In this document: positions 1 to 64,000 of the stretch, piece after piece
Position numbering within the stretch: position 1 is the stretch's first letter
Layout of the letters: every line of letters starts with the position of its first letter
NCBI GenBank assembly: GCA_018644665.1
Contig: JABGQA010000084.1
Span: 1-64,000, forward strand
Origin: Candidatus Poribacteria bacterium
Lineage (GTDB): Bacteria > Poribacteria > WGA-4E > GCA-2687025
DNA length: 64,000 nucleotides
Direction: 5' to 3'
Translations under genes and position numbers: made by a program
The notes under the pieces: model-generated
Database searches by the model: none
Told to the model about the DNA's origin: nothing
What the model saw: the letters and a program-made list of their open reading frames with translations, nothing else

Positions 1-767
1 AAGGATACGCCGCCTGCTTCATCCTCCCCATACACAACTTCCGACCATATCTCGCCGCGGACGTACCGGTACGCGGAGTCGGACAGGAGCTTCGCCGCCG
101 TCCCTGTCACGCCAATGCCGGCCAGCAACGGCCACGCGCGGGCGTCGAACCCGAACCCGCCTCGCGCCGCCGGCCACACGGTCAGCAGGACGCCGCTCAT
201 GGCCAGCGCGAGAAACACGGTGCTCGTGTCATCCGTCTCCCGGACCCGCTTCACGGCGACGACGGCGATACCGCCCACGAGGCCAGCCGCCAGCGCCAGC
301 AGATCGCCGCGCGACACCCCGCCAAGGCCACCGTCCGGCACGAGCAACAGATAGACCCCGGCGAATGCCAGGCCCACGGAAGCCCACAGACGGCGGTCGA
401 TCCGGTCGCCCAGCACGAGCGGCGCGAGGAGCGCCGCCCAGATGACGTTGGTGTACAGGAGCACCGTGCCCTTGGCGAGGCCGATGTGCGTGATGGAGTG
501 GAAGTAGATCAGCATCGCGCCGGCGCCGCAGAGGCCGCGGATGCCCAGCCACAGATAGTTGCGCGGAGCCGGGGCCCGCCGACGCGCCAGAAGCGTGAAG
601 CCGACCAAACCGCCGCCGATCAGGAACCGGAAGAAGGTAGTCTCGTACGCGGACACGCCGGGTAGGCCCGCCGTCGCGCGCACGAGCAGCGCCATCACCG
701 ATATCAGAGCCGCCGACCCGCCCAACATCGCGAAGCTGGACGCCCGGCGCGAGCGGTCAGCGATCAA
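1..767 (-). CDS. EamA/DMT-family membrane transporter, 3' end cut by window edge
   Basis: The reverse-strand reading frame runs open to the left edge and encodes a very hydrophobic protein with repeated helices, for example RGLCGAGAMLIYFHSI followed by LAKGTVLLYTNVIWAALLAP, the typical first half of an EamA (drug/metabolite transporter) protein. A TTG start at 767 overlaps the TGA of the upstream lipoprotein gene; an ATG at 728 is the alternative. The last residues before the edge (after AYRYV, about YVRGEIWSEVVYGEDE) are charged where EamA proteins normally have helix 9, so the tail may be frameshifted, chimeric or degenerate. Substrate cannot be inferred. Confidence 0.7.
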   Translation of the reverse strand, partial: MIADRSRRASSFAMLGGSAALISVMALLVRATAGLPGVSAYETTFFRFLIGGGLVGFTLLARRRAPAPRNYLWLGIRGLCGAGAMLIYFHSITHIGLAKGTVLLYTNVIWAALLAPLVLGDRIDRRLWASVGLAFAGVYLLLVPDGGLGGVSRGDLLALAAGLVGGIAVVAVKRVRETDDTSTVFLALAMSGVLLTVWPAARGGFGFDARAWPLLAGIGVTGTAAKLLSDSAYRYVRGEIWSEVVYGEDEAGGVS

Positions 768-1375
768 CTACTGGCGCTGGCGATGCCGAATACCTCGACC
801 TCGCGCACGCGCGCCGGCCGTTCGATCAGGATGCGGAAGTACTCCCGTTGCCGGCCGCCGATCTCTCGCCAGCCGTGCTCGATGACCTTGTCGTTCGGGT
901 CGGGGGCCGACTTCGTGATGATGATGTCGTCGACGGTCCGCGTAACGTCGATCAGGATTCGATCCGTCTCGAAGTTGATCCCGCCGAAGTCGAACGCGGG
1001 CTGGATGACCCGTTCGGCGCCCTCGACATCGCGACGCTGCCGAACAGTCTTCACATCGCGCCAGATCTCACGTTTCGCGTCCCAGTACTTCACGGAGAAG
1101 CGGTAAAGGTTGTCGTTTTTGAGCGTGATACGCCGAACTCTGCGGGGCTTGTCCAACTGCAACACGAACTCACGCGGGTCAGCGAGATTCCGCGTCTCCG
1201 CGACCGTGGACAGCTTGCCGTCGTTCAGGTACGGGTGCGTCGCCTCCGTCCCGGTCGACGCCAGCGCGTAGTTCTCGCTCCACTCGGTCGTCAATAGAGA
1301 CGACAGGTTCGCGCACCCAACCACCGTCGCCGCAACCGCGAGCGCGGCGCACGCCATCCCGAGGTGTCGTGCCAT
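764..1375 (-). CDS. Discoidin-like (F5/8 type C-like) lipoprotein
   Basis: About 203 residues from the ATG at 1375; the open frame extends further upstream, but this ATG begins a lipoprotein signal peptide (MARHLGMACAALAV, then a VVGC lipobox). The mature part has SENYA, then PYLNDG, then strands such as RVRRITLKNDNLYRFSVKYW and a closing RVREVEVFG. This pattern resembles coagulation-factor 5/8 type C (discoidin) carbohydrate-binding sandwiches. It is probably anchored to the cell envelope. The paralogue at 46912-47526 shares the Cys-SEN-A...LNDG layout. Its TGA overlaps the possible TTG start of the EamA gene. Ligand is unknown; the fold assignment is inference from the strand pattern. Confidence 0.65.
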   Translation of the reverse strand: MARHLGMACAALAVAATVVGCANLSSLLTTEWSENYALASTGTEATHPYLNDGKLSTVAETRNLADPREFVLQLDKPRRVRRITLKNDNLYRFSVKYWDAKREIWRDVKTVRQRRDVEGAERVIQPAFDFGGINFETDRILIDVTRTVDDIIITKSAPDPNDKVIEHGWREIGGRQREYFRILIERPARVREVEVFGIASASS

Positions 1376-1490
1376 ATGTCCGTCCCAGTGTGTGGCGTGT
1401 CCGCTGCATGTGCGTCCTACGCCTGACGAACGACCGAGCGCGGCCGGACGGTGACCCTCGCGAAGGCTGTTCGGGCGCTCGCCCGTGTGC

Positions 1491-2372
1491 TCACCCGTCG
1501 GATTCGCCACGTAGCGGCAGCAGCATGCGCTGGATGTTGTCCAGGCAGTAACGTGAGGCCTCTTCCCCGGCCTCTGAGAACGCCGCGCCGCCCGGGCGGT
1601 TGAGGAGATCCTCGGAAAGCGCCGACGCCGGTCGCCAGTGCGTCTCGAGGATCAGGTAGTCCTCGTACCCCTCCTCGACGTACCGCGCGAACTGGCCGGC
1701 CCAGTCGATGAGGCCCTCACCGACCGGCACGCTCACCATCTCGCCGGCCTCGTTCCGGTCGCCGTCCTTCATGTGCCCGTGGACCGTCACGTCCTTGATC
1801 TGGTCGTACGCGTCCGGGAACGGCGTGATCCCGGCGTCGGCGTACAGCTCGTTGGCGGGGTCCCAGATCGCGCGGACGTTGCCGCTACCGAGTTCGTCGA
1901 TGAACCGGCGCGTCAGAGCGGCCGTCGACAGCGACGTAGACGCCTCGTTCTCCATACCGAGCGTGATGCGCTCGGCCTCGGCGAGCCTCAGCGGTTCCTC
2001 GTACGCGTCGACGATTTCCTGCCACCGTTGCTCTGTCTTGCCTGTCTCCCAGAACGCGAAGCACCTGAGCAGGCTCGTGTCCAGCTCGTGCGCCAGCGCG
2101 ATGCACTTTCTCAGGATGTCCATGTGCTGCTCGCGCTCTTCGGCGCTGTCGATGTCGCACTTGAAGAACGGCGTGGCGATGCCACACACCTTGATGTCGG
2201 TGTCTGCGAGCGCCGCCTTGATCATGTCTACGTCGGCGGGCTGGAGGTCCTGCGGCGGCTTGTCGTCCACCGACCGTATCTCGACAGCTTCCAGATCGTA
2301 GTCCGTGCAGACCTTCACTACCGTTTGGAAGTCCTGCGATATCTCGTCGGTGATCACGCCTAGCTTGAACAT
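1491..2372 (-). CDS. Sugar phosphate isomerase/epimerase-like TIM-barrel protein
   Basis: 293 residues, the usual length for the xylose isomerase-like TIM barrel (AP endonuclease 2) family. It starts FKLGVITDEISQDF and carries the family's acidic and histidine metal ligands in GMENEAS, AIWDPANELYADAG, VTVHGHMKD and the late YLILETHW. These bind a divalent cation in relatives that isomerise or epimerise keto sugars and inositol derivatives. No signal peptide, so cytoplasmic. It lies 55 bases downstream of the LarA-like gene on the same strand, suggesting a two-gene catabolic unit. The exact substrate is not predictable. Confidence 0.85.
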   Translation of the reverse strand: MFKLGVITDEISQDFQTVVKVCTDYDLEAVEIRSVDDKPPQDLQPADVDMIKAALADTDIKVCGIATPFFKCDIDSAEEREQHMDILRKCIALAHELDTSLLRCFAFWETGKTEQRWQEIVDAYEEPLRLAEAERITLGMENEASTSLSTAALTRRFIDELGSGNVRAIWDPANELYADAGITPFPDAYDQIKDVTVHGHMKDGDRNEAGEMVSVPVGEGLIDWAGQFARYVEEGYEDYLILETHWRPASALSEDLLNRPGGAAFSEAGEEASRYCLDNIQRMLLPLRGESDG

Positions 2373-2427
2373 GCAGCCAAGTCCTCTGTGGTCCCGCGCG
2401 CGGCGTCCGTGTCGCGGCCGCGCGGCG

Positions 2428-3705
2428 TCAGAAGTCGAGCAGATTCCCGTCGGCGTCGAATGCCATCTCCGCCCTGTCCCCGACGATCTCCAGCGATGGA
2501 TTCTCGGCGACCTCGGGCAGGAGAGCTTCGGACACCAGCACTTCGTCGATGTGCAGCGTTGTATGGATACGCACGGTGCGCGACGCCTCAGGTGGCGTCA
2601 GCCCCACCGTATTCAGCACCCACGCCAGCGCGTTCCGATCCGTGTCGAACGCCACGGGCGTCTTCATGCCGTGCGGCGTATTCGCCGTGAATGCGTTCAT
2701 CATGGTCGAATGCCGGTCGATGCTGTCGACGAGTCGCTGGGTCGCGACGTCGGCGAACCCGATGCCCGATGCGTTGCCGTCCGATTCCGGGGTCAGTCCC
2801 CTCACGAAGATGCGCATGATCGACGGGCAGCCGTCCGGCAACGGGTACAGGTCCGGGAACATCGCGCGCCCGATGAGGTTCGTGTCCATGCCCGTGCCGC
2901 TGATGTTCTTCCCCATCTGGTCTACGATGAGGCAGTCGAGTTCGTCGGCCGGTAGCCTACCCATCAGGTTGCGGGCCTCGACGATGAGCTTCTGCTCCGT
3001 CTGGATCAGCTCGTCCGGCCCGACAGCGGTCACGGACGCCGTCTCGTCGTACGCGTTCTCAAGGACCGCGAGCCCGAACGCCACGCTGCTGCGCGCCAGG
3101 TGCATCTCGGCGGCTCCGAGCACGATCTTCTCGAAGTCGTAGCGCAGGAACGCCTTGTGGTAATGGCTCGCGCCGTGCTGCTTGCCAATGCCGATGGCCA
3201 TCATCTTGCACAGGCCGCTCTCGATGGACCCGTGGAAGTCCGTGTGCGGCTTCACCCGATTGATGAGGCCGACGTGATCCGCCTCGTGGGCGTAGCGGTC
3301 GAGATACACCGGCGTTCCGTTCTCGAGGTGGCCGACCTCCACGACATCCATCGTGCACCGGATGGGACAGCCCATCGTGTCTTCGGTGATGCCGTAGTGG
3401 TGCAGGACCTCCGCCTGGCCTTCCGGCGTCGCGCCCCCGTGGCTGCCCATCGCCGGGAACACGAACGGCACGCCCCCGAGGCCTTTGACGTGGTCCACCG
3501 CCGCGCGCACTATCGTCGCGATGTTCGCAATGCCGCGTGACCCGGCGGTAAGCGCGACGCTGTCGCCTGGCTTGATCCGGTCATCCAGCCGCAGCGCGGA
3601 CAGCTCCGACGAGACCGCTGCCGGGATGTCGTTGAGCACGGGACGCGGAAAGCGCTGCTTGACGCGCGCCATCCGCGGAAACTGCGTGTTGGTCAGTTCA
3701 TCCAT
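2428..3705 (-). CDS. LarA-like (lactate racemase N-terminal domain, DUF2088) protein
   Basis: 425 residues. The N-terminal half has the layout of the lactate racemase LarA/DUF2088 family: VALTAGSRGIANIATIVRA, then FVFPAMGSHGGATPEGQAEV, then INRVKPHTDFHGSIESGLCK. The GSHGG and KPHTDF histidines are in the position of catalytic and cofactor-contacting residues of LarA, which uses a nickel-pincer nucleotide. The C-terminal half differs from true LarA, and no larB/larC/larE nickel-pincer genes are visible nearby, so the cofactor is uncertain. Cytoplasmic, first gene of a likely unit with the TIM-barrel isomerase. Confidence 0.8.
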   Translation of the reverse strand: MDELTNTQFPRMARVKQRFPRPVLNDIPAAVSSELSALRLDDRIKPGDSVALTAGSRGIANIATIVRAAVDHVKGLGGVPFVFPAMGSHGGATPEGQAEVLHHYGITEDTMGCPIRCTMDVVEVGHLENGTPVYLDRYAHEADHVGLINRVKPHTDFHGSIESGLCKMMAIGIGKQHGASHYHKAFLRYDFEKIVLGAAEMHLARSSVAFGLAVLENAYDETASVTAVGPDELIQTEQKLIVEARNLMGRLPADELDCLIVDQMGKNISGTGMDTNLIGRAMFPDLYPLPDGCPSIMRIFVRGLTPESDGNASGIGFADVATQRLVDSIDRHSTMMNAFTANTPHGMKTPVAFDTDRNALAWVLNTVGLTPPEASRTVRIHTTLHIDEVLVSEALLPEVAENPSLEIVGDRAEMAFDADGNLLDF

Positions 3706-3841
3706 ACGGCGGGTCGCTCCTCGGGCGGCTCGGACGGCAAAGCGGCGGAACAGCGGGTACTATTCTGCCACGACCGGCCGCGCGACGAAAGAGCCGGGCC
3801 CCAGTGACCGCTCCGCACCACCACCATGGGCCGCGCGAAGC

Positions 3842-4555
3842 ATGTGGGACTCCGACTACCTCCTCGGCGAGATGCCCGGCGAGGCCGAAACGGCCGACGA
3901 AGTCGCGTTCCTCCTAGAGGCGCTCGAGATCGAGCCGGGCGATCGTATTCTTGACGTGGCGTGTGGCGCAGGCCGTCACGCTGCCCCTCTCGCAGCAACG
4001 GGCGCGCGGGTAGTGGGCGTCGACACGTCGCCCGACCTGCTCCGGCGCGCGGTTGCCGACAGGGACGGATCGGGCGCGGCCTATGCGCGCGCGGACATGC
4101 GGGCGCTACCGTTCGTCGAGGAGTTCGACATCGCCGTGTGCCTGTTCGCCTCGTTCGGCTTAGTCGGCGAACCGCAGGATCGCGATGCGATGGCGTCCAT
4201 CGCCGGCGCCCTGGCGCCGGGAGGTATCCTGCTCATCGAGTCGTGGAACCCCTTCGCTGTCGCGGACATGGGCGCGCGACGGAACTGGTGGCGCGCCGGA
4301 CGGACCCTCTACCTCGCCGAGGCCCATTACGACGTAGCGACGGGCGTCGTCGCCGACAAGCGAGAGGTGCTGGACATGGCTACCGGCTCCGCGCGTTCGT
4401 GGGTGCGTCGCACGCGGTTCTACACAGCGCCTGAGCTGACCGGCCTCGCGTCCTCGGCCGATCTGCGGGTCGCGCGCCTATACGGCGATTTCGACGGCAG
4501 CGACTACTCGCACGACGCCCCCCGCCTGATCGCAGCGCTCGAGAAGTCCACCTGA
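3842..4555 (+). CDS. Class I SAM-dependent methyltransferase
   Basis: 237 residues from the ATG at 3842. Motif I is ILDVACGAGRHAAPLA (about residues 37-52), followed by VVGVDTSPDLL with the acidic residue that binds the ribose of S-adenosylmethionine, YARADMRALPF, and the post-motif GGILLIESWNPF. The C-terminal half (RRTRFYTAPELTGL) matches the Methyltransf_25/11 type. Its TGA overlaps the ATG of the ABC exporter (TGATG), so the two are translationally coupled. The acceptor is unknown; coupling to an exporter suggests a lipid or secreted small molecule, which is inference. The open frame continues upstream but has no better start. Confidence 0.85.
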   Translation: MWDSDYLLGEMPGEAETADEVAFLLEALEIEPGDRILDVACGAGRHAAPLAATGARVVGVDTSPDLLRRAVADRDGSGAAYARADMRALPFVEEFDIAVCLFASFGLVGEPQDRDAMASIAGALAPGGILLIESWNPFAVADMGARRNWWRAGRTLYLAEAHYDVATGVVADKREVLDMATGSARSWVRRTRFYTAPELTGLASSADLRVARLYGDFDGSDYSHDAPRLIAALEKST

Positions 4556-6369
4556 TGCGGCCGCTAGTGGCGTGCGCGCGCCTCGTTCGCCCGCACAGGC
4601 TGGCGATCCTCACCGCGTTGGTGCTGGCCGGGATCACGACCGCATCGCAGGGCGTGGCCGCGCTGCTCATGGGCGACCTCGTGGACCTCGTCGATGGCAG
4701 CGGATTCCCTCTGACGGCCCGGCTGCTGAAGATACGCCGCGTCTTCGACGGCGTGCAGGTGACGGTGACGGGCGCAGAAGATGCGATCCGCCTGATGCTG
4801 GTGATCATGGCGGGCCTGATCGGGCTGGTGCTGTTCAAAGGCGTCGCCGGCTACGCGCGCACGTACCTGCTCGAACGTGTCACGTACCGCACGATGCGGC
4901 ACGCCCGCAACCGGCTGCACCAGAAGATCCTGTCGCTCCCGTTGGGCGTGATCTCAACGCAGCGCACCGGTGATCTGATGACCCGGTCGGTGAGCGATGT
5001 CCAGCAACTCACTGCGAGCGTGCACGCCTTCTCGAACGCCCTCCAGTCGCTTGTCACCATCACCGGGCTTCTCGCCTTCATGTTCGTCCGGAACTGGCTA
5101 CTGGCGACGGGCACGTTCCTCTTCGTGCCGCTGATAGCGGTTGCGATTTACGTCCTCGGTCGGCGTATACGTCGTTCCAGCGCCCGGTTCCAGCGCGAGC
5201 TAGGCGCGGTCACGTCGCGCTTGGAGCAGAACATCGGGGGCCTGCGCGCCCTCAAGGCGTTTGGCGCGGAACACGCCGAGCACCTGAACTTCAACGCCGA
5301 CACGCTGGCGATGTACCGGACCGGCATGCGACGCGTGCGAGTGTTCGCGTTGCAGGGCCCGACCACGGAGGTCGTCATGGTCACCGGCATGGCGGGCGTG
5401 TTCGGCTTTGGATGCTGGCTGATCCTGACCGGTTCCCTGACGTTCGGCGCCCTCATCGCGCACGTGTTCCTCGGCGCGATGCTTGTCGACCCGCTGCGCA
5501 AGGTGGGCCAGTTCTACGCCGTCTTCCAGCAGGGCTTGGCGTCGATCGAGCGGATCGAAGCCGTGCACGGCCTCCCGAGCGAGGACATGGACGTAGGACG
5601 CGTCGTGACGGACGCGCAGGGGCAGATCCGCTTCGATGACGTGTCGTTCAGGTACTCTGACGATGGTGAGGTGGTCTTGCGCGATGTATCCCTGGTGGCC
5701 GAGGAGGGACAGACGGTGGCGCTCGTCGGCAGGAGCGGCGCAGGCAAGACGTCGCTGCTTCACCTCATCCCGCGGTTCTACGCGCCGACGTCTGGCAGCA
5801 TCCAGCTCGACGGCATCGACACGCGGGAGTTGTCGCTCCACTCGCTACGCGGCCACATGGCCCTCGTCCCGCAGGACACGGCGCTCTTCGCGGGAACCGT
5901 CGCCGAGAACATCAGGCTAGCGCGCCCGGATGCGTCGGACACGGACGTCCGCGCCGCCGCGACGCGCGCCTTCGCCGACGACTTCATCTTGGAGTTCGCT
6001 GACGGGTACGACACGCCCATCGGCGAACGAGGCGTGCGGCTGTCGGGAGGGCAGCGCCAGAGAATCGCCATCGCGCGCGCCTTCCTGAAGGACCCGCGTG
6101 TGTTCCTCCTCGACGAGGCGACCGCGTCGCTCGATGCGGAGTCCGAGGCCGTCGTGCAGAAGTCGTTCGCTGAACTGATGCGCGACCGGACGACCTTCGT
6201 CATCGCCCACCGCCTCTCAACGGTCCTGCACGCCGACACGATCCTCGTAATGGATGCCGGCCGCATAGTCGAGCGGGGGCCCCACGCCGATCTGCTTGCT
6301 GCGGGCGGGCTCTACGCGGAGCTGTTCGCTACACAGTTGCATGCGGGCGATGCGCGACCGCAGACCTAG
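4555..6369 (+). CDS. ABC exporter, fused membrane and ATPase domains (MsbA/LmrA type)
   Basis: 604 residues, the length of a half-transporter that works as a homodimer. The first ~330 residues form the six-helix transmembrane domain. The nucleotide-binding domain follows: Walker A GRSGAGKT (about residue 392), Q-loop VPQDTALFAGTV, signature LSGGQRQR (about 497), Walker B VFLLDEATASLD and H-loop VIAHRLSTV. Relatives flip lipids or export peptides and drugs. It is translationally coupled to the upstream methyltransferase. Its stop overlaps the convergent sialidase-like gene in a shared CTAG. Confidence 0.92.
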   Translation: MRPLVACARLVRPHRLAILTALVLAGITTASQGVAALLMGDLVDLVDGSGFPLTARLLKIRRVFDGVQVTVTGAEDAIRLMLVIMAGLIGLVLFKGVAGYARTYLLERVTYRTMRHARNRLHQKILSLPLGVISTQRTGDLMTRSVSDVQQLTASVHAFSNALQSLVTITGLLAFMFVRNWLLATGTFLFVPLIAVAIYVLGRRIRRSSARFQRELGAVTSRLEQNIGGLRALKAFGAEHAEHLNFNADTLAMYRTGMRRVRVFALQGPTTEVVMVTGMAGVFGFGCWLILTGSLTFGALIAHVFLGAMLVDPLRKVGQFYAVFQQGLASIERIEAVHGLPSEDMDVGRVVTDAQGQIRFDDVSFRYSDDGEVVLRDVSLVAEEGQTVALVGRSGAGKTSLLHLIPRFYAPTSGSIQLDGIDTRELSLHSLRGHMALVPQDTALFAGTVAENIRLARPDASDTDVRAAATRAFADDFILEFADGYDTPIGERGVRLSGGQRQRIAIARAFLKDPRVFLLDEATASLDAESEAVVQKSFAELMRDRTTFVIAHRLSTVLHADTILVMDAGRIVERGPHADLLAAGGLYAELFATQLHAGDARPQT

Positions 6370-7637
6370 TACACCAGCGACCTGAAGTCGTTCACGGTGT
6401 GGAACGTGATGAGGTTCACATCGTGAGCCGATCGCGCGCGGGCGTCACCGGATCGGCTCAGCACATGTAGGTCGTCGCCATCGACGACCATGCTCGCATA
6501 GTGCCGCGACTGCACTGCGGATGCGCCCGCCGCGACAATGCCCGCGAAGCTCCAATCCACGCAGTTCCGCGAGAAGTGCAACTGCAACCGATGACGCTCG
6601 TTGTTCGGCAAATCGAAGCGGTCCGAGGCGAGCCGGTCGGGACGGGTCATGCTGTCGGTGGCGTGCGAGCTGAGCAGCCAATACAGCGGCGACGACTCGT
6701 CGTAGAGAATGTGGAACTTCATCTGGCCGCCGGGCAGCGGCAGTAGTGCGACGCGCCGGCCAGACGGCGTTCGCTGCAGGGACGTAACCATCGAGCCGTC
6801 TTCGTGTTCGGCCACCTTTGCCACCGCCGCGTATCCCGTGCCGCCCGTGTACGCGCGCATGTACAGGTGGAACGTGCGGCCGGCCGGGTCGTGCCACTGG
6901 TGGTCTGGGTCCACGAACTGCACGACGTTCGTCTCCAGCCAGCCCAAAGGCGTGAGGGGATGTTCGGGAGTTGGCGCGACGCCGTCGTCCTGCGTGTTGA
7001 AGAACGGCACGCCGTGCCAGTCTAGCTCGTCAAGCGGGACCGCCTCCTGGAACACCAGTTCGGACGCGTACGTCCACGCGTTGGGGTCGGTTAGGTCGTC
7101 GGTGAACGTGGCGCGCATCAGCACCGGCGCGAAGGCGCTCGCATGCGACGCGCGAGCGTCACGAACGAGGCGTTCCATCACCAGGTACACGGAATCGCGG
7201 GCGTAGTGGACGTTGCACGGCGCTTGGTGCCAATACCCACCGGTCGTCAGCGCGCGCGTCTCCGACCAGGTCGTGCCGTCGTCGTCCGATCGGATGGCTA
7301 TCAGATGGCGTCTGTGCCCCAGCACGTACACGCGCCCACCCGCGCAGAACGGGCGGGCGTGCATGCCTGCGAAGTCGCCCCGGTGTGTCCACGTGCGGCC
7401 GCGGTCGTCCGACGTGTAGATGCGCCCCAGCATATCGAGGCCAGGGACGCCTTCGCGGGCGGCGAGCCCGCTAGTCTCTGACATGCCCGCCGTGCCCGGT
7501 CCGCCGAGGTCGAGCGTGGCGACAACGCGCCCACTGGGCGTTCGCGCGATCCCCGGGCTGTTGCAGTAGATCGTCGCGGCGTCCGGCGACTCGTAGACGG
7601 TGACGAACTCGTTCGCGAGCGGCGTGCCGGCGTTCAT
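6366..7637 (-). CDS. BNR/Asp-box sialidase-like beta-propeller protein
   Basis: 423 residues from the ATG at 7637 (MNAGTPLANEF). The open frame continues about 790 bases further upstream, but that part is antisense to the UXS-like gene and reads as a shadow. Two Asp-boxes are visible, TSDDRGRTW and RSDDDGTTW, typical of six-bladed sialidase/neuraminidase propellers, with RYDD-like hydrophobic blades between. There is no obvious signal peptide. The family includes exo-alpha-sialidases and non-catalytic propellers; I cannot identify the arginine triad with confidence, so hydrolase activity is uncertain. Confidence 0.75.
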   Translation of the reverse strand: MNAGTPLANEFVTVYESPDAATIYCNSPGIARTPSGRVVATLDLGGPGTAGMSETSGLAAREGVPGLDMLGRIYTSDDRGRTWTHRGDFAGMHARPFCAGGRVYVLGHRRHLIAIRSDDDGTTWSETRALTTGGYWHQAPCNVHYARDSVYLVMERLVRDARASHASAFAPVLMRATFTDDLTDPNAWTYASELVFQEAVPLDELDWHGVPFFNTQDDGVAPTPEHPLTPLGWLETNVVQFVDPDHQWHDPAGRTFHLYMRAYTGGTGYAAVAKVAEHEDGSMVTSLQRTPSGRRVALLPLPGGQMKFHILYDESSPLYWLLSSHATDSMTRPDRLASDRFDLPNNERHRLQLHFSRNCVDWSFAGIVAAGASAVQSRHYASMVVDGDDLHVLSRSGDARARSAHDVNLITFHTVNDFRSLVY

Positions 7638-7802
7638 CTGTCGGCCTCGGGAGATGTCGATGTGCGTGCCGAGGCGTAGCCTATCAGGGCTGCGTCGCCG
7701 CCCCCAAGACGGGCGTCTCCGCGCGGCGCCGGCCGTCCCGGTTGCCGAACAGGCGGCTCTGTGGAAGACTCCTGCGCGGCTACACAGTGGAACTGAAGGG
7801 AC

Positions 7803-8750
7803 GTGTGCGTGGGGAAGACAGCCGTCGTAGCGGGCGGAGCGGGGTTCGTCGGCTCGCACATGTGCGATCTGCTCTTGGCGAACGGTGTTCGCGTAGTCTG
7901 CCTGGACAACATGATCACTGGGAGCGAGCGCAACGTCGCTCATCTCGCCGATGACGAGCGGTTCACGCTCACACGCACCGATGTCATCGAGCCCGTCGCT
8001 GTAGCCGGAGACGTGGACTATGTCCTCAACCTGGCAAGCCCGGCTAGCCCAACAGACTTCGACACCCTCGCGATCGAGATCATGCGGGTTGGGGCCTGGG
8101 GAACGTACCACCTTCTGGAACTGGCGCGCGAGAAGAACGCCGTGTACCTCCAGGCGTCCACGTCCGAGGTATACGGGGATCCCCTCGTCATGCCACAGAC
8201 GGAGGACTACTGGGGCAACGTCAATCCCATCGGCCGCCGAAGCGTGTACGACGAGGCCAAGCGCTACGGCGAGGCGTTGACGATGGCGTACCACCGCAAG
8301 TACGGACTGGCCGTCCGCCTCCTGAGAATCTTCAACACGTACGGCCCCAGGATGCGACCCGACGACGGGCGCGCGATCCCGACGTTCATCTCGCAGGCCC
8401 TCCGCGGCGAGGACGTGACGGTGCACGGCGATGGGTCACAGACACGCAGCATCTGCTTCGTCGCCGACGAGGTGGACGGCATCCATCGACTGCTGATGTC
8501 GGACGAGACCCAGCCGGTCAACGTGGGGAATCCCGACACCGAAGTCACGATGAAGCGGCTCGCGGAGACGATCGTACAACTGGCGGGCAGCGGCAGTCGC
8601 ATCGTGTACGAGCCGCAACCCTTCGAAGACGACCCCAAGCGGCGCAGACCGGACATCACGCGCGCCCGCGAGATTCTGGGATGGGAGCCGCAGACCGGTC
8701 TCGACGAAGGGCTGGGCCGCACAATCGAGTTCTTCCGCGGAGCCGTCTAG
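7803..8750 (+). CDS. NAD-dependent epimerase/dehydratase, UDP-glucuronate decarboxylase-like
   Basis: 315 residues, extended SDR fold. GGAGFVG (residues 11-17) is the NAD-binding motif, ASTSEVYGD (about 118-126) carries the catalytic Ser/Thr, and YDEAK (about 150-154) is the catalytic Tyr-x-x-x-Lys. The run YWGNVNPIGRRSVYDEAKR and the early LASPAS are hallmarks of UDP-xylose synthase (UXS), which oxidises and decarboxylates UDP-glucuronate to UDP-xylose. Start is a GTG after GAAGGGAC. No glycosyltransferase or UDP-glucose dehydrogenase lies near, so the pathway partner must be elsewhere. Confidence 0.85.
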   Translation: MCVGKTAVVAGGAGFVGSHMCDLLLANGVRVVCLDNMITGSERNVAHLADDERFTLTRTDVIEPVAVAGDVDYVLNLASPASPTDFDTLAIEIMRVGAWGTYHLLELAREKNAVYLQASTSEVYGDPLVMPQTEDYWGNVNPIGRRSVYDEAKRYGEALTMAYHRKYGLAVRLLRIFNTYGPRMRPDDGRAIPTFISQALRGEDVTVHGDGSQTRSICFVADEVDGIHRLLMSDETQPVNVGNPDTEVTMKRLAETIVQLAGSGSRIVYEPQPFEDDPKRRRPDITRAREILGWEPQTGLDEGLGRTIEFFRGAV

Positions 8751-8771
8751 GTTGCCCCGCGCCGGCGGTCG

Positions 8772-10190
8772 TTAGCCGCCTTCGATGACCCACTCGCGCA
8801 CCGTGCCATCCTCCGACCCTGACACGAATCGTCTCCCGTCCGCGCCGAACGCCACATAACGCACCGGGCCGACGTGGCCGGTGAGCGTCGCCGCCGCCGT
8901 CCGATCGCGCATGTCCCAAACCCATACTGTCCCGTCTGCGCCGCCGGAGATGAGGTACCGTCCGTCTGCGCCGAAGGCAACGCTGTGCACGTACGGCGCC
9001 CGCCCACCTGACCGCGACGGCTCGAAGACGGTGTGTCCCTCGAGGGCGTCCAGCCGTTCGTGCGTGTCGTGGTCCCACAGCACGATGCCTCGCGTGGATT
9101 CGGTGGCGCCGAACGACGACGAGATCGCCACGGCCCACAGGCGCCGCGGGCGGGAGTAGGCGAAAGCCAGTATCGGCAGCTCCTGCCACTGGTCGCGGTA
9201 CGACGCCTCGACCTGTGGCGGCATCGAGTCACATGATCGCATTCCCGCGGACACCACCCACGGCGCCGCAGCTTCCTGCCACTGCGGTGGAAGCAGGCCC
9301 ACGAGTTGCACGTTGAGCGGCCGAGTCGCGAAGACGTGACCGGGCGGCAGCATCGCGCGCTGACGCCTCTCCGGCAGCGGCAAACCGCAGGTCGCGAGGT
9401 CTCCGGGTGCTAGCGCGGACATGGCCACGGGCCCGCCGCTGGCTATGTCGTAGACGCGCACGCCGGCGCGGTCGTACGTGCCAACAGCGAGGAACCTGCC
9501 GTCATCTGAGAACCGGAACCAACGCGCAGACCGCAAGCCCGTCGACAGCACGGGCCGCCGCTCGGCGCTACTCCACACCTCGAGCGTCTTCCGTCGGCCC
9601 GCAGGCATCCAGCCGACGGTCAGGGCCCGGTGCGTCCGCGGCCCCACCATGCCGTCGGGCTCCCACCGGGTATCCGGCCCGGCCTCGGGCGGCCCGCCGT
9701 CCGCCAAAACGGCTGCGCGCGATCCGTCAGTCGGCAGCGAGTACCATTCCAGTTCGCCCGTGGGGAGGTGTTCCCACGCCGCCAGGATTGCTCCGCCGTC
9801 CGCGCGCAGCCGCAATGCGTGTTCGCCGACGGGCGGCAGCGGGAAGTTGGCGTAGGTAGAGTGCGGAGCGGCGTGCGTGTCCCAAAGCTCAATCGCGCCG
9901 TCGGAAGCGTAGCCGGCAACCCAACGCCCATCGTGCGTCAACGCGATGGAGTCCAGTAACGCCGCGCGTCCAAGACTCAGAGTCTCTGTGTGCGTAAGAC
10001 CGTCGGCGGAGAACAACGCCACCTCGTTGGCGACCGCGATCGCGACCCGAGCCTCGGACGTCGCCGACGCGGTCACAGCGCCGCGCCCGTACGTCGCAAG
10101 GGGTCGCACGTCTATCGGCGCGGCCGTCGCAATGGCGCAGACGGCGAGCGCAACGCACGTCGCGCTGACGAGACGCCGCGCGGCGTTCAC
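8772..10190 (-). CDS. Secreted WD40-repeat protein
   Basis: 472 residues. An N-terminal signal peptide is clear (MNAARRLVSATCVALAVCAI, Ala-rich cleavage region). The C-terminal third holds well-formed WD40 blades, for example LEGHTVF...SVAFGADGRYLISGGADG and LTGHVGPVRYVAFGADGR followed by DGTVREW; earlier blades are weaker (IELWDTHAAPH, DGRFLAVGTYDRAGVRVYD). Together they could make a seven-bladed propeller in the periplasm. Its ATG overlaps the TGA of the HUMPS-like gene by four bases, so it is translated as part of that operon. The role is unknown; a scaffold or ligand-binding propeller is inference. Confidence 0.8.
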   Translation of the reverse strand: MNAARRLVSATCVALAVCAIATAAPIDVRPLATYGRGAVTASATSEARVAIAVANEVALFSADGLTHTETLSLGRAALLDSIALTHDGRWVAGYASDGAIELWDTHAAPHSTYANFPLPPVGEHALRLRADGGAILAAWEHLPTGELEWYSLPTDGSRAAVLADGGPPEAGPDTRWEPDGMVGPRTHRALTVGWMPAGRRKTLEVWSSAERRPVLSTGLRSARWFRFSDDGRFLAVGTYDRAGVRVYDIASGGPVAMSALAPGDLATCGLPLPERRQRAMLPPGHVFATRPLNVQLVGLLPPQWQEAAAPWVVSAGMRSCDSMPPQVEASYRDQWQELPILAFAYSRPRRLWAVAISSSFGATESTRGIVLWDHDTHERLDALEGHTVFEPSRSGGRAPYVHSVAFGADGRYLISGGADGTVWVWDMRDRTAAATLTGHVGPVRYVAFGADGRRFVSGSEDGTVREWVIEGG

Positions 10191-10909
10191 GCCTGCGCGC
10201 CCAGCATGGGCGTGGCCTTCGCGCGCTTCACGAGATCCGACAGCAGGCGCTCCAGCTCATCAGCAGAAGCGGCGGGACTGAACTCGTGCGCGTCGATGAC
10301 CAACGGCGCGCCGAGTACGATCAAGGGAGCCCCCAGCGACGGCATCGCCACCGCCTGTTCCACGGACAGTCCTCCGACGGCCTGTATCGGTATGGATACC
10401 GCGTCCACCACGCTCTGTAGGTCGTCAAGAGGCGAGAGCCCCGTCACTTCCTTGCGAGCGTCGTAGCTTGTGTGGACGAGTATCACGTCCGCGCCGAGTT
10501 CTTCGAGTCGGAGCGCACACGCGGCGGGGTCGTCCGCGGCCATGATGTCCCCCATGACGCCGACGCCGTAGTCTTCTCCCGCCTTGACCACCGCGCGGAT
10601 CGTCGCGGGATGCGCGACGCCCATTACGACGACCCAGCTCGCGCCGGCCTGCGCCATCATCTCCGCTTCGAGGTACCCGCCATCCATCGTCTTCAGGTCG
10701 GCGACGACTGCGTTCTCCGGGTACGCCTCGTGCAGCGCCCGCACGGCGTGTAGCCCCTCGCCGAGGATCAGCGGCGTCCCGGCCTCCAGCCAGTCCACTC
10801 CAGCGCGCACCGCGACATCGGCGAACGCGAGAGCGTCCTCTATGTTCGTGAGGTCCAGCGACACCTGGACGATGGGCTCTTCCACTCGATACGGGCGAGC
10901 GATCGGCAT
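10187..10909 (-). CDS. HUMPS-family (hexulose-6-phosphate synthase / 3-keto-gulonate-6-P decarboxylase-like)
   Basis: 240 residues, orotidine-5'-phosphate decarboxylase superfamily TIM barrel. The sequence begins VQVSLDLTNIEDAL, then WLEAGTPLILGEGL, then the signature ADLKTMDGG with the Asp-x-Lys-x-x-Asp metal and catalytic residues, as in hexulose-6-phosphate synthase (formaldehyde fixation) and KGP decarboxylase (ascorbate catabolism). The phosphate-binding end AVGGLSVEQA is present. Which reaction it performs cannot be told. A Shine-Dalgarno AAGGGA precedes the ATG. It sits between a zinc dehydrogenase (10-base gap) and the WD40 gene (4-base overlap). No phosphohexulose isomerase is visible. 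Confidence 0.85.
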   Translation of the reverse strand: MPIARPYRVEEPIVQVSLDLTNIEDALAFADVAVRAGVDWLEAGTPLILGEGLHAVRALHEAYPENAVVADLKTMDGGYLEAEMMAQAGASWVVVMGVAHPATIRAVVKAGEDYGVGVMGDIMAADDPAACALRLEELGADVILVHTSYDARKEVTGLSPLDDLQSVVDAVSIPIQAVGGLSVEQAVAMPSLGAPLIVLGAPLVIDAHEFSPAASADELERLLSDLVKRAKATPMLGAQA

Positions 10910-10919
10910 TTGGGTCCCT

Positions 10920-11954
10920 TTACGCGGGATGCAGCACGGCCTTCACGGCGTGCCGTTCCTCGGCGGCAGTGTAGATGGCTTCCCACTCGGTTACAGGCGC
11001 CACGTGCGAGATCATCGCGTCCATGTTGAGCGATCCGGCCGCGAGCAGGCGGAGCACGTTTTCCCACGTGCGCCAGGTATGGCTGTACGACCCCTGGACG
11101 CGCACGGCCTTCGCGACGATCGGGTCGAGGCTGAGGCCGAGTGGCTCCATGTTCCACGCGATCTTCGTGATCTGACCGTTGCGCCGGACGATCTCCATCG
11201 CCTGGGCGAACGCCGCGTGCGCTCCGGCCGCGTCGACCACAAGCCTCGCGCCAACGCCCCCGGTGCGCTCGGCCACAAGGTCCTCCAGCCTGTGCTGGCT
11301 GACGTCGACGACGGCATCGAACCCGATCTCCTCGGCCGCGGCAAGGCGCACGGCATCCTCGGGGAGTCCGGTGATGACAACACGGGCGCCACCGGCCTTC
11401 GCGACCTGCGCCGCAAACAGCCCGATGGGCCCCGGCCCAAGGACGACCACGAGGTCGCCCGGATCGAACTCGCTCTTCACGCACACGGCGTTGTACGCGA
11501 CGGCAATCGGCTCCGTAAGCGCGGCGTGCTCGAACGGCACATTGTCCGGGACGCGGTGCAGGCAGCGCGCGGGGACGCACACGTAGTTCGTGAAGGCCCC
11601 GTCAACTCCGTAGCCGAAGCCGAGCCTGTCCGGGCAGATGTTGTACTCGCCGGCCCTGCAGAACTCGCACACGCCGCACACGTGGGCGCCGGTCTCACTG
11701 ACGACGCGGTCGCCGACTGCGAACCCCGCAACGTCCGCGCCGGTCGCCGCGACCACTCCGCAGAACTCATGCCCCTGGATGACCGGGACGTTGATGGGGT
11801 ACGTGATGCGATTCCGCCAGAATTCGACATCGCTCCCGCAGACGCCGGCGGCCTTCGTTTCGAGCAAGACATCCGCCGGGCCGATTGAGGGCTCCGGCAC
11901 GTCCCGAAGCTCGACTTCCTTGTCCCCCAGACCGTACTTCACGACAGCCTTCAT
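10920..11954 (-). CDS. Zinc-dependent medium-chain alcohol/sugar dehydrogenase
   Basis: 344 residues from the ATG at 11954; the frame is open further upstream but the family start is MKAVVKYGL. Catalytic zinc ligands are in AGVCGSD and GHEFCGVV; the structural-zinc cysteines are in CGVCEFCRAGEYNIC. The Rossmann motif VVVLGPGPIGLFAAQ binds NAD(P). It belongs with L-threonine, sorbitol/L-iditol and L-gulonate 5-dehydrogenases. First gene of a likely operon with the HUMPS-like decarboxylase, consistent with oxidation of a sugar or sugar acid before further processing; the substrate is inference. Confidence 0.88.
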   Translation of the reverse strand: MKAVVKYGLGDKEVELRDVPEPSIGPADVLLETKAAGVCGSDVEFWRNRITYPINVPVIQGHEFCGVVAATGADVAGFAVGDRVVSETGAHVCGVCEFCRAGEYNICPDRLGFGYGVDGAFTNYVCVPARCLHRVPDNVPFEHAALTEPIAVAYNAVCVKSEFDPGDLVVVLGPGPIGLFAAQVAKAGGARVVITGLPEDAVRLAAAEEIGFDAVVDVSQHRLEDLVAERTGGVGARLVVDAAGAHAAFAQAMEIVRRNGQITKIAWNMEPLGLSLDPIVAKAVRVQGSYSHTWRTWENVLRLLAAGSLNMDAMISHVAPVTEWEAIYTAAEERHAVKAVLHPA

Positions 11955-12202
11955 CGTGGCTAAGTCCCTCCCAGCCGGCTCAGACAGGTGACGCCTCACG
12001 CGCACGCAGTCTACCATGGCGTCGCCAGCCACGGTCTCGCGCCAACGGTCGCGGCGTCTGCCGGCCGACCACGCTGAGGCCAAGGCCGTCGCCCCGCTTG
12101 TCGCGCGTGCATCGTCGTCGTAGTCTCCTGCCGCGGCCGGCGCCCGCCCACCGTTCGCGACTCGCAACGCCGGGCGCCGCCACGATAGGGAGGCATGACG
12201 CG

Positions 12203-13480
12203 ATGCTCACTGCTGGTGCAGCGTGCGTAGACATAACGCCGCCGCTTGGAACCCTCATTCCAGGACTGTTCCACGAGCGACGGGCCGAAGCCATCCACGA
12301 CCCTCTGCACGCGCGGAGCTTCGTGGTCGGCCTAGGCGACGAGGCCATCGCCGTCGTCGTGTGCGATCTCATCGGCATCAAGCGCGACCAGATCGATCGC
12401 GCCAAAGCGGCAATCGAGGACGCGACAGGACTGCCCCCAGCGCGCGTCCTGGTCTGCTGCACACACACGCACACGGGAGCGCATACCGGCGACGACGCGT
12501 ACACCGCGTTCGTAGTCCAGCGGATAGCCGACGCCGTCCGGCTGGCATGCGAGAGGCGCGAGCCCGCGGAGATCGGCTGGGCGAGCGGCCACGAGGATCG
12601 TGTCGTGTTCAACCGGCGGTTCCACATGCGCGACGGCGGGGTGCGGACGAACCCCGGCTCGGGGAACGCTGACGTAATCGAGGCAGCCGGGCCTGTCGAT
12701 CCCGAGGTCGGCGTTCTGTGCCTAAGGCGCGCCGGCGGCGGTACGGTCGGGCTGCTGGGCAACTACGCGCTGCACTACGTCGGTGGGGGCGATCACGAGC
12801 GCGCCGTGTCTGCGGACTACTTCGGTTGGTTCTCGCAGTTCATCCAGGCGCTGTGCGGCGAGACGTTCGTCGCGGCTCTGGCCAACGGCGCGTGCGGCGA
12901 CATCAATAACAACGACGTGCTGGGGACATCGCGGCCTAAGAACGACCGATACCAGCACACGAAGCGGGTGGCGGCTCTTGTGGCGTCGGCCGCGTATTGG
13001 GCCGTCAGCGAGATGGAACTCACAGGCGATGCGTCGATCGGCGCCGCCATCGAGGAAGTGCGCCTGCAACGCCGCGCCGCTCCTACGGCCGACGCCGTGG
13101 CAACAGCCGAACACGATGGCCAGCAGACCGGGGCCACGATGGGACAACGCGCGGCCGCGCGCCGCGTGGCCCGCGCGGGCGCCGACACATCCTCGCACGC
13201 CCTGACGTGGGTGCAGGCGCTGCGAATCGGAGATGTCGCGCTAGTGGGTGTGCCGGGCGAGCTGCTGGTGCGCCTTGGCCTGGACATCAAGCGTCGCTCG
13301 CCGTTCGGGCAGACGATGGTCCTGGAGTTGGCGAACGACAGCATCGGCTACCTGCCCGACCTGCGCGCATTCGAAGAGGGCGGGTACGAGCCCGAAGCGA
13401 GCGTGTTCCAGCCCGGTGTTGGCGAGCAGATCGCCGACGCCGCCGTCGCTCTTCTCGACGACCTTCACGCGCAGGCATGA
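12203..13480 (+). CDS. Neutral/alkaline ceramidase-like N-terminal-domain protein
   Basis: 425 residues from the ATG at 12203, preceded by AGGGAGG at good distance; the frame is open upstream but that part has no homology signal. It shows AACVDITPPLG at the start, VCCTHTHTGAHTGDD (the SHTHSGP-type metal site) and ANGACGDINNN in place of the NGxxGDxSPN nucleophile region of neutral ceramidases. The catalytic serine of classical ceramidases therefore looks absent. No signal peptide is visible, unlike secreted ceramidases. This is the widespread shorter bacterial homologue of unknown substrate. Confidence 0.8.
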   Translation: MLTAGAACVDITPPLGTLIPGLFHERRAEAIHDPLHARSFVVGLGDEAIAVVVCDLIGIKRDQIDRAKAAIEDATGLPPARVLVCCTHTHTGAHTGDDAYTAFVVQRIADAVRLACERREPAEIGWASGHEDRVVFNRRFHMRDGGVRTNPGSGNADVIEAAGPVDPEVGVLCLRRAGGGTVGLLGNYALHYVGGGDHERAVSADYFGWFSQFIQALCGETFVAALANGACGDINNNDVLGTSRPKNDRYQHTKRVAALVASAAYWAVSEMELTGDASIGAAIEEVRLQRRAAPTADAVATAEHDGQQTGATMGQRAAARRVARAGADTSSHALTWVQALRIGDVALVGVPGELLVRLGLDIKRRSPFGQTMVLELANDSIGYLPDLRAFEEGGYEPEASVFQPGVGEQIADAAVALLDDLHAQA

Positions 13481-13516
13481 GCCACAACCCGCACAACGGA
13501 CAGGGATGGACCTGCC

Positions 13517-14560
13517 ATGGCATCGCGCGCGCGCAATCTGGATCCGTTCTCGGCGACAATGGCGATGGTCGCGGAGCGCCGACCGCGCCTCGAGTGCACG
13601 GCCACCAACCGCGCGGAGTGGCGTGCGTGGCGCAGCGCGTTCGACGCGGCGCTCCGCGAGAACCTCGGCAAGCTGCCCGACCCCGTCCCGCTCGATCCAG
13701 AGACCACCGAGCGGGTGGACTGTGGCGACCACTGGCGCGAGCGCGTGGTGTTCGACACGACGGCGTGGGATAGCGTCCCTGCATACGTGCTCGTGCCAAA
13801 GGACGTGGCCGCGGGCGAGCAACGACCCGCCGTGTTGGCAGCGCATGGTCACGGTCGCGGTAAGTCGGACATGGCGGGCTCAGTGCCAGAGGATGCGGAG
13901 GCCCTCCGCCAACTGAACTACGACTACGGCAGGGGGATGGTCGAGCGCGGCTACGTCGTGATTGCGCCTGACTGGCGCGGGTTCGGCGAGCGTGGCAGTC
14001 CAGCAGAATGGGTGCGATCCGGCCGCGATGGCTGCAATGTCAACTACATGGCGTACGGCTACTTCGGCTACCACCTGCTGACATTACAGGTGTGGGACGG
14101 CATGCGCGCCCTGGACTACCTGGCGTCCCGCCCCGAGGTGGATGAGGACCGCATGGGCTGCCTGGGCCTGTCGTTTGGCGGCACTATGACGACCTATCTA
14201 GCCGCCTTAGACGAGCGCATCAAGGTCGCCTGCATCAGCGGGTACATCAGCACGGTCGCCGGGGACGCGATCACGTCGCGCGGCAACGGCAACTTCTGCG
14301 GCGCGCAGTATTCGCCAGGCCTGCTCGACATTGGGGACATCCCCGACGTCGCGTGTCTGATCGCGCCCAGGCCACTGGTGGCGGAGATGGGCACGCAGGA
14401 CAACTGCTTCGTGATCGACGATGCCCTCGCTGGCTACGCCGAAGTCGAACGCCTGTACGAGGCGATAGGCGAGGGCGACAAGCTTGTCAACGACGTCTTC
14501 GAGGGCGGGCACCAGTTCAGCGGAGCCGTCGCGTACGACTGGTTCGAGCGGTGGCTGTGA
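13517..14560 (+). CDS. Alpha/beta hydrolase, dienelactone hydrolase / acetyl-xylan-esterase-like
   Basis: 347 residues. The core is an alpha/beta hydrolase: PAVLAAHGHGRGKSDMAG is the oxyanion-hole region, VIAPDWRGFGERGSP the next strand, and GCLGLSFGGTMTTYLAALDE contains the Gly-x-Ser-x-Gly nucleophile elbow. A late GGHQFSG supplies the likely catalytic histidine. The closest type is the Abhydrolase_7 / acetyl-xylan-esterase-like family. No signal peptide. It lies 36 bases after the ceramidase-like gene and 76 before a Gfo/Idh/MocA gene, all forward, so a three-gene catabolic unit is plausible. Confidence 0.85.
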   Translation: MASRARNLDPFSATMAMVAERRPRLECTATNRAEWRAWRSAFDAALRENLGKLPDPVPLDPETTERVDCGDHWRERVVFDTTAWDSVPAYVLVPKDVAAGEQRPAVLAAHGHGRGKSDMAGSVPEDAEALRQLNYDYGRGMVERGYVVIAPDWRGFGERGSPAEWVRSGRDGCNVNYMAYGYFGYHLLTLQVWDGMRALDYLASRPEVDEDRMGCLGLSFGGTMTTYLAALDERIKVACISGYISTVAGDAITSRGNGNFCGAQYSPGLLDIGDIPDVACLIAPRPLVAEMGTQDNCFVIDDALAGYAEVERLYEAIGEGDKLVNDVFEGGHQFSGAVAYDWFERWL

Positions 14561-14636
14561 GGGCCGCGACGGGCACGGAACGCCACACCACGAGGCCCAC
14601 AGTGGGAAGCGCCAACCAACGCAAGGAGTACGCCCG

Positions 14637-15749
14637 ATGCCGGTAAATGCGGGCTCCCGTCCCAGCCGCGTGTGGAGGGTCGCTCTGGTGGGCGCGCGCC
14701 GCGGATCCAGCTACGGCAACCTGACGCATGCTGACCCGCGCTTCGAGATAACGGCGCTATGTGACGCGAATCACGACAGCCTCGCCGCGTACCAACGCGC
14801 GCTGGGCCTGGACGACTCTCGCTGTTTCACTGAGTACGACGCCCTTCTCGCCGCGGGTGGGTTCGACGCGACGATCGTCTGCACCCCCATCCCCTACCAC
14901 GCCGAGCAATCGGCCAGCGCGATGGACGCCGGCTTCCACGTGATGAGCGAGGTGACCGCCGCGAACACAGTGGACGGGTGCGCGAAGATCGTCGAAGCGG
15001 CGCGACGCACCGGCAAGACCTACATGCTGGCCGAGAACACGTGCCACCGCCCGCTGTTCGCGGAGTGGCGACGTCTGTTGGATTCGGGCCGGTTGGGCGA
15101 GCCGATCTACGCGGAAGCCGACTACATCCACCCCATCCCACAGCTTCTTGTGGATGCCGACACTGGCCAGCAGATGTGGCGCGCGGAGCGCCCGCCCATC
15201 CACTACTGCTCGCACTCGCTCGGCCCGATCCTGATGCTCACAGGCGACAGGATTGTGCGCGCGATGGGAATAGGCGCCGGTACACGAATCCTGCCCGAAG
15301 GCGGCGTCGGCGGGGTCGACGTACAGCTCGGCGTGTTCGAGACCGCCAAGGGCGTCATCATCAAGATGACGCGCACGCAGGTCGCGCCGCGCCACCGCCC
15401 CATCCACTACTACCACATACAGGGCACAAAGGGCTTCGTCGAGACCGATAGACTCGGCCCGGAACCGGGGAGCCCTGTTCAGCGGGGCCTGCTCTATGTC
15501 GAGGGTGAAGCCGAACACACGCAGCAGGTCGAGTGGCCCGAGGTGGACACGACGTACCCAGACTACGCGACCAAGGGCGGCCACGGCACGAGCGACTACC
15601 ACACGCTCCTCCGATTCCTGAGCGCCCTCGACGCAGGCGGCAAGGCGGAGATCGACGAGACGCGCGCGTGGGACATGACCGTGCCCGGACTCATCGCTGC
15701 CGAATCCGCTCAGAACGGCGGCGCGTGGATGGACGTCCCTCAGGCGTGA
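14637..15749 (+). CDS. Gfo/Idh/MocA-family oxidoreductase without the EKP lysine
   Basis: 370 residues from the ATG at 14637, with AAGGAG nine bases upstream; the open frame extends back into the hydrolase gene but those codons are not expected to be used. The N-terminal Rossmann strand is VALVGARRGSSYGNL, ending near LCDAN. Where family members read EKP after the strand GKHVL, this one reads VMSEVTAANT, so the usual catalytic lysine is missing. The C-terminal substrate domain (IHYCSHSLGPILMLTGDR) is intact. It probably acts on a sugar or inositol derivative, or is a binding protein without redox activity. Confidence 0.82.
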   Translation: MPVNAGSRPSRVWRVALVGARRGSSYGNLTHADPRFEITALCDANHDSLAAYQRALGLDDSRCFTEYDALLAAGGFDATIVCTPIPYHAEQSASAMDAGFHVMSEVTAANTVDGCAKIVEAARRTGKTYMLAENTCHRPLFAEWRRLLDSGRLGEPIYAEADYIHPIPQLLVDADTGQQMWRAERPPIHYCSHSLGPILMLTGDRIVRAMGIGAGTRILPEGGVGGVDVQLGVFETAKGVIIKMTRTQVAPRHRPIHYYHIQGTKGFVETDRLGPEPGSPVQRGLLYVEGEAEHTQQVEWPEVDTTYPDYATKGGHGTSDYHTLLRFLSALDAGGKAEIDETRAWDMTVPGLIAAESAQNGGAWMDVPQA

Positions 15750-15883
15750 CAGCCGGCGTCCGCGAGACGACCTTCAGGGCCCGCCATGCCGTCGGCCTGC
15801 GCGCCAGTTGGGCCGGCACACGGCTGGGTTCTCGCCCCGCGCGTACTGCGTGGAAGCAGCTTCCGACGCGGGTTCGGCGCGCA

Positions 15884-15913
15884 TTGCCCACCTGTTCACG
15901 GCAGTGCTATAGT
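15884..15913 (+). promoter_or_regulatory. Candidate sigma70 promoter of the hom operon
   Basis: TTGCCC (15884-15889) and TATAGT (15908-15913) are separated by 18 bases. The second is preceded by TGC, an extended -10. It lies 52 bases upstream of the hom ATG, in the only sizeable gap before the 14-gene run. Read by eye only. Confidence 0.45.
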
Positions 15914-15964
15914 TGATACGCGCCGATCGCGCGCCCGCGTCCGCTCACGCCGAACGGAACACAG

Positions 15965-17275
15965 ATGCCCTCAGACAACGTCCGCGTAGGAATCATCGGT
16001 CTTGGGACCGTCGGGACCGGCGTCGTGAAGATACTGCAGCGACGCGCCGCGAGCCTCGAGACACAACTCGGGGCGCGAATCGAGGTGCGCGGCATCGCCG
16101 TGCGCGACGTCACGAAGACGCGAGGCGTTGAGACGACACCCGGCACACTCACGGCCGACGCCGGAGAGTTAGTGCGACGTGATGACATAGACATCGTCGT
16201 GGAATTGATGGGCGGCACCGGCGCCGCGAAGGGCTTCGTGCTAGACGCCCTGCGCCACGGGAAACACGTCGTCACGGCGAATAAGGCGCTAATAGCCCTC
16301 GAAGGCAAAGACGTGTTCGACGCCGCGCACGAGAACGGCGTCGGCGTCTACCTGGAGGCGAGCGTCGCTGGCGGCATTCCGATCGTCCGGTCCCTCCACG
16401 AGGGGCTCGCCGCGAACGAGATCGAGAGCATCTACGGCATCCTGAACGGCACCTGCAACTACATCCTCACGCAGATGTCCGCGCACGGCCAGGCGTACGA
16501 CACGGCGCTCGCGAAGGCGCAGGAACTCGGCTACGCCGAGGCCGACCCGACGGTCGATGTCGGCGGTCACGACACGGCCCACAAGCTGGCAATCCTCTCG
16601 TCGCTCGCGTACGGGTTCAACGTGGACAGTGATCAGCTCTTCTGCGAGGGCATCGACGGGCTAGAGATCGCCGACATCGAGTACGCCCGCGAGTTGGGGT
16701 ACACGATCAAGCTACTCGGAATCTCGCAACGCAGCGGTGATGGGGTCAGTGTCCGCGTGCACCCAACGATGATCCCGGACACGAGCGTGTTGGCGAACGT
16801 CAACGACGCCTTCAACGCCGTCGCGGTTGTCGGGGACGCCGTTGGCCCGACGCTGTACTACGGTCAGGGAGCCGGCGAGCTGCCCACGGCCAGCGCAGTC
16901 GTGGCGGACATCATCGACGCTGCGCGGGTCGTCGTCACGGGCTCGCCTGCTGAGATCCCCTCGTGCTGGGACCCCAACCGGGCGAAGGCGATGGCAATCG
17001 ACCCAATGGACTCGTGCGAGTCGAGGTACTACCTGCGTCTCCAAGTTGAGGACCGGCCCGGCGTGCTCGCCGACATTGGGGCCATCCTCGGCCGCCACGC
17101 GATCAGCATGTCCGCTGTGATCCAGAAGGCCCCGCACTGCGAGGACTCGGTCCCGCTAGTGTTGCTCACGCACAGAGCGCTCGAGGCGAATCTGCAAGCG
17201 GCTTTGCGCGAGATATCCGACCTCCCTTGCACGAGACAGCCGAACGTCTGCATCCGGGTAGAAACCGACCTTTAA
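15965..17275 (+). CDS. hom: Homoserine dehydrogenase
   Basis: 436 residues, the usual length of the monofunctional enzyme that reduces aspartate semialdehyde to homoserine. The NAD(P) motif GLGTVGTG is at residues 12-19. The central catalytic part has the family signature [12 protein letters not shown] and [17 protein letters not shown] with the acidic residues that bind homoserine. The C-terminal ~80 residues form an ACT domain ([19 protein letters not shown]), normally the site of threonine feedback inhibition. First gene of the threonine block; thrC follows after 25 bases. Confidence 0.96.
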
Positions 17276-17300
17276 CCGTCCGGTAAGAGGGCACGAAACC

Positions 17301-18383
17301 ATGTCCGTCCTGCCCGGCATGAGGTATCCCGCGTGGCGCGGGCTCATCGAACACTACCGCGATTGCCTGCCGGTCACAGACGACACGCCCGTGGTGACGC
17401 TGCACGAGGGCGCAACGCCATTGCTCCCGGCCCTGAAGCTATCAGCGGCTCTCGGCGGAGGCGTTGAGGTGCACCTGAAGTGTGAGGGCCTCAACCCAAC
17501 AAGCTCATTCAAAGACCGCGGCATGACCTTGGCGGTGTCGAAGGCCGTCGAAGAGGGCGCACGCGCTGTCATCTGCGCCTCGACGGGCAACACGTCGGCA
17601 TCCGCGGCGGCGTATGCGGCGCGCGCCGGGATACGCAGCGTCGTTCTGGTGCCCAACGGCGAGATTGCGCTGGGCAAGCTCGCCCAGGGGATGATGCACC
17701 GAGCGATGGTGCTGGCAGTCGAGGGCAACTTCGATACGGCCCTCGAACTCGTGCGGAGAATCTCGGACGCGCATCCGATCGCCCTCGTCAACTCGGTGAA
17801 CCCGTACCGCATCGAGGGCCAGAAGACAGCAGCCTTCGAGATATGCGACCAGCTTGGCCGGGCCCCGGACTATCAGGCCATGCCGGTAGGCAACGCCGGC
17901 AACATCACGGCGTATTGGAAGGGCTACCAGGAATACCTCAAGGGCGGCATCGTGAAGGCCGCGCCGGCGATGATGGGCTTCCAAGCGGCCGGAGCGGCGC
18001 CGATCGTCGATGGCACGCCCGTCTCAGACCCGACAACGCTGGCCACGGCCATCAAGATCGGCAACCCCGCTAGCTGGGTTACCGCGGTCGCTGCTCGAGA
18101 CGAATCCGGCGGCCTCATCGAGCGCATCACCGACCGACAGATCCTGGACGCCTACTCGCTGCTCGCCGCGACGGAGGGCGTGTTCGTCGAGCCAGCGTCC
18201 GCGATCTCGGTTGCCGGCGTGATCGCCCTGAACGAGCGCGGTCACTTCCGACCAGGTGACTGCATCGTCTGCATCCTGACGGGCCACGGGCTGAAGGACC
18301 CGGACCGCGCGATCGCCGAGGCCCCGGAGCCCAAAGTCGTTCCCGCCGACGTCGACGCGATCGTTGGGGAGATACTGTCGTGA
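17301..18383 (+). CDS. thrC: Threonine synthase
   Basis: 360 residues, the short bacterial class. TPLLPALKL opens the fold, and SSFKDRGMT (about residues 69-77) carries the lysine that binds pyridoxal phosphate. [16 protein letters not shown] and the later [15 protein letters not shown] form the phosphate-binding loops. It converts O-phosphohomoserine to threonine. AAGAGG precedes the ATG. Its TGA overlaps the GTG of the next gene by four bases, coupling it to the PGM-like proposed homoserine kinase, which would supply its substrate. PLP-synthase genes pdxS and pdxT follow in the same run. Confidence 0.96.
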
Positions 18384-19588
18384 AGGCCGCCCGCGACACG
18401 AAGTTCATCGTGATACTCGTCGACGGAGCCGCCGACTTCCCGTTGGATGAACTCGGCGGCCGCACGCCGCTCGCCGCCGCGGATACCCCGAACATGGACG
18501 CGGTTGCGCGCGGCGGCGTGGTTGGGTCGCTCGACCCCATCCCAGAGGGCCAGAGCGCCGGCAGTGATGTCGGCAATCTGTCCGTGCTCGGCTACGACCC
18601 GGATGTCTATCTCACCGGTCGGGCGCCGTTAGAGGCGGCCGCGATGGACATCGCGCTCGGCCCCGCCGACGTGGCGTTCCGCTGCAACCTGGTCACCCTC
18701 GACGACGGGGTGATGCAGGACTACAGCGCCGGACACATCTCGACCGAAGAGGCCGCGGAACTCATCGAGTCGGTCGAAGAGGCGCTCGGCACGGCGAATC
18801 TGCGTTACCACGCGGGCGTACAGTACCGGCACATCCTCGTGGCAGGCGAGCAGTACGCGGAGCTAGGCGCGACGCCGCCGCACGACATTATCGGACACGA
18901 CTACGCGCCCTACTTGCCAACCGGAGAAGGCAGCGAGGACGTGCGCGAGTGGATGGTCGCGTCGCGCGCGGTGCTTGCCGAGCATCCTGTGAACCGAAAG
19001 AGGGTCGCCGCCGGCAAGGCGCCCGGCAACAGCACGTGGCTGTGGGGACAGGGCAAGGCCCCGACGTTGCCGACGTACGCGGCCAAGTACGGTGTGAACG
19101 GCAACGCGATCTCCGCCGTCGACCTCGTTCGCGGCATCGCGCGCTACGCAGGACTGAGCGTCCTGCACGTCGACGGGATCACGGGCTTCCTCGACACCAA
19201 CTATGTCGGGAAGGCCGAGGTAGGATTGTCCAGTCTGGACGACGCGGACTTCGTGTACATTCATGTCGAGGCGCCAGACGAGGCGGCCCACCTCGGCGAC
19301 GCCGCTGCCAAGATCGAGGCCATTGAGGCCATAGATCGTGAGATCGTCGCGCGGGCGTTGGCGTATGCGGGGGGGAATGCAGCGACCCGGATCGCGGTCC
19401 TTCCGGACCACATCACGGCGATCCGTACGCGGACACACGCGCCAGGTGCGGTGCCGTTCGCGGCGTGCGGCGTCGGCATCAAGGGCGACGGATCGACAAG
19501 CTACTGCGAAGCCGTCGCCGCGCAGGGCAGCTTAGGTTTTCCGAGCGGACACCTCTGGATGGACTGGTTCCTGGGCCCGACGGGATAG
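18380..19588 (+). CDS. Phosphoglycerate-mutase-like protein, proposed homoserine kinase
   Basis: 402 residues, cofactor-independent phosphoglycerate mutase superfamily of the archaeal (ApgM, COG3635) type. Metal and catalytic motifs seen: [31 protein letters not shown] with the candidate nucleophilic serine, [13 protein letters not shown], and [14 protein letters not shown]. In genomes lacking thrB a branch of this family sits between hom and thrC and is the proposed homoserine kinase; a Bacteroides thetaiotaomicron member has genetic support for this. The GTG start overlaps the thrC stop, and no GHMP-type ThrB is present here. A glycolytic mutase role is the alternative. Confidence 0.85.
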
Positions 19589-19601
19589 GAAAGGGCGGAC
19601 A

Positions 19602-20486
19602 ATGGCGGATACATCTACCTGGCCGACGAAGGTCGGATTGGCCGAGATGCTCAAGGGCGGCGTCATCATGGACGTCGTGAACGACGAGCAAGCGAAGATT
19701 GCCGAGGACGCTGGCGCGGTGTCCGTGATGGCGCTCGAGCGGGTGCCGTCGGACATACGGCGCGACGGCGGCGTGGCGAGGATGTCGGATCCGGCGATGA
19801 TCCGCCGCATCATGGACGCCGTCACGATACCGGTCATGGCGAAGGTACGTATAGGCCACTTCGCCGAGGCGCAGATCCTCGAGGCCATTGGCGTCGACTT
19901 CATCGACGAGAGCGAAGTGCTGACCCCGGCCGATGAGTCGTTCCACGTCGACAAGCACGCGTTCAAAGTGCCGTTCGTGTGCGGGTGCAGGGACCTCGGC
20001 GAGGCGCTGCGGCGCATCGGCGAAGGCGCCGCGATGATCCGCACCAAGGGCGAGGCCGGTTCGGGCAACATCGTCGAGGCCGTGCGGCACATGCGCACGG
20101 TGCAGACGGGGATGCGGCGCCTGCAGGGCCTGCGCAGCGACGAGCTGATGACCGAAGCCAAGGAACTCGGGGCTCCCTTCGACCTGGTCGTCCAGATCGC
20201 CGAGACCGGCAGGCTGCCGGTGCCCAACTTCTCCGCCGGTGGCGTCGCGACGCCTGCGGACGCGAGCCTGATGATGCAGCTCGGGGCGGAGACGGTGTTC
20301 GTCGGGTCGGGCATCTTCAAGTCCGCTGATCCGGCGCCCAGGGCGAAGGCCATCGTCGATGCCGTTGCGTACTACGACGACCCCGGCAAGCTCGCGGAGA
20401 TCTCAGAAGGCCTCGGGCAGCCCATGGCCGGGTTGGATGTGCGTACCATGCCCGAGGAAGAGCGCATGGCGAGCCGGGGCTGGTAG
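19602..20486 (+). CDS. pdxS: Pyridoxal 5'-phosphate synthase lyase subunit
   Basis: 294 residues, the standard length. The highly conserved start [16 protein letters not shown] is followed by [33 protein letters not shown] with the reactive lysine, [12 protein letters not shown], the second lysine in [11 protein letters not shown], and [17 protein letters not shown]. It builds PLP from ribose 5-phosphate, glyceraldehyde 3-phosphate and ammonia delivered by PdxT, in a dodecamer. GGAAAGGGCGG precedes the ATG. Only 13 bases separate it from the PGM-like gene and four from pdxT. Its product is the cofactor of ThrC in the same run. Confidence 0.97.
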
Positions 20487-20490
20487 CGAC

Positions 20491-21066
20491 TTGGCGAGCA
20501 CCATCGGTATCCTCAGTCTGCAAGGCGCCGTCGCGCCGCACGCGGAAGCCGTCCGCGATTGCGGCGCGGAGGCCCGGTTCGTCCGCACGGCCGAGGAGCT
20601 ATCGGCGTGCGACGCCCTCATCATCCCGGGCGGGGAGAGCACGACGATGGGCATGCTGATGGAGCGCTTCGACCTGCTCCAGCCGATCGGCGAGCACGCC
20701 CGCGCGGGCAAGCCCGTGCTCGGGACGTGCGCCGGCATGATCGTCCTATCGAAGGACATTGTCGACAGCGACCAGGCGAGACTTGGACTCATGGACACGC
20801 GCGTGGCGCGCAATTCGTACGGACGCCAGGTCGAGAGCTTCGAGTCGCCTGTGAGCATTCCCGCGCTCGGGGGCGACGACTTTCCCGGGGTGTTCATCCG
20901 CGCGCCACATGTCGAGGCCATGTCGGCCGACACTGAGACGTTAGCGGAACTCGACGGCCGCGCGGTGTTCGTCCGCCAGGGACGCCTGCTGGCGAGCGCG
21001 TTCCATCCGGAACTCACGAGCGACAGGCGGCTCCACGAGTACTTCCTGGGCATGGTGAACTCATGA
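20491..21066 (+). CDS. pdxT: Pyridoxal 5'-phosphate synthase glutaminase subunit
   Basis: 191 residues from a TTG at 20491, chosen because homology begins at once (STIGILSLQG) and the TTG sits four bases after the pdxS stop. The class I amidotransferase triad is visible: Cys in LGTCAGMIVLS (about residue 80) and His-Glu in SAFHPELTSD. PGGESTTMG and RNSYGRQVESFE are PdxT signatures. It hydrolyses glutamine and channels ammonia to PdxS. Its TGA overlaps the yceD ATG (ATGA). Confidence 0.96.
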   Translation: MASTIGILSLQGAVAPHAEAVRDCGAEARFVRTAEELSACDALIIPGGESTTMGMLMERFDLLQPIGEHARAGKPVLGTCAGMIVLSKDIVDSDQARLGLMDTRVARNSYGRQVESFESPVSIPALGGDDFPGVFIRAPHVEAMSADTETLAELDGRAVFVRQGRLLASAFHPELTSDRRLHEYFLGMVNS

Positions 21067-21635
21067 ACCACGTACGCGAGAGAACAGAGCGGATGAGCTC
21101 CGATTCGGCGTTCCGCGTCGGCTTCTTCCGCGACAGCGAGCGCCAGGCCATAGCCCTCACCATCGACGCCGCCGAGGCCGACCTCGACGATGGCCCCGAC
21201 GGCGTGCGGTTCACCACGCCCCTGAAGGTCGCGGGACACGCTTACCGCGACGGCGACGAGATCATGATTTCCGCTCGAGTGTCGGCAGAAGTGGCAATGC
21301 CGTGCGGCCGGTGCCTCGTGGACATGGCGGATACGGTCGCGGCGGACATGCACGTCATGTACGCCCCTGAGGACCAGCGTCCCGACTACCTCGAGGGCGA
21401 GGAGGAGGTTGGACTTGGTTATTACGAGGGAGGTATTATAGACATTCGTGAGGATGTCCGGCGGTACCTCCTGCTCGAGATCCCGGTGTGGCCCGTCTGC
21501 GATGGTGACTGCCGGGGCTTGTGCGCCACGTGCGGGGCGAACCTCAACGACGACCCATGCGACTGCGCGCCGAGCGACGACGAGAGCGCACGCACGCCAC
21601 TGGCTCGGGAACTCGACCGCCTGTTCGACAACTGA
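21063..21635 (+). CDS. yceD: YceD/DUF177 family, 23S rRNA accumulation protein
   Basis: 190 residues with the DUF177 pattern: MPCGRCL in the middle and a C-terminal PVCDGDCRGLCATCGANL, a cysteine cluster likely to bind zinc in this subfamily. Family members are needed for normal 23S rRNA accumulation, and the gene is almost always followed by rpmF, as here after 33 bases. The ATG overlaps the pdxT stop. A second in-frame ATG (residue 11) is possible. Confidence 0.9.
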   Translation: MNHVRERTERMSSDSAFRVGFFRDSERQAIALTIDAAEADLDDGPDGVRFTTPLKVAGHAYRDGDEIMISARVSAEVAMPCGRCLVDMADTVAADMHVMYAPEDQRPDYLEGEEEVGLGYYEGGIIDIREDVRRYLLLEIPVWPVCDGDCRGLCATCGANLNDDPCDCAPSDDESARTPLARELDRLFDN

Positions 21636-21668
21636 CGAACGCTCGCTCAGATTCACTAGGATAGGTTG

Positions 21669-21863
21669 ATGGCGCACCCAAAACGACGTAAGTCCCAATC
21701 TCGCACGCGTATGGGCCGCTCGCATCACGCCCTCCGCGCGCCGGCCCTCGTCACGTGCCGCAACTGCGGCGACCGCATGCGCCCGCATCACGCCTGCCCG
21801 AAGTGCGGGTACTTCAAGGCGCACAAGTGGCACAAGCCGGTCATCTCGGTAGACGTAGATTAG
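21669..21863 (+). CDS. rpmF: 50S ribosomal protein L32
   Basis: 64 residues. MAHPKRRKSQSRTRMGRSHH matches the conserved L32 start. CRNCG and CPKCGYF form a zinc ribbon, so this is the zinc-binding (C+) form. The frame also has a TTG directly before the ATG, but the family start fits the ATG at 21669, preceded by AGGATAGG. It sits in the conserved yceD-rpmF-fab order. Confidence 0.97.
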   Translation: MAHPKRRKSQSRTRMGRSHHALRAPALVTCRNCGDRMRPHHACPKCGYFKAHKWHKPVISVDVD

Positions 21864-21885
21864 TTCGCGCGCCGGGAGGGCTACG

Positions 21886-22887
21886 ATGGCATCGGAGCCG
21901 CACGCGGTAATCCGCGGCACGGGGGCGTACGTCCCAGAGAAGCGGGTCACCAACCACGATCTTGAGCAGCTTGTCGACACGTCGGACGAGTGGATTCGCA
22001 GCCGCGTCGGCATTGTCGAACGGCGGATGGCCGAAGCTGACAAGGCCAGTTCAGATCTCGGCGCGATCGCAGCCGAGCGCGCGTTGCAGGACGCTGGCGT
22101 TGATCGCGACGAGGTCGACCTCGTCCTATGCTCAACCGTGTCGCCCGACATGATCTTTCCCTCTACAGCCTGCCTGATTTCCCGCGCGTTGGGGATCGAG
22201 CATCGCGTCCCGGCGATGGACCTTGCCGCCGCGTGCAGCGGCTTCTCCTACGGCCTGCACATGGCGAATGCCCTCATCAGATCGGGCATGCACAAGACGA
22301 TACTGCTCGTCGCGGCGGAGATGCTGACGCGCCACGTCGATTGGACGGACCGTGCCACGTGCGTGCTGTTCGGTGATGGCGCCGGCGCCGCGGTGATACA
22401 GGCGGGCGACGCCAGCGAAGGCGGCATCCTGCACAGCGCCGTCGGCGCCGAGTCGCAATACGCGGACCCGGAGCTACTGGCCATCCCCGCTGGCGGATCG
22501 CGCATGCCCGCGACGGCCGAAACCGTTGCGGATGGGCAGCACTACATTAAGATGGAGGGGCGCAAGCTCTTCAAGGTCGCCATGACGCTCATGCCGGAGG
22601 TCGTCAAGGACGTCCTGGCCGAGGCCGGCATGACGATGGACGACATCAAGCTGCTCGTGCCGCACCAGATGAACATGCGGATCGTGGCCAACTTCTCGGA
22701 CCGACTCGACATTGAGATGGAACGCATCTACGTGAATGTCGACCGTTACGGGAACACCTCGTCGGCGAGTGTCATAATCGCCCTCAACGAGGCGATCGAG
22801 CGCGGCCGCGTCGGCCCCGGCGACAAGGTATTCCTCATCACCTTCGGCGCCGGTTGGACCTGGGGCGCGAACATCATCCAGCTGTAG
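21886..22887 (+). CDS. fabH: 3-oxoacyl-ACP synthase III
   Basis: 333 residues. Thiolase fold with the FabH triad: Cys117 in AAACSGFSYG, His in LLVPHQMNMRI and Asn in YGNTSSASV. RGTGAYVPEKRVTNHDLEQ and DTSDEWIRSRVGI are typical N-terminal signatures. It condenses acetyl-CoA with malonyl-ACP to start fatty-acid synthesis. GGGAGGG precedes the ATG. The gene that usually lies between rpmF and fabH, plsX, is absent; only 22 bases separate them. Confidence 0.96.
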   Translation: MASEPHAVIRGTGAYVPEKRVTNHDLEQLVDTSDEWIRSRVGIVERRMAEADKASSDLGAIAAERALQDAGVDRDEVDLVLCSTVSPDMIFPSTACLISRALGIEHRVPAMDLAAACSGFSYGLHMANALIRSGMHKTILLVAAEMLTRHVDWTDRATCVLFGDGAGAAVIQAGDASEGGILHSAVGAESQYADPELLAIPAGGSRMPATAETVADGQHYIKMEGRKLFKVAMTLMPEVVKDVLAEAGMTMDDIKLLVPHQMNMRIVANFSDRLDIEMERIYVNVDRYGNTSSASVIIALNEAIERGRVGPGDKVFLITFGAGWTWGANIIQL

Positions 22888-22920
22888 CCGCCCGCTGCCC
22901 TCCGTCCCACAGTGACAGCA

Positions 22921-23856
22921 ATGAGCAAGACGGCGCTGATTTTCCCGGGTCAAGGCTCCCAATACGTCGGCATGGGCGCCTGGCTAGACGACCACGCCGA
23001 GGCCCGCGAAGTCTTCGACCACGCCGAGTCGTCTGGATTCGACGCGCGCGCGATATGCTTCCACGGCCCCGAAGACGCTCTTAAGCGTACGTCCGCCACC
23101 CAACCCGCGCTCCTGAGCGTGTCTGTGGCCACGCTGGCACTGCTGCGCGCGAAGGGCATCGGCTACGACGCGGTCGCCGGGCACAGCCTTGGGGAGCACG
23201 CTGCGCTCGTGGCGGCCGGCGTGACCGACTTCAGCTCGGCCCTTGCGGTGGTGCGTGCGAGGGGCGCGCTCATGGATCGCTCCGACTCAGACCGCGCCGG
23301 CGCGATGGCGGCGGTCCTCGGTCTCGACGCGGAGCCCCTCACGGACCTGTGCGCGCAGTCCAGCGACGGCGGCGAGGTCGTCTCCGTCGCGAACTACAAC
23401 TGCCCCGGTCAGATCGTCGTGACTGGAGATGCCGCAGCCGTGGAACGCCTTGGGGTCCTCGCTTCTGAGGCCGGCGCGCGGCGTGTCGTGCCGCTCGCGG
23501 TTTCGGGCGCGTTCCATTCGCCGCTGATGGCCAGCGCCGAACGCGGCATGGCCGACGTTCTGAGTGACGTGCCGCTACGCGCTCCCGATGTAGGGTTCTA
23601 CCCGAACGTCACCGCTGAGGCGGAGTCCGACCCCGAACGCATCCGCGAGCGCCTCGTTACGCAGGTCACTCATCCCGTGCGCTGGGAGGAAACCGTGCGC
23701 AACATGTGCGCAGCCGGCGTCACGACGTTCGTCGAGGTCGGCGCGGGGCGGGCGCTGTCCGGGATGCTGCGGCGCATCGATCGAGGCGCGACGGCCCTGT
23801 CCACGGACACACCCGAGCAGTTCGAGGAGGCGGTCGATGTTCTCGCTCGAAGGTAA
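22921..23856 (+). CDS. fabD: Malonyl CoA-acyl carrier protein transacylase
   Basis: 311 residues from the ATG at 22921; a GTG three codons earlier is possible. LIFPGQGSQYVGMG forms the oxyanion region, the nucleophile is Ser89 in GHSLGEHAAL, and the catalytic histidine is in SGAFHSPLM. It loads malonyl groups onto ACP. The last 20 bases overlap the start of fabG. Confidence 0.96.
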   Translation: MSKTALIFPGQGSQYVGMGAWLDDHAEAREVFDHAESSGFDARAICFHGPEDALKRTSATQPALLSVSVATLALLRAKGIGYDAVAGHSLGEHAALVAAGVTDFSSALAVVRARGALMDRSDSDRAGAMAAVLGLDAEPLTDLCAQSSDGGEVVSVANYNCPGQIVVTGDAAAVERLGVLASEAGARRVVPLAVSGAFHSPLMASAERGMADVLSDVPLRAPDVGFYPNVTAEAESDPERIRERLVTQVTHPVRWEETVRNMCAAGVTTFVEVGAGRALSGMLRRIDRGATALSTDTPEQFEEAVDVLARR

Positions 23857-24580
23857 GGTCGCGCTGGTAACGGGAGCATCACGCGGCATCGGCCGAGCCG
23901 TCGCGCTCGCGTTCGCCGCGCAGGGCGCGGACGTGGCGCTGTGCGCCCGCACGGAGGAGGCGTTGGAGCAGGTTGCCGGCGAAGTGCGCGAACTCGGCAG
24001 ACAGGCCCTCGTGCAGGTCGTGGACGTGCGGGACGCGGCCTCGGCCGACGCGGCTACGGCAGCGACGGTCGACACGCTCGGGCGGCTCGACATACTCGTC
24101 AACAACGCCGGCATCACCCGCGACACGCTCCTCATGCGAATGAAGGACGAGGACTGGGAGGACGTCCTGGCGACGAACCTCACGGGCCCGTTCTACTTCA
24201 CCCGCGCCGCCGCCCGTATTATGCTTAAGCAGCGGGGCGGCCGCGTGCTGAACATCTCGTCGGTGGTCGGCTTGATGGGGAACGTGGGTCAGGCCAACTA
24301 CGCGGCGTCGAAGGCGGGTATCATCGGCGTCACGAAGTCGCTTGCGCGAGAGCTTGGGCCGAGGGGAGTGACGGTGAATGCCATCGCCCCGGGGTTCATC
24401 ACGACGGACATGACATCGGGCCTCAAGGACGAGCACCAGACCCGGTTGCGCGATGCAATACCCCTGGGCGCGTTCGGGGAGCCGGAGGACGTCGCGGCGG
24501 CAGCTTGCTACCTGGCGTCCGACGCAGCGAAGTACGTGACTGGGCAGGTAATCCAGGTGGATGGCGGGATGCGGCTGTAG
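23837..24580 (+). CDS. fabG: 3-oxoacyl-ACP reductase
   Basis: 247 residues, classical SDR. The NADP motif TGASRGIGRA is near the start, the NNAGIT strand follows, and the catalytic Tyr155-x-x-x-Lys159 is in NYAASKAG with Ser in NISSVVG. PGFITTDMT is the FabG-type C-terminal substrate loop. It reduces the beta-keto group after each condensation. Overlaps fabD by 20 bases. Confidence 0.96.
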   Translation: MFSLEGKVALVTGASRGIGRAVALAFAAQGADVALCARTEEALEQVAGEVRELGRQALVQVVDVRDAASADAATAATVDTLGRLDILVNNAGITRDTLLMRMKDEDWEDVLATNLTGPFYFTRAAARIMLKQRGGRVLNISSVVGLMGNVGQANYAASKAGIIGVTKSLARELGPRGVTVNAIAPGFITTDMTSGLKDEHQTRLRDAIPLGAFGEPEDVAAAACYLASDAAKYVTGQVIQVDGGMRL

Positions 24581-24657
24581 CGGTCCCGGCACACGGCGAG
24601 TCGGCGGTGCAACACGGGCGCTCGGCGACGGGCGTCAGATGAATGGAGACGACTTCG

Positions 24658-24897
24658 ATGGCAGATCAGTCCGAGAAAGTACGCGAGATCGTGGCGCGCG
24701 AGTTGTCCGTCGACCTCGACCAGGTCACCGTCGAGGCCTCCTTCATGGACGACCTTGGCGCCGACTCGCTCGACACAGTGGAGTTGGTCATGGCCTTCGA
24801 GGACGCGTTTGGGGTGGAGATCCCGGACGAGGACGCTGAGAAGATCCGCACCGTGCGGGACGCCATCGACTACGTCAACGCCAACGCGGGCGCGTAA
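24658..24897 (+). CDS. acpP: Acyl carrier protein
   Basis: 79 residues, acidic. Ser37 in [13 protein letters not shown] receives the 4'-phosphopantetheine arm. The ATG at 24658 gives the usual [12 protein letters not shown] start; an in-frame ATG five codons earlier is less likely. Carries the growing chain for the surrounding Fab enzymes. A 77-base gap after fabG may help set its higher expression; no clear promoter was seen in it. Confidence 0.96.
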
Positions 24898-24925
24898 CCC
24901 AGACGACGACGGCGGGCGAGAGCCG

Positions 24926-26164
24926 ATGGAACGAGTCGTAATCACCGGCATGGGAGTCATCTCCCCGCTCGGGTTCTCCCTCGACGACTACTGGTCGGCG
25001 CTGGAGTGCGGGCGGTCAGGGATCGGCCCGTTGACGCGGTTCGACAACACAGACTACCGCACGACCATCGCGGCCGAGGTGAAGGGCTTCGACGGCGCCG
25101 ACTACCTCGACGCCAAGGACGCGCGGCGCCTCCCGCCGTTCATCCAATACGCCGTCGCGGCAGCCGGCCTCGCGCTCGAGGATGGCGTGCTGCCACGGGG
25201 GTCGTTCGACCCCAACCGAGGCGGAGTCATCGTAGGGTCGGGGATCGGCGGCCTCGACATCATCGAGGCCCAGCACGAGATCCTCCGTACGAAGGGCCCC
25301 AAGCGCGTCTCGCCGTTCTTCGTCCCGCACGAAATCATCAACATGGCCCCGGGGAAGATCTCCATCGACTTCGACCTACGGGGACCCAATGCGGCGGCTG
25401 TCACGGCGTGCGCTACTGGAAACCACGCGATCGGCCAGGCGTACCATGTCGTCGCGCGGGGCGAGGCGGATTTCATCCTCGCGGGCGGGACTGAGGCGGC
25501 CATCACGCCGTTGTCCTTCGCCGGCTTCTGCTCGATGAAGGCGATGTCCACGCGGAACGACGAGCCGACCACGGCCAGCCGTCCGTTCGACCTCACGCGC
25601 GACGGTTTCGTCATGGGCGAGGGCGCCGGCGTGTTGGTCCTCGAATCGCTCACGCACGCACGTAAGCGAGACGCACGCGTGTACGCCGAAGTCGTGGGGT
25701 TCGGCATGAGCTCCGACTCGTTCGACATCGTCAGCCCGCCTGAGGATGGCGACGGAGCCGCGCGCTCGATGCAGGCCGCGATCGACGGGGCGGGGATCAC
25801 CACCGTGGATGTCTCCTATATCAACGCGCATGGCACCTCCACGCCGATCGGGGACGTCGCGGAGACGAATGCCATAAAGACTGTGTTCGGGGCCGGGGCC
25901 GGGCAGGTCCCGGTCAGCTCGACCAAGTCCGTGACCGGTCATCTCCTCGGGGCGGCGGGCGCGATCGAGTTGATCGCCGCCGTGCAGGCGATCGAACACC
26001 AGCGTATTCCCCCGACCGCGAACCTGAACACACCCGACCCCGTCTGCGACCTCGACTTCGTTCCCAATGTCGCTCGCGAGGCCGACGTCGAATACGTCAT
26101 GTCCAACGCATTCGGGTTCGGCGGCCACAACACAAGCATCATCGCGCGCAGGTGGCATGACTGA
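24926..26164 (+). CDS. fabF: 3-oxoacyl-ACP synthase II
   Basis: 412 residues from the ATG at 24926 (MERVVITGMGVISPLG). Catalytic Cys162 lies in TACATGNHAIG, with the two histidines in NAHGTSTPIGD and TKSVTGHLLGAAG. It performs the elongating condensations. Codons upstream of this ATG overlap acpP and are not used. The end overlaps rnc by eight bases. Confidence 0.96.
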   Translation: MERVVITGMGVISPLGFSLDDYWSALECGRSGIGPLTRFDNTDYRTTIAAEVKGFDGADYLDAKDARRLPPFIQYAVAAAGLALEDGVLPRGSFDPNRGGVIVGSGIGGLDIIEAQHEILRTKGPKRVSPFFVPHEIINMAPGKISIDFDLRGPNAAAVTACATGNHAIGQAYHVVARGEADFILAGGTEAAITPLSFAGFCSMKAMSTRNDEPTTASRPFDLTRDGFVMGEGAGVLVLESLTHARKRDARVYAEVVGFGMSSDSFDIVSPPEDGDGAARSMQAAIDGAGITTVDVSYINAHGTSTPIGDVAETNAIKTVFGAGAGQVPVSSTKSVTGHLLGAAGAIELIAAVQAIEHQRIPPTANLNTPDPVCDLDFVPNVAREADVEYVMSNAFGFGGHNTSIIARRWHD

Positions 26165-26951
26165 CTCGCCGGCCACCGACGACGACGGGGACGAACGCCT
26201 CGGGGACCTCGAGAGCGCGCTCGCCTACCCGTTCCGTGATCGTGACTGGCTACGCTTGGCCCTGCGCCATCGGTCGGCGCCCCCAACCGACGCGGCCCAC
26301 CCATCCAGCAACAACGAGCGTCTCGAGTTCCTAGGGGACGCTGTCCTCGATCTTGCCATCCGCGCGTTCCTGTTCGATCGCTACCCGGAAGCGCAAGAGG
26401 GACTGCTGACGCAATGGCGATCGCAGATCGCGGCTCGAGCAAGTCTGGCGACGCTCGCGGGGACGCTCCGGCTTGACGAGTACATGCGCCACCACGTGCC
26501 CGACGCAGAGGGCCGACCCGCCCAGCGCGAACGACTGCTGGCCGACGGTGTCGAGGCTCTCCTTGGAGCCGTCTACTGTGATGGTGGCTATGGTCGGGCG
26601 GGCGCCGTCGCCAACGCGCTCCTCGCGCGGTCGTTCGAGGAACTGCCTGCTGATCCCCGTGAGGGCAACCCGAAGTCCGCCCTGCAGGAACGGTGGCAGC
26701 GCGCGTGTGGTGAACCTCCGCGGTACGAGGTGTCGCACGTCGAGGGGCCGAGCCACGCGCCACATTTCACCATGGTCGTCATCCTTGGCGAAGACAGAGG
26801 CGAGCCGGGATCAGGCTGGACGAAACGCGAGGCGTCACGCAATGCCGCGCGCGCGACCCTCGACAAGCTCGAGCGTGGGGACCAGACACACCTGCCTGAC
26901 CCCCTGCCGTCGGCTACGTTACCGATAGGTGGTGACGTCGACGATGCATGA
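26157..26951 (+). CDS. rnc: Ribonuclease III
   Basis: 264 residues from the ATG at 26157. The RNase III signature NNERLEFLGDAVLDL (about residues 51-65) carries the catalytic acidic residues, and DGVEALLGAVYCDGGY the second metal-binding set. The C-terminal dsRNA-binding domain runs from NPKSALQERWQ to KREASRNAARATLDKL. It processes rRNA precursors and structured mRNAs. Overlaps fabF by eight bases; the fabF-rnc order is conserved in many bacteria. Confidence 0.95.
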   Translation: MTDSPATDDDGDERLGDLESALAYPFRDRDWLRLALRHRSAPPTDAAHPSSNNERLEFLGDAVLDLAIRAFLFDRYPEAQEGLLTQWRSQIAARASLATLAGTLRLDEYMRHHVPDAEGRPAQRERLLADGVEALLGAVYCDGGYGRAGAVANALLARSFEELPADPREGNPKSALQERWQRACGEPPRYEVSHVEGPSHAPHFTMVVILGEDRGEPGSGWTKREASRNAARATLDKLERGDQTHLPDPLPSATLPIGGDVDDA

Positions 26952-26987
26952 CGCGGCCGGATGGCGACGCCGAGGCCGCACAGGTGA

Positions 26988-27530
26988 ATGGACGGCACTG
27001 TGGAACGCATGGCGTATGTCGGGCTCGGCTCCAACGTCGGGGACAGGCTGGCGAACCTGGTGGCCGCAACGGAGATGCTCGACGGTGATGGTTGTCGCGT
27101 GACCGTGGCCTCGTCGGTGTACGAGACGGAGCCCGTTGGGTACGCCGACCAGGACTGGTTCCTAAACGCCGTAGTCGGAGTGGGTGTGCGCGCCACCGTC
27201 CGAAACTTCCACGCGCGGCTAAAGGGTATTGAGGCCGATATGGGCCGACGGTCGCGACATAGGTGGGGCCCCCGCGAGATCGACCTGGACCTTCTCCTCT
27301 TCGAGGGGGAGACCGTCCAGGACGACACCCTCACGATACCTCACCCGCGCATGCACGAACGCGCCTTCGTGATGAGGCCGCTGGCGGAGATCGCGCCGGA
27401 CGTCACGGCGCCTTCAATGCCCGCGACCGCGCACGAGGTACTGAACCGGCTCAACGACCCGGCGGAAGTGCGCCTGGCCTACCCTTCGACAGTCCTGGCG
27501 CCTGCTTCCCAGGCGCGTCGGAAAGCGTGA
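26988..27530 (+). CDS. folK: Folate biosynthesis pyrophosphokinase (HPPK)
   Basis: 180 residues. YVGLGSNVGDR at the start and RRSRHRWGPREIDLDLLLF with the ATP and pterin-binding residues are HPPK signatures; IPHPRMHERAFVMRPLAE completes the fold. It pyrophosphorylates 6-hydroxymethyl-dihydropterin for folate synthesis. Last gene of the long forward run. A GC-rich 7-bp stem with a 5-base loop (27498-27516) lies in its last codons but lacks a T run, so I do not call a terminator. Confidence 0.94.
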   Translation: MDGTVERMAYVGLGSNVGDRLANLVAATEMLDGDGCRVTVASSVYETEPVGYADQDWFLNAVVGVGVRATVRNFHARLKGIEADMGRRSRHRWGPREIDLDLLLFEGETVQDDTLTIPHPRMHERAFVMRPLAEIAPDVTAPSMPATAHEVLNRLNDPAEVRLAYPSTVLAPASQARRKA

Positions 27531-27733
27531 TAATCATGCCCCTAGCGCGCAGGATTCTTGTGCGGCGCGAAGCTCAACCTATCCTCCACACGTCGCGTCT
27601 AAGTTACGGCGCGACAGGAGACGGCGCGTCTGTTCCCAACTGGCGACACGTACCCACCGGGCCTGAGGTTCTCCACGTCATGAAAGGTCAGCAGGGCAAG
27701 GTGAAGCCTTCCACTGGACGCGATAATCAGCGT

Positions 27734-30700
27734 ATGACTTCCCGAATAGCTCCGCCGCTCGCCGTTGTCGTCGCCGCCCTCGTGTGTGTGACCGCGTACG
27801 GGCAGTCGTTCGTAAACGGCCCCTTCGCCATCGACAGCGCGGGTGAGACGGGCGTCCCCAGCATCAATCCGGCTATCCAGCAAGCATCCGTCGTCTTCGA
27901 GACCGGCGGCGCGGGACACTTCCGCGTCATCATAGACACGCACGGTGTCGGCGCTCTCGGCGCGCCCGACGGCGTCTTCGACGTCGACGACGACTGGGTG
28001 TGGATGGGAGTCGCCGGGATACAGCCGACGCCCGCCTTCGGCGTTGGAGACACGTCTGTGGCCGGCCGCGCCGACTGGGACGGCCTCACGGTCTGGGAGG
28101 GATCCACCGTCGCGGACGATGGCGTGTACACTGCGCAGGTAGAACTCGGCGCGTTGCCCGACGACATCACCGGCGGGACCGCGACGACCGCGACCGTGCA
28201 GATTGAGGTGGACACGCTCGCTCCGTCGGTGTCGCTGGACATAGGCGCAGTGTCGCCCAACGGCGACGCGTCGCAGGATTCAGTCACCGTTACGTACGCG
28301 GTTTCCGAGGCGACGGCGGAAGCGGAGTTCTCGACGACGAGCGGGCCCGTGCTGAACGCTCCGGCCATCACGCTGCCTGCCACGCTTCCGGCGTCCGGCA
28401 CGACCGTATGGGCCGGCGTAGACGTCACCGGCGCGGCCGCCCCTGACGGCGCCTACGAAATCACGCTGACGGTAACAGATGCCGCAGGCAACACCGGCGC
28501 GGCGACCACCGCTGTGATCGTGGATACCGAGGCGCCTCTGTTGACGGGCCTGGAGCCCGCCGCAGGTAGTCGGCTGAACAGCGCAGTAAGCGAGATCGTC
28601 GCCAGCTTCGACCCGTTGTCCGGCGCGCCCATCGAACTCGACGGCGCGCAGATCACCCTCACCGGTTCGGCAGGCGCGATCGCAGGCACGCTCGAGCAGG
28701 ATGTAGCCGCGAACACCGTCCGTCTGCGTCTCGACACGCCGCTCACGACTTCCGCCGAAAACGACACGTACACGGTCGATGTGACCGCCGCGGACGAAGC
28801 GGGCAACGCGGTGACGCGCAGTTCGTCATTCACGTTCGACACCGTCGCCCCAGTCCTGTCGCAGGTGACCAACGCCGACGGGCTCCCGTTGGGGCCAGGC
28901 GTGCCGCTGACAGCCTCCGACACGCTGTCGATCGCACTCGTCGAAACGGGATCGGGCATCGACTTCTCCGGCGCCGCCGCCATACTCACCGGGCCGTCGG
29001 GCGCGCTCACACCCCTGGCCGTCGAGACATCGCCCCTACAGCTATCCGCGGGCTACGCAAACCTCTCTGAAGAGGGCGTGTATACGTTCGTCGTGGACGG
29101 CGTCCGCGACCTCGCCGGGAATGTCGGGGAATCTCGCACGGTGACGTTCCTCCACGACACGACTGCGCCGACGATCGACGCTCTGAGCCCGCTGGATGTG
29201 CAAAGCGGCGCCACGGGCCGCTTCCGCGAGCCACTCGAAGCATTTGCCATGACCGTGTCGGACGAACTGTCCGATGTTGACTTCGCAGGATCGGCCCTGG
29301 TTGTAACGGGGCCTGGCGGCGCGGTTTCGGGATCGCTCGTTGACGACAGCGCGAACACGCTGACGCTGCAGCTCGATGCTCCGCTTAGCCGCCTCGGCGA
29401 CGAAGACGGCTCCTACACCGTTCGCGCGACCGTCGCCGACACTGCGGGCAATCTGCGACAGCGCACGTTTGCCTTCGTGTACGACACGCAACCGCCAGCG
29501 GTGAGCGCATCCGTTCCCGCCGGGGGGGCAACGGTCTCCGGCGAAATCAGCTTCTTGGAGGCGACCGTCAGCGACGTGACGTCCGGCGTGGACTTCACCG
29601 GCGTCTCGGCGCTTCTCACCGGCCCGGACGGCGAACCGGTTCCCGCGTCTGTTCTGGCGCAAGACGCCGACACAATCCGCGTCTCGTTCCCGACCCTGCG
29701 GGATGACGGCTCTGCCGACGGCACGTACCGACTCCAACTCACACTCGTCGACCTTCACGCGAATACGGCGCTGGACGTCCGCGAGTTCACATTCGCCGGG
29801 CGCGCGCCCCGAGTCGCACAGTTCGTCCCTGGCGACGGAGCGGCGACCAATCAGCTTGCGCAGATCAGCGTTACGCTAGTCGACCAGGCCGGCTCGGGGC
29901 TCGATCTCGACGCGTCCGTCGTGCGCGTGACCGACCCCGACGGCGCCGACGTTCCCGGACGCGTCTCGCACGACGGCGACGCCACCTTGAGCTTCGTCGC
30001 CGATGCCCCCATCGCCACCGACGGCTCCGTGGACGGCGCGTACGTCGTGACCGTCACTGCTGTGGACCGTCGTGGGGCCAGCGGAGCCACCGCGGCTGTC
30101 GTGACACTCGACACACAGCCTCCGACCGTGGTGATCCTCGACCCCGCGGATGGCTCGACGTTCCCCGATGCGACCCCGACGATCGCGGTGCAGCTAGCCG
30201 ATGAGGGAGCGGGCATCGACTTCGCCGCCACCTTGGTCGCCCTGGCTGCCCCAGACGGATCACCGGTCACGCTCAGCGTGCGTAACGACGGCGCGGGCGG
30301 ACTGCTCGTGTCGACCGCGCAGTTGACGCAGACGGGGATCTACCGGCTGACCGTCACACCGGCGGACCGAGCCGGCAACGCCGGCCTGGCCTCCGATGCG
30401 CTGCTTAGCCACGAGATCGCGCGCCCGTCCGTCGTGTCCATCAGTCCTGCGAGTCGCGGATTCGTGAGCGACATAGACGCCGTGGTCGCGACCCTCGCAG
30501 ATGCGTCGAGCGCGTCGACGATCGAGGTCATCGCGCCCGACGGCTCCAGCCTGGTCGGCAGCACCGAATTCGCGGCAGGCGTGCTCACGTTCGCCCCGGA
30601 GACGGCTGTGGTCGCCGACGGCCGAGACGACGGTGAGTACACCGTCGTCGTGGTCCCGGCCGACGCGTCCGGCAACGCGGGCGAAGCGCGCAGTTTCCGC

Positions 30701-33700
30701 TTCACGTACGACACGCAACCGCCTGAGATCACGTCAGTCGACCCGCTGGAGCTGCTGAACGCAGAGGTCTTCCTCTCGCGCAGCATCGCGCGCATCGTCG
30801 CGAGCATCGGCGACGCGACCTCTGGGCCCGACTTGAGCGCGTCGAGCGTGCGGCTTCTTGATGAAGCCGGCGCCGAGGTCTCAGGATCACTCGTCGACAA
30901 CAACGACGCGACGTTGTGGTTGCAGTTGGACTCGCCGCTGATCGCGGGCGGCGCGAGCGATGGCCATTACACCGCTGAAGTCATGGCGGCCGACCGCGCT
31001 GGGCACATCACCGTCCTGAGCCAGGCTCTCGTATACGACTCGCTGGCGCCGACCCTCGTGTCCTCGGCGCCCGCTGCCGACGAGACCGTCGCAGAGACGA
31101 TCACGAGCATGACCCTGGAGTTCGCGGACGACGGAGGCAGCGGCCTTGATGTCGCCGGGACGCAGATCACGCTCCGCAGTCCGGACGGCGCGACGATCGC
31201 CACGAACCGCAGCGCGGAAGGCGATGTCGTCACCGTTACGTTCAGCCGTCTGACCCAGGTCGGGGGCTACATCCTGCAGGCCCAGGCGTTGGACCGCGCA
31301 GGGAACCTCGCGGAGAACGCGGTGTCCGTACCGTTCTTCGTGGCCCTCCGCGTGCCAGCGGTGACGTCCCTGTCGATCGGCGGGGCGTCCGGCGTCAGCT
31401 TCACGAACGACCTGAGCGAAGTCCGCGCCGAGTTCGTGGACCGCAGCGGCGTCGGTCTCGACTTCACGGACGACGGGTCGCGCATTGACATCGGCGGGCC
31501 AAACGGTCCAGTGGGCGGCGAAGTCGCCGTCGATGGCTCCGCACTCGTCTGGACGCCGACGGTGATGTTGGCGACGAACGGCGCGGACGACGGCGAATAC
31601 ACGATCTCTGTCACACCCGTCGACCTGTCGGGCCGCGCGGGAGCTGGATTGGAGCGGCGTATCGTCTACGACTCGCAGGCGCCGCGCATCGTGTCCGCTT
31701 CACCCGCGGACACAACCCTAGCCACCACGTTTGTGCGTGACTCGATCTCGTTGCTGGAAGTCACGATCGAAGACATGGGGCAGGCCGGGATCGAACTCGC
31801 GGGGCAGTCGGTCGAACTGGTCCGGGCGAACGGCTCGGTAGTCTCTGGGCGACCCGCGCACGACAACGTCTCGACCGCGCGGTGGCAACTCGACGCGCCC
31901 CTGGCAACGGACGGCTCGGACGACGCTGTCTACACCGTGTCCGTGACGGCAGTAGACCGGGCGGGCAACCGCGAGGTCGCGGAGTACGACGTCGTGTACG
32001 ACACGCAGGCCCCCGCATTCAGCGGCTCCACCCCTGCGGACGGCGCGTCGATCATCCCCAGCCTTGGGCAGATCCAAGCAACCGCGTCGGACTCGGGAAG
32101 TGGCATCGACGCGAGCGCCACAGCATTGGCGCTAACGGGCCCGGACGGCGGCGAAGTGGCCGGACGCCTGAGTTATGACGGCGCCGACGGCTTCACGTTC
32201 GACATCGAGGGGCGCCTCACGGATGTCGGCGAGTACCGGCTCGCGGGTGTGTTCGTCGACCGCGCCGGGAATGCGCGGACGGTCGACATGTCGTTCTTCC
32301 ACGCTGCGAACACGCCGACGGTGCTGAGCACATCGCCAACGACCGCGCCGGTCGACGAGGCATTCGCGCCCGCCGGCCTGGATGAAGTGAGCGCTCGTCT
32401 GCAGGCTACCGGAACCGGCGGGATATCGCTGCTATCGTCGCAGTCGGTGATTCGCCTTGCCGGGCCCGGAGGCGCGAACGTACCCGGTCTCCAAGCGTCG
32501 AGCGGGGCCAATGACATCGTGTACCGCCTGACGCGCGCGCTGGCTGACGACGGCTCCGACGATGGCACATACCAGATCGTCGTCGTCCCGGCGAACGCTG
32601 CCGGCATACAGGGCCCCACCGAGACCTTCACCTTCGTCTACGACACGCAGGCTCCGGAAGTCGACTCCAGCCTCGGGACCCTCTTCCCGCAGGCCGGTTC
32701 GCCCGGGGCAATCGCGGGCTTCTTCGTCAGCGTCGACGATGAGGCGCCGGCGTCCGGGATCGACTGGGACGCTGTAGACAACAGTTGGCTCGTCCTGGAA
32801 GGGCCGGATGGCTCCGAAGTCGACGCCCGCGTCACCGGTGACGACGCCGCCACGCTGTCGCTGGTCATGACGACGCCCCTAGCCAGCGATGGATCGCAGG
32901 ACGGCGAATACGTCCTGGGCATCTTCGTGGCCGACCGCGCGGGGAACGAGACAGTCGTCGGATTCGCATTCGACCTCGACACGACGGCTCCCGTCGTGGA
33001 CGGCGGTTCCCTCGTCGTGAACGAGATGCCCGTCCTCCTCGACACGAACAGCCTCGACTACCCGACCAGCGTCAACACCGAAACCGGCGTCACGATACGG
33101 GTGAGCATCGCCGATGATCGGGCCGGCGTGGATCTCGCGCGCTCGTCCATCCGACTAGTGTCGCCACAGGGCGAGCCCATCGGCGGCACGCTCCGTCAGA
33201 ACAACGTGGATACGCTGGAACTCGTCTCGGGCCCGCTATCCGTCGAGGGCCTGTATCGCATCACCATCACCGCGCTGGGTGCGGACGCCAGCGGCCTTGG
33301 CATCCAGCCTGAGAGCACCCTCGGCGCGACGTTCCTCTTCGAGAAGACCCCGCCGACCGCCGAGATCATCGACGCGGGCGGGACCGGGATCTTCGAGAGC
33401 GAACCGGCGCATCTGGCGGGCTTCGCAAGCGATCCGCCCAGCGGTGAGCAGGCGGCCGCGTCTGGCGTCGCCCGTGTTGAGATCGGCGGCACAGGGCCGG
33501 ACGGCTCCGATCTGGAGTGGGAGGACGCTAAGGACGAGAGCATCGAGCAGCAGAAGGCGTGGTCCGAGTGGTCCGCGGAGTTCCTTCCCAGTCGTTCTGG
33601 GAAGTACCGAGTCGTCGCGCGCGTCACGGACAAGGCCGGCAACTCGAACATCATCGACGTGGGGACGCTTGAGTTCACCACCTCGTTGGCGTTCAAGGGC

Positions 33701-34006
33701 CCGGTGTACGTGTGGCCCAACCCGCTGAGCCGCACGGGCGGCGATGTCGCGCATTTCTCCTTCGCGACGAACCAAGCCGACCGGGCAGACGTCACGGTGA
33801 GCGTCTTCGACGTCTCCGGCACGCTCGTGTACCAGAAGAGCGGGCAGGCGGATCGCGACCGGTCCTCCAACGGGCAGACGATCACGTGGAGTCTGCGCAA
33901 CGGCAGCGGAAACGAGGTCGCGAGCGGCATCTACGTGTTTAGACTGGAACTGAGGGACGGCCAGAGCACCGCGCGCAACATGGGTCGCATGCTCGTCGTC
34001 AGATAG
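27734..34006 (+). CDS. Giant secreted Ig-like repeat protein with FlgD-like C-terminal domain
   Basis: 2090 residues from the ATG at 27734, chosen because it opens a signal peptide (MTSRIAPPLAVVVAALVCVT, then AYGQ); there is no clear Shine-Dalgarno, and an ATG at 27680 is the alternative. After a ~150-residue N-terminal part come about sixteen beta-sandwich repeats of ~95-125 residues. Many end in YTVxVTAxDxAGN and are joined by linkers such as VYDTQAP or VYDTQPP. The last ~100 residues (VYVWPNPLSRTGG, then DVSGTLVYQKSG, then ASGIYVFRLEL) match the FlgD Ig-like / type IX sorting-like domain. Asp-rich linkers suggest calcium-stiffened rods. Probably a surface adhesin or stalk; the PorV-like gene follows after 34 bases. 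Confidence 0.85.
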   Translation: MTSRIAPPLAVVVAALVCVTAYGQSFVNGPFAIDSAGETGVPSINPAIQQASVVFETGGAGHFRVIIDTHGVGALGAPDGVFDVDDDWVWMGVAGIQPTPAFGVGDTSVAGRADWDGLTVWEGSTVADDGVYTAQVELGALPDDITGGTATTATVQIEVDTLAPSVSLDIGAVSPNGDASQDSVTVTYAVSEATAEAEFSTTSGPVLNAPAITLPATLPASGTTVWAGVDVTGAAAPDGAYEITLTVTDAAGNTGAATTAVIVDTEAPLLTGLEPAAGSRLNSAVSEIVASFDPLSGAPIELDGAQITLTGSAGAIAGTLEQDVAANTVRLRLDTPLTTSAENDTYTVDVTAADEAGNAVTRSSSFTFDTVAPVLSQVTNADGLPLGPGVPLTASDTLSIALVETGSGIDFSGAAAILTGPSGALTPLAVETSPLQLSAGYANLSEEGVYTFVVDGVRDLAGNVGESRTVTFLHDTTAPTIDALSPLDVQSGATGRFREPLEAFAMTVSDELSDVDFAGSALVVTGPGGAVSGSLVDDSANTLTLQLDAPLSRLGDEDGSYTVRATVADTAGNLRQRTFAFVYDTQPPAVSASVPAGGATVSGEISFLEATVSDVTSGVDFTGVSALLTGPDGEPVPASVLAQDADTIRVSFPTLRDDGSADGTYRLQLTLVDLHANTALDVREFTFAGRAPRVAQFVPGDGAATNQLAQISVTLVDQAGSGLDLDASVVRVTDPDGADVPGRVSHDGDATLSFVADAPIATDGSVDGAYVVTVTAVDRRGASGATAAVVTLDTQPPTVVILDPADGSTFPDATPTIAVQLADEGAGIDFAATLVALAAPDGSPVTLSVRNDGAGGLLVSTAQLTQTGIYRLTVTPADRAGNAGLASDALLSHEIARPSVVSISPASRGFVSDIDAVVATLADASSASTIEVIAPDGSSLVGSTEFAAGVLTFAPETAVVADGRDDGEYTVVVVPADASGNAGEARSFRFTYDTQPPEITSVDPLELLNAEVFLSRSIARIVASIGDATSGPDLSASSVRLLDEAGAEVSGSLVDNNDATLWLQLDSPLIAGGASDGHYTAEVMAADRAGHITVLSQALVYDSLAPTLVSSAPAADETVAETITSMTLEFADDGGSGLDVAGTQITLRSPDGATIATNRSAEGDVVTVTFSRLTQVGGYILQAQALDRAGNLAENAVSVPFFVALRVPAVTSLSIGGASGVSFTNDLSEVRAEFVDRSGVGLDFTDDGSRIDIGGPNGPVGGEVAVDGSALVWTPTVMLATNGADDGEYTISVTPVDLSGRAGAGLERRIVYDSQAPRIVSASPADTTLATTFVRDSISLLEVTIEDMGQAGIELAGQSVELVRANGSVVSGRPAHDNVSTARWQLDAPLATDGSDDAVYTVSVTAVDRAGNREVAEYDVVYDTQAPAFSGSTPADGASIIPSLGQIQATASDSGSGIDASATALALTGPDGGEVAGRLSYDGADGFTFDIEGRLTDVGEYRLAGVFVDRAGNARTVDMSFFHAANTPTVLSTSPTTAPVDEAFAPAGLDEVSARLQATGTGGISLLSSQSVIRLAGPGGANVPGLQASSGANDIVYRLTRALADDGSDDGTYQIVVVPANAAGIQGPTETFTFVYDTQAPEVDSSLGTLFPQAGSPGAIAGFFVSVDDEAPASGIDWDAVDNSWLVLEGPDGSEVDARVTGDDAATLSLVMTTPLASDGSQDGEYVLGIFVADRAGNETVVGFAFDLDTTAPVVDGGSLVVNEMPVLLDTNSLDYPTSVNTETGVTIRVSIADDRAGVDLARSSIRLVSPQGEPIGGTLRQNNVDTLELVSGPLSVEGLYRITITALGADASGLGIQPESTLGATFLFEKTPPTAEIIDAGGTGIFESEPAHLAGFASDPPSGEQAAASGVARVEIGGTGPDGSDLEWEDAKDESIEQQKAWSEWSAEFLPSRSGKYRVVARVTDKAGNSNIIDVGTLEFTTSLAFKGPVYVWPNPLSRTGGDVAHFSFATNQADRADVTVSVFDVSGTLVYQKSGQADRDRSSNGQTITWSLRNGSGNEVASGIYVFRLELRDGQSTARNMGRMLVVR
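28208..33690 (+). repeat. Array of about sixteen ~105-residue Ig-like repeats within the giant protein
   Basis: Linker motifs recur at about residues 158, 262, 367, 473, 582, 690, 791, 895, 991, 1100, 1203, 1311, 1420, 1524, 1635, 1747 and 1871, a near-constant spacing. Canonical linkers with DT(Q/T/L)(A/P)P alternate irregularly with degenerate ones lacking the Asp-Thr (GRAPRV, IARPSV, LRVPAV, ANTPTV). Repeats are diverged from one another, so this is an old array, not a recent DNA-level expansion. Confidence 0.8.
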
Positions 34007-34040
34007 CCACGGCGCCGACTACGGAGAGTTAAGCATAGTG

Positions 34041-34961
34041 ATGAAGGCCCCAACAGCGATCGTCGCAGTTGCCCTGATGGCGGTTTCCCTCGGCGCGCGC
34101 GCGCAGGCGGACATCAACGAGAACGCGGGCACGCGGGCCGTGCCGTTCCTCAAGATGGAGTCCGGCAGTCGCGCGGCCGCGATGGCCGGCGCGTACACCG
34201 GCCTCGCCGACGACGCCGACGGCCTCTTCTGGAACCCGGCGGGACTCGCCGGGATCGCCGCGAAGCAGCTCACCGGTACCCAGAACTTCAGTTTCGGCGG
34301 CATCAACCACGAGACCGTGGCGTACGCCCGCCGCCTGACCGAGAAGGGCGTGGGCGCGGTGAGCTTCCAGGGCGCCTTCGCCGAGATCGAGAGACGGCTA
34401 GGTGACACCGAGGAGGCGGACTCGCTCTTCACTGCCAGCACCTACGGCTTCGGGTTGAGCTACTCGCACGCGCTGAGCGACCTTGCAGTGGGCGGCACCC
34501 TGAAGCTGCTCCAGGAACGCTTCGACATCGAGAACCACACCGGCGTCGCGATCGATGTAGGCGCGCTCTACAACGCCGACGACTACTCGGTCGGCGTGAG
34601 CGTCCTGAGCCTCGGCCCTGAGTTAGACGATTCGGCTCTTCCCCTGACGCTACGCGCGGGCGGATCGGCGATGTTGGCCGATGATGGGCCACTGGCCGTC
34701 GCCGACATCGTCCTCCCGAACGACGACGACCTGAGCGTACGCGTGGGCCTCGAGCAGTGGTTCTTCGATCAGGTGGCTCTCCGCGTAGGCTATCACGTCA
34801 CCGGCGCCGAGAACCCCAACAAGGGGTTCGCCCTGGGCCTCGGGCTCAAGTCGGAGGGCACGAAGTCGCTAGAACACGTCGAGTTCGAGTTGGACTACGC
34901 GTTCATCCCCGAAGACGGCATCGCCGACGCGCACCGCGTGTCGTTCATCACGCGCTTCTAG
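34041..34961 (+). CDS. PorV/PorQ-like (UPF0164) outer-membrane beta-barrel protein
   Basis: 306 residues from the ATG at 34041 (a GTG lies one codon earlier), with GGAGAG upstream. Signal peptide MKAPTAIVAVALMAVSLGAR ends at Ala-Gln-Ala. The mature start GTRAVPFLKMESGSRAAAMA, followed by AYTGLADDADGLFWNPAGLA, is the signature of the PorV/PorQ and UPF0164 family of FadL-like barrels. The rest alternates hydrophobic strands and turns and ends in an aromatic (FITRF), as outer-membrane barrels do. In Bacteroidetes, PorV shuttles cargo bearing C-terminal sorting domains out of the type IX translocon, and here it directly follows such a cargo-like gene. Confidence 0.85.
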   Translation: MKAPTAIVAVALMAVSLGARAQADINENAGTRAVPFLKMESGSRAAAMAGAYTGLADDADGLFWNPAGLAGIAAKQLTGTQNFSFGGINHETVAYARRLTEKGVGAVSFQGAFAEIERRLGDTEEADSLFTASTYGFGLSYSHALSDLAVGGTLKLLQERFDIENHTGVAIDVGALYNADDYSVGVSVLSLGPELDDSALPLTLRAGGSAMLADDGPLAVADIVLPNDDDLSVRVGLEQWFFDQVALRVGYHVTGAENPNKGFALGLGLKSEGTKSLEHVEFELDYAFIPEDGIADAHRVSFITRF

Positions 34962-35031
34962 ACGCCTCGCCGCAGGTCGTTGCCAACAACATGTCGGCTG
35001 TGTGCCGCGTGATGCGGGAGGCACGTCAACG

Positions 35032-35065
35032 CCTTCCCCTCGCAGGTGTACAGACCCGGGGAAGG
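35032..35065. repeat. Palindromic intergenic element with GC-rich tail
   Basis: CCTTCCCC (35032-35039) pairs perfectly with GGGGAAGG (35058-35065) across an 18-base loop and is followed by TTGGGGTGGGGTTCTC. This resembles the short palindromic intergenic repeats (GGGAGAGGGTTGGGGTGAGGGT type) scattered in many bacterial genomes. It lies between the convergent ends of the porV-like and CrtI-like genes and could also act as a bidirectional hairpin. Only one copy is seen in this window. Confidence 0.4.
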
Positions 35066-35138
35066 TTGGGGTGGGGTTCTCTCGCCCTCTGCAACAGCAG
35101 CGTGGCGAGCGACATAGCCGGCGCTGCCGCCCCTCACG

Positions 35139-36749
35139 TCAGCCGCCGGGCTTCGCGAGCCCGAAGTCCGACAGGATCACCTGCGCCGCGTTGTGCCCGG
35201 GGAGACCCGTGATGTTCCCGCCCGGGTGGCAACACGAGCCGCACAGGTACAACCCGTCGACACAGGTGCGGTAGTGACCGGCGCCTGGGAACGGCCGGTC
35301 GTACCCCACCTGCCCGTGGCCGTACGCGCCGACCAGAAGGTCGCCGTCCCGCATGTTCGGTAGATGGCGCTGCGTGTCCACCGGGCTAAGTGTGAAGGAC
35401 TCGATCACGGCTGCCCGCAGGTTTGGCGCGTAGCGAGCCCAGACGTCCAGCATACGGGCTCCGTGCCCCTCCTTGGCCGCGTCCCAATTCGCGGCGTCGC
35501 CGTCGAGTCGGTAGGGCAGCTTCTCCCACATGAACGCGGTGTGGAGGCCGTCTGGTGCCTGCGAGGCGTCGAGCCTCGTGGGCGAAGCTCCCCACATCAC
35601 CGGCGGAGGGATGGCGCCACGTTCGTGGCTCTCCACGATGTCGTCGAATCGCGCGTCATCATCCAGGCCGACGATGGTCATGAGCGCGTCGTTAAGATGC
35701 GGCGCGCCGTCGGCCGCGGCGTAGGCCGGTGGCTCGCGTAGGTTCACGTACAGCCCAAACAGCGGAGCCAGGAGGTTGTACCGGAAGTCCGCGGCGTTCT
35801 CGCGCCACGCCGCGGGCACTACGCCAGGCTCCAGCAGCTCCAACAACGTCTGTTGTGGGTTCAGCGACGAGGCGACGAGGCCGCTCGCCCGGTAGCAGAC
35901 GCCGTCTGTCGTCTCGACTCCGACTGCGCGACTGCCTTCCACGAGGATGCGCCGCGGCTCCGCGTTCGTCACTACGCGTCCGCCCGTCTCCTCCACCGCG
36001 GACACGAGCGCGTCCGCGAGCCGGGCCGACCCACCCACGCACATCTGCGCCTTTCCCACGGACGCGAGCAGGGCGGGAATGTGGTGGCCAAACCCCGGTA
36101 GCCGGAGGTCCACCTCCCGCAGACCGTTAAAGAACAGCAGCCCTGCGCGGACGGCAGGATGGCGGAACTCGCGTTGCACGAACTCCAGCGGCGATAGCTC
36201 GCTCGTTGCCAGAAGCAGGCGGCCCTCGGCGGAAGACTCCAGCCGGGCCCGACGCACGGCCGGCTCTACCGGCGGCGCTTGCGCCTCCCGCGTGAGGATG
36301 TCGGCGACGATGGGCAGGAAGTCGTCGCGCCATCGCCGCAGGGCCCTAGCATCGGCCGCGTCTATCTCCGCGAACGAATCCGCGGTGCGATCGAAGTCCG
36401 TCCACCACTCGATGGCCCGCCCGTCGGACAGCAGCAGCGCGACGTTCAGCTCAGGCTCGATGTACGAAGCGCCATGCCTTTCCATTTCGAGGTCGCGGTA
36501 CCACGGCATCTGCGTGACGCCGCGATGGAAGAACGAGTGGATGTTGTGACGGAACCCAGAGCCGGCAGGACGCTCTACCGTAGTCAGTCCGCCGCCAGCG
36601 ACGGCGTTGCGTTCGAGGCAGAGCGTGCTCAGGCCCGCCTTCGCGAGGTACGCCTGGAGGACGAGTGCGTTATGCCCGCTCCCCAGCAGTATGGCGTCGT
36701 ACGTCCGGTCTCCGGCGTCACTCATGCCCAACGCGCCTGCGACGCGCAC
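35139..36749 (-). CDS. Phytoene-desaturase-like FAD-dependent oxidoreductase
   Basis: 536 residues. The dinucleotide-binding motif ILLGSGHNALVLQAYLAKAG with the acidic end LCLERN is at the N-terminus, and the FAD-closing motif GLYLCGSCCHPGGNITGLPG at the C-terminus, as in CrtI-type desaturases and PYROXD2-like proteins. The GTG start at 36749 is favoured by a perfect GGAGG five bases upstream; an ATG eight codons later is the alternative. No other carotenoid gene lies nearby, so the substrate is open. It follows the EEP gene by 16 bases. Confidence 0.88.
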   Translation of the reverse strand: MRVAGALGMSDAGDRTYDAILLGSGHNALVLQAYLAKAGLSTLCLERNAVAGGGLTTVERPAGSGFRHNIHSFFHRGVTQMPWYRDLEMERHGASYIEPELNVALLLSDGRAIEWWTDFDRTADSFAEIDAADARALRRWRDDFLPIVADILTREAQAPPVEPAVRRARLESSAEGRLLLATSELSPLEFVQREFRHPAVRAGLLFFNGLREVDLRLPGFGHHIPALLASVGKAQMCVGGSARLADALVSAVEETGGRVVTNAEPRRILVEGSRAVGVETTDGVCYRASGLVASSLNPQQTLLELLEPGVVPAAWRENAADFRYNLLAPLFGLYVNLREPPAYAAADGAPHLNDALMTIVGLDDDARFDDIVESHERGAIPPPVMWGASPTRLDASQAPDGLHTAFMWEKLPYRLDGDAANWDAAKEGHGARMLDVWARYAPNLRAAVIESFTLSPVDTQRHLPNMRDGDLLVGAYGHGQVGYDRPFPGAGHYRTCVDGLYLCGSCCHPGGNITGLPGHNAAQVILSDFGLAKPGG

Positions 36750-36754
36750 GACAG

Positions 36755-36759
36755 CCTCC
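36755..36759 (-). promoter_or_regulatory. Ribosome binding site fixing the CrtI-like GTG start
   Basis: GGAGG on the reverse strand with a 5-base spacer to the GTG at 36749. The downstream in-frame ATG has no comparable site, so GTG is preferred. Confidence 0.6.
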
Positions 36760-36765
36760 GCCGGA

Positions 36766-37551
36766 TCATATGTCTATGTCGGCTACGACGGGGAAGTGGT
36801 CGCTGGGGAACTGGCCGCCTTCGGAATACGTGATGATCTCCGAACGCGTCGCTCGCGCCGCGCCACGAGTGAGAATCCAGTCGATCCGGCCGCCATCGCG
36901 CGGGCCTCGGTACCCGTGGAACGAGGCGAGGCCTTGCGGAGTCGACTCCCCTTCCTCCCACGTGTCACGGAACGGCCCGTCCGTGACAAGCAGGCGGTAC
37001 GCCTCCTCCTCGCCAGCGTTGGCGTTGAAGTCGCCCGTCATGATGATCGGCAGGTCGGCATCAAGCGCCTCGAGCCGTTCGACGACGAGGCGCGCTGCCT
37101 TCGTTCTCGCGTCCTCAACGTCGTGGTCGAAGTGCGTGTTGATGAAGTACAGCTCGCGCGACGTATCGAGATCGGCGAAGCGGATCCACGTCACCATGCG
37201 GCGGTTTCCGTGGCCCCAGGTCGCGGATCCCACGACGTCGGGTGTGTCGGACAACCAGTAGTGGTCGTACTCGATCGGGTCCAGCCGCTCCGGGCGGTAG
37301 AAGACAGCCATGAATTCGCCGTGGCTGCCTCCGTCACGACCAAGCCCAAGCCATGCGTAGCCGGGCAGATCGGCCTGCATGTCGCGGAGTTGGCGGTAGA
37401 AGCCCTCCTGCGTCCCGATGACATCCGGCGCCTCGGCCTCAATGAGCGCCTTTGCCACCGGCCGGCGAGCGGCCCACTCATTCGGGGGCGTGTCGTTCCA
37501 GTGCTTCAGGTTGTACGTCATCACGCGCAGGTTGCGTGTCTCGTCGTCCAT
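36766..37551 (-). CDS. Endonuclease/exonuclease/phosphatase-family hydrolase
   Basis: 261 residues. All EEP motifs are present in order: MTYNLKHWND (Asn), IGTQEGFYRQL (Glu metal ligand), FINTHFDHDVEDAR, IIMTGDFNANAGEEE, RIDWILTRG and SDHFPVVADI (catalytic Asp-His). The family includes sphingomyelinases, phosphodiesterases and nucleases; this length and the lack of a signal peptide point to a cytoplasmic phosphodiesterase of unknown substrate. It is upstream of the CrtI-like gene on the same strand. Confidence 0.88.
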   Translation of the reverse strand: MDDETRNLRVMTYNLKHWNDTPPNEWAARRPVAKALIEAEAPDVIGTQEGFYRQLRDMQADLPGYAWLGLGRDGGSHGEFMAVFYRPERLDPIEYDHYWLSDTPDVVGSATWGHGNRRMVTWIRFADLDTSRELYFINTHFDHDVEDARTKAARLVVERLEALDADLPIIMTGDFNANAGEEEAYRLLVTDGPFRDTWEEGESTPQGLASFHGYRGPRDGGRIDWILTRGAARATRSEIITYSEGGQFPSDHFPVVADIDI

Positions 37552-37618
37552 GTGGGCCTCTCGGTGTCGTCGCTGAGCGTCGCGCCGATGTTACCACAAT
37601 GGCCCTGAATCCGAACTG

Positions 37619-37627
37619 TGCGATAAT
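37619..37627 (+). promoter_or_regulatory. Candidate extended -10 element upstream of the mandelate-racemase-family gene
   Basis: TGC followed by GATAAT, 25 bases before the ATG at 37653, in the gap between divergent genes. No good -35 hexamer at proper spacing, which extended -10 promoters can lack. Confidence 0.3.
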
Positions 37628-37652
37628 CGCCGGACACCTGCGAGAAGCACCC

Positions 37653-38837
37653 ATGAAGATCGACGACGTCAGCCTGTTTCGGGTCGAGGGCCAGTGGCGA
37701 GGTAGCGGCCATCCTCACGGTAGCCGCCAGTCGCAGGCCCTCGACGTCTACCCGGAGTTCAACGACACCGGGGGCGGGTCGGGTCGCGTTTCGGACGAGT
37801 TGCGAGCGATCTCGGCCATCTACCTGGAGATCCGCGCCGACGACGGCACGACAGGCGTCTTCGGCCCGATCCAACGCTCTCAGGCGTTCGTCATCCACGA
37901 GCATCTGCGTCGATTCCTCTTGGGCCGCGACCCCCTGGCCACCGAGGCGCTACAGGACCAGATGCTCCGCATGAACCGGCATGGGCGCTCAGGCCTCTTC
38001 ATGACCGGCGTGAGCCCTGTCGACTGTGCCCTGTGGGATCTCAAGGGTAAGGCGCTGGGCCTGCCCATCTTCCGCATTCTCGGTGGCCCTACGAGGGACG
38101 CCGCCCCGGCCTACGCCAGCATGCTCGGGTTCTCGACCGAACCCGCCGCCGCCGCGACCCGGGCCCTCGAGTACAAGGGCATGGGCTTCACGGCGCAGAA
38201 GTGGTTCTTCCGCAACGGCCCTGGCGACGGTTACGAAGGCCAGCGCAAGAACCTGGCGATGGCCGAGGCCGTGCGCGAGGCCGTTGGCGACGGCTACCCA
38301 CTGATGTTCGATGCGTTCATGGGGTGGACCGCCCAGTACGCTACGGAAATGGTCCGCCTACTTGAGCCCATCCGTCCCACGTGGATGGAGGAGCCCGTGC
38401 CGCCGGAGCGCGTCGGCGAACTCCGTAGAATCCGTCAGGCGGCGCGCGTGCCCATCGCGACCGGCGAGCACGTCTACACCCGTTGGCAGACGAAGGAACT
38501 GCTCGTCGGCGAGGCCGTCGATTTCCTGCAGAACGACCCAGACTGGACGGGTGGCATCACCGAACTCGTGAAAGTGTGCGCCCTAGCGTCGGCGTTCGAC
38601 GTACCCGTCGTGGCGCATGGACACTCCCTCCTGGCCGCGCTGCATGTCGCTGCGTCCCAGTCCCCGGTCACCGTCCCGTACGTCGAGTATTTGGTCCAGG
38701 GACAGGAGTCCAAGCAGCACTTCCACAAGCCCATCTACCGACCGTCAGACGGCATGGTTGCCCTGCCGGACTTGCCGGGCCTCGGCCTCGTCGTCGACGA
38801 CGACAAGATCGACCGACGCGAGGAGCTGTCCTTCTGA
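37653..38837 (+). CDS. Mandelate racemase/muconate lactonizing enzyme family protein
   Basis: 394 residues from the ATG at 37653. Enolase-superfamily barrel with metal ligands in PLMFDAFMGW (Asp), TWMEEPVPPE (Glu) and IATGEHVYTRW (Glu-His); FTAQKWFF supplies the candidate base lysine and VAHGHSLLA a late histidine. The combination is nearest to acid-sugar dehydratases rather than mandelate racemase itself. No signal peptide. The PhoD-like gene follows within six bases. Confidence 0.88.
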   Translation: MKIDDVSLFRVEGQWRGSGHPHGSRQSQALDVYPEFNDTGGGSGRVSDELRAISAIYLEIRADDGTTGVFGPIQRSQAFVIHEHLRRFLLGRDPLATEALQDQMLRMNRHGRSGLFMTGVSPVDCALWDLKGKALGLPIFRILGGPTRDAAPAYASMLGFSTEPAAAATRALEYKGMGFTAQKWFFRNGPGDGYEGQRKNLAMAEAVREAVGDGYPLMFDAFMGWTAQYATEMVRLLEPIRPTWMEEPVPPERVGELRRIRQAARVPIATGEHVYTRWQTKELLVGEAVDFLQNDPDWTGGITELVKVCALASAFDVPVVAHGHSLLAALHVAASQSPVTVPYVEYLVQGQESKQHFHKPIYRPSDGMVALPDLPGLGLVVDDDKIDRREELSF

Positions 38838-38842
38838 CGTCC

Positions 38843-40135
38843 TTGACCACTACGCGCGCCCTGGTCACTGCCATTGCGTTGCTGACGACGTTCACGGTGA
38901 CAGGCAAGGCGGCCGATGACGCCCTCATCACCCACGGCCCCTTCCTAGGACACGCAGGCGACAAGGAGGCCGTAGTGTGGGCGCGCTTTGCGCAACCCGG
39001 CATATACACCCTCTCACTCGCCAACGAAGCCACGGGCAAACCGGCCGGGGAGCCGCTATCAGCCCTTGCCGGGGAGGCGGCCGACTTCTGCGTGGTGTGG
39101 CGACCCACCGGGCTCGCGGCTGACACCGACTACGAATACACGATCTCTTCCGGCGATGTGGCTGTCGTCTCAGGCTTGCGTCTCCGCACGGCGCCGCGGG
39201 ACGACACCCCCGCGCCTGTGGTCCTCGGGTTCGGGTCCTGCGCGTCCGATAGCCGGTATCCTTCGCAGCCGATCTGGACGCGCATGATCGACGACGGCGT
39301 CGACGCGATCGTGCTGCTGGGGGACACGCCGTACATCGACTCGACCGAACTCGCCGTGCAGCGGAGCCGGTACCGCGACCTCTACGGCATCCGCGAACTG
39401 CGCGACGCCTTGGGCCGCGTCCCGTTCTACGGCACGTGGGACGACCACGACTTCGGGCGGAACGACACCGACGGCGTCCTGGAGGGCAAGGAACGCTCGC
39501 GCCAGGCGTTCATCGAATACCACGGGAACCCGTACTACGGGCGAAGGCATGAGGGCATCTATACGAGCTTCCGCCGCGGCCCCGTGGAGGTGTTCCTCCT
39601 CGATACCAGATGGTTCGCGGCAACGGAGCCGTCGCCAGTGGATCCCAACGTGACGACGCTGCTCGGCCGCGTGCAGTGGGAATGGCTCAAGGGTGCCCTG
39701 GCTGCCTCGTCGGCGCCCTTCAAGCTGATCGCCTGCGGCATGGTGTGGAACGGCGCGGTGCGACCCAACAAGCCCGACCACTGGATGAGCTACCCGCACG
39801 AACGAGAGGCGCTGTTCCGGTACGTCGGGCAGGCAGACATCACCGGCGTTGTGCTGATCGGCGGCGACATCCACCGCACGCGCGCCCTCCGCTACCCGAC
39901 GACCGCGACGGCGGGCTACGATCTAACGGAGCTCATCACGTCGCCGATGGCGAACAGCGTGATTGAGGCCGCGAACGCGCCGAGCCCCCATCTGCTTTTC
40001 GATGTAGGTGATGAGCAGACGTACATGCGCGTGACGGCAGACCGGACGACGCTCCGCGCGGAGTTCCGCTCCGTCGACGGATCCACGCACTACGTCGCGA
40101 CGTTACCCGCGGATCATCTGCGAGCGAGCCGCTGA
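38843..40135 (+). CDS. PhoD-like alkaline phosphatase family, exported
   Basis: 430 residues if read from a TTG at 38843, which opens a hydrophobic signal-like stretch (TTTRALVTAIALLTTFTVTG). No ATG fits and the ribosome site is weak, so the start is uncertain. An N-terminal Fn-like domain (VVWARFAQPGIYTLSL) precedes the metallophosphatase core: LGFGSCASD, IVLLGDTPYID, YGTWDDHDFGRND, LLDTRWF and GGDIHRTR. PhoD enzymes are secreted phosphodiesterases using Fe/Ca. Six bases separate it from the mandelate-racemase-family gene. Confidence 0.85.
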   Translation: MTTTRALVTAIALLTTFTVTGKAADDALITHGPFLGHAGDKEAVVWARFAQPGIYTLSLANEATGKPAGEPLSALAGEAADFCVVWRPTGLAADTDYEYTISSGDVAVVSGLRLRTAPRDDTPAPVVLGFGSCASDSRYPSQPIWTRMIDDGVDAIVLLGDTPYIDSTELAVQRSRYRDLYGIRELRDALGRVPFYGTWDDHDFGRNDTDGVLEGKERSRQAFIEYHGNPYYGRRHEGIYTSFRRGPVEVFLLDTRWFAATEPSPVDPNVTTLLGRVQWEWLKGALAASSAPFKLIACGMVWNGAVRPNKPDHWMSYPHEREALFRYVGQADITGVVLIGGDIHRTRALRYPTTATAGYDLTELITSPMANSVIEAANAPSPHLLFDVGDEQTYMRVTADRTTLRAEFRSVDGSTHYVATLPADHLRASR

Positions 40136-40181
40136 GGCGACGGCGCCGGTGGCACAAGGGTCGGAGGCCCCCTGGGGGATC

Positions 40182-40673
40182 ATGAAGACGCTGTTGATAC
40201 TGCGACACGCGAAGTCGAGTTGGGACGACTCGATGCTGCGCGACCACGACCGTCCGCTCAACAAGCGAGGCAAGCGCGACGCGCCCAGGATGGGGCGTCT
40301 CCTGACTGACGAGGGCCTCGTGCCGGACATCATCGTCACATCGACCGCGCGGCGCGCCGTCGACACTGCGGAACTCGTCGCGGAAGCGGCGCAGTACACC
40401 GGTGAAATCCTGCGCGACGAAAGCCTATATGGGGCTCCGGCGTCCGTGTACCTCGATGTCCTGCAGTCCATGGACGATGCGAACGCCACAGTGATGCTGG
40501 TAGGGCACAACCCCGCGATCGAGCATCTCGTGGGGACGTTCGGCAGCAGGCCGGAACGGATGCCCACGGCCGCGCTCGCTCGCGTGAGGCTGCAGACCGA
40601 GGACTGGGCCGCGGCCGACCCATCTCACGATGCGGAACTCGTCGACGTGTGGCGCCCGAAGGAGCTGCCCTGA
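40182..40673 (+). CDS. SixA-like histidine phosphatase
   Basis: 163 residues from the ATG at 40182, preceded by GGGGG. LLILRHAKSSWDD carries the catalytic RHG/RHA histidine of the branch-1 histidine phosphatases, TSTARRAVDTAELV the phosphate-binding arginine, and VMLVGHNPAIEHL the second catalytic histidine. SixA dephosphorylates phosphohistidine on signalling proteins in E. coli; this homologue's target is unknown. It follows the PhoD-like gene by 46 bases. Confidence 0.9.
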   Translation: MKTLLILRHAKSSWDDSMLRDHDRPLNKRGKRDAPRMGRLLTDEGLVPDIIVTSTARRAVDTAELVAEAAQYTGEILRDESLYGAPASVYLDVLQSMDDANATVMLVGHNPAIEHLVGTFGSRPERMPTAALARVRLQTEDWAAADPSHDAELVDVWRPKELP

Positions 40674-40740
40674 ACGCCTCCGAGCCGGCTCCCACCGCGC
40701 GTCGGCCCATGCGCCTCAATACCGCGATCAGTTCGCGCGC

Positions 40741-41658
40741 ATGACAACGAGACGGGACACGCGAGCGCTCCTCGCCATGTCTGCGGTCGTGGTGGTGTGG
40801 GGCTCTGCCTTCCCCGCGATCGGCGCGGCCGTCGCCGTCTATTCGCCGGGCCACCTTGTCCTGCTGCGCTTCCTCGTCGCATCGACCATACTCGCCGCGC
40901 ACGCTGTAGTCGTTCGGCAACGCCTGCCCGACCGTCGGGACGTCCCCATGCTGTTCGTCGCCGCGCTTGCCGGCGTTGTCGGGTACCAGACCGCCCTCTC
41001 GTACGGCCAACGCGTCGTGTCGGCGGGGGCTGCCAGCCTGCTCGTGAACACCTCGCCAATCTTCACGGTGTTGCTTGCTGCGGCATTCCTCGGCGAGCGG
41101 CTGACACGCCTGGGATGGCTCGGCGTCGCCGTGAGCTTCGCGGGCGCCACCGTCGTCTCGCTCGCGGAAGCAGGGGCCGTGAGACTCGAGCCTGCGGCGC
41201 TCCTGGTGGTCTTCTCCGCCGCCGCCGGGAGCGTGTACACGGTCCTGCAGAAGCCTTTCCTCACCAGGTACCGGCCCGTGGAGTACGTGTCCTACGTCGT
41301 CTGGTCGGGGACACTCATGCTCCTGGTGTTCATGCCAGGCCTTGCCGACGCCGTGCGGCACGCGCCCATGAGAGCCACCGGGGCGGCGGTGTACCTCGGC
41401 GTCAGCCCGTCCATCGCGGGATACGCGCTCTTCACCTACGGATTGTCGCGTTTGCCGGCTTCCCGCGTGGCGTCGTTCATGTACCTCATCCCCGCCTCGG
41501 CCCTGGCGATCGCGTGGCTGTGGCTAGGCGAAGTGCCGACCTGGCTCACCCTGGCAGGAGGTGTCGTCTCGCTGCTTGGCGTCGTCGTGGTCAACCGTTG
41601 GGGCATGCCGACGACTGACGCGCGTCTTGCCGAGCCGACACCAGGCAGGCCACAATAG
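40741..41658 (+). CDS. EamA/DMT-family transporter
   Basis: 305 residues from the ATG at 40741, with ten predicted helices in two EamA repeats: the first opens VVVVWGSAFPAIGAAVA and ends near LLAAAFLGERLTRLGWLGV; the second contains YVVWSGTLMLLVFMPGLA and ends SALAIAWLWLGEVPTW. The LGE motifs mark the ends of each repeat. Exporter of amino acids or other metabolites is the usual role; the substrate is unknown. The codons before this ATG are read in frame but have no membrane character. Confidence 0.88.
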   Translation: MTTRRDTRALLAMSAVVVVWGSAFPAIGAAVAVYSPGHLVLLRFLVASTILAAHAVVVRQRLPDRRDVPMLFVAALAGVVGYQTALSYGQRVVSAGAASLLVNTSPIFTVLLAAAFLGERLTRLGWLGVAVSFAGATVVSLAEAGAVRLEPAALLVVFSAAAGSVYTVLQKPFLTRYRPVEYVSYVVWSGTLMLLVFMPGLADAVRHAPMRATGAAVYLGVSPSIAGYALFTYGLSRLPASRVASFMYLIPASALAIAWLWLGEVPTWLTLAGGVVSLLGVVVVNRWGMPTTDARLAEPTPGRPQ

Positions 41659-41683
41659 TTCCTCCTCACTCCCAAGGGGTGCC

Positions 41684-42688
41684 ATGGCGACGATTCTCCT
41701 TCTCGCCCGCGCGTTTCGCGAGCATGGGCACGCGCAGGTCGAGGCGTTCGAGGCGGCTGGCCATACGGTTGTGCGCAGTCCCGCCGCCAATGCGATGGAC
41801 CCCGACGAGTTCCTCGCCTGCCTCGCGGCCGACGGCCTCGGCGAGCGGGTAGACGCCATCGTGGCGGGTGGCGAGAAGATGACTGCCGCCGTCTTCGACG
41901 CCATGCCACGTCTGCGCATCATTGCGCGCTGGGGCATCGGCTACGACATGGTCGACCTGGCGGAGGCCACGCGTCGGGGCGTGTACGTCACGAACACCCC
42001 CGGGCTGCTGTCCGAATCTGTGGCCGACCTGGCGTTTGGCATGATGATGGCGTTAGCACGGAGGCTCCTTGTCGCCGACCGACAGACGCGCTCAGGTGAT
42101 TGGAGCCACGTCTATGGGGTCCACGTCTGGCGGAAGACGCTGGGGATCGTCGGGTTCGGTGGGATCGGTCAAGCGTTGGCCAGGCGCGCTCGTGGCTTCG
42201 ACATGACGGTCGTGGCGTGTGATCCGAAGGCCGACACGGATGCCGCAGAGCGGCACGGAGTGCGGCTTACGGATTTAGACGAACTGCTCGCCTGCGCAGA
42301 CTTCGTCAGCCTGCACGCAGACCTGAATGACGCCACGAACAGGATGATGGACGACGCCGCCTTCGCGCGCATGAAGCGCGGTTCGTTCCTAGTCAACACG
42401 GCGCGCGGTGGATTGGTCGACGAGGCTGCTCTGCTGGATGCCCTCGAAGATGGGCAGCTAGCGGGAGCCGGCTTGGACACGCACGCAGTGGAGCCGCTCC
42501 CGGCGGATCACCCGATGCTTGGCCGGGACGACGTGCTTCTCACGCCCCACATCGGCTTCTCCGCGCTCGAGAGCGTGGCGGAGGTGAACGCGTCCGTTGC
42601 CGATGCCGTGCTGGACGCGCTCGAAGGCCGCAGGCCTCGGCACGTAGTGAACGCGGCGGTGCGCACTGACGGGCCGCGAGACGGCTAG
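41684..42688 (+). CDS. D-2-hydroxyacid dehydrogenase (phosphoglycerate dehydrogenase-like)
   Basis: 334 residues from the ATG at 41684, after AAGGGG. The NAD motif is LGIVGFGGIGQALARRARGF. The substrate arginine is in NTARGGLVDEAALLD, with the catalytic Glu in HAVEPLP and His in LLTPHIGFSALESV. The shorter length, with no ACT domain, fits a generic 2-hydroxyacid dehydrogenase acting on glycerate-type or other 2-keto acids rather than SerA. Confidence 0.88.
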   Translation: MATILLLARAFREHGHAQVEAFEAAGHTVVRSPAANAMDPDEFLACLAADGLGERVDAIVAGGEKMTAAVFDAMPRLRIIARWGIGYDMVDLAEATRRGVYVTNTPGLLSESVADLAFGMMMALARRLLVADRQTRSGDWSHVYGVHVWRKTLGIVGFGGIGQALARRARGFDMTVVACDPKADTDAAERHGVRLTDLDELLACADFVSLHADLNDATNRMMDDAAFARMKRGSFLVNTARGGLVDEAALLDALEDGQLAGAGLDTHAVEPLPADHPMLGRDDVLLTPHIGFSALESVAEVNASVADAVLDALEGRRPRHVVNAAVRTDGPRDG

Positions 42689-42838
42689 TCCTATGCTGTC
42701 TCGGGAGGCGTTCACGCGTGCGCTCGGGTGCCGGGCGCGTCACGCCGCGCGAAGCGGGGACGCCATCGACGGGCCACGCTCAGGACCCGGCGCTCTGGTG
42801 CGCGCACCTGAACCCACGTAGGAGCGACGACGGCGACA

Positions 42839-43828
42839 ATGGCCGAGCTGTGGCGAACATCGAAGTGGGTGAGACTGCACGACTGGGATTGGATCGCGGG
42901 GCCCCTCATCCCCGGTCAGGAAGAGTGGAGCAGCAAGAGGGCGACCCTCGTGCCGTCCAAGTTCTACTACCATGTGCTCCGCGTATCGGACGTCACACAA
43001 CTGCGGCTCGAGTCGTTCGACGGGCCGGTCCGTGTTCTGCCGCATGACGGTGTGTACGAGCACATCCTGCGGCTGTACACCACGCCGCGGCCGTTCGGCG
43101 CCATCCTCCACGACTTCCGCTCCAACGACTATCCGAGCGACGAATGGGCGACTCTTACCAACCGCATGCGCCTCCTACGCGACACGGGCATGCTTGTGCG
43201 TGACGGCGACGAGGAACCGCCCGACTGCCACGCAGTGTTCAAGGCGGCCCTGTTCCTGTTTGGCATATGGCAGCTGGAGGAGGAATTCGCTCCCGCCCTG
43301 GAGGCGGTGGCTGAGCTACAGCCGCGAGCGGTCGTCGAGATTGGCACCGGATGGGGAGGCAGCCTGTTCTCGTTGGCGCAGGTGGCCGACCCCACGGCCC
43401 ATCTGGTAAGCGTGGACATCCCGGGAGGCATCGGCGGCGGCGGGTACACGCGCGCCTACGCGCCACGGTTCCGCCAGTTCTGCTTCCCGGACCAGCAACT
43501 CACCTGCGTGCTCGACGACTCGACGCGTCCGGAAGTCGTCGCCCATGTGCGGGAGAGCCTGGCGGACCGGCCTGTGGATGTCCTCTTCCTCGACGGCGCG
43601 CATTCGTACGCCGGGGTCAGCGCCGACTTCGACAACTACGCCCCGATGGTGCGCCCGGGCGGCTGTGTCCTGTTCCACGACATCGCTCATCCCGAAGGCG
43701 AGGAGCCTAGCGAGCTGATGCAGGTTACTCGGTTCTGGGATGAAGTGAAGGCCGGCCACGACTACGAGGAGTTCGTCCGCGACGATCCCGACGGCTACCG
43801 TATCGGTGTCGGGCTCCTGCGCGTGTAG
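42839..43828 (+). CDS. Class I methyltransferase with N-terminal winged-helix-like region
   Basis: 329 residues. The C-terminal 190 residues form a SAM-binding fold of the CmcI/Methyltransf_24 kind: AVVEIGTGWGGSLFSLAQ, HLVSVDIPGG, DVLFLDGAHSYAGVSADF and GGCVLFHDIAHPE. The first ~130 residues (LRLYTTPRPFGAILHDF, then MRLLRDTGMLV) look like the small PqqD-type winged domain of peptide-modifying enzymes. The next gene is convergent. A 150-base gap before it shows nothing I can name. Substrate unknown. Confidence 0.8.
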   Translation: MAELWRTSKWVRLHDWDWIAGPLIPGQEEWSSKRATLVPSKFYYHVLRVSDVTQLRLESFDGPVRVLPHDGVYEHILRLYTTPRPFGAILHDFRSNDYPSDEWATLTNRMRLLRDTGMLVRDGDEEPPDCHAVFKAALFLFGIWQLEEEFAPALEAVAELQPRAVVEIGTGWGGSLFSLAQVADPTAHLVSVDIPGGIGGGGYTRAYAPRFRQFCFPDQQLTCVLDDSTRPEVVAHVRESLADRPVDVLFLDGAHSYAGVSADFDNYAPMVRPGGCVLFHDIAHPEGEEPSELMQVTRFWDEVKAGHDYEEFVRDDPDGYRIGVGLLRV

Positions 43829-43835
43829 ACCGCGT

Positions 43836-44660
43836 CTACGTGCCGGCCAACGCCTCATCGACGCGTCGTTCCCACAGCCCGTCTAGCTTCTCACCACACT
43901 CGCGTAGGCCGCCCGTGGCTTCCGGTCCGCGTATGATCGGCGTGCGCTGCTCGTGCTGCGTCCAGCTGTCACCGTCGGCGAATTCGGTGTGCAGGAAGTG
44001 CAACGCGACGCCTGCGCGGCCCTCGTCGGTGTTGTTCGCCTTAGTGCAATGCGGGGTGCCGTAGCAGAAGAACGCCACGCCTCCCGCCTTCAATTCGACG
44101 GGCACGCCACCCTCGTCGTCGGCGTCGAACCGAATGTGGTGATTGCTCATCGGGTCGCGATAGTGTTCGTAGTCGGTCGTGAAGCTCTGCGGCATCACGT
44201 GGATCGTCCCATTCTCCACGGTAGCGTCGTGGATCGCGATCCACATCGCCGTGCCCCGGAGCGGGTCGCCGATCTTGAAGTAGGCGTTGTCCTGATGCCA
44301 ACTGGTGCCGATCCCACGTCGTGCTGGCTTCCAGAACGCTTGGTCGAGATGTAGGCGGAAGCTGTCGCCAATGAGCGCTTCGATCGCGTCTGCGACCTTC
44401 GGCGCGAACGGCAAGGCCTGGCACAGCGGGCTCTTGTCGTTGAGTGGGATGACCTGCAGGTTCTGTCGTTCACCGCCGTCGTCGTTGACGGCGCCGTCCT
44501 CCTGCACCGCGACGTTGAGAGGGCGTTCGCTGCCCAGCTCGTCGTATATCCGCGTCAGCTCTACGCGCAACGCCTCCAGCTCGCGAGGCGTGAAGAACGG
44601 GTCCGCGAACGTGTAGCCTTCGGTACGGAATTGGCCCGCCTGGGCCGCCGACAGCGACAT
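43836..44660 (-). CDS. Phytanoyl-CoA dioxygenase family protein
   Basis: 274 residues, PhyH-type Fe(II)/2-oxoglutarate oxygenase. The iron site is His-x-Asp in TSWHQDNAYF plus a late His in YGTPHCTKANN; the 2-oxoglutarate arginine is in GRAGVALHFLH. Members hydroxylate a wide range of small molecules, and this family is strongly expanded in several uncultured bacterial phyla. Ends seven bases from the convergent methyltransferase gene; accA lies 92 bases upstream on the same strand. Substrate not predictable. Confidence 0.9.
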   Translation of the reverse strand: MSLSAAQAGQFRTEGYTFADPFFTPRELEALRVELTRIYDELGSERPLNVAVQEDGAVNDDGGERQNLQVIPLNDKSPLCQALPFAPKVADAIEALIGDSFRLHLDQAFWKPARRGIGTSWHQDNAYFKIGDPLRGTAMWIAIHDATVENGTIHVMPQSFTTDYEHYRDPMSNHHIRFDADDEGGVPVELKAGGVAFFCYGTPHCTKANNTDEGRAGVALHFLHTEFADGDSWTQHEQRTPIIRGPEATGGLRECGEKLDGLWERRVDEALAGT

Positions 44661-44752
44661 AGTCGCCCCTCCCTATCCTATTCGTGCGGCCACGACCTGC
44701 CAGCTGCCGTCGGCTTCCGGCATACAAGTCGGCGCCGCGAGCGCGCACGCGT

Positions 44753-45748
44753 TCAACGCGAAGCTGGTGGCGAAGCCGTTGGGGCCTCTCCCTGCTCGTA
44801 CACGCCGATCCGCCGATACCGGGCGTATCGCTGCTCGACTACCTGCTCCGGCCCGAACGCCGTCAGCTCGCCCAGGTGTCGACGGATCGTCCGTCGGACC
44901 CGGCGGAACGTCTCCGGCGGATCGCGATGGGCGCCCCCCGCGGGTTCTTGGACGATCTCATCGATGACGTCGTGTTGCAGGAGGTCCTTGGCCGTCAGCT
45001 TGAGCCCCTCGGCCGCCTCCGGGGCGTGCTCGCCCGAGTCCTTCCACAATATGCCGCTGCACGCTTCGGGAGGCGCGACGCAGTAGACCGAGTACTCTAG
45101 CATGAGCGCCACGTTGCCCATGGCCACGCCGAGAGCCCCTCCGCTCCCGCCCTCGCCGACGACGACGGCGATCAGCGGCACAGGTAGCGCGGCCATTTCG
45201 TGAAGGTTCTCCGCGATCGCTGTGGCCTGACCGCGGGTCTCCGCGTTCACTCCCGGGTGTGCGGCCGGCGTGTCGACAAAACTGATGATCGGACGGTCGA
45301 ACTTCGCCGCGAGCCGCATGAGCCGCCGGGCCTTCCGATACCCCTGCGGGTGCATCATGCCGAAGTTCGTGAGGATGTTCTCCTTGGTGTTCCGCCCCTT
45401 CTGCTGGGCGAGGTACACAACCGGCTGACCCTCGAACCATCCAACGCCGCCATGCAGCGCCGGGTCGTCACCGTCGACGCCATCGGTGTGCATCTCGACC
45501 CGATCCTCGATCAGCGCCTGAACGTAGTCCGAACCACGCGGCCGTTGCGCGTGTCGCGCTAGCCACACCTTCTGCCAGGCGGTGAGGCCCTGGTACACGT
45601 CGTCCCGCGCTCGCTCGTACGCCCGTTCGAGGAGGCGAACGTCGGCGTCTAGTGATATGTCGGCATCGGCGAGCGTGGCGCGCAGTTCGGCCAGCTTCGC
45701 CTCGACGGCGAAGAGCCCGTCCTCGAAGTGGATGTCTGTCGGATCCAC
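44753..45748 (-). CDS. accA: Acetyl-CoA carboxylase carboxyltransferase, alpha subunit
   Basis: 331 residues. Conserved blocks include YLAQQKGRNTKENILTNFGM, PIISFVDTPAAHPGVNAE, AVVVGEGGSGGALGVAMGN and SVYCVAPPEACSGILWKD, the crotonase-fold half that binds carboxybiotin. With AccD it transfers CO2 to acetyl-CoA to make malonyl-CoA, the substrate of FabD. accD is not in this window. Six bases separate it from dprA, so they are probably co-transcribed. Confidence 0.95.
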   Translation of the reverse strand: MDPTDIHFEDGLFAVEAKLAELRATLADADISLDADVRLLERAYERARDDVYQGLTAWQKVWLARHAQRPRGSDYVQALIEDRVEMHTDGVDGDDPALHGGVGWFEGQPVVYLAQQKGRNTKENILTNFGMMHPQGYRKARRLMRLAAKFDRPIISFVDTPAAHPGVNAETRGQATAIAENLHEMAALPVPLIAVVVGEGGSGGALGVAMGNVALMLEYSVYCVAPPEACSGILWKDSGEHAPEAAEGLKLTAKDLLQHDVIDEIVQEPAGGAHRDPPETFRRVRRTIRRHLGELTAFGPEQVVEQRYARYRRIGVYEQGEAPTASPPASR

Positions 45749-45754
45749 GGGCGC

Positions 45755-46843
45755 CTATCCCTTCCGCGCGAAGCGTTTGCCGGGGTACTGCCGAACGACG
45801 GACTTCATCTCGAGCAGAAGTAGCACGCCCCCGACGGCGCCGGCTCCCAGGCCGGTGAGTTGTACGAGCGCGTCGATGTGCGTCGGCTCCGCGGACAGTG
45901 CTTCCCACACGGCGGATTCGTTCTCGGTCATGCCCGTGGGCGCGCGTTGCGGGGCGTCCGCGGCCGGGACATCGGTGTCCGCCTGCGTCCTCCGGGGCAG
46001 AGGCCGGCCGGATGGTGCGGGCGCATCGGGCAGCGCGAGCACGGCGTCGACGAGTTCGTCCGCTGTCGACACAGGCATCGCGCCGTCATCGATGAGCAGG
46101 TTCGACCCGGCAGCTTCATCGCAGTCGTCCCAAGGCACGGCGAACACTTCGCGACCCTCTTCGAGGGCCCGATGCGCCGTGATGAGCGCCCCGCTCCGCT
46201 TCGGCGCTTGCACCACGAGCGTGGCGCGGCACATCCCGCTAATGATGCGGTTTCTGGACGGGAAGTTGCGCGCGGTTGGCGCCGCGTCCATACGGCGTTC
46301 TGATATCACCGCGCCGGACGTCGTCACACGCTCCGCGAGGTCGGTGTTACGAACCGGGTACACAGTTGCGAGGCCGTTAGCCAGTACCGCGACCGTCCGG
46401 CCGCCCTCGTCGAGCGCGCCCAGATGCGCTTGTGTGTCCACTCCCTCGGCGAGGCCGCTGACGACCGTCAGGCCGCGCGCGGCCACCCCGGCGGCCAACT
46501 CACGCGCTCTACGCAACGAGGCGGCGTCCGCCCAGCGCGAGCCGACGATCGCGACGCACGGTTCGCCCTCGACCAACGCCCCCTTGACGTAGAGAAGGGG
46601 CGGGGGATCGTAGATCTCCCGAAGGAGAGACGGGTAGGTCGCGTCGGCCGCGCGCACGAAGGACAGACCCGGCGTGTGCAGCAACTCTTCCGCCGGGCCG
46701 AGCCCACGCTCACGGGCCTGCATTACCGCGACGACGAGCCGCGACGACAGGCCTGCGCGTCGCAGCTGAGCCTCGGGAGCGGCCAGGCACGCGGCCGCGC
46801 TGTCGAACTGCTCCAGCAGCTTCCCCAGCGTCGTCGCGCCCAC
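45755..46843 (-). CDS. dprA: DNA processing protein DprA
   Basis: 362 residues from the GTG at 46843. The Rossmann-like core has AIVGSRWADAASLRRARELA, VVSGLAEGVDTQAH and FPSRNRIISGMCRATLVVQ; a C-terminal winged helix follows (ESAVWEALSAEPTHIDALV). DprA loads RecA on incoming single-stranded DNA during transformation. Homology appears to extend about 20 codons upstream (ITLSLARGVG, the family LALSLVPGIG helix), but no ATG, GTG or TTG is in frame before a stop; an ATA at 46915 or a sequence error is possible. Confidence 0.93.
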   Translation of the reverse strand: MGATTLGKLLEQFDSAAACLAAPEAQLRRAGLSSRLVVAVMQARERGLGPAEELLHTPGLSFVRAADATYPSLLREIYDPPPLLYVKGALVEGEPCVAIVGSRWADAASLRRARELAAGVAARGLTVVSGLAEGVDTQAHLGALDEGGRTVAVLANGLATVYPVRNTDLAERVTTSGAVISERRMDAAPTARNFPSRNRIISGMCRATLVVQAPKRSGALITAHRALEEGREVFAVPWDDCDEAAGSNLLIDDGAMPVSTADELVDAVLALPDAPAPSGRPLPRRTQADTDVPAADAPQRAPTGMTENESAVWEALSAEPTHIDALVQLTGLGAGAVGGVLLLLEMKSVVRQYPGKRFARKG

Positions 46844-46911
46844 GCCGCGCGCGAGGCTCAGCGTGATGAGCGCGCGCGTCTCCTCGTCCGGGATACCCGC
46901 GCCTACGACCG

Positions 46912-47526
46912 CTATTTCATCGCTCCGGCTTCGGCGGCGGCCTTTGCGGCGACTTCCTCATCGGTCAGATACCGGTAGATCTCGAGTTCGTAGACGATCC
47001 GGTCGCCGGTGTCGGTGTTGTCGCCGCCGGCGCCGCCGCCCGCGAAGACCGAGGAAGGCCGCCGGATGCGGAGCCGCGCGCCCTTGCCCTCGACATTCAT
47101 GCCCACAGACGCGACACGGGGGATCGGATTGCGGATCCACTCGCGCACCTGAATCCACTCGTCGTCCATGGACAGATAGTCGAAGGCAACGACCATGCCC
47201 TGCGGCAGCGGCATGTCAAGATCCTTCGTCCGCGCGACGACCTTGTGGATGGGGCCCGGCTCCTTGAGGCGCACTTCGGCGACACTAAGCTTCTCATGGT
47301 CCATCCAGTTCGGGTCGTTCTGGTCGTACATCGGCGACCCGGTCTTGTCGCTGGTGAACTCGTTGCCGTCGTTCATGAGCGGCTTGTTCGCCACCCCGCC
47401 GTTCTCCTGCGTAGCCAGGTTCTCGCTCAGCGTTCCCGACGCCGCCCCTATGATGGCCGCACAGCCCGCGACCAGGGCCGACGATACCAATGCGCCGGCG
47501 ACGACAAGAAGGGCTTTCTTCCGCAT
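46912..47526 (-). CDS. Discoidin-like lipoprotein, paralogue of 764-1375
   Basis: 204 residues from the ATG at 47526, after GGGAG. A textbook lipoprotein signal: MRKKALLVVAGALVSSALVA followed by the lipobox Cys (LVAGC). The mature part has SENLA and PLMNDG as in the first paralogue, then strands such as SVAEVRLKEPGPIHKVVART and DYLSMDDEWIQVREW, and a closing IVYELEIYRY, matching a factor 5/8 type C-like sandwich. It is probably envelope-anchored. It lies between cysS and dprA. The ligand is unknown. Confidence 0.7.
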   Translation of the reverse strand: MRKKALLVVAGALVSSALVAGCAAIIGAASGTLSENLATQENGGVANKPLMNDGNEFTSDKTGSPMYDQNDPNWMDHEKLSVAEVRLKEPGPIHKVVARTKDLDMPLPQGMVVAFDYLSMDDEWIQVREWIRNPIPRVASVGMNVEGKGARLRIRRPSSVFAGGGAGGDNTDTGDRIVYELEIYRYLTDEEVAAKAAAEAGAMK

Positions 47527-47585
47527 CGCTACACTCCCGTGTTTGTGCCCCGCGCCGCCTCGATCCAAGCGGCGCCGACGGAGGC

Positions 47586-49211
47586 TCAGCCGTCCGACCA
47601 TTCCCACTTCGTTCCCTCGCGCGTATCCAGAAGCTGCACGCCGGCCTGCGCGAGCGCATCGCGAAGCGCGTCCGCCGTGTCCCACTCCCGACGTTCGCGC
47701 GCTTCGACGCGCAACGTAGCGACGAGGTCCACGATTGCCGAGCACGCCTCGGCCTCATCAACGCCCGCCTCTAACTCCCACCCGCTGCCGTCACGCCCGT
47801 CCTGCAACGTGACTCCTGAAGCGCCAAGAGCGTCTCGCACGCGATCGGCCTGCTCCCATTCTTTGGCCTCGCGTGCCTGGTGCCTCAGGACTACTGCCAC
47901 GCTCACCAGGCCGCTCAGCCTGTCGGAGTCGCCAGCCGGATCCCCGGCGCGGATGCCGAGCACGGCACCCATCACGTCATCCAGGAAGGCTGCCGCGGTT
48001 GCCATCGCACGCCGCGCGTCGTCTGTCGGCTCGGCGTTCTCGTCAACGAAGCGGTTCGCCGCGTGCGTGAACTCAAACAGCACGCCGAGACCGCCAGCGA
48101 AGTTGAAGTCATCGTCCACGAGCGCGATGAACCTGGCCGCGGCCGCCTCGGTCGTCGCGACCAACTCAACGGCGGCCGCGTCGGCGAGCGGCTCGCCGCC
48201 TTTCGCTGGCGCCGCGTCGTCCGCGCCCGCTGCGAGTGCGTCCACGCAGCGGTTCAGCCGTCTGGCAGACGCGACGTTCTCGGCGATCGCCTCCGGCGTG
48301 TAATCGAGCGGCTTGCGATAATGTGTCGACAGGTAGAACAGCCGGATGGCTTCAGTTGGGTACTGTGCGACCGCATCGCGCACAGTGATGAAGTTGCCCA
48401 GCGACTTGCCCATCTTCTCGCCGCCCACGCGCAGAAGCGCCCCGTGCAACCAATAGCGTGCAAATGGCACGCCCGTAGCCTTTTCGCTCTGCGCTATCTC
48501 GTTTTCGTGGTGCGGGAAGATAAGGTCGGCGCCGCCGGCGTGGATGTCCGCGGTCGTCCCGAAGTACTTCATGACCATGGCCGAGCACTCGATATGCCAA
48601 CCCGGCCGGCCGCGCCCCCACGGACTGTCCCACCACGGCTCGCCTATCTTGGCGCGCTTCCACAGCGCGAAGTCACGCGGGTCACGTTTCTCCTCGTCCA
48701 CATCGATGCGCGCGCTCACCCGGACATCGTCCGCCGAACGGTTCGACAGCTTGCCGTATTCGTCGAACGACTCCACTCGATAGTACACGCCGCTCGACGT
48801 CTCGTACGCGGCATCGCCGTCCATCAACTGTGTGATGAGTGACTGCATCTCCGGCACGGTTTCCGTCGCTCGCGGGGCGACATCCGGGGGAAGCACCCCG
48901 AGCCCGGCCATGTCCTCCGCGTATTCGCCGGCGTATTTGGCCGCCCACTCGAGCGCGTCTGCGTCGTTCTCCTGCGCGCGCTGGATTATCTTGTCGTCGA
49001 TGTCGGTGACATTCTGCGCGAACGTCACGTCGTACCCACGGTGTGTGAGGTACCTGCGAATGACGTCGAAAGTGACGAACGTACGGGCGTTGTGGATGCC
49101 CTGGTAGTCGTAAACCGTGGGCCCACAGCAGTACATGTTCACCTTCCCGGGGGTGAGAGGTACGAAGTCCTCCATCCGCCGAGTCAGTGTGTTGTGTACC
49201 CGTATCGCCAT
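47586..49211 (-). CDS. cysS: Cysteinyl-tRNA synthetase with scrambled HIGH motif
   Basis: 541 residues, longer than the ~460 of E. coli. The class Ia fold is clear: RVHNTLTRRMEDF start, NVTDIDDKIIQRAQEN, WHIECSAM and LIFPHHENEIAQSE with zinc ligands. Where relatives have HIGH/HIGN in PTVYDxxHIGNART, this reads PTVYDYQGIHNART (Gly38-Ile-His-Asn), and the KMSKS loop is KMGKS (about residues 267-271). The C-terminus has two similar ~45-residue segments (REAKEWEQADRVRDALG and ARERREWDTADALRDALA). It charges tRNA-Cys. Ten bases follow the ispF stop; GGGGAAG precedes the ATG. Confidence 0.93.
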   Translation of the reverse strand: MAIRVHNTLTRRMEDFVPLTPGKVNMYCCGPTVYDYQGIHNARTFVTFDVIRRYLTHRGYDVTFAQNVTDIDDKIIQRAQENDADALEWAAKYAGEYAEDMAGLGVLPPDVAPRATETVPEMQSLITQLMDGDAAYETSSGVYYRVESFDEYGKLSNRSADDVRVSARIDVDEEKRDPRDFALWKRAKIGEPWWDSPWGRGRPGWHIECSAMVMKYFGTTADIHAGGADLIFPHHENEIAQSEKATGVPFARYWLHGALLRVGGEKMGKSLGNFITVRDAVAQYPTEAIRLFYLSTHYRKPLDYTPEAIAENVASARRLNRCVDALAAGADDAAPAKGGEPLADAAAVELVATTEAAAARFIALVDDDFNFAGGLGVLFEFTHAANRFVDENAEPTDDARRAMATAAAFLDDVMGAVLGIRAGDPAGDSDRLSGLVSVAVVLRHQAREAKEWEQADRVRDALGASGVTLQDGRDGSGWELEAGVDEAEACSAIVDLVATLRVEARERREWDTADALRDALAQAGVQLLDTREGTKWEWSDG

Positions 49212-49221
49212 GTGACTTCCC

Positions 49222-49734
49222 CTACGCCACGTCGCGCTGATATAGCGTCGCGATCGCCGTCGCCTCGATCGCTTGTCCCGTGCCGACGGGCCCGACGCCT
49301 TCGCCTGTCTTGGCCTTCACGTTGACGCGCCGTTCTGGGATTCCCAACGCCGTCGCCAACCGCGCCCGCATGTTGGGAATGTGCGGAGCCATCTTTGGGC
49401 TCTCCGCGTGGATGGTGCTGTCGACGTTGACGATCGCGTGATCGACCTCGACGAGCGCCCTCACGCGTCGCAGGAGCCCAATGCTGTCGGCGTCTGCGTA
49501 CGTCGGGTCGGTATCAGGGAAGTGCGTTCCGATGTCCCCCAAACCCGCCGCGCCGAGTAGCGCGTCACAGATCGCGTGCGCGAGGGCGTCCGCGTCAGAA
49601 TGCCCGGCGAGCCCGTGGGAGTGCGGCACATCCACCCCGCCGAGCACCAGCCGTTTGCCCTCCACAAGCCGATGGCTATCATAGCCCAGGCCTGTACGGA
49701 TTGCTAACAGTTGACCGTCGCTGAGAACGCTCAC
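49222..49734 (-). CDS. ispF: 2-C-methyl-D-erythritol 2,4-cyclodiphosphate synthase
   Basis: 170 residues from a GTG that overlaps the ispD stop (GTGA). The longer open frame upstream is antisense or out-of-frame with ispD and is not used. RTGLGYDSHRLVEGK (metal Asp-x-His), GLAGHSDADALAHAICDAL, FPDTDPTYADADSI and NVKAKTGEGVGPVGTGQ are the IspF signatures. Fifth step of the MEP isoprenoid pathway, forming the cyclodiphosphate. Confidence 0.95.
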   Translation of the reverse strand: MSVLSDGQLLAIRTGLGYDSHRLVEGKRLVLGGVDVPHSHGLAGHSDADALAHAICDALLGAAGLGDIGTHFPDTDPTYADADSIGLLRRVRALVEVDHAIVNVDSTIHAESPKMAPHIPNMRARLATALGIPERRVNVKAKTGEGVGPVGTGQAIEATAIATLYQRDVA

Positions 49735-50462
49735 GATGTCGCGCTTTCTCTGTCCCGCGAGAGTAAGTACTCCGCCATGGGGAGGTCGTCTGGCGTAGTG
49801 ACTTTGATGTTCCGCGCGTCCCCCAAGACGAGTTGCACGGGCCGGCCGACGCGCTCGATTAGGGACGCGTCGTCCGTCGCACTGATGCCTTCGCTCCGCG
49901 CCCGGAGGTGCGCGTCGAGAAGCAGGTCGAGGCGGAACGCCTGAGGGGTCTGGATGCTCCAGAGCCACTCCCGGTCGACGCTGCCGGCCACGCGGTGCTC
50001 GCCGTCGCCGCGCTTGAGCGTGTCGGTGACCGGCACGGCGACCGTCGCGGCGCCGACCTGCCGCGCCGCATCCAACGTCATGCGCACCATGGCGCTCGTT
50101 ACCAGCGGCCGAGCGCCATCGTGGATAACCACGAAGCGCGCGGAGTCGCGGCACGCGAGGAGGCCGCGGAACACCGACTCCTGCCTGGAGCTTCCCCCGG
50201 CGACGACTGTCACCGCCTCGGCTAAGCCGTATGGCGTCACCACGTCCGCGGCGCACGCATCCACATCGCCCGGCGCCACGACCAGGAACACGCGATCGAC
50301 CCGGGGCGACGCCAGGAGGCCCCGCAACGTATGGACGATCAACGGGTGGCCCGCCAGGGGTGTGTACGTCTTGCCGACCGCGCCGCCGCCCATGCGCGTG
50401 CCGCTCCCCGCAGCCGGGACTACCGCCACTGCGGGAGATGGCGTCATGTCGGAAGGCGGCAT
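49731..50462 (-). CDS. ispD: 2-C-methyl-D-erythritol 4-phosphate cytidylyltransferase
   Basis: 243 residues from the ATG at 50462; ATG 50447 and an upstream GTG at 50501 are alternatives. VVPAAGSGTRMG is the nucleotide-binding loop, VVIHDGARPLVT binds metal, and PVTDTLKRG and SIQTPQAFRLDLL complete the substrate site. Transfers CMP to methylerythritol phosphate in the MEP pathway. Coupled to ispF by a four-base overlap. Confidence 0.95.
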   Translation of the reverse strand: MPPSDMTPSPAVAVVPAAGSGTRMGGGAVGKTYTPLAGHPLIVHTLRGLLASPRVDRVFLVVAPGDVDACAADVVTPYGLAEAVTVVAGGSSRQESVFRGLLACRDSARFVVIHDGARPLVTSAMVRMTLDAARQVGAATVAVPVTDTLKRGDGEHRVAGSVDREWLWSIQTPQAFRLDLLLDAHLRARSEGISATDDASLIERVGRPVQLVLGDARNIKVTTPDDLPMAEYLLSRDRESATS

Positions 50463-50632
50463 ATGTCTGCCATCCCGGTGGGACATATTGAGGTTGGACA
50501 CCGGAGGATCATACGCGCGGCCGCTACGCGACGCATCACTCGCCCAAGGTCCCTGCTTGCGGCTACATTGGGGGAGACCGCGCGGCCAAGCCGGCGCGCC
50601 GCTTCGCGCGTAGCGGAGTCAGAGGGCGTCAC

Positions 50633-50779
50633 TCACCCGCCGTCGTACGGCGCCGTCCGCTGGGCGCCGAGGTCCGCCGTGTAGGTTGTCCGCGGCTCTC
50701 GCGTGACGCCCCAGTCGAACAGCGCTACGACCGCGGCGACCGTGAGCCACAGCGCGACGAGCAACAGGCGACGCCGCAT
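50633..50779 (-). CDS. Small single-span membrane protein (48 residues)
   Basis: From the ATG at 50779: MRRRLLLVALWLTVAAVVAL is a positively charged start plus one membrane helix, then a short polar tail (TREPRTTYTADLG). A perfect GGAGG five bases upstream of this ATG supports translation; the longer open frame from 50818 is not needed. It lies 16 bases after the DUF4242-like stop and 171 before ispD. Not recognised. It could instead be an uncleaved signal anchor. Confidence 0.55.
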   Translation of the reverse strand: MRRRLLLVALWLTVAAVVALFDWGVTREPRTTYTADLGAQRTAPYDGG

Positions 50780-50784
50780 GACGA

Positions 50785-50789
50785 CCTCC
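50785..50789 (-). promoter_or_regulatory. Shine-Dalgarno of the 48-residue membrane protein
   Basis: GGAGG on the reverse strand with a 5-base spacer to the ATG at 50779; it decides that start. Confidence 0.5.
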
Positions 50790-50795
50790 AGGGCT

Positions 50796-51059
50796 CTACT
50801 CGCGAGTGACCTCGGCATCTTCCGCGTAGAATTCGACTCGGAACACGCCCTGGCTGGTGATGTTGCGTTCCTTGAGCCACGCGTTCAGAGCGTCGCCGTC
50901 GGGCGCGGTGAACTCGCACACCATGCGCCCTTGCAGGGTGTCCGCGTACGCCCGGATGTTGCGTATGTCCCCCTCGGCCGTCTGCATCTCGACGAGCAGC
51001 TTCTGCAGACGCTGGTGCGGCATGCACGCGATTACGTGCGATGTAATGTATCTCGGCAC
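50796..51059 (-). CDS. DUF4242-like small ferredoxin-fold protein
   Basis: 87 residues from a GTG at 51059 with a GGAG about ten bases upstream (VPRYITSHVIACMPHQRLQK). The pattern, with a start strand PRYITSHVI, a helix, MVCEFTAPDGDALNAWLKE and a final strand FRVEFYAED, resembles the short DUF4242 (nickel-binding SCO4226-type) family. The open frame continues upstream but without homology. Cytoplasmic. First gene of the reverse-strand run ending at 43836. The family assignment is by pattern only. Confidence 0.6.
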   Translation of the reverse strand: MPRYITSHVIACMPHQRLQKLLVEMQTAEGDIRNIRAYADTLQGRMVCEFTAPDGDALNAWLKERNITSQGVFRVEFYAEDAEVTRE

Positions 51060-51205
51060 AGATGGCGCTCCAAGTTGTAGCGTCCGCCCCGAACAGTCTA
51101 CCTGTACGGGCCTCGTGAGTCGATGCTGACCGCTGGCGTCGGCGACCCGCCGGCCGCGCACACGCCGACAGGTGTAACGGTTGCCCCGTTCTCGCGTTGT
51201 TCCAG

Positions 51206-51214
51206 TGCTATGTG
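51206..51214 (+). promoter_or_regulatory. Candidate extended -10 before the Gfo/Idh/MocA gene
   Basis: TGC followed by TATGTG, 38 bases before the ATG at 51253. It sits in CAGTGCTATG, very like CAGTGCTATA upstream of hom. A TTGCCC lies 22 bases upstream, too far for an ideal -35. Confidence 0.3.
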
Positions 51215-51252
51215 ACAGGAATGTGCCCGCATACTCCCTCGGAGGAACCCGG

Positions 51253-52281
51253 ATGGCCGGCGCCCTACGCGTCGCTGTTATCGGCCTCGTGCATGAGCAC
51301 ATCTGGACGGTCGTCAAGCAGGCGTCCGAGTTGCCGTACGTCGACCTGATCGCGGCGGCTGACCCGGACCCGGAGTCCCGTGCGCGCTTCGGCCAGGCGA
51401 CGGGGTGCGACGCGGACTCCCTCTACGGAGACCCGAAGGACCTTCTCGACGGCGAGTCGTTCCACGCCGTCATCAGCGGCCTCCTGCCCGTCGAACACGT
51501 CGCCCTGACGGAGCTCTGCGCGGAGCGAGGGCTCGCGCTGTTAGTAGCCAAGCCCATGGCGACCACCCTCGACGAGATGGACCAGATCGTCACGGCGGTG
51601 CAGCGTACGGACATCCCCTTCATGGTCGACTTCCCTCTCCTGTGGTCAGCCCCAATTCGGGAGGCCGTCAGGCGAGCGCGCGACGGGGAAATCGGTCACG
51701 TGTACGAGGCGCGGTATAGGGTCTCGCAGCCGCGAAGCGGTTCACCGAACGGCTCCGCCGAATACGCCAAATGGTTGTACAGCCCGACGCACAACAGTAC
51801 GGGAGCGTACCTCGATCTGTGCTGCTACGGCGCCCAGGTCACATCTTGGTTGCTCGGCGCTCCGATGAGCGTGATGGGCACGGGAGGCACGCTCGCCAAC
51901 GACGATCTGAACGTGTTCGACAATGCGATCCTCATCGCCCGGTACGCGAACGCGTTCGCGATCAGCGAGGCCACCTGGAGTTCGTTCGGCGCCCAGACGC
52001 CCGCGACGCTCGAGCTGCATGGCGCAGACGGCATCCTGAGCGTCACCGGACAGATGCTCGTGCGCTTTACCGCGCAGCACGCCGTCGGCGTTCCGATCGA
52101 GTTGGATCCGCTACCGGAGGGGTCGCGGAACGGTGTCGAACACTTCTGTAACGCGCTGCGCCTCGCCGAGCCGTTTGCCCAACCGTTCACGCTGGCGACG
52201 ACCCGCCGTGCGCAGGAGATTGTCGAAGCCGGCCGTCGTTCCATTGAGACCGGCCTTGAGTGTCCGTTGCCGGTGAGGTAG
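51253..52281 (+). CDS. Gfo/Idh/MocA-family oxidoreductase
   Basis: 342 residues from the ATG at 51253, after GGAGGA at six bases; codons upstream of it are not used. The N-terminal strand reads VAVIGLVHEHIW, a variant of GxGxxG, with LIAAADPDPE ending the next strand. The EKP motif is AKP (LLVAKPMATT), so the catalytic lysine is kept. The C-terminal domain starts GHVYEARYR and has YLDLCCYGAQVTSWLLG. Probably an NAD(P)-dependent sugar or cyclitol dehydrogenase. The next gene is convergent. Confidence 0.85.
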   Translation: MAGALRVAVIGLVHEHIWTVVKQASELPYVDLIAAADPDPESRARFGQATGCDADSLYGDPKDLLDGESFHAVISGLLPVEHVALTELCAERGLALLVAKPMATTLDEMDQIVTAVQRTDIPFMVDFPLLWSAPIREAVRRARDGEIGHVYEARYRVSQPRSGSPNGSAEYAKWLYSPTHNSTGAYLDLCCYGAQVTSWLLGAPMSVMGTGGTLANDDLNVFDNAILIARYANAFAISEATWSSFGAQTPATLELHGADGILSVTGQMLVRFTAQHAVGVPIELDPLPEGSRNGVEHFCNALRLAEPFAQPFTLATTRRAQEIVEAGRRSIETGLECPLPVR

Positions 52282-52338
52282 TCGGCCGCACCGTGCACCC
52301 CTGCCGCGAGCTGAGCCAGACGGGCACGGTCCCACGCT

Positions 52339-53034
52339 TCATCGATTCCCACCGCGTGTCCCGCGTTGGCGCTCCCACGCGTCCGCGATGCGATTGCCGT
52401 TCTCGTCCTTGGGCAACGTGAATACTGCCGCCACCGGTCCGGCCACCGCCTCAGCCGGCGCCGCGACGCTCGCGCTCGCAAGGGCAACGGGACTGACCGA
52501 GTACAGCCGGGCGGCGAGTTGACCGTACGCGGCGCCGTCGGCGACCACCAGTCGCACCGTCACCGCCCGCGGTCTCGCCTTGCCGGTGTCCCCGCCCCAA
52601 AGCGCCGAGATAGTCAGACGATCCTCGCCGCCAAGCCAGGACACCCCCGCGTCCGGTTGGTCGGCGGCCGGCGCCATGTGGACGTCGGGTTCGGCGCCGT
52701 CGCCAGAATTCGTCGTCTCCCCGCGCCATCTGCTCACCACCGGCAACGCGAACTGCGCGATCCCATATCCCCGTGTACCTCCGGGGAACGCCGCATCCCA
52801 GTCGACCCGGAGCGCAATGTCGAGGCCCCCGCCCGGCGAAGGCATCCAACTGTCCCACGATATCGGCGGCTCGAACCACAACGTCGTGGCGCCGTAGTCG
52901 CCACTCGCCATGCGGCGCTCAGCGTCGGCAACGCGCCTTCTCAGCGTCGAGGCCGTCAGTTCCCACGCGCCGAACGCGACGGCGCAGATCACGAACGCGC
53001 CAAGGGCCGACTTCCAGTGCTTTGGCGGCCGCAT
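52339..53034 (-). CDS. Hypothetical exported protein with calcium-loop-like C-terminus
   Basis: 231 residues from the ATG at 53034, after GGGAG; the open frame upstream lacks homology. One N-terminal helix (SALGAFVICAVAFGAWELTA) anchors or exports it. The middle is rich in Trp and Gly and looks like a beta-sandwich (SWMPSPGGGLDIALRVDW). The end, DENGNRIADAWERQRG, resembles thrombospondin type 3/dockerin-type calcium loops (DxNGNxIxDxWE). Not recognised as a family. Confidence 0.65.
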   Translation of the reverse strand: MRPPKHWKSALGAFVICAVAFGAWELTASTLRRRVADAERRMASGDYGATTLWFEPPISWDSWMPSPGGGLDIALRVDWDAAFPGGTRGYGIAQFALPVVSRWRGETTNSGDGAEPDVHMAPAADQPDAGVSWLGGEDRLTISALWGGDTGKARPRAVTVRLVVADGAAYGQLAARLYSVSPVALASASVAAPAEAVAGPVAAVFTLPKDENGNRIADAWERQRGTRGGNR

Positions 53035-53170
53035 GGTGTGTCTCCCGCCCGGCTCAGGCCACACCGCTCGTAGCCTAGCGCTCCAACCCACGTCCGCGCG
53101 TCGCCCAGTGCGAGCCGTACTCAGCGCGGTGTCCGCCGGCGTGCCGGCCCGCGCCGAGATCGGGCCCTTC

Positions 53171-53200
53171 TCGTATACTGGCCCCGGTGGCGCCCACGCA
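53171..53200 (-). promoter_or_regulatory. Candidate promoter of the hypothetical exported protein
   Basis: On the reverse strand, TTGCGT (53200-53195) and TATACG (53176-53171) are 18 bases apart, about 135 bases upstream of the ATG at 53034. The forward strand of the same bases reads TATACT (53173-53178), which could serve comEC, though without a -35. This is the only signal I see in the ~300-base divergent gap from 53035 to 53337. Confidence 0.3.
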
Positions 53201-53337
53201 AGCAACGCCGGGCCAACGCGCCACCCGCGCGGCGGAGCGGCCGTCGTGCGCCGCGGGGCGACATCGGCAACGTGCCCGCGTCGTTTCCTTCGGCGTTGCA
53301 CAGTTGTCGGGACGACTTCGTACACGGGAGCGGACGA

Positions 53338-55704
53338 GTGCAACCAGCGTTCCGCACAGCATGTCTCGTTTGCGCAGGTATCGCCCTAGGATGGTCGGGT
53401 CTGCCGCATGGCGCCTTGGCCGCCTGCGTCGCCGCCGCCGTGGCCCTCGTGGCGCGACAGGCCTGGCGCGGCCATGGCGTGGCGATGCTACTCGTCTGCG
53501 CCGCTTGGGTCCGTTGGATAGCGGTCGCGAGCGTCGAGCCACCTGCCGTACCCGCCGGCGCCCACGCGGAGTTGGTAGGAGTAGTGCTCGAGCGCGTCGA
53601 GCGAGAAGCGCGAACCGACCTACGCGTGCGCGGCTGGCTAAGAGAGGATGGCGCCGCGACATCGGAGCCCACGACGGTCGTGGCGCGGTGCCGGGATGGC
53701 GTTGACGTCGGGGTGCGGTACGGGTCCACCGTCAGCATCGTCGGCGACTTCGAGGCGCCCTCGGGCCGGCGGAACCCGGGTGGCTTCGACTACGGGCAGT
53801 ATCTTAGACGTCGCGACGTGCACGGCATCCTGCGTGTGGCGCCAGGGGCGGTGACCGTCACGGGCGTGGGCGGCTGGGCAGTTCTGCGGGCGTTGGACCA
53901 CGTCCGGGCGCGGGTCCTGCGTGTGTTGGATGCAGGCCTCGACGAGCCCTACGATGCGCTCGCGGCGGGAATCCTCATCGGCGAGCGACGCGCCATTCCC
54001 AACGACATCCTCGACGCCTTCCGCGACGGCGGGGTCATCCACGTTCTCGTCGTGTCCGGCGCAAACTTCGCGCTGCTTGTGGCCGCGACGTATGTGCTGC
54101 TCGCGGCGCTAAGAATGCCACTACGGGTGGTGTACATCGGCACGATGCTGCTCGCGATTGCCTTCGCGGCGTTGATTGGCCCCCAGCCACCGGTGCTGCG
54201 CGCGCTGCTCGTATGCCTCCTCTACCTGACCGCGAAGCTGATGGAGCGGTCCACAAGCGCGATGAACGCGCTCGCCGTGTCCGCGGTCGTGCTACTGCTG
54301 TGGAATCCCTACTCGCTCTTCGACGCCGGATTCCAGCTCTCTTACGCCGCAACGGCGGGCCTCCTGTACTTCACGCCGCGCTGGCTGGAGACGCTCAAAC
54401 CCATTGGCGACCGCGTGTGCCGGACGTGGCCGGGCCGGTTGGCGTGGACCTGGCTGGTCGGCGCTGGGGTCGTGACAGCCGCGGTGCAGATATCGACCGT
54501 CCCGGTGACGCTGTACCACTTCCAGCGCGTCAGCATCGCTGGGTTCCTCGCAAACCTCCCAGTGGGCATCATAGTCGCCCTTGCCATGGTGTGCGCGATG
54601 GTAACTGTCGGCGTTGGGTTCGTTTCGATCGCGGCCTCCGCCATCCCCGCAAACGCTCTCTGGCTGCTTCTCAGATGTCTCAACCCGATCGTGGGATTCT
54701 TCGCGTCGGCCGAGCATGCCGTGTTGTTCGTCCCACGGGCGTCGGCCCCGTTCCTGGGCGCGTACCTGTTCCTGACGTTGACGCTGACGCACTACCGCGA
54801 CGTCCGTCGGCGAACGGCACAGTGGGGAGTGGTCGCCCTGGCCGCTGCTGCGTGTTCCGTGTGGGGTGTAGCGTTGGTGACGCCTGGGGGCCTGCTCACG
54901 CTGACGTTCCTGGACGTCGGTCAGGGCGACTCAGCCGTGGTCGAGTGCCCAGACGGGACGACCGTCGTCGTCGACGGTGGCAATCGTAGGCAAGGCGTCG
55001 ACTACGGCGAAAGCGTCGTCGTGCCCCACCTGCTGCACGCGGCCGACATGGACATTGAGAACGTCGTGATGACCCACGCGGACATGGATCACAGCGGAGG
55101 GCTGCCGTATGTCCTGCGCAGGATCGGAGCCGCCCGGGTCGTGGGAGTCGCTGAAGATGCATCGCAAGGCGCCGTGGCCGCCGTCCGCGTGGCGGCAGAG
55201 GACACGGACGCCCTCGTGCGTCACGGCGCCGGACTGACGCTCCACGCCGGTACGACGCGCGGCCAACCGCTCAGTGTCGAGGTCGTGTACCCCCGATCGC
55301 CGGGAGACGTCGACATCCTGGACGACGACGCCAACGCGGATTCGCTCGTGCTACTGGTGCGGTACGGCGCGTTCCGAGCTCTGCTAGCGGCGGACATCGA
55401 GGCGGGCGTGGAGGCGTTCCTCGCTCAGGCCGACGACGAAGGCTGGGCCGACATCTCCGCGCATGTCCTCAAGGCGCCCCACCACGGGAGCGATACGTCG
55501 AGCACACCCCGGTTTCTCGCTGCCGTGCGGCCGGAGTTGGCGGTGATTTCAGCGGGTGCGCGCAACCGTCATGGCCACCCGTCTGCGGCAACGTTGGCCC
55601 GCTACGAGGCTGCCGGTATCCGCGTCCTCCGCACAGACCACGACGGCGCGGTGACCATCTCCACCGACGGGCGACGCTGCTGGGTACGTACGGCCGCCCG
55701 CTGA
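53338..55704 (+). CDS. comEC: ComEC/Rec2-family DNA uptake channel
   Basis: 788 residues from a GTG at 53338 preceded by GGGAG; a GTG at 53272 would add 22 residues. An N-terminal OB-like soluble domain (LVGVVLERVEREARTDLRVR) follows two helices. Then comes the competence membrane domain with LAAGILIGERRAIPNDILDAF, IHVLVVSGANFALL and the LSYAATAGLLYF region. A C-terminal metallo-beta-lactamase domain has VVMTHADMDHSGG (about residue 579) and LKAPHHGSDTSS (about 715). It carries single-stranded DNA across the inner membrane in transformation. Confidence 0.94.
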   Translation: MQPAFRTACLVCAGIALGWSGLPHGALAACVAAAVALVARQAWRGHGVAMLLVCAAWVRWIAVASVEPPAVPAGAHAELVGVVLERVEREARTDLRVRGWLREDGAATSEPTTVVARCRDGVDVGVRYGSTVSIVGDFEAPSGRRNPGGFDYGQYLRRRDVHGILRVAPGAVTVTGVGGWAVLRALDHVRARVLRVLDAGLDEPYDALAAGILIGERRAIPNDILDAFRDGGVIHVLVVSGANFALLVAATYVLLAALRMPLRVVYIGTMLLAIAFAALIGPQPPVLRALLVCLLYLTAKLMERSTSAMNALAVSAVVLLLWNPYSLFDAGFQLSYAATAGLLYFTPRWLETLKPIGDRVCRTWPGRLAWTWLVGAGVVTAAVQISTVPVTLYHFQRVSIAGFLANLPVGIIVALAMVCAMVTVGVGFVSIAASAIPANALWLLLRCLNPIVGFFASAEHAVLFVPRASAPFLGAYLFLTLTLTHYRDVRRRTAQWGVVALAAAACSVWGVALVTPGGLLTLTFLDVGQGDSAVVECPDGTTVVVDGGNRRQGVDYGESVVVPHLLHAADMDIENVVMTHADMDHSGGLPYVLRRIGAARVVGVAEDASQGAVAAVRVAAEDTDALVRHGAGLTLHAGTTRGQPLSVEVVYPRSPGDVDILDDDANADSLVLLVRYGAFRALLAADIEAGVEAFLAQADDEGWADISAHVLKAPHHGSDTSSTPRFLAAVRPELAVISAGARNRHGHPSAATLARYEAAGIRVLRTDHDGAVTISTDGRRCWVRTAAR

Positions 55705-55714
55705 CAAAGAGGCT

Positions 55715-56194
55715 TCACCCCGACGACGCCTCGTCCGCCAACTCGCGTGCGGCCTCCAGCTCCATCTCATGCAGCTTGGCGACGCGACGCCGAAAGTGCT
55801 CCTCCGTGCTGAACCGCGCCCCGACGAACGCGCGGATGATGTCCTCGGCCAGCCACGGCCCGATGATCTGCGCCCCAAGGCACAGGACGTTCACGTCGTC
55901 GTGCTCGACGCCCTGGTGCGCGCAGTGCGTGTCATGCGCGACCATCGCGCGGATTCCTGGGCGCTTGTTGGAGGCGATGCTCGCGCCGACGCCCGTCCCG
56001 CACACCATGAGTCCCCGGTCGACATCGCCCTGGCGGACGGCGTCGCACACCAGTCGCGCGATGTCCGGGAAATCGACAGGCTCGGCCGTGTAGCTCCCGA
56101 AGTGCGTCACCTCGACGCCGAGCTCGGCGAGGATCGCCTGCACAGGATCGATCATCGCGAACCCGGCGTGGTCGTTGCCGAGGGCTATGTGCAT
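55715..56194 (-). CDS. rpiB: Ribose-5-phosphate isomerase B
   Basis: 159 residues. GNDHAGFAMID at the start, VCGTGVGASIASNKRPGIRA with the catalytic Cys and anion hole, and AHDTHCAHQGVEHDDVNVL with the catalytic His and NxLxLG region mark the RpiB/LacAB fold. It interconverts ribose and ribulose 5-phosphate, the former being the PdxS substrate. An allose-phosphate isomerase role is the alternative. Ends ten bases from the convergent comEC stop; 13 bases downstream of the flotillin gene. Confidence 0.92.
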   Translation of the reverse strand: MHIALGNDHAGFAMIDPVQAILAELGVEVTHFGSYTAEPVDFPDIARLVCDAVRQGDVDRGLMVCGTGVGASIASNKRPGIRAMVAHDTHCAHQGVEHDDVNVLCLGAQIIGPWLAEDIIRAFVGARFSTEEHFRRRVAKLHEMELEAARELADEASSG

Positions 56195-56207
56195 TCTCGC
56201 TCCTGCA

Positions 56208-57536
56208 TCAGTCGCGTCGAGGAGGCTTCACGCGGTACGGCTCAGGGGTCGCGGCGGCCTCCGCGTCTACGGCGGCTTCCGCGTCTTCTACGCCGGACTC
56301 CGGCGCCGCCGCGGTCGAGATCGCCCCCAAGGCTTCCTGCAAGAGGCGCGCCTTCTGTTCCTCGACCGGGTGTGGGTGGATCCCGGAGATCGGGGCGTGC
56401 CCGCCGCCGGCGCCGGAGATGACCGTCGCGTGCTTCACGGGGAACAGGGACATCGTCTGCGCGAACGGCTGGATGAACCGCTCGAAGTTCTCGATAAGGT
56501 AAGCATCGAGAGCGGCCTTCCCGCCCAATTGCACGATGTCGATTGTGCGCTTGAGTTGGTCGATTTCAGCCTGCGCGCGGCCGCGCAGCTCCGCCGCCTC
56601 CGCCCGCGCTGCCAGAACCATACGGTCCTTTTCGGCCTCTGCGGGCGTGAGGATCTCCGCGATTGTCCTTGCGCGCAGCATCTCGATCCGCTGTTCCTCC
56701 GCCGCTATCGCCGCCCGAACGCCCGCGACGCTCGCCTCTGCATCGCGCGTGGCCTGCTGCACGCCGATCGCCGAGCGCTGCTTCTCCTCGGCGACCTTCA
56801 CGCGCGTCTGGGCGACGAGGCTCTCGCGCTCGTTCTCCGCGCTCCTCACCGAGACTTCTGCGCGGCGCGTCTCGGATTCCTCCTTCGCTGCCGCGCGCGC
56901 TCCGGCCTGTGCCTCGCGCGACTGGGACTCCGCGTTCGCCGACTGGATGCGCTTCAGCAGCGCGATGTACAGCTCCGGCTCCTCGACGCCTTCCAGCCGG
57001 TGGTCGTCCACGTCGGCGATGTTCATCGCCGTGATCTCCAGGCCGATGCCCTCCAGGTCGGCCTTACACACGCGGATCATGTTCTGCACGAGACGATCCT
57101 TGTCGGTCATCACCTCTTCTGGCGTCATCGTCGCGATGGAGTCGCGCAGGTGACCTTCGATGATCGACGTCGCGATATCGCCCAGTTCGTCCCAGCTACG
57201 CGTCATCAGCAGGATGCGGCGGATGGCGTTGCGCAGACCCGCGCCGGACGACGCGACCGCGAAACTCACCGTCGCAACCACGGTCAAAGGCACGATGCCT
57301 GCGGCGATCGCGGACTCCACACGCACACTGGTTGTCTGAGGTCGGAGGTCCATCTTGAAGAAGCGGTGGATGAGCGGGTACACGAAGGTGCGACCACCGC
57401 GAAGCGTGGTGAAGTCCTTCCCCTTGCCCGCGACGATCGCCAGTTCATTCGCCCCGACGATCTTCATCTTCGTGACAAGTTGCACGATCAGCGTGGCCAC
57501 AACGAGCAGCAGGAATACGGCGGCAAAGCTGATCAT
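56208..57536 (-). CDS. Flotillin-like SPFH-domain protein (second copy)
   Basis: 442 residues. One N-terminal membrane helix (SFAAVFLLLVVATLIVQLV) is followed by the SPFH/Band 7 domain (NELAIVAGKGKDFTTLRGGR, then FFKMDLRPQTTSVRVES) and a long Ala/Glu/Arg-rich coiled-coil, as in FloT and YqiK. The C-terminus is Ala/Pro-rich and disordered. Flotillins oligomerise on the membrane and organise domains. The ATG overlaps the stop of the other flotillin by four bases, so the pair is coupled and may form a hetero-oligomer. Confidence 0.88.
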   Translation of the reverse strand: MISFAAVFLLLVVATLIVQLVTKMKIVGANELAIVAGKGKDFTTLRGGRTFVYPLIHRFFKMDLRPQTTSVRVESAIAAGIVPLTVVATVSFAVASSGAGLRNAIRRILLMTRSWDELGDIATSIIEGHLRDSIATMTPEEVMTDKDRLVQNMIRVCKADLEGIGLEITAMNIADVDDHRLEGVEEPELYIALLKRIQSANAESQSREAQAGARAAAKEESETRRAEVSVRSAENERESLVAQTRVKVAEEKQRSAIGVQQATRDAEASVAGVRAAIAAEEQRIEMLRARTIAEILTPAEAEKDRMVLAARAEAAELRGRAQAEIDQLKRTIDIVQLGGKAALDAYLIENFERFIQPFAQTMSLFPVKHATVISGAGGGHAPISGIHPHPVEEQKARLLQEALGAISTAAAPESGVEDAEAAVDAEAAATPEPYRVKPPRRD

Positions 57537-58936
57537 GACACGCCTCCCTTCGGCGCCTCGGGCGCGGCCGTGAGCAGGTCGCGCACGCTGATTCCGAAGC
57601 CTTGTTCGAATTGCTTCAGGAAGTCGACGAACGCGTCCGGGCCGCGGTTCACAATCCCGTTGATCCCGGTGCCTTCGTCCATCACGACGACGTTGTCCAG
57701 CTCCAGGTTCTTGGCATGCTCGGCGTACGCCTCGAACAGACCCGCGAGCTGTTGCTGCGTGAAGAGAGCGATACGTCCGAATTCCCCGCCGTCAGCGACG
57801 ATACGCGCCTTCTGTTCGAGCAGGTCGTTCACTGTGCCTTGCACGACTTCGACGGCCCCGGCCTCCCCGTCGGCGTGCGTCTCAGAGGCCTTGCGCTTGG
57901 CGTCCGCCTGCAGCGTGACGTCGGACACGTTCTTGAGGCGCTGCAGATCAACCGCGACATCCTGGACGGACCGTTCCCCTTCGCTCGACGCCTGCTCCAC
58001 GGCGCTGTCGGCTTCGAGGCGCGCCCTTTCGATTTCGGCGACGCACTCGCGCCTAAGCACCTCCAGCTCCTGCTGCGCAGCGATAACCGCCTCGTCCGCC
58101 TTGCTCGTCGCCATAGCCTCGCGGCGCTGCTGGTCGGACTCGGCCCGTTCCGCGATCGCGCTCAACCGCGCCTCCTCGATCTCCACCTCCTGTCGCTTCC
58201 GCGACAGCGTCTTGTTAGCCAGATTGGCGAGGTAGGTCGACGTGTCCCATATTTTCTGGAGCGACACAGACACGACGCTCATGCCGAACGTGCTGAGGTC
58301 CTGCGTGCTGTCCCGCAGGAGTTCGGCGCGGAACTGCGCTCGTTCGCCCTCGCTGTCCGTCGTTGCCGGGACGCCCCCGTCGGCGTCCGTTGGCGCAACA
58401 CTGTCGCCCTCCGCGACCCGGTCGTCGATGTCCACGCTCTCGACCATGCCGATGGCCTGCAACGGCGTCGTCTTGTTGAGCGCCCCGCGGAAGTTGCCCA
58501 CCATCATCTGCTGGATCTGCTCCTGTATCTCGCCGCGCGACTTGCCCATGAGCCGCTCGACGGCCGAATACAGGAGGGTCTCGTCTTCGTGGTCTACACA
58601 CACGCACGCCGTCGCGTCCGCCCCGACGGTAATGCCGTTGGCGGAGTTCACGCCCTCAATGCGCACGTTGATCGGGATGATGCCGAGATCGAGGCCTTGT
58701 GCGCTCTGGAAGTACGGGATCACGAACGTGTAGCCGCCACGTTTCAGCCGGAACCCGTACTCCTTGCCGTGTATGTTCGTCTTCGCGCCCGTAACCACCA
58801 GCACCTGGTTGGGCGGGCACACGCGGATAAGGGACTTCAGTATGGCGACGAGGCCGAAGAATGTCGCGACGGCCACAATGCCGCCGCCGACCGAGAACGC
58901 TTCGCCGGAGAGCAGTATCGCGCTGAGATCACCCAC
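57533..58936 (-). CDS. Flotillin-like SPFH-domain protein (first copy)
   Basis: 467 residues. Membrane helix (GGGIVAVATFFGLVAILKSL), then SPFH (CPPNQVLVVTGAKTN, GFRLKRGGYTFVIPYFQSA, INVRIEGVNSANGITVG) and a coiled coil rich in Glu/Ala. An acidic insert (EGDSVAPTDADGGVPATTDS) interrupts the domain near residue 175. The C-terminus FVDFLKQFEQGFGIS is a flotillin-type helix. Middle gene of yqiJ-like/flotillin/flotillin. It is paralogous to its neighbour but clearly diverged. Confidence 0.88.
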   Translation of the reverse strand: MGDLSAILLSGEAFSVGGGIVAVATFFGLVAILKSLIRVCPPNQVLVVTGAKTNIHGKEYGFRLKRGGYTFVIPYFQSAQGLDLGIIPINVRIEGVNSANGITVGADATACVCVDHEDETLLYSAVERLMGKSRGEIQEQIQQMMVGNFRGALNKTTPLQAIGMVESVDIDDRVAEGDSVAPTDADGGVPATTDSEGERAQFRAELLRDSTQDLSTFGMSVVSVSLQKIWDTSTYLANLANKTLSRKRQEVEIEEARLSAIAERAESDQQRREAMATSKADEAVIAAQQELEVLRRECVAEIERARLEADSAVEQASSEGERSVQDVAVDLQRLKNVSDVTLQADAKRKASETHADGEAGAVEVVQGTVNDLLEQKARIVADGGEFGRIALFTQQQLAGLFEAYAEHAKNLELDNVVVMDEGTGINGIVNRGPDAFVDFLKQFEQGFGISVRDLLTAAPEAPKGGVS

Positions 58937-58948
58937 GGCCGAGCTCCT

Positions 58949-59560
58949 TCACATCAGGTAGGCGGGTTCGTCTGGCTGGAGTTCGTCGTCGAATGCCCGG
59001 ACGTACACGCAGTCGTCAGAGACGCTGACTATGCGCACGATGTCGTCCGTGGCGTAGAACGTGTTGGGGTCTGCGGCGAGGGCGAACCGTTCGGCGACGG
59101 ACTGCCCGATGGTCACGCGGATGCGGCCCATGGCCGTGTCCGAGATCGGTACGGTCACTGCCGCCCGCTCGAACAGCATCTCGTCGTCGTCCAGCGAGGA
59201 ATCCACGACCTTGTTCTGGAAGCGGAAGAACGCGCGCGCCATCACCGCGGTCACCAACCCGCCGCCGACGGCCCACATGGCCGTGCCAACCGTGCCGGCG
59301 GATGTCTGTCCCGCGACGAGCCCAAACGGCCCGAAGCCCAGACAGAAGTAGACCAGCATGCGCAGGTAGCGGAACATCGACAGCAGGGGGGCGTGTACCT
59401 GGCCGCCGTCGCCCTCGCCGTCTTCGGCCCCGTCGGCATCGACCGCGGCGTCTCCGTCGTCCCCGCCTGCGCCGTCACCGTCGTCCGCGCCCAGCAGGCC
59501 GAGCATGTCCACCAACGTCACGCCCACGCCGAACACGGCCGCGAAGATGTAAACGAGCAT
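58949..59560 (-). CDS. YqiJ/NfeD-like membrane protein of the flotillin operon
   Basis: 203 residues. Helices at the start (VYIFAAVFGVGVTLVDMLGL) and middle (MLVYFCLGFGPFGLVAG, VGGGLVTAVMARAFFRF) flank an unusually acidic Asp/Gly linker. The C-terminal ~80 residues (AAVTVPISDTAMGRIRVTIG, YVRAFDDELQPDEPAYLM) form the OB-like fold of YqiJ/NfeD proteins, which pair with flotillins. Twelve bases upstream of the first flotillin. Role: membrane-domain partner, inferred from context. Confidence 0.82.
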   Translation of the reverse strand: MLVYIFAAVFGVGVTLVDMLGLLGADDGDGAGGDDGDAAVDADGAEDGEGDGGQVHAPLLSMFRYLRMLVYFCLGFGPFGLVAGQTSAGTVGTAMWAVGGGLVTAVMARAFFRFQNKVVDSSLDDDEMLFERAAVTVPISDTAMGRIRVTIGQSVAERFALAADPNTFYATDDIVRIVSVSDDCVYVRAFDDELQPDEPAYLM

Positions 59561-59593
59561 CCGCCTTACCTCCGTCCCGTGTCGTCGGCCTGC

Positions 59594-60784
59594 CTAGCTT
59601 CGCGGGAAGAACACGTCGAGCAAGCCGTCTATGTCCTCGACGCCGACGCCGTACGATTCCTCGTACCGGGCGTGCACGCGCTCCTCGCCGCCCGTCACTC
59701 CGGCGAGTGGGAACGTCACCGGCGTGCGGTTCATCCGGGACGACTCGGACATCGCCAGGCTCATTTCCTGGTCCAGTCGTCCGGCAGCGGCGCCGTATTC
59801 CGGTGGCTCGCCCGAGTCGATCGCCTTTGCCACAGACAGCAACTCATCTGCGACGGCGATGTGCCCGTCCCGCAGCGCGAGATGGGCCAGTGGATTGTCC
59901 CACGCCACTGTCCGACCGGGGAGCTCAAGGACGATGCTCTTGACCACGTCCACCCCATCGACGGTATGGGCCACCCGCGTCGGCCTGTGTGGTTCGGCGA
60001 TCGCGCCGGACTCCAGCTCCTCCGCTGGGACGACGTGGATGGCGTCCTCGATGATGGCGCCCTCGGTCCCGTGGATCTGAGCCATGCCGTTTACCTTGCG
60101 CCCGAGCGACCGCGCGTGGATGACGTTCGAGTACATCATAACGGCCGTCGCGCCGCCCTCGAAATCAAGATAGCCCATCGACCAGCGTTCCGACGTGTGA
60201 TGGCGCTTCATGCGGTCGGTGTGCGGGACGACAGGGGTCTCGTGCGTGATCCCCAGAATCGACGTTGGGTCGCCGCCCGCGCGGATGCGGAGCATGCTCA
60301 TCCCGTGGTAGCCGCCCTCGTGAAAGATGCGGTAGATGCGCGAGACGTCCCCGATGACCCCGTCGGAGATGACCTGGGACATGAAGCGTTCTATGGGCAC
60401 GCGATAGTAGTTTTCGGCGACTTCCAGCACCGTTCCGTGCTCGGCGGCCGCGTCGATCATCATGTCTGACAGCATCCGCGTCGACGCGATGGGCGTCTCG
60501 ACCAGCACGTGCTTACCTTGGCGCGCCAGATACACGCAGACGGCGTGGTGCGCCGGCCCGGGCACGGTCACGTCCACGACGTCGATGTCTTCGTTCGCGA
60601 CCATCTCGCGGATGTTCGTGTACGGCGTCGCGGCGTATTCGTCGGCGTACTGCTTCGCGACGGCCTCGTCTATGTCACAGATCGCGACGAGCCGGTACGT
60701 GTCCGCGAGCTTTGGGATCACCGGGAGATGCGCGCCGGCGCCGCGCCGACCCGCTCCGACGAGGGCGAGGTTGAGAATGGGCAT
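59594..60784 (-). CDS. Gfo/Idh/MocA-family oxidoreductase with ETP in place of EKP
   Basis: 396 residues from the ATG at 60784, after AGGAGG; upstream codons lack homology. ALVGAGRRGAGAHLPVI is the Rossmann start and LVAICDIDE the second strand. The EKP position reads VLVETPIAST, lacking the lysine. The substrate domain contains FHEGGYHGMSMLR, DPTSILGITHETP and YGVGVEDIDGLLDVFF at the end. Divergent from the GH3 gene, with a 175-base gap holding no clear promoter. Probably a sugar-binding or oxidoreductase protein of altered mechanism. Confidence 0.83.
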   Translation of the reverse strand: MPILNLALVGAGRRGAGAHLPVIPKLADTYRLVAICDIDEAVAKQYADEYAATPYTNIREMVANEDIDVVDVTVPGPAHHAVCVYLARQGKHVLVETPIASTRMLSDMMIDAAAEHGTVLEVAENYYRVPIERFMSQVISDGVIGDVSRIYRIFHEGGYHGMSMLRIRAGGDPTSILGITHETPVVPHTDRMKRHHTSERWSMGYLDFEGGATAVMMYSNVIHARSLGRKVNGMAQIHGTEGAIIEDAIHVVPAEELESGAIAEPHRPTRVAHTVDGVDVVKSIVLELPGRTVAWDNPLAHLALRDGHIAVADELLSVAKAIDSGEPPEYGAAAGRLDQEMSLAMSESSRMNRTPVTFPLAGVTGGEERVHARYEESYGVGVEDIDGLLDVFFPRS

Positions 60785-60959
60785 GCGCGCGGTCCTCCTG
60801 TCCGAACCCGGTGACGAACTCTCAGTGACAAGATAACGGACTTTACCTCCACCGTCGAGTGCGCGGGGCGCCTGGACCGACGGTGTGGCGGGAGAGCCGT
60901 GAATGCGGCTAGTGTTGGCACAGCACCCGTCACGAGCCACACGCAAGGAGCCCGGCCCG

Positions 60960-63113
60960 ATGGTCACAGGCAGCGAGACCGCGATCCGAGATCTACTGAG
61001 CCGCATGACGTTGCGCGAGAAGATCGGGCAGATGTGCCAGGTCACGAGCCCGAGCGAGCGTGGCGAACAGCTCATCCGCGATGGCGGGATCGGCTCGTTC
61101 CTCAACGTGGTTGACCGGGACACGTGCGACCGCTACCAGCGAATCGCGCGTGAGGAAAGCCGCCTCGGCATCCCGCTCATCATGGGGCGTGACGTCATCC
61201 ACGGGTTTCGGACGGTGTTCCCGATCCCGCTAGGCCAGGCGGCATCGTGGAACATGTCGCTGATACGCGACGCCGCGCGGATATCCGCGGTCGAGGCCGC
61301 GTCCTGTGGCGTCAACTGGACCTTCGCACCGATGATCGACATCGCCCGCGACCCACGCTGGGGACGCGTCGCCGAAGGCGCGGGCGAGGACACGCACCTG
61401 GCGTCCACCGTTGGGGTGGCGATGGTCGAGGGCTTCCAGGGCCCGGACCTGTCGGCCCCGGACGCGATCGCGGCGTGCGCGAAGCACTACGTCGGGTACG
61501 GCGCGGCTGAAGGGGGGCGCGACTACAACACCACGGACATACCCGAACGAGCGCTGCGGGACATCTACCTGCCTCCGTTCGAAGCCTGTGTCGATGCTGG
61601 CGTCGCGACGCTGATGAGCGCGTTCAACGAGATCGACGGCGTGCCGGCGACCGGCAACGCCTTCGCCCTGTCCGACGTGCTGCGCGGGGAGTGGGGCTTC
61701 GACGGCTTCGTCGTCAGCGACTACAACTCGGTCACCGAGATGGTCGCGCACGGAAGCTGTGAAGACGACCGGGAAGCCGCGTGTCAGGCCGTGACGGCAG
61801 GGGTCGACATGGAGATGGTGAGCGAGTCGTATCGCGAGCACGTCGAAGGGCTGGTCAGTGACGGCGCCATCTCGATGGCGGTGGTCGACGAGGCGGTCCT
61901 GCGAATTCTACGCGTCAAGGCGCGGCTCGGGCTGTTTGCCGAGTCCGAAGCCGTCGCCCCGGCCCCCTCCGCCGAAGTCGCGCAGAGCAGCCTCGAGGCT
62001 GCTCGGACGCTGGCGCGCGAGAGCATCGTACTCCTCGAGAACGACGGCGTGTTGCCGATCGCGGCGAACGTCGGCTCCGTCGCGGTTGTGGGGCCGTTGG
62101 CCGACGCGCCTGCCGATCAGCTCGGGTGCTGGGTGATGGACGGCCGACCTGACGACTCCGTGGCGCCTCTGGACGCCCTGCGCGAGCGCCTCGGCGAGGA
62201 TCGCGTTCTCTACGCGCCCGGCCTCGACTCGTCGCGGGACACCCACCGCACAGGCTTCGCCACCGCGGCCCAAGCCGCGAGGGACGCGGACGTCGTCGTC
62301 GCATTCGTGGGCGAGGAGGCGATCCTCAGCGGCGAAGCGCACTCGCGGGCCTTCCTCGACCTGCCCGGCGCGCAGAACGAGCTGCTGGAGGCGCTGGCGG
62401 ACCCCGGCACGCCGATCGTTGTCGTCGTGCTCGCCGGTCGGCCGCTCACCATGGGCGCGGTAGCGTCGAAGGCGAGCGCCGTCCTGATGGCCTGGCACCC
62501 GGGCACGATGGCCGGGCCGGCGATCGCTGACATCCTGTTCGGCGACGACACTCCCTCGGGCAAGCTGCCCATCAGCTTCCCGAAGACGGTCGGACAGATC
62601 CCAATCTACTACGCGCACAAGAACACAGGCCGGCCGCCGTCTGCCGGGGCGTACGGGATCCCGCTCGGTACGCCGTTGGACCCCGTTGACTTCACGACTG
62701 GCTACCTCGACGCAGACCCGGAGCCGCTCTACCCGTTCGGGTACGGCATGAGCTATACGCAATTCGAGTACAGCGACCTCGAGGTCTCGGTCGAGCAAGT
62801 GCGGCTTGGTGGGTCGGTCTCCGTGTCCGCGACGCTGCGAAACGTTGGCGACGTGGCGGGCGTCGAAGTCGCTCAGCTCTACGTCCGCGATGTCGTGGGC
62901 AGCGTCACCCGTCCGGTTAGGGAGCTGAAGGGTTTCCAGCGCCGCGCGCTAGAGCCGGGCGAGGGCTGCACCGTGACATTCGAGCTGTGGACGGACGCGC
63001 TGGCCTTCCACGGGCGAGACATGCGCCGCGTCACCGAGGCCGGCGAGTTCCACGTGTGGATCGGGGGTAGCGCCAAGGCCGACCTACGTGGCACATTCCA
63101 CGTCGTCGACTGA
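60960..63113 (+). CDS. Glycoside hydrolase family 3, beta-glucosidase-like
   Basis: 717 residues from the ATG at 60960, after AAGGAG. The N-terminal TIM barrel has MTLREKIGQM, MGRDVIHGFRTVFPIPLG, RDPRWGRVAEGAGEDTHLAS and GFVVSDYNSV with the nucleophile Asp (about residue 254). The second domain follows (VALLENDGVLPI-type region, here SIVLLENDGVLPI), then a C-terminal fibronectin III-like domain (VEVAQLYVRDVVGSVTRP). No signal peptide, so it acts on imported oligosaccharides. Releases glucose or xylose from the non-reducing end. Confidence 0.92.
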   Translation: MVTGSETAIRDLLSRMTLREKIGQMCQVTSPSERGEQLIRDGGIGSFLNVVDRDTCDRYQRIAREESRLGIPLIMGRDVIHGFRTVFPIPLGQAASWNMSLIRDAARISAVEAASCGVNWTFAPMIDIARDPRWGRVAEGAGEDTHLASTVGVAMVEGFQGPDLSAPDAIAACAKHYVGYGAAEGGRDYNTTDIPERALRDIYLPPFEACVDAGVATLMSAFNEIDGVPATGNAFALSDVLRGEWGFDGFVVSDYNSVTEMVAHGSCEDDREAACQAVTAGVDMEMVSESYREHVEGLVSDGAISMAVVDEAVLRILRVKARLGLFAESEAVAPAPSAEVAQSSLEAARTLARESIVLLENDGVLPIAANVGSVAVVGPLADAPADQLGCWVMDGRPDDSVAPLDALRERLGEDRVLYAPGLDSSRDTHRTGFATAAQAARDADVVVAFVGEEAILSGEAHSRAFLDLPGAQNELLEALADPGTPIVVVVLAGRPLTMGAVASKASAVLMAWHPGTMAGPAIADILFGDDTPSGKLPISFPKTVGQIPIYYAHKNTGRPPSAGAYGIPLGTPLDPVDFTTGYLDADPEPLYPFGYGMSYTQFEYSDLEVSVEQVRLGGSVSVSATLRNVGDVAGVEVAQLYVRDVVGSVTRPVRELKGFQRRALEPGEGCTVTFELWTDALAFHGRDMRRVTEAGEFHVWIGGSAKADLRGTFHVVD

Positions 63114-63148
63114 GGCTACCGCGTTACCCGTCGGCTGCCGGGAGGACG

Positions 63149-63538
63149 ATGAACCACATCCTACGCGACGCCCTGCTGGTCGGCACGGGGGGTTTCTTCG
63201 GCGCGATCGGGCGCTTCTACGTCACGGCGTGCATGCAGGGCCGGTCGAAGGGCTTCCCCCTGGGAACGCTGACCGTGAACGTCGCGGGTTCGCTCGCGCT
63301 CGGGTTCCTGGCGTCGCTGCTCGCTCAGCGGGCGCTCGGCGGCGCCCACTGGCGTCTAGTCCTCGGCGTCGGTTTCCTGGGCGCCTTCACGACGTTCTCG
63401 ACGTTCAGCTATGAGAGCGTTCGGCTGTGGGCAGACGGGCGCTGGGGAGCGTTGGCCGCAAACGTCGGTCTGAACGTAGGCGCATGCTTGGCCGCGGCCG
63501 CGCTGGGCGTCTTCGCCGCGCGCTGGGTCACGACGTAG
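63149..63538 (+). CDS. crcB: Fluoride channel CrcB/Fluc
   Basis: 129 residues with four helices. GTGGFFGAIGRFY at the start, GTLTVNVAGSLALGF in helix 2 and GVGFLGAFTTFSTFSYE in helix 3 are the Fluc signatures, with the Phe box and the central sodium site region. It exports fluoride as a dual-topology dimer. GGGAGGA precedes the ATG. No fluoride riboswitch is seen in the 35 bases upstream; a single gene suggests a homodimer. Confidence 0.94.
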   Translation: MNHILRDALLVGTGGFFGAIGRFYVTACMQGRSKGFPLGTLTVNVAGSLALGFLASLLAQRALGGAHWRLVLGVGFLGAFTTFSTFSYESVRLWADGRWGALAANVGLNVGACLAAAALGVFAARWVTT

Positions 63539-63544
63539 CGGGCA

Positions 63545-64000
63545 TCAGCCGCGCGCCGCTACCAACGCCTCGAAACGGTCGACGTCCTGCCGGATGAGGT
63601 CGAGGCTGCCGGCCCAGAACTCTGGCGTGCGTATGTCTATGCCGAACCGCGCGGACAACTCGCCCGCATCCGCCATGCCGGTGCTCGACAGCAGGTCGTC
63701 GTAACTCGCCCGGAACGCGTCCGGCGCCTCGGAGTACCGGGCGTACAGCCCCAGCCCGAAGAGCAGGCCGAACATATACGGGAAGTTGTAGTAGCTCTGC
63801 CCGTAGTAGTGCGGCTTGGCCGCCCACATGTACGGGTGCAGCAGGTTGGGGTCGAGAGCGTCGCCGTACGTGTCTAGCTGCGCGCGCAGCATGATGTCGT
63901 TCAGCTCCGACACCGACAGTTCTCGGTCGCGACGGCGCTCGAACGTCTCTTGCTCGAACAGGTACCGACACGTGATGTCGACGACGACCTGACAGGCGCT
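63545..64000 (-). CDS. M3-family oligoendopeptidase F, C-terminal part only
   Basis: The reverse frame is open to the right edge, so the N-terminal part and the HExxH zinc motif lie beyond the window. The visible ~151 residues include RYLFEQETFERRRDRELS, DIMLRAQLDTYGDAL and HPYMWAAKPHYYGQSYYNF then FGLLFGLGLYARY, the strongly conserved end of PepF-type M3 peptidases. These cytoplasmic zinc enzymes cleave short peptides. It ends six bases from the convergent crcB stop. Confidence 0.88.
   Translation of the reverse strand, partial: SACQVVVDITCRYLFEQETFERRRDRELSVSELNDIMLRAQLDTYGDALDPNLLHPYMWAAKPHYYGQSYYNFPYMFGLLFGLGLYARYSEAPDAFRASYDDLLSSTGMADAGELSARFGIDIRTPEFWAGSLDLIRQDVDRFEALVAARG

Follow-up and report, generated by a model that had tools for sequence, protein, structure and literature searches.

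The presence of type IX sorting tails in Poribacteria raises the question of how the proteins that carry them reach, and possibly stay at, the cell surface. Kamke et al., who reported such tails in 2014, saw no genes for their secretion and did not settle on a pathway (PMC3909097). The type IX system itself has been described as exclusive to Bacteroidota (PMC12618676) or has been listed for FCB phyla only (PMC11285876), and in the open-access literature searched we found no earlier report of type IX machinery in Poribacteria, the 2014 paper dealing with tails only. The locus discussed here lies within a 64 kb stretch of poribacterial DNA (the window) and brings this question down to two neighbouring genes, encoding a giant secreted protein and an outer-membrane barrel. 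From the sequence, the two had been proposed to be cargo and shuttle of a possible reduced or divergent surface-display system.

The giant protein and the barrel encoded next to it

The giant protein of 2090 aa is encoded on the forward strand (27734..34006), in an open frame that begins upstream of the ORF start, at 27263. By inspection of its sequence it begins with a Sec-type signal, which is followed by an N-terminal domain, approximately 16 Ig-like repeats and a C-terminal module. The N-terminal domain (residues 21-230; 27794..28423, forward strand) is shared with five divergent orthologues over most of its length, at 28-46% identity. The repeats have a top self-similarity period of 104-105 residues, and Pfam places Big_13 on 10 and Big_5 on 7 stretches of the protein, while neither Pfam nor sequence comparison revealed a propeller or catalytic domain. 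The ORF, its self-similarity and the Pfam and NCBIfam profiles thus bear out the original description of a secreted protein with about sixteen Ig-like repeats. An Ig domain unit is approximately 4 nm long and, if this value applies here, the array would measure roughly 60-70 nm as a fibre. The G+C content of the window is 67%. Upstream of the giant lies a gene for HPPK (folK) and, 3' of the barrel gene on the opposite strand, one for an NAD(P)-binding oxidoreductase, both assigned by Pfam. Promoter and terminator scans of the locus gave one match of each kind, no more than shuffled sequences give, and no terminator between the giant and barrel genes.

The C-terminal module (residues 1831-2090; 33224..34003, forward strand) combines an Ig-like domain with a sorting tail and is conserved class-wide at 38-71% identity. 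The tail, formed by the last 100 residues (VYVWPNP...GRMLVVR; 33704..34003, forward strand), marginally exceeds the cut-off of TIGR04183, the model of type A tails of the type IX system (24.3 bits vs 23), and matches the C-terminus of PorU by profile with 32 bits. It does not reach PF18962 (14.5 bits vs 27) or CHU_C (19.7 bits, cut-off 27), and no match of the giant to the type B model TIGR04131 was listed at E <= 1. The tail had been described as both FlgD-like and type IX-like; of these two assignments the second stands, and a FlgD identity was rejected, as the scores of 18.4-25.5 bits remain below the FlgD_ig cut-off of 27 (PF13860). Comparisons of the larger module point in the direction of PorU as well. 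The C-terminal end of PorU matches the last 134 residues of the giant with 52.6 bits, a profile of the PorZ C-terminus matches the module with 30.6 bits, and a profile search of solved structures with the module returned PorU as the best match (E 3.5e-7). The same protein is the best solved match by fold (6za2, E 3.9e-8; runner-up 5.8e-6) to the predicted model of the module, which has a pLDDT of 81.

The barrel gene starts 34 bases past the stop codon of the giant and encodes a putative PorV/PorQ-family outer-membrane barrel of 306 aa (34041..34961, forward strand). The barrel passes the models of the PorV/PorQ family (NF033709, 130.4 bits vs a cut-off of 90) and of UPF0164 (33 bits vs 21.4), and remains below the equivalog cut-offs of both PorV proper (NF033710, 46.2 bits vs 250) and PorQ proper (NF033711, 63.5 bits vs 220). 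It scores higher against PorQ than against PorV, and on this ground may be a candidate part of an attachment complex. Although the predicted model of the barrel is of moderate confidence (pLDDT 64.5), its fold is best matched by PorV in the SprA translocon (8gl6_F, E 1.9e-10; 6h3i_F, E 1.1e-9), ahead of TodX and FadL folds (1.4e-6 and weaker), and a profile search of solved structures returned PorV (E 1.7e-16) and nothing else convincing. Clustering with fatty-acid transporters, which would have spoken against the predicted PorV-like nature of the barrel, was therefore not observed, and FadL-type transport was rejected as a function, given the score of 18.6 bits against PF03349 (FadL/TodX; cut-off 29.7) and the better match of PorV by fold and profile. 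PF11751 (PorP_SprF) was not reached either (12.5 bits vs 22.3). In a tree of 32 barrels, all 16 orthologues form one clade with a support of 100/100, to the exclusion of seven further barrels encoded in the genome of the window. A genome scan with the barrel sequence alone recovered no relative, whereas an alignment-based scan did.

Conservation of the pair and of its gene order

The barrel orthologue and the C-terminal module of the giant were searched separately in 59 genomes, including the one that holds the window. Both were found in one copy each in 56 genomes, the same 56 for both, and a full match to either is absent from the remaining three (G001, G002 and G021). In 53 of the 56, the two genes are neighbours on the same contig and strand, with 34-376 nt between match ends, except in G004, in which an extra gene lies between them and the spacing is 1314 nt. 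With the two genes next to each other in 53 of the 59 genomes, the arrangement is far beyond chance. Among contigs named as Poribacteria, many of them from the same genomes as the 59, the module is located upstream of the barrel in 66 of 69, and two of the three exceptions begin at a contig edge. Co-absence from three incomplete genomes is weak evidence, because the loss of one contig removes both genes. Of the three, G021 is 90% complete and has SprA and PorU-type genes. Stronger evidence comes from G007 and G010, which have kept both genes on different contigs with ample flanking DNA that excludes an edge effect; the assembly of G009 is too fragmented to judge adjacency. Giant orthologues in the 56 genomes span 1320-3971 aa, some being truncated by contig ends; those judged full-length have 2090-3971 aa, and contig ends account at least in part for the shorter ones. 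Orthologues of the giant came exclusively from Poribacteria, and those of the barrel (36-61% identity) all belong to records named Candidatus (or uncultured) Poribacteria. Judged from these sequence comparisons, the giant and the barrel are a class-wide conserved unit, in agreement with the predicted pairing of cargo and shuttle, which is single-copy and retained even where the genes have been separated.

Within the giant, conservation is concentrated in the module, which reaches 63% identity in two relatives of the same family, whereas the repeats stand at 38-44% and the N-terminal domain at 41-46%. It occurs in one copy per genome and is matched across the class with 332-476 bits; in the genome studied here it is matched with 382 bits, and the next best tail with 62 bits. 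The higher conservation and far better match suggest that the module is a dedicated interface, while high conservation is also compatible with a signal that is removed later.

Related gene orders were observed elsewhere. One PorU of the same genome is directly followed by a PorV-family barrel (C142), which is nearest to PorV2 (112 bits), and each of three closed relatives has one PorU with such a barrel directly downstream. Two further giants of the same genome, of 2857 aa (L088 7663-17315) and at least 3327 aa (L087 942-11950), directly precede PorV-family barrels, and in neither was a sorting tail recognised. Beyond Poribacteria, two large unrelated proteins with a type A-like tail are directly followed by a PorV-family barrel, namely a subtilase/FG-GAP protein of 2473 aa from Zixibacteria (L164 2551-10918) and an Ig protein of 1035 aa from Elusimicrobia (L172 1871-5977), in one record each. 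Most of the remaining Zixibacteria barrels inspected have an unrelated gene context. The arrangement of a tailed protein and a barrel is thus probably wider than Poribacteria.

Type IX components elsewhere in the genome

The genome, an assembly of 175 contigs and 7.47 Mb with 92.9% completeness and 5.3% contamination, was searched for other parts of a type IX system. No further match to the tail, SprA, PorU or PorV models falls within the window, as originally noted, and matches to all four lie elsewhere in the genome. FlgD_ig matches at about 115 places, nearly all above the cut-off, and two proteins of approximately 2000 aa contain a PorU-type C25 peptidase (283 and 264 bits), in both of which a GHGG histidine and a cysteine align to the catalytic His and Cys of PorU; neither reaches the cut-off of the equivalog model NF033707 (420). 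PorV-family matches occur at 12 places, and SprA_N is matched with 31.3 bits vs a cut-off of 27. A PorU-type peptidase was detected in 29 of 30 genomes searched and SprA (TIGR04189) in all 30, mostly in frames of 2000-2300 aa. The poribacterial SprA is best described as a divergent homologue at the sequence level, because its score in the two-contig near-closed genome G029 (147 bits) is under the equivalog cut-off of 200, and it is identified by profile evidence only, a single-sequence search against solved structures giving no match. PorP/SprF-type barrels occur in some relatives at low score only. The motor and ring models TIGR03517, TIGR03513 and TIGR03523 gave no match to GldM in the genome studied here, or to GldL and GldN in 20 genomes each, in searches that were run without a positive control genome. 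With this many tails, two PorU-type sortases, 12 PorV-family barrels and SprA, the system can hardly be called reduced, as had been suggested. Divergent is the term that fits, given the components below Bacteroidota equivalog cut-offs and the GldL, GldM and GldN profiles that remained empty under the above restriction.

Several individual loci came to light in the same searches. The SprA gene of the genome is split into two overlapping frames (G000:C171:54707-58532; L202 3919-6726 and 5963-10960), which may reflect either a genuine frameshift or a fault of the assembly. In G002, a SprA scores 508 bits together with its neighbours in the frame (G002:C30:112-4146; L186) and is by far the closest to the Bacteroidota model among the poribacterial SprA found, with a second SprA fragment at C4; transfer or contamination is a possible source. 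A tandem array of ten FlgD-type tails, spaced by approximately 3.3 kb on one strand in frames of about 1080-1220 aa, is present at G000:C46:98931-129780. A 738-aa protein (L083 7095-9311; G000:C171) combines a weak PorV-family start, a FlgD_ig/CHU_C-like middle and a SPOR end.

Possible function of the pair and its relation to known systems

We favour, with a probability of roughly 60%, the explanation that the giant forms a long fibre on the cell surface, exported by a divergent type IX route and captured, and probably retained, by its dedicated PorV-like barrel. The protein would enter the periplasm by means of its Sec signal and use the SprA-like channel to pass the outer membrane, after which its PorU-like C-terminal module would dock in the PorV-family barrel encoded just downstream (module and barrel were modelled as separate chains). 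The barrel would pull the giant from the channel and most likely remain bound to it, and the approximately 16 Ig units would then project as a stalk. That the giant takes this route, binds the barrel, keeps its tail and serves as a fibre or adhesin is our inference from the families, the gene order and the precedents described below. The higher PorQ score of the barrel, the GldL, GldM and GldN searches without a match and the split SprA gene of the genome weigh against this explanation.

The main rival to this explanation assigns the pair to the secretion machine itself, as an attachment subcomplex resembling PorQ-PorZ or PorV-PorU, in which the giant would act as a scaffold and not as an adhesin. 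A near-universal, single-copy and thus core-gene-like occurrence would be expected of such a part, and the closer score of the barrel to PorQ and the likeness of the module to the C-termini of PorU and PorZ are in line with it. The same is true of the tail, the length of which (approximately 100 residues) recalls the uncleaved tails of PorU (108 residues) and PorZ (96 residues) in Porphyromonas gingivalis and not the cleaved ones (67-88 residues; PMC11285876), a resemblance that is only suggestive because the same study found no features that tell cleaved from uncleaved tails. However, the giant is devoid of the propeller and catalytic domains of such partners, its Ig array varies strongly in length, and SprA and PorU-type genes occur without the pair in G021, possibly owing to a gap in that assembly, so that we regard a role within the machine as unlikely.

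Two further explanations concern the relation between the two genes. If the giant were an ordinary type IX cargo, its tail would be cut by PorU and the protein linked to lipid, and the barrel would simply be a specialised recycling shuttle. Such a fate accords with the passing of the type A model by the tail and with the PorU genes of the genome, yet the module is conserved far above the body of the protein and is matched so much better than any other tail of the genome, which suggests a dedicated interface, and we consider this explanation improbable. Neighbouring genes can, by inference, also be co-inherited without any interaction of their products, in which case a generic surface protein would happen to lie beside a generic FadL-like barrel. 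Such an adjacency without functional coupling is very improbable, given the retention of both genes in 56 of 56 genomes, two of them with the genes separated, the PorV-like rather than FadL-like nature of the barrel, and the recurrence of the same gene order in the PorU-barrel pairs.

If the fibre-and-carrier explanation is correct, the pair suggests that individual carriers for single surface proteins, hitherto described for the combination of type B tails and SprF-type barrels, also exist for type A-like tails combined with barrels of the PorV type. Furthermore, the SprA, PorU and PorV homologues make the pathway question of 2014 directly testable in Poribacteria, and a widespread uncultured lineage of sponge symbionts would gain a candidate surface fibre for host contact. 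A broader and rather doubtful speculation is that Poribacteria, sponge symbionts included, operate the outer-membrane half of a type IX system (SprA, PorU and the PorV family) on a power source other than the GldL/GldM motor and with an own PorV-type carrier for individual surface proteins, the giant-barrel pair providing a fixed, phylum-wide coat or adhesion fibre.

Among known systems, the pairs of type B cargo and SprF-type shuttle offer the closest working model, as in SprB-SprF and the type B PorP-SprF pairs of Flavobacterium. In these, too, a very large surface protein, repetitive and with its signal at the C-terminus, is accompanied by a dedicated barrel, the shuttle of type B cargo being encoded directly downstream (PMC12618676), and the SprF-type shuttle has been proposed as the anchor of its cargo (PMC9143113), as we propose for the poribacterial barrel. 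The pair described here would thus work in a similar manner with different parts, since its tail is type A-like and its barrel belongs to the PorV/PorQ family, not to PorP/SprF. For the holding of a partner by a PorV-family barrel there is a precedent in Bacteroidota, in which PorV keeps PorU, and PorQ keeps PorZ, at the cell surface (PMC5562754). The P. gingivalis pairs share with the poribacterial one the barrel family and a surface protein with a PorU/PorZ-like C-terminal domain, retained in P. gingivalis and probably also here, whereas the poribacterial barrel accompanies a giant Ig array without sortase or propeller and forms a distinct clade. The PorU2-PorV2 pair (NCBIfam NF052324/NF052325) likewise consists of a paralogous tailed protein and a PorV-family barrel; however, the barrel of the window scores just 40 bits against the PorV2 model, and the giant has no peptidase. 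With PorV as the general type A shuttle, the barrel shares its family, its fold and the likely mode of binding a type A-like tail. In contrast to PorV, which serves all type A cargo, it tracks a single protein, and a standalone PorV-family barrel of the same genome (C20, 179 bits) is, by its sequence, the better candidate for the general shuttle.

Follow-up and report, generated by a model that had tools for sequence, protein, structure and literature searches.

A gene for a cysteinyl-tRNA synthetase (CysRS), cysS, lies in the window, by which we mean the whole stretch of 64,000 nucleotides that was analysed. It stands directly behind ispD and ispF, in the order ispD-ispF-cysS. These genes, and the features of cysS that are discussed below, are as follows.

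47586..49211, minus strand: cysS, cysteinyl-tRNA synthetase, 541 amino acids, ATG start, TGA stop
47598..47756, minus strand: second copy of the CysS_C domain, residues 486-538, not found in other poribacterial families
47772..47930, minus strand: first CysS_C domain, residues 428-480, helix-helix-strand-strand
48402..48416, minus strand: KMGKS, residues 266-270, a variant of KMSKS
48441..48443, minus strand: Gly257, private to the family, on the strand before KMSKS and, by comparison with IleRS, near the adenine pocket; a putative compensating change
48498..48512, minus strand: HHENE, His234 to Glu238, with His234 and Glu238 invariant in a 36-sequence alignment
48585..48587, minus strand: Cys209, invariant in the same 36-sequence alignment
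49089..49100, minus strand: GIHN, residues 38-41, where HIGN is expected (class I HIGH signature, swapped)
49125..49127, minus strand: Cys29, equivalent to E. coli Cys28
49222..49704, minus strand: ispF (YgbB family), directly upstream of cysS
49731..50501, minus strand: ispD, upstream of ispF

A CysRS with an exchanged HIGH signature

Few catalytic motifs in biology are as highly conserved as the HIGH signature. The product of the window cysS (CCGPTVYDYQGIHNARTF) scored 517 bits with the cysS model TIGR00435 (cut-off 340) and 410 bits with Pfam tRNA-synt_1e (PF01406), and it carries catalytic, DALR and CysS_C domains. In place of the canonical signature, H-x-G-[HN], it reads GIHN: the codons GGC ATC CAC AAC at 49100-49089 encode G38-I39-H40-N41. 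The flanking sequences CGPTVYDY and NARTF were not shifted, so that no indel is involved and the exchange is exact. In alignments with the three best solved CysRS, His and Gly were found at the matching places of the signature. The rearrangement of HIGH to GIHN, as read in the initial annotation, was thus confirmed by the translation, by the codons and by five genomes of the family. Because GIHN does not conform to H-x-G-[HN], we class the protein as a CysRS homologue whose signature is non-canonical, and do not count it among the canonical CysRS.

The protein resembles canonical bacterial CysRS (TIGR00435; 1li5, 1u0b, 8qhp) in its fold, zinc site, catalytic domain, DALR and CysS_C domains, and in the tRNA-Cys(GCA) of the genome. 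It differs from them in having GIHN for HIGN/HIGH, KMGKS (a trait of the phylum), a second CysS_C domain and the family-private residues W89, T138, S140, G257, V365, F371 and R421.

Distribution of the GIHN signature

The family of the window genome (G000) makes up its whole order in the genome set used and comprised six genomes, which are fragmented drafts of 61 to 95% completeness. All five CysRS found there, in five genomes of four genera, had GIHN; the sixth genome (G001, 64% complete) gave no CysRS match. The signature is therefore clade-wide, and relatives with the normal HIGN, which the initial annotation had named as a possible objection, were found only outside the family.

The search across the phylum covered 84 Poribacteria genomes, 79 of which gave a CysRS match, and all 79 genes were examined. 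The motif was GIHN in 5, HIGN in 39, HMGN in 33 and HLGN in 1, with one gene truncated before the motif; HxGN was thus present in all 73 readable CysRS of Poribacteria outside the family.

The signature was also sought outside the phylum. The best 80 of the 92 CysRS found in IMG/VR all had H-x-G-[HN], and a single-protein locus search found no relatives in viral contigs. When 84,980 species, a set that may omit the window genome, were scanned at the DNA level with a degenerate pattern for GxH[NH] (G-x-T-x-Y-[DNSG]-x-x-G-x-H-[NH]-[AG]-R, the residue ahead of Y being partly constrained; divergent flanks would escape it), three contigs matched, all from Poribacteria and all belonging to family genomes (G002, G003 and G004).

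As a separate observation, several large IMG/VR contigs, 400 to 600 kb in length (L301, L302, L304, L308, L309 and others), possibly from huge phages, carried a full-length CysRS with canonical signatures.

KMSKS signature, zinc site and C-terminal domains

The initial annotation had set a second change, KMSKS to KMGKS, beside the first. The change is real, but it is not a special feature of this enzyme, since [KR]MG was found at the KMSKS site in 71 of the 74 other poribacterial CysRS as well as in all five of the family. Being phylum-wide, KMGKS is not tied to the GIHN swap and was ruled out as part of the remodelling of the active site.

The zinc site had been described as conserved, and this held. 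Cys29, Cys209, His234 and Glu238, which we take to be the zinc ligands, were intact, could be matched to E. coli CysRS and were invariant among 36 sequences.

The second CysS_C profile stretch was detected in all five GIHN enzymes. In the AF2 model described below, the helix-helix-strand-strand arrangement appears twice, at residues 428-480 and 486-538. With a cruder residue pattern, two copies of CysS_C were seen in four of the five family CysRS and at most one in the other 74. Only the five family CysRS among the 79 were longer than 515 residues. The duplicated domain probably strengthens or alters the contact with the anticodon arm.

Comparison with IleRS2

The same kind of exchange has been described in IleRS. 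In Brkic et al. 2023 (PMC10485003), some IleRS2 are reported to have a G/AXHH motif, in which residues one and three of the signature have traded places; these enzymes are active, and their resistance to mupirocin is up to 1000-fold higher. When the swap was put into two canonical IleRS2, kcat went down by up to about tenfold and the mupirocin Ki went up by about 200- to 400-fold; when a natural ALHH IleRS2 was restored to the canonical motif, the Ki dropped 823-fold (PMC10485003). Crystal structures in the same work place the imidazole nitrogen of the third His at the position usual for the first. In IleRS1, where Phe586 stacks on the adenine, the swap abolished activity, since the adenine was pushed out of place by the third His (PMC10485003). 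According to that work, only IleRS2 has adopted the swap; its main text contains neither "CysRS" nor "cysteinyl". No CysRS with a swapped signature was found in searches of an open-access library.

The GIHN CysRS shares several features with the G/AXHH enzymes: Gly is first and His third in the signature (G38 and H40 in all five family CysRS), it is a class Ia synthetase, it can be the sole housekeeping enzyme and it has a canonical ancestor. Unlike them, it is a CysRS, and its fourth residue is Asn41 instead of His. Asn is the usual fourth residue in canonical poribacterial CysRS too. For this reason we regard the GIHN CysRS as resembling the swapped-signature group and do not file it as G/AXHH proper. 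The two cases also differ in their spread: the IleRS2 swap is widespread and goes back to two or more origins, whereas in CysRS it appears to have arisen once and is confined to one family.

Structure model and a possible mechanism

An AF2 model of the window CysRS built on 36 sequences had a mean pLDDT of 91.7, and of about 94 to 96 near the motif (on four sequences the mean was 58.7). The best fold match was the CysRS 8qhp (Z 52.2, rmsd 1.9 over 410), and the E. coli CysRS-tRNA complex 1u0b matched with Z 51.3; by these matches the model has the CysRS fold. A helix of residues 39-57 starts at the GIHN motif.

Nine amino acid states, G38, H40, W89, T138, S140, G257, V365, F371 and R421, were private to the five GIHN enzymes, none of them occurring in 74 further poribacterial or 32 IMG/VR CysRS. 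In our own alignment, the context of G257, WLHGAL, corresponds to the HG[F/L] segment of IleRS, which would be the segment that holds Phe586 in IleRS1. As judged from these sequences, G257 is the leading candidate for a compensatory change.

We propose that the GIHN enzyme is the working housekeeping CysRS of this family of Poribacteria, which are marine bacteria, that it uses His40, and that with it the swap extends to a second kind of class I synthetase; we consider this probable. His40, which lies two residues deeper in helix alpha-1, would put its imidazole at the usual place of the first His and would there stabilise the ATP transition state, taking over the phosphate contact of the missing His. 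Gly38 would fill the vacated place and leave room, while a shift of the helix tip would keep His40 from pushing the adenine away, perhaps with the help of family-private changes such as Gly257. An enzyme of this kind should still make Cys-AMP and Cys-tRNA(Cys). Adenylate-mimicking inhibitors would be expected to fit it badly, likely as a side effect and, hypothetically, as the reason for fixation of the swap. Since the swap kills IleRS1 (PMC10485003), its tolerance by CysRS is not automatic.

The GIHN CysRS looks like a second, independent appearance of the IleRS2-type swap, in a different enzyme. As a natural case, it suggests that rewiring of the class I active site is open to more than one enzyme, and it allows a clear-cut test of a general replacement of the first His by the third. 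It also points to a possible CysRS-directed natural antibiotic. For annotation it is a caution, because failure of the HIGH motif would be insufficient for calling a synthetase inactive.

Origin and cause of the exchange

In a midpoint-rooted maximum-likelihood tree of 78 CysRS, from which the one truncated poribacterial CysRS was left out, the five GIHN sequences lay on one side of a branch with a support of 100/100. After the family members, the next best matches of the window CysRS were those of the neighbouring family f2. The sequences fit one emergence of the swap in the family's common ancestor. A horizontal acquisition of the gene from another phylum appears unlikely in view of the tree and the matches to f2.

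Across the five family genomes, the codons of the motif varied synonymously (GGC/GGG, ATC/ATT/ATA and AAC/AAT). Between the window cysS and its orthologue in the same genus, dS was 0.80 and dN was 0.078 (Nei-Gojobori), a dN/dS of about 0.1. The low dN relative to dS, together with the synonymous differences in the motif, indicates purifying selection on the protein, GIHN included.

The swap might have been fixed neutrally or nearly so, with an active site that tolerated it, after a local exchange of repeated ATC units or a few point changes had produced GIH. Three of the five family sequences read ATC GG[CG] AT[CTA] CAC and a HIGN relative (L030) reads ATC CAC ATC GGT, so that exchange of a six-base unit, (ATC CAC)(ATC GGC) to (ATC GGC)(ATC CAC), would suffice. 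Because such an exchange could have happened in one step, drift is also possible, and one origin in the tree fits it. The residue preceding the motif, however, differs, the nearest relatives (f2) having Phe there and the genus of the window having Gln, and four base substitutions would yield the same outcome as the exchange of units. The rarity of the swap is also hard to square with neutrality. We regard neutral fixation as a serious possibility, somewhat short of probable.

The swap in a working enzyme might instead have been fixed as target-side resistance to a natural inhibitor of CysRS that mimics the adenylate, as in the mupirocin-hyper-resistant IleRS2. That precedent makes the explanation attractive: the same exchange shifts the mupirocin Ki of IleRS2 roughly 200 to 800-fold (PMC10485003). 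The IleRS of Poribacteria are themselves of the swapped type, with GVHH in 74 of 75 readable motifs and TIAH in one (76 of the 79 places from the phylum search were examined, among them L138-L212; L213 is masked there). The IleRS of the window genome (L123:647-3859, G000:C52) reads KPGVHH; among the NCBIfam models, MupB and MupA score highest but stay below their cut-offs, and ileS, next in rank, exceeds its own. The swap in IleRS is phylum-wide, however, and that in CysRS is limited to one family, so that the two do not track each other. Among other class I synthetases, which were read in G000, G002, G003 and G005, the readable LeuRS, ValRS, MetRS and TrpRS retained the first His and the Gly, save for a second LeuRS in G000. 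A search of an open-access library gave no natural CysRS inhibitor, only a designed mimic, cysteinyl-AMS, and a transcriptome table. To our knowledge there is no antibiotic against CysRS, unlike the case of IleRS2. Resistance appears rather doubtful to us as the cause. A wider version, for which we see a slightly smaller chance, holds that the signature swap is a general and repeatedly reachable escape of class I synthetases from adenylate-mimicking antibiotics, and that GIHN marks an undescribed natural marine inhibitor of CysRS to which the family would be hyper-resistant through its only CysRS.

Search for other routes to Cys-tRNA

In each of the five genomes, exactly one match to the cysS family was over the cut-off. 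The remaining cysS matches, of at most 39.1 bits, fell either within this one gene, in its second domain, or for the most part in long frames taken as other class I synthetases; the CysRS search gave a further match at C145. No match over the curated cut-off was found for either SepRS or SepCysS in the six family genomes. The five weak SepRS matches that were scanned turned out to be pheS or pheS-like (PheRS alpha), one of them in a frame also reading as a sigma factor, and the three weak SepCysS matches scanned were SufS-type or cysteine desulfurase-like.

These searches led us to reject a second CysRS, as only the window-type gene was over the cut-off in each of the five genomes, and likewise the indirect route through SepRS and SepCysS. 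Given drafts that are 61-95% complete, a second CysRS missed in all five would be unlikely, though possible. The initial annotation, which had offered either a remodelled active site or a second enzyme, is thus supported in part: remodelling is favoured by the clade-wide conservation and by the IleRS2 precedent (PMC10485003), while the second enzyme and the special status of KMGKS are not upheld.

A pattern search found tRNA-Cys(GCA) ending in U-CCA in G000, G001, G002, G004 and G005, and thus with U before CCA in four of the five GIHN genomes. The same pattern gave no tRNA-Cys for G003 or for two (G020 and G077) of the four genomes from other families. The tRNA-Cys of the GIHN family (f1) and of the HIGN family f2 were nearly identical. 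Both have the GCA anticodon and U before CCA, and we therefore rejected an altered tRNA-Cys.

The protein might no longer make Cys-tRNA and might serve another role, as an MshC-like ligase or a cysteine persulfide synthase, with tRNA-Cys charged otherwise. Such a loss would be in line with the first His being worth about 1000-fold in activation in several class I enzymes (PMC10485003). We consider it very improbable. The window protein, which is over the cysS cut-off, scored 251 bits with the model of the mycothiol cysteine ligase MshC (TIGR03447), far below the cut-off of 485. It shares catalytic-domain homology and fold with MshC but, unlike MshC, has tRNA-binding C-terminal domains, and its anticodon-binding domain is not only kept but even duplicated. 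No alternative charging route was found in the family genomes by the searches for cysS, SepRS and SepCysS, and tRNA-Cys is normal. An error of sequencing or assembly, an option raised in the initial annotation, can be dismissed with near certainty, since nothing but the rarity of the motif favours it and five independent assemblies share GIHN with synonymously different codons.

Other synthetase genes

Poribacterial IleRS were of two types, and the divergent one, found in f5/f6 and about 40% identical, also had GVHH. The IleRS with TIAH in place of HIGH (L177, G083:C267) has Thr as the first and Ala as the third residue. The second LeuRS of G000 (L121:1426-4002, G000:C132), which is over the leuS_bact cut-off, reads SVGH; the other LeuRS of this genome (L119) is canonical, with HMGH. 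In G002 (C347, L102:1492-2769), one frame encodes what looks like a sigma-70 factor with the C-terminal portion of PheRS alpha behind it, either a chimera or an assembly artefact. ArgRS had GPLTLGHGR, with Thr for the first His of HIGH, in all three readable cases (L221, L222 and L223, from G000, G005 and G003, respectively).
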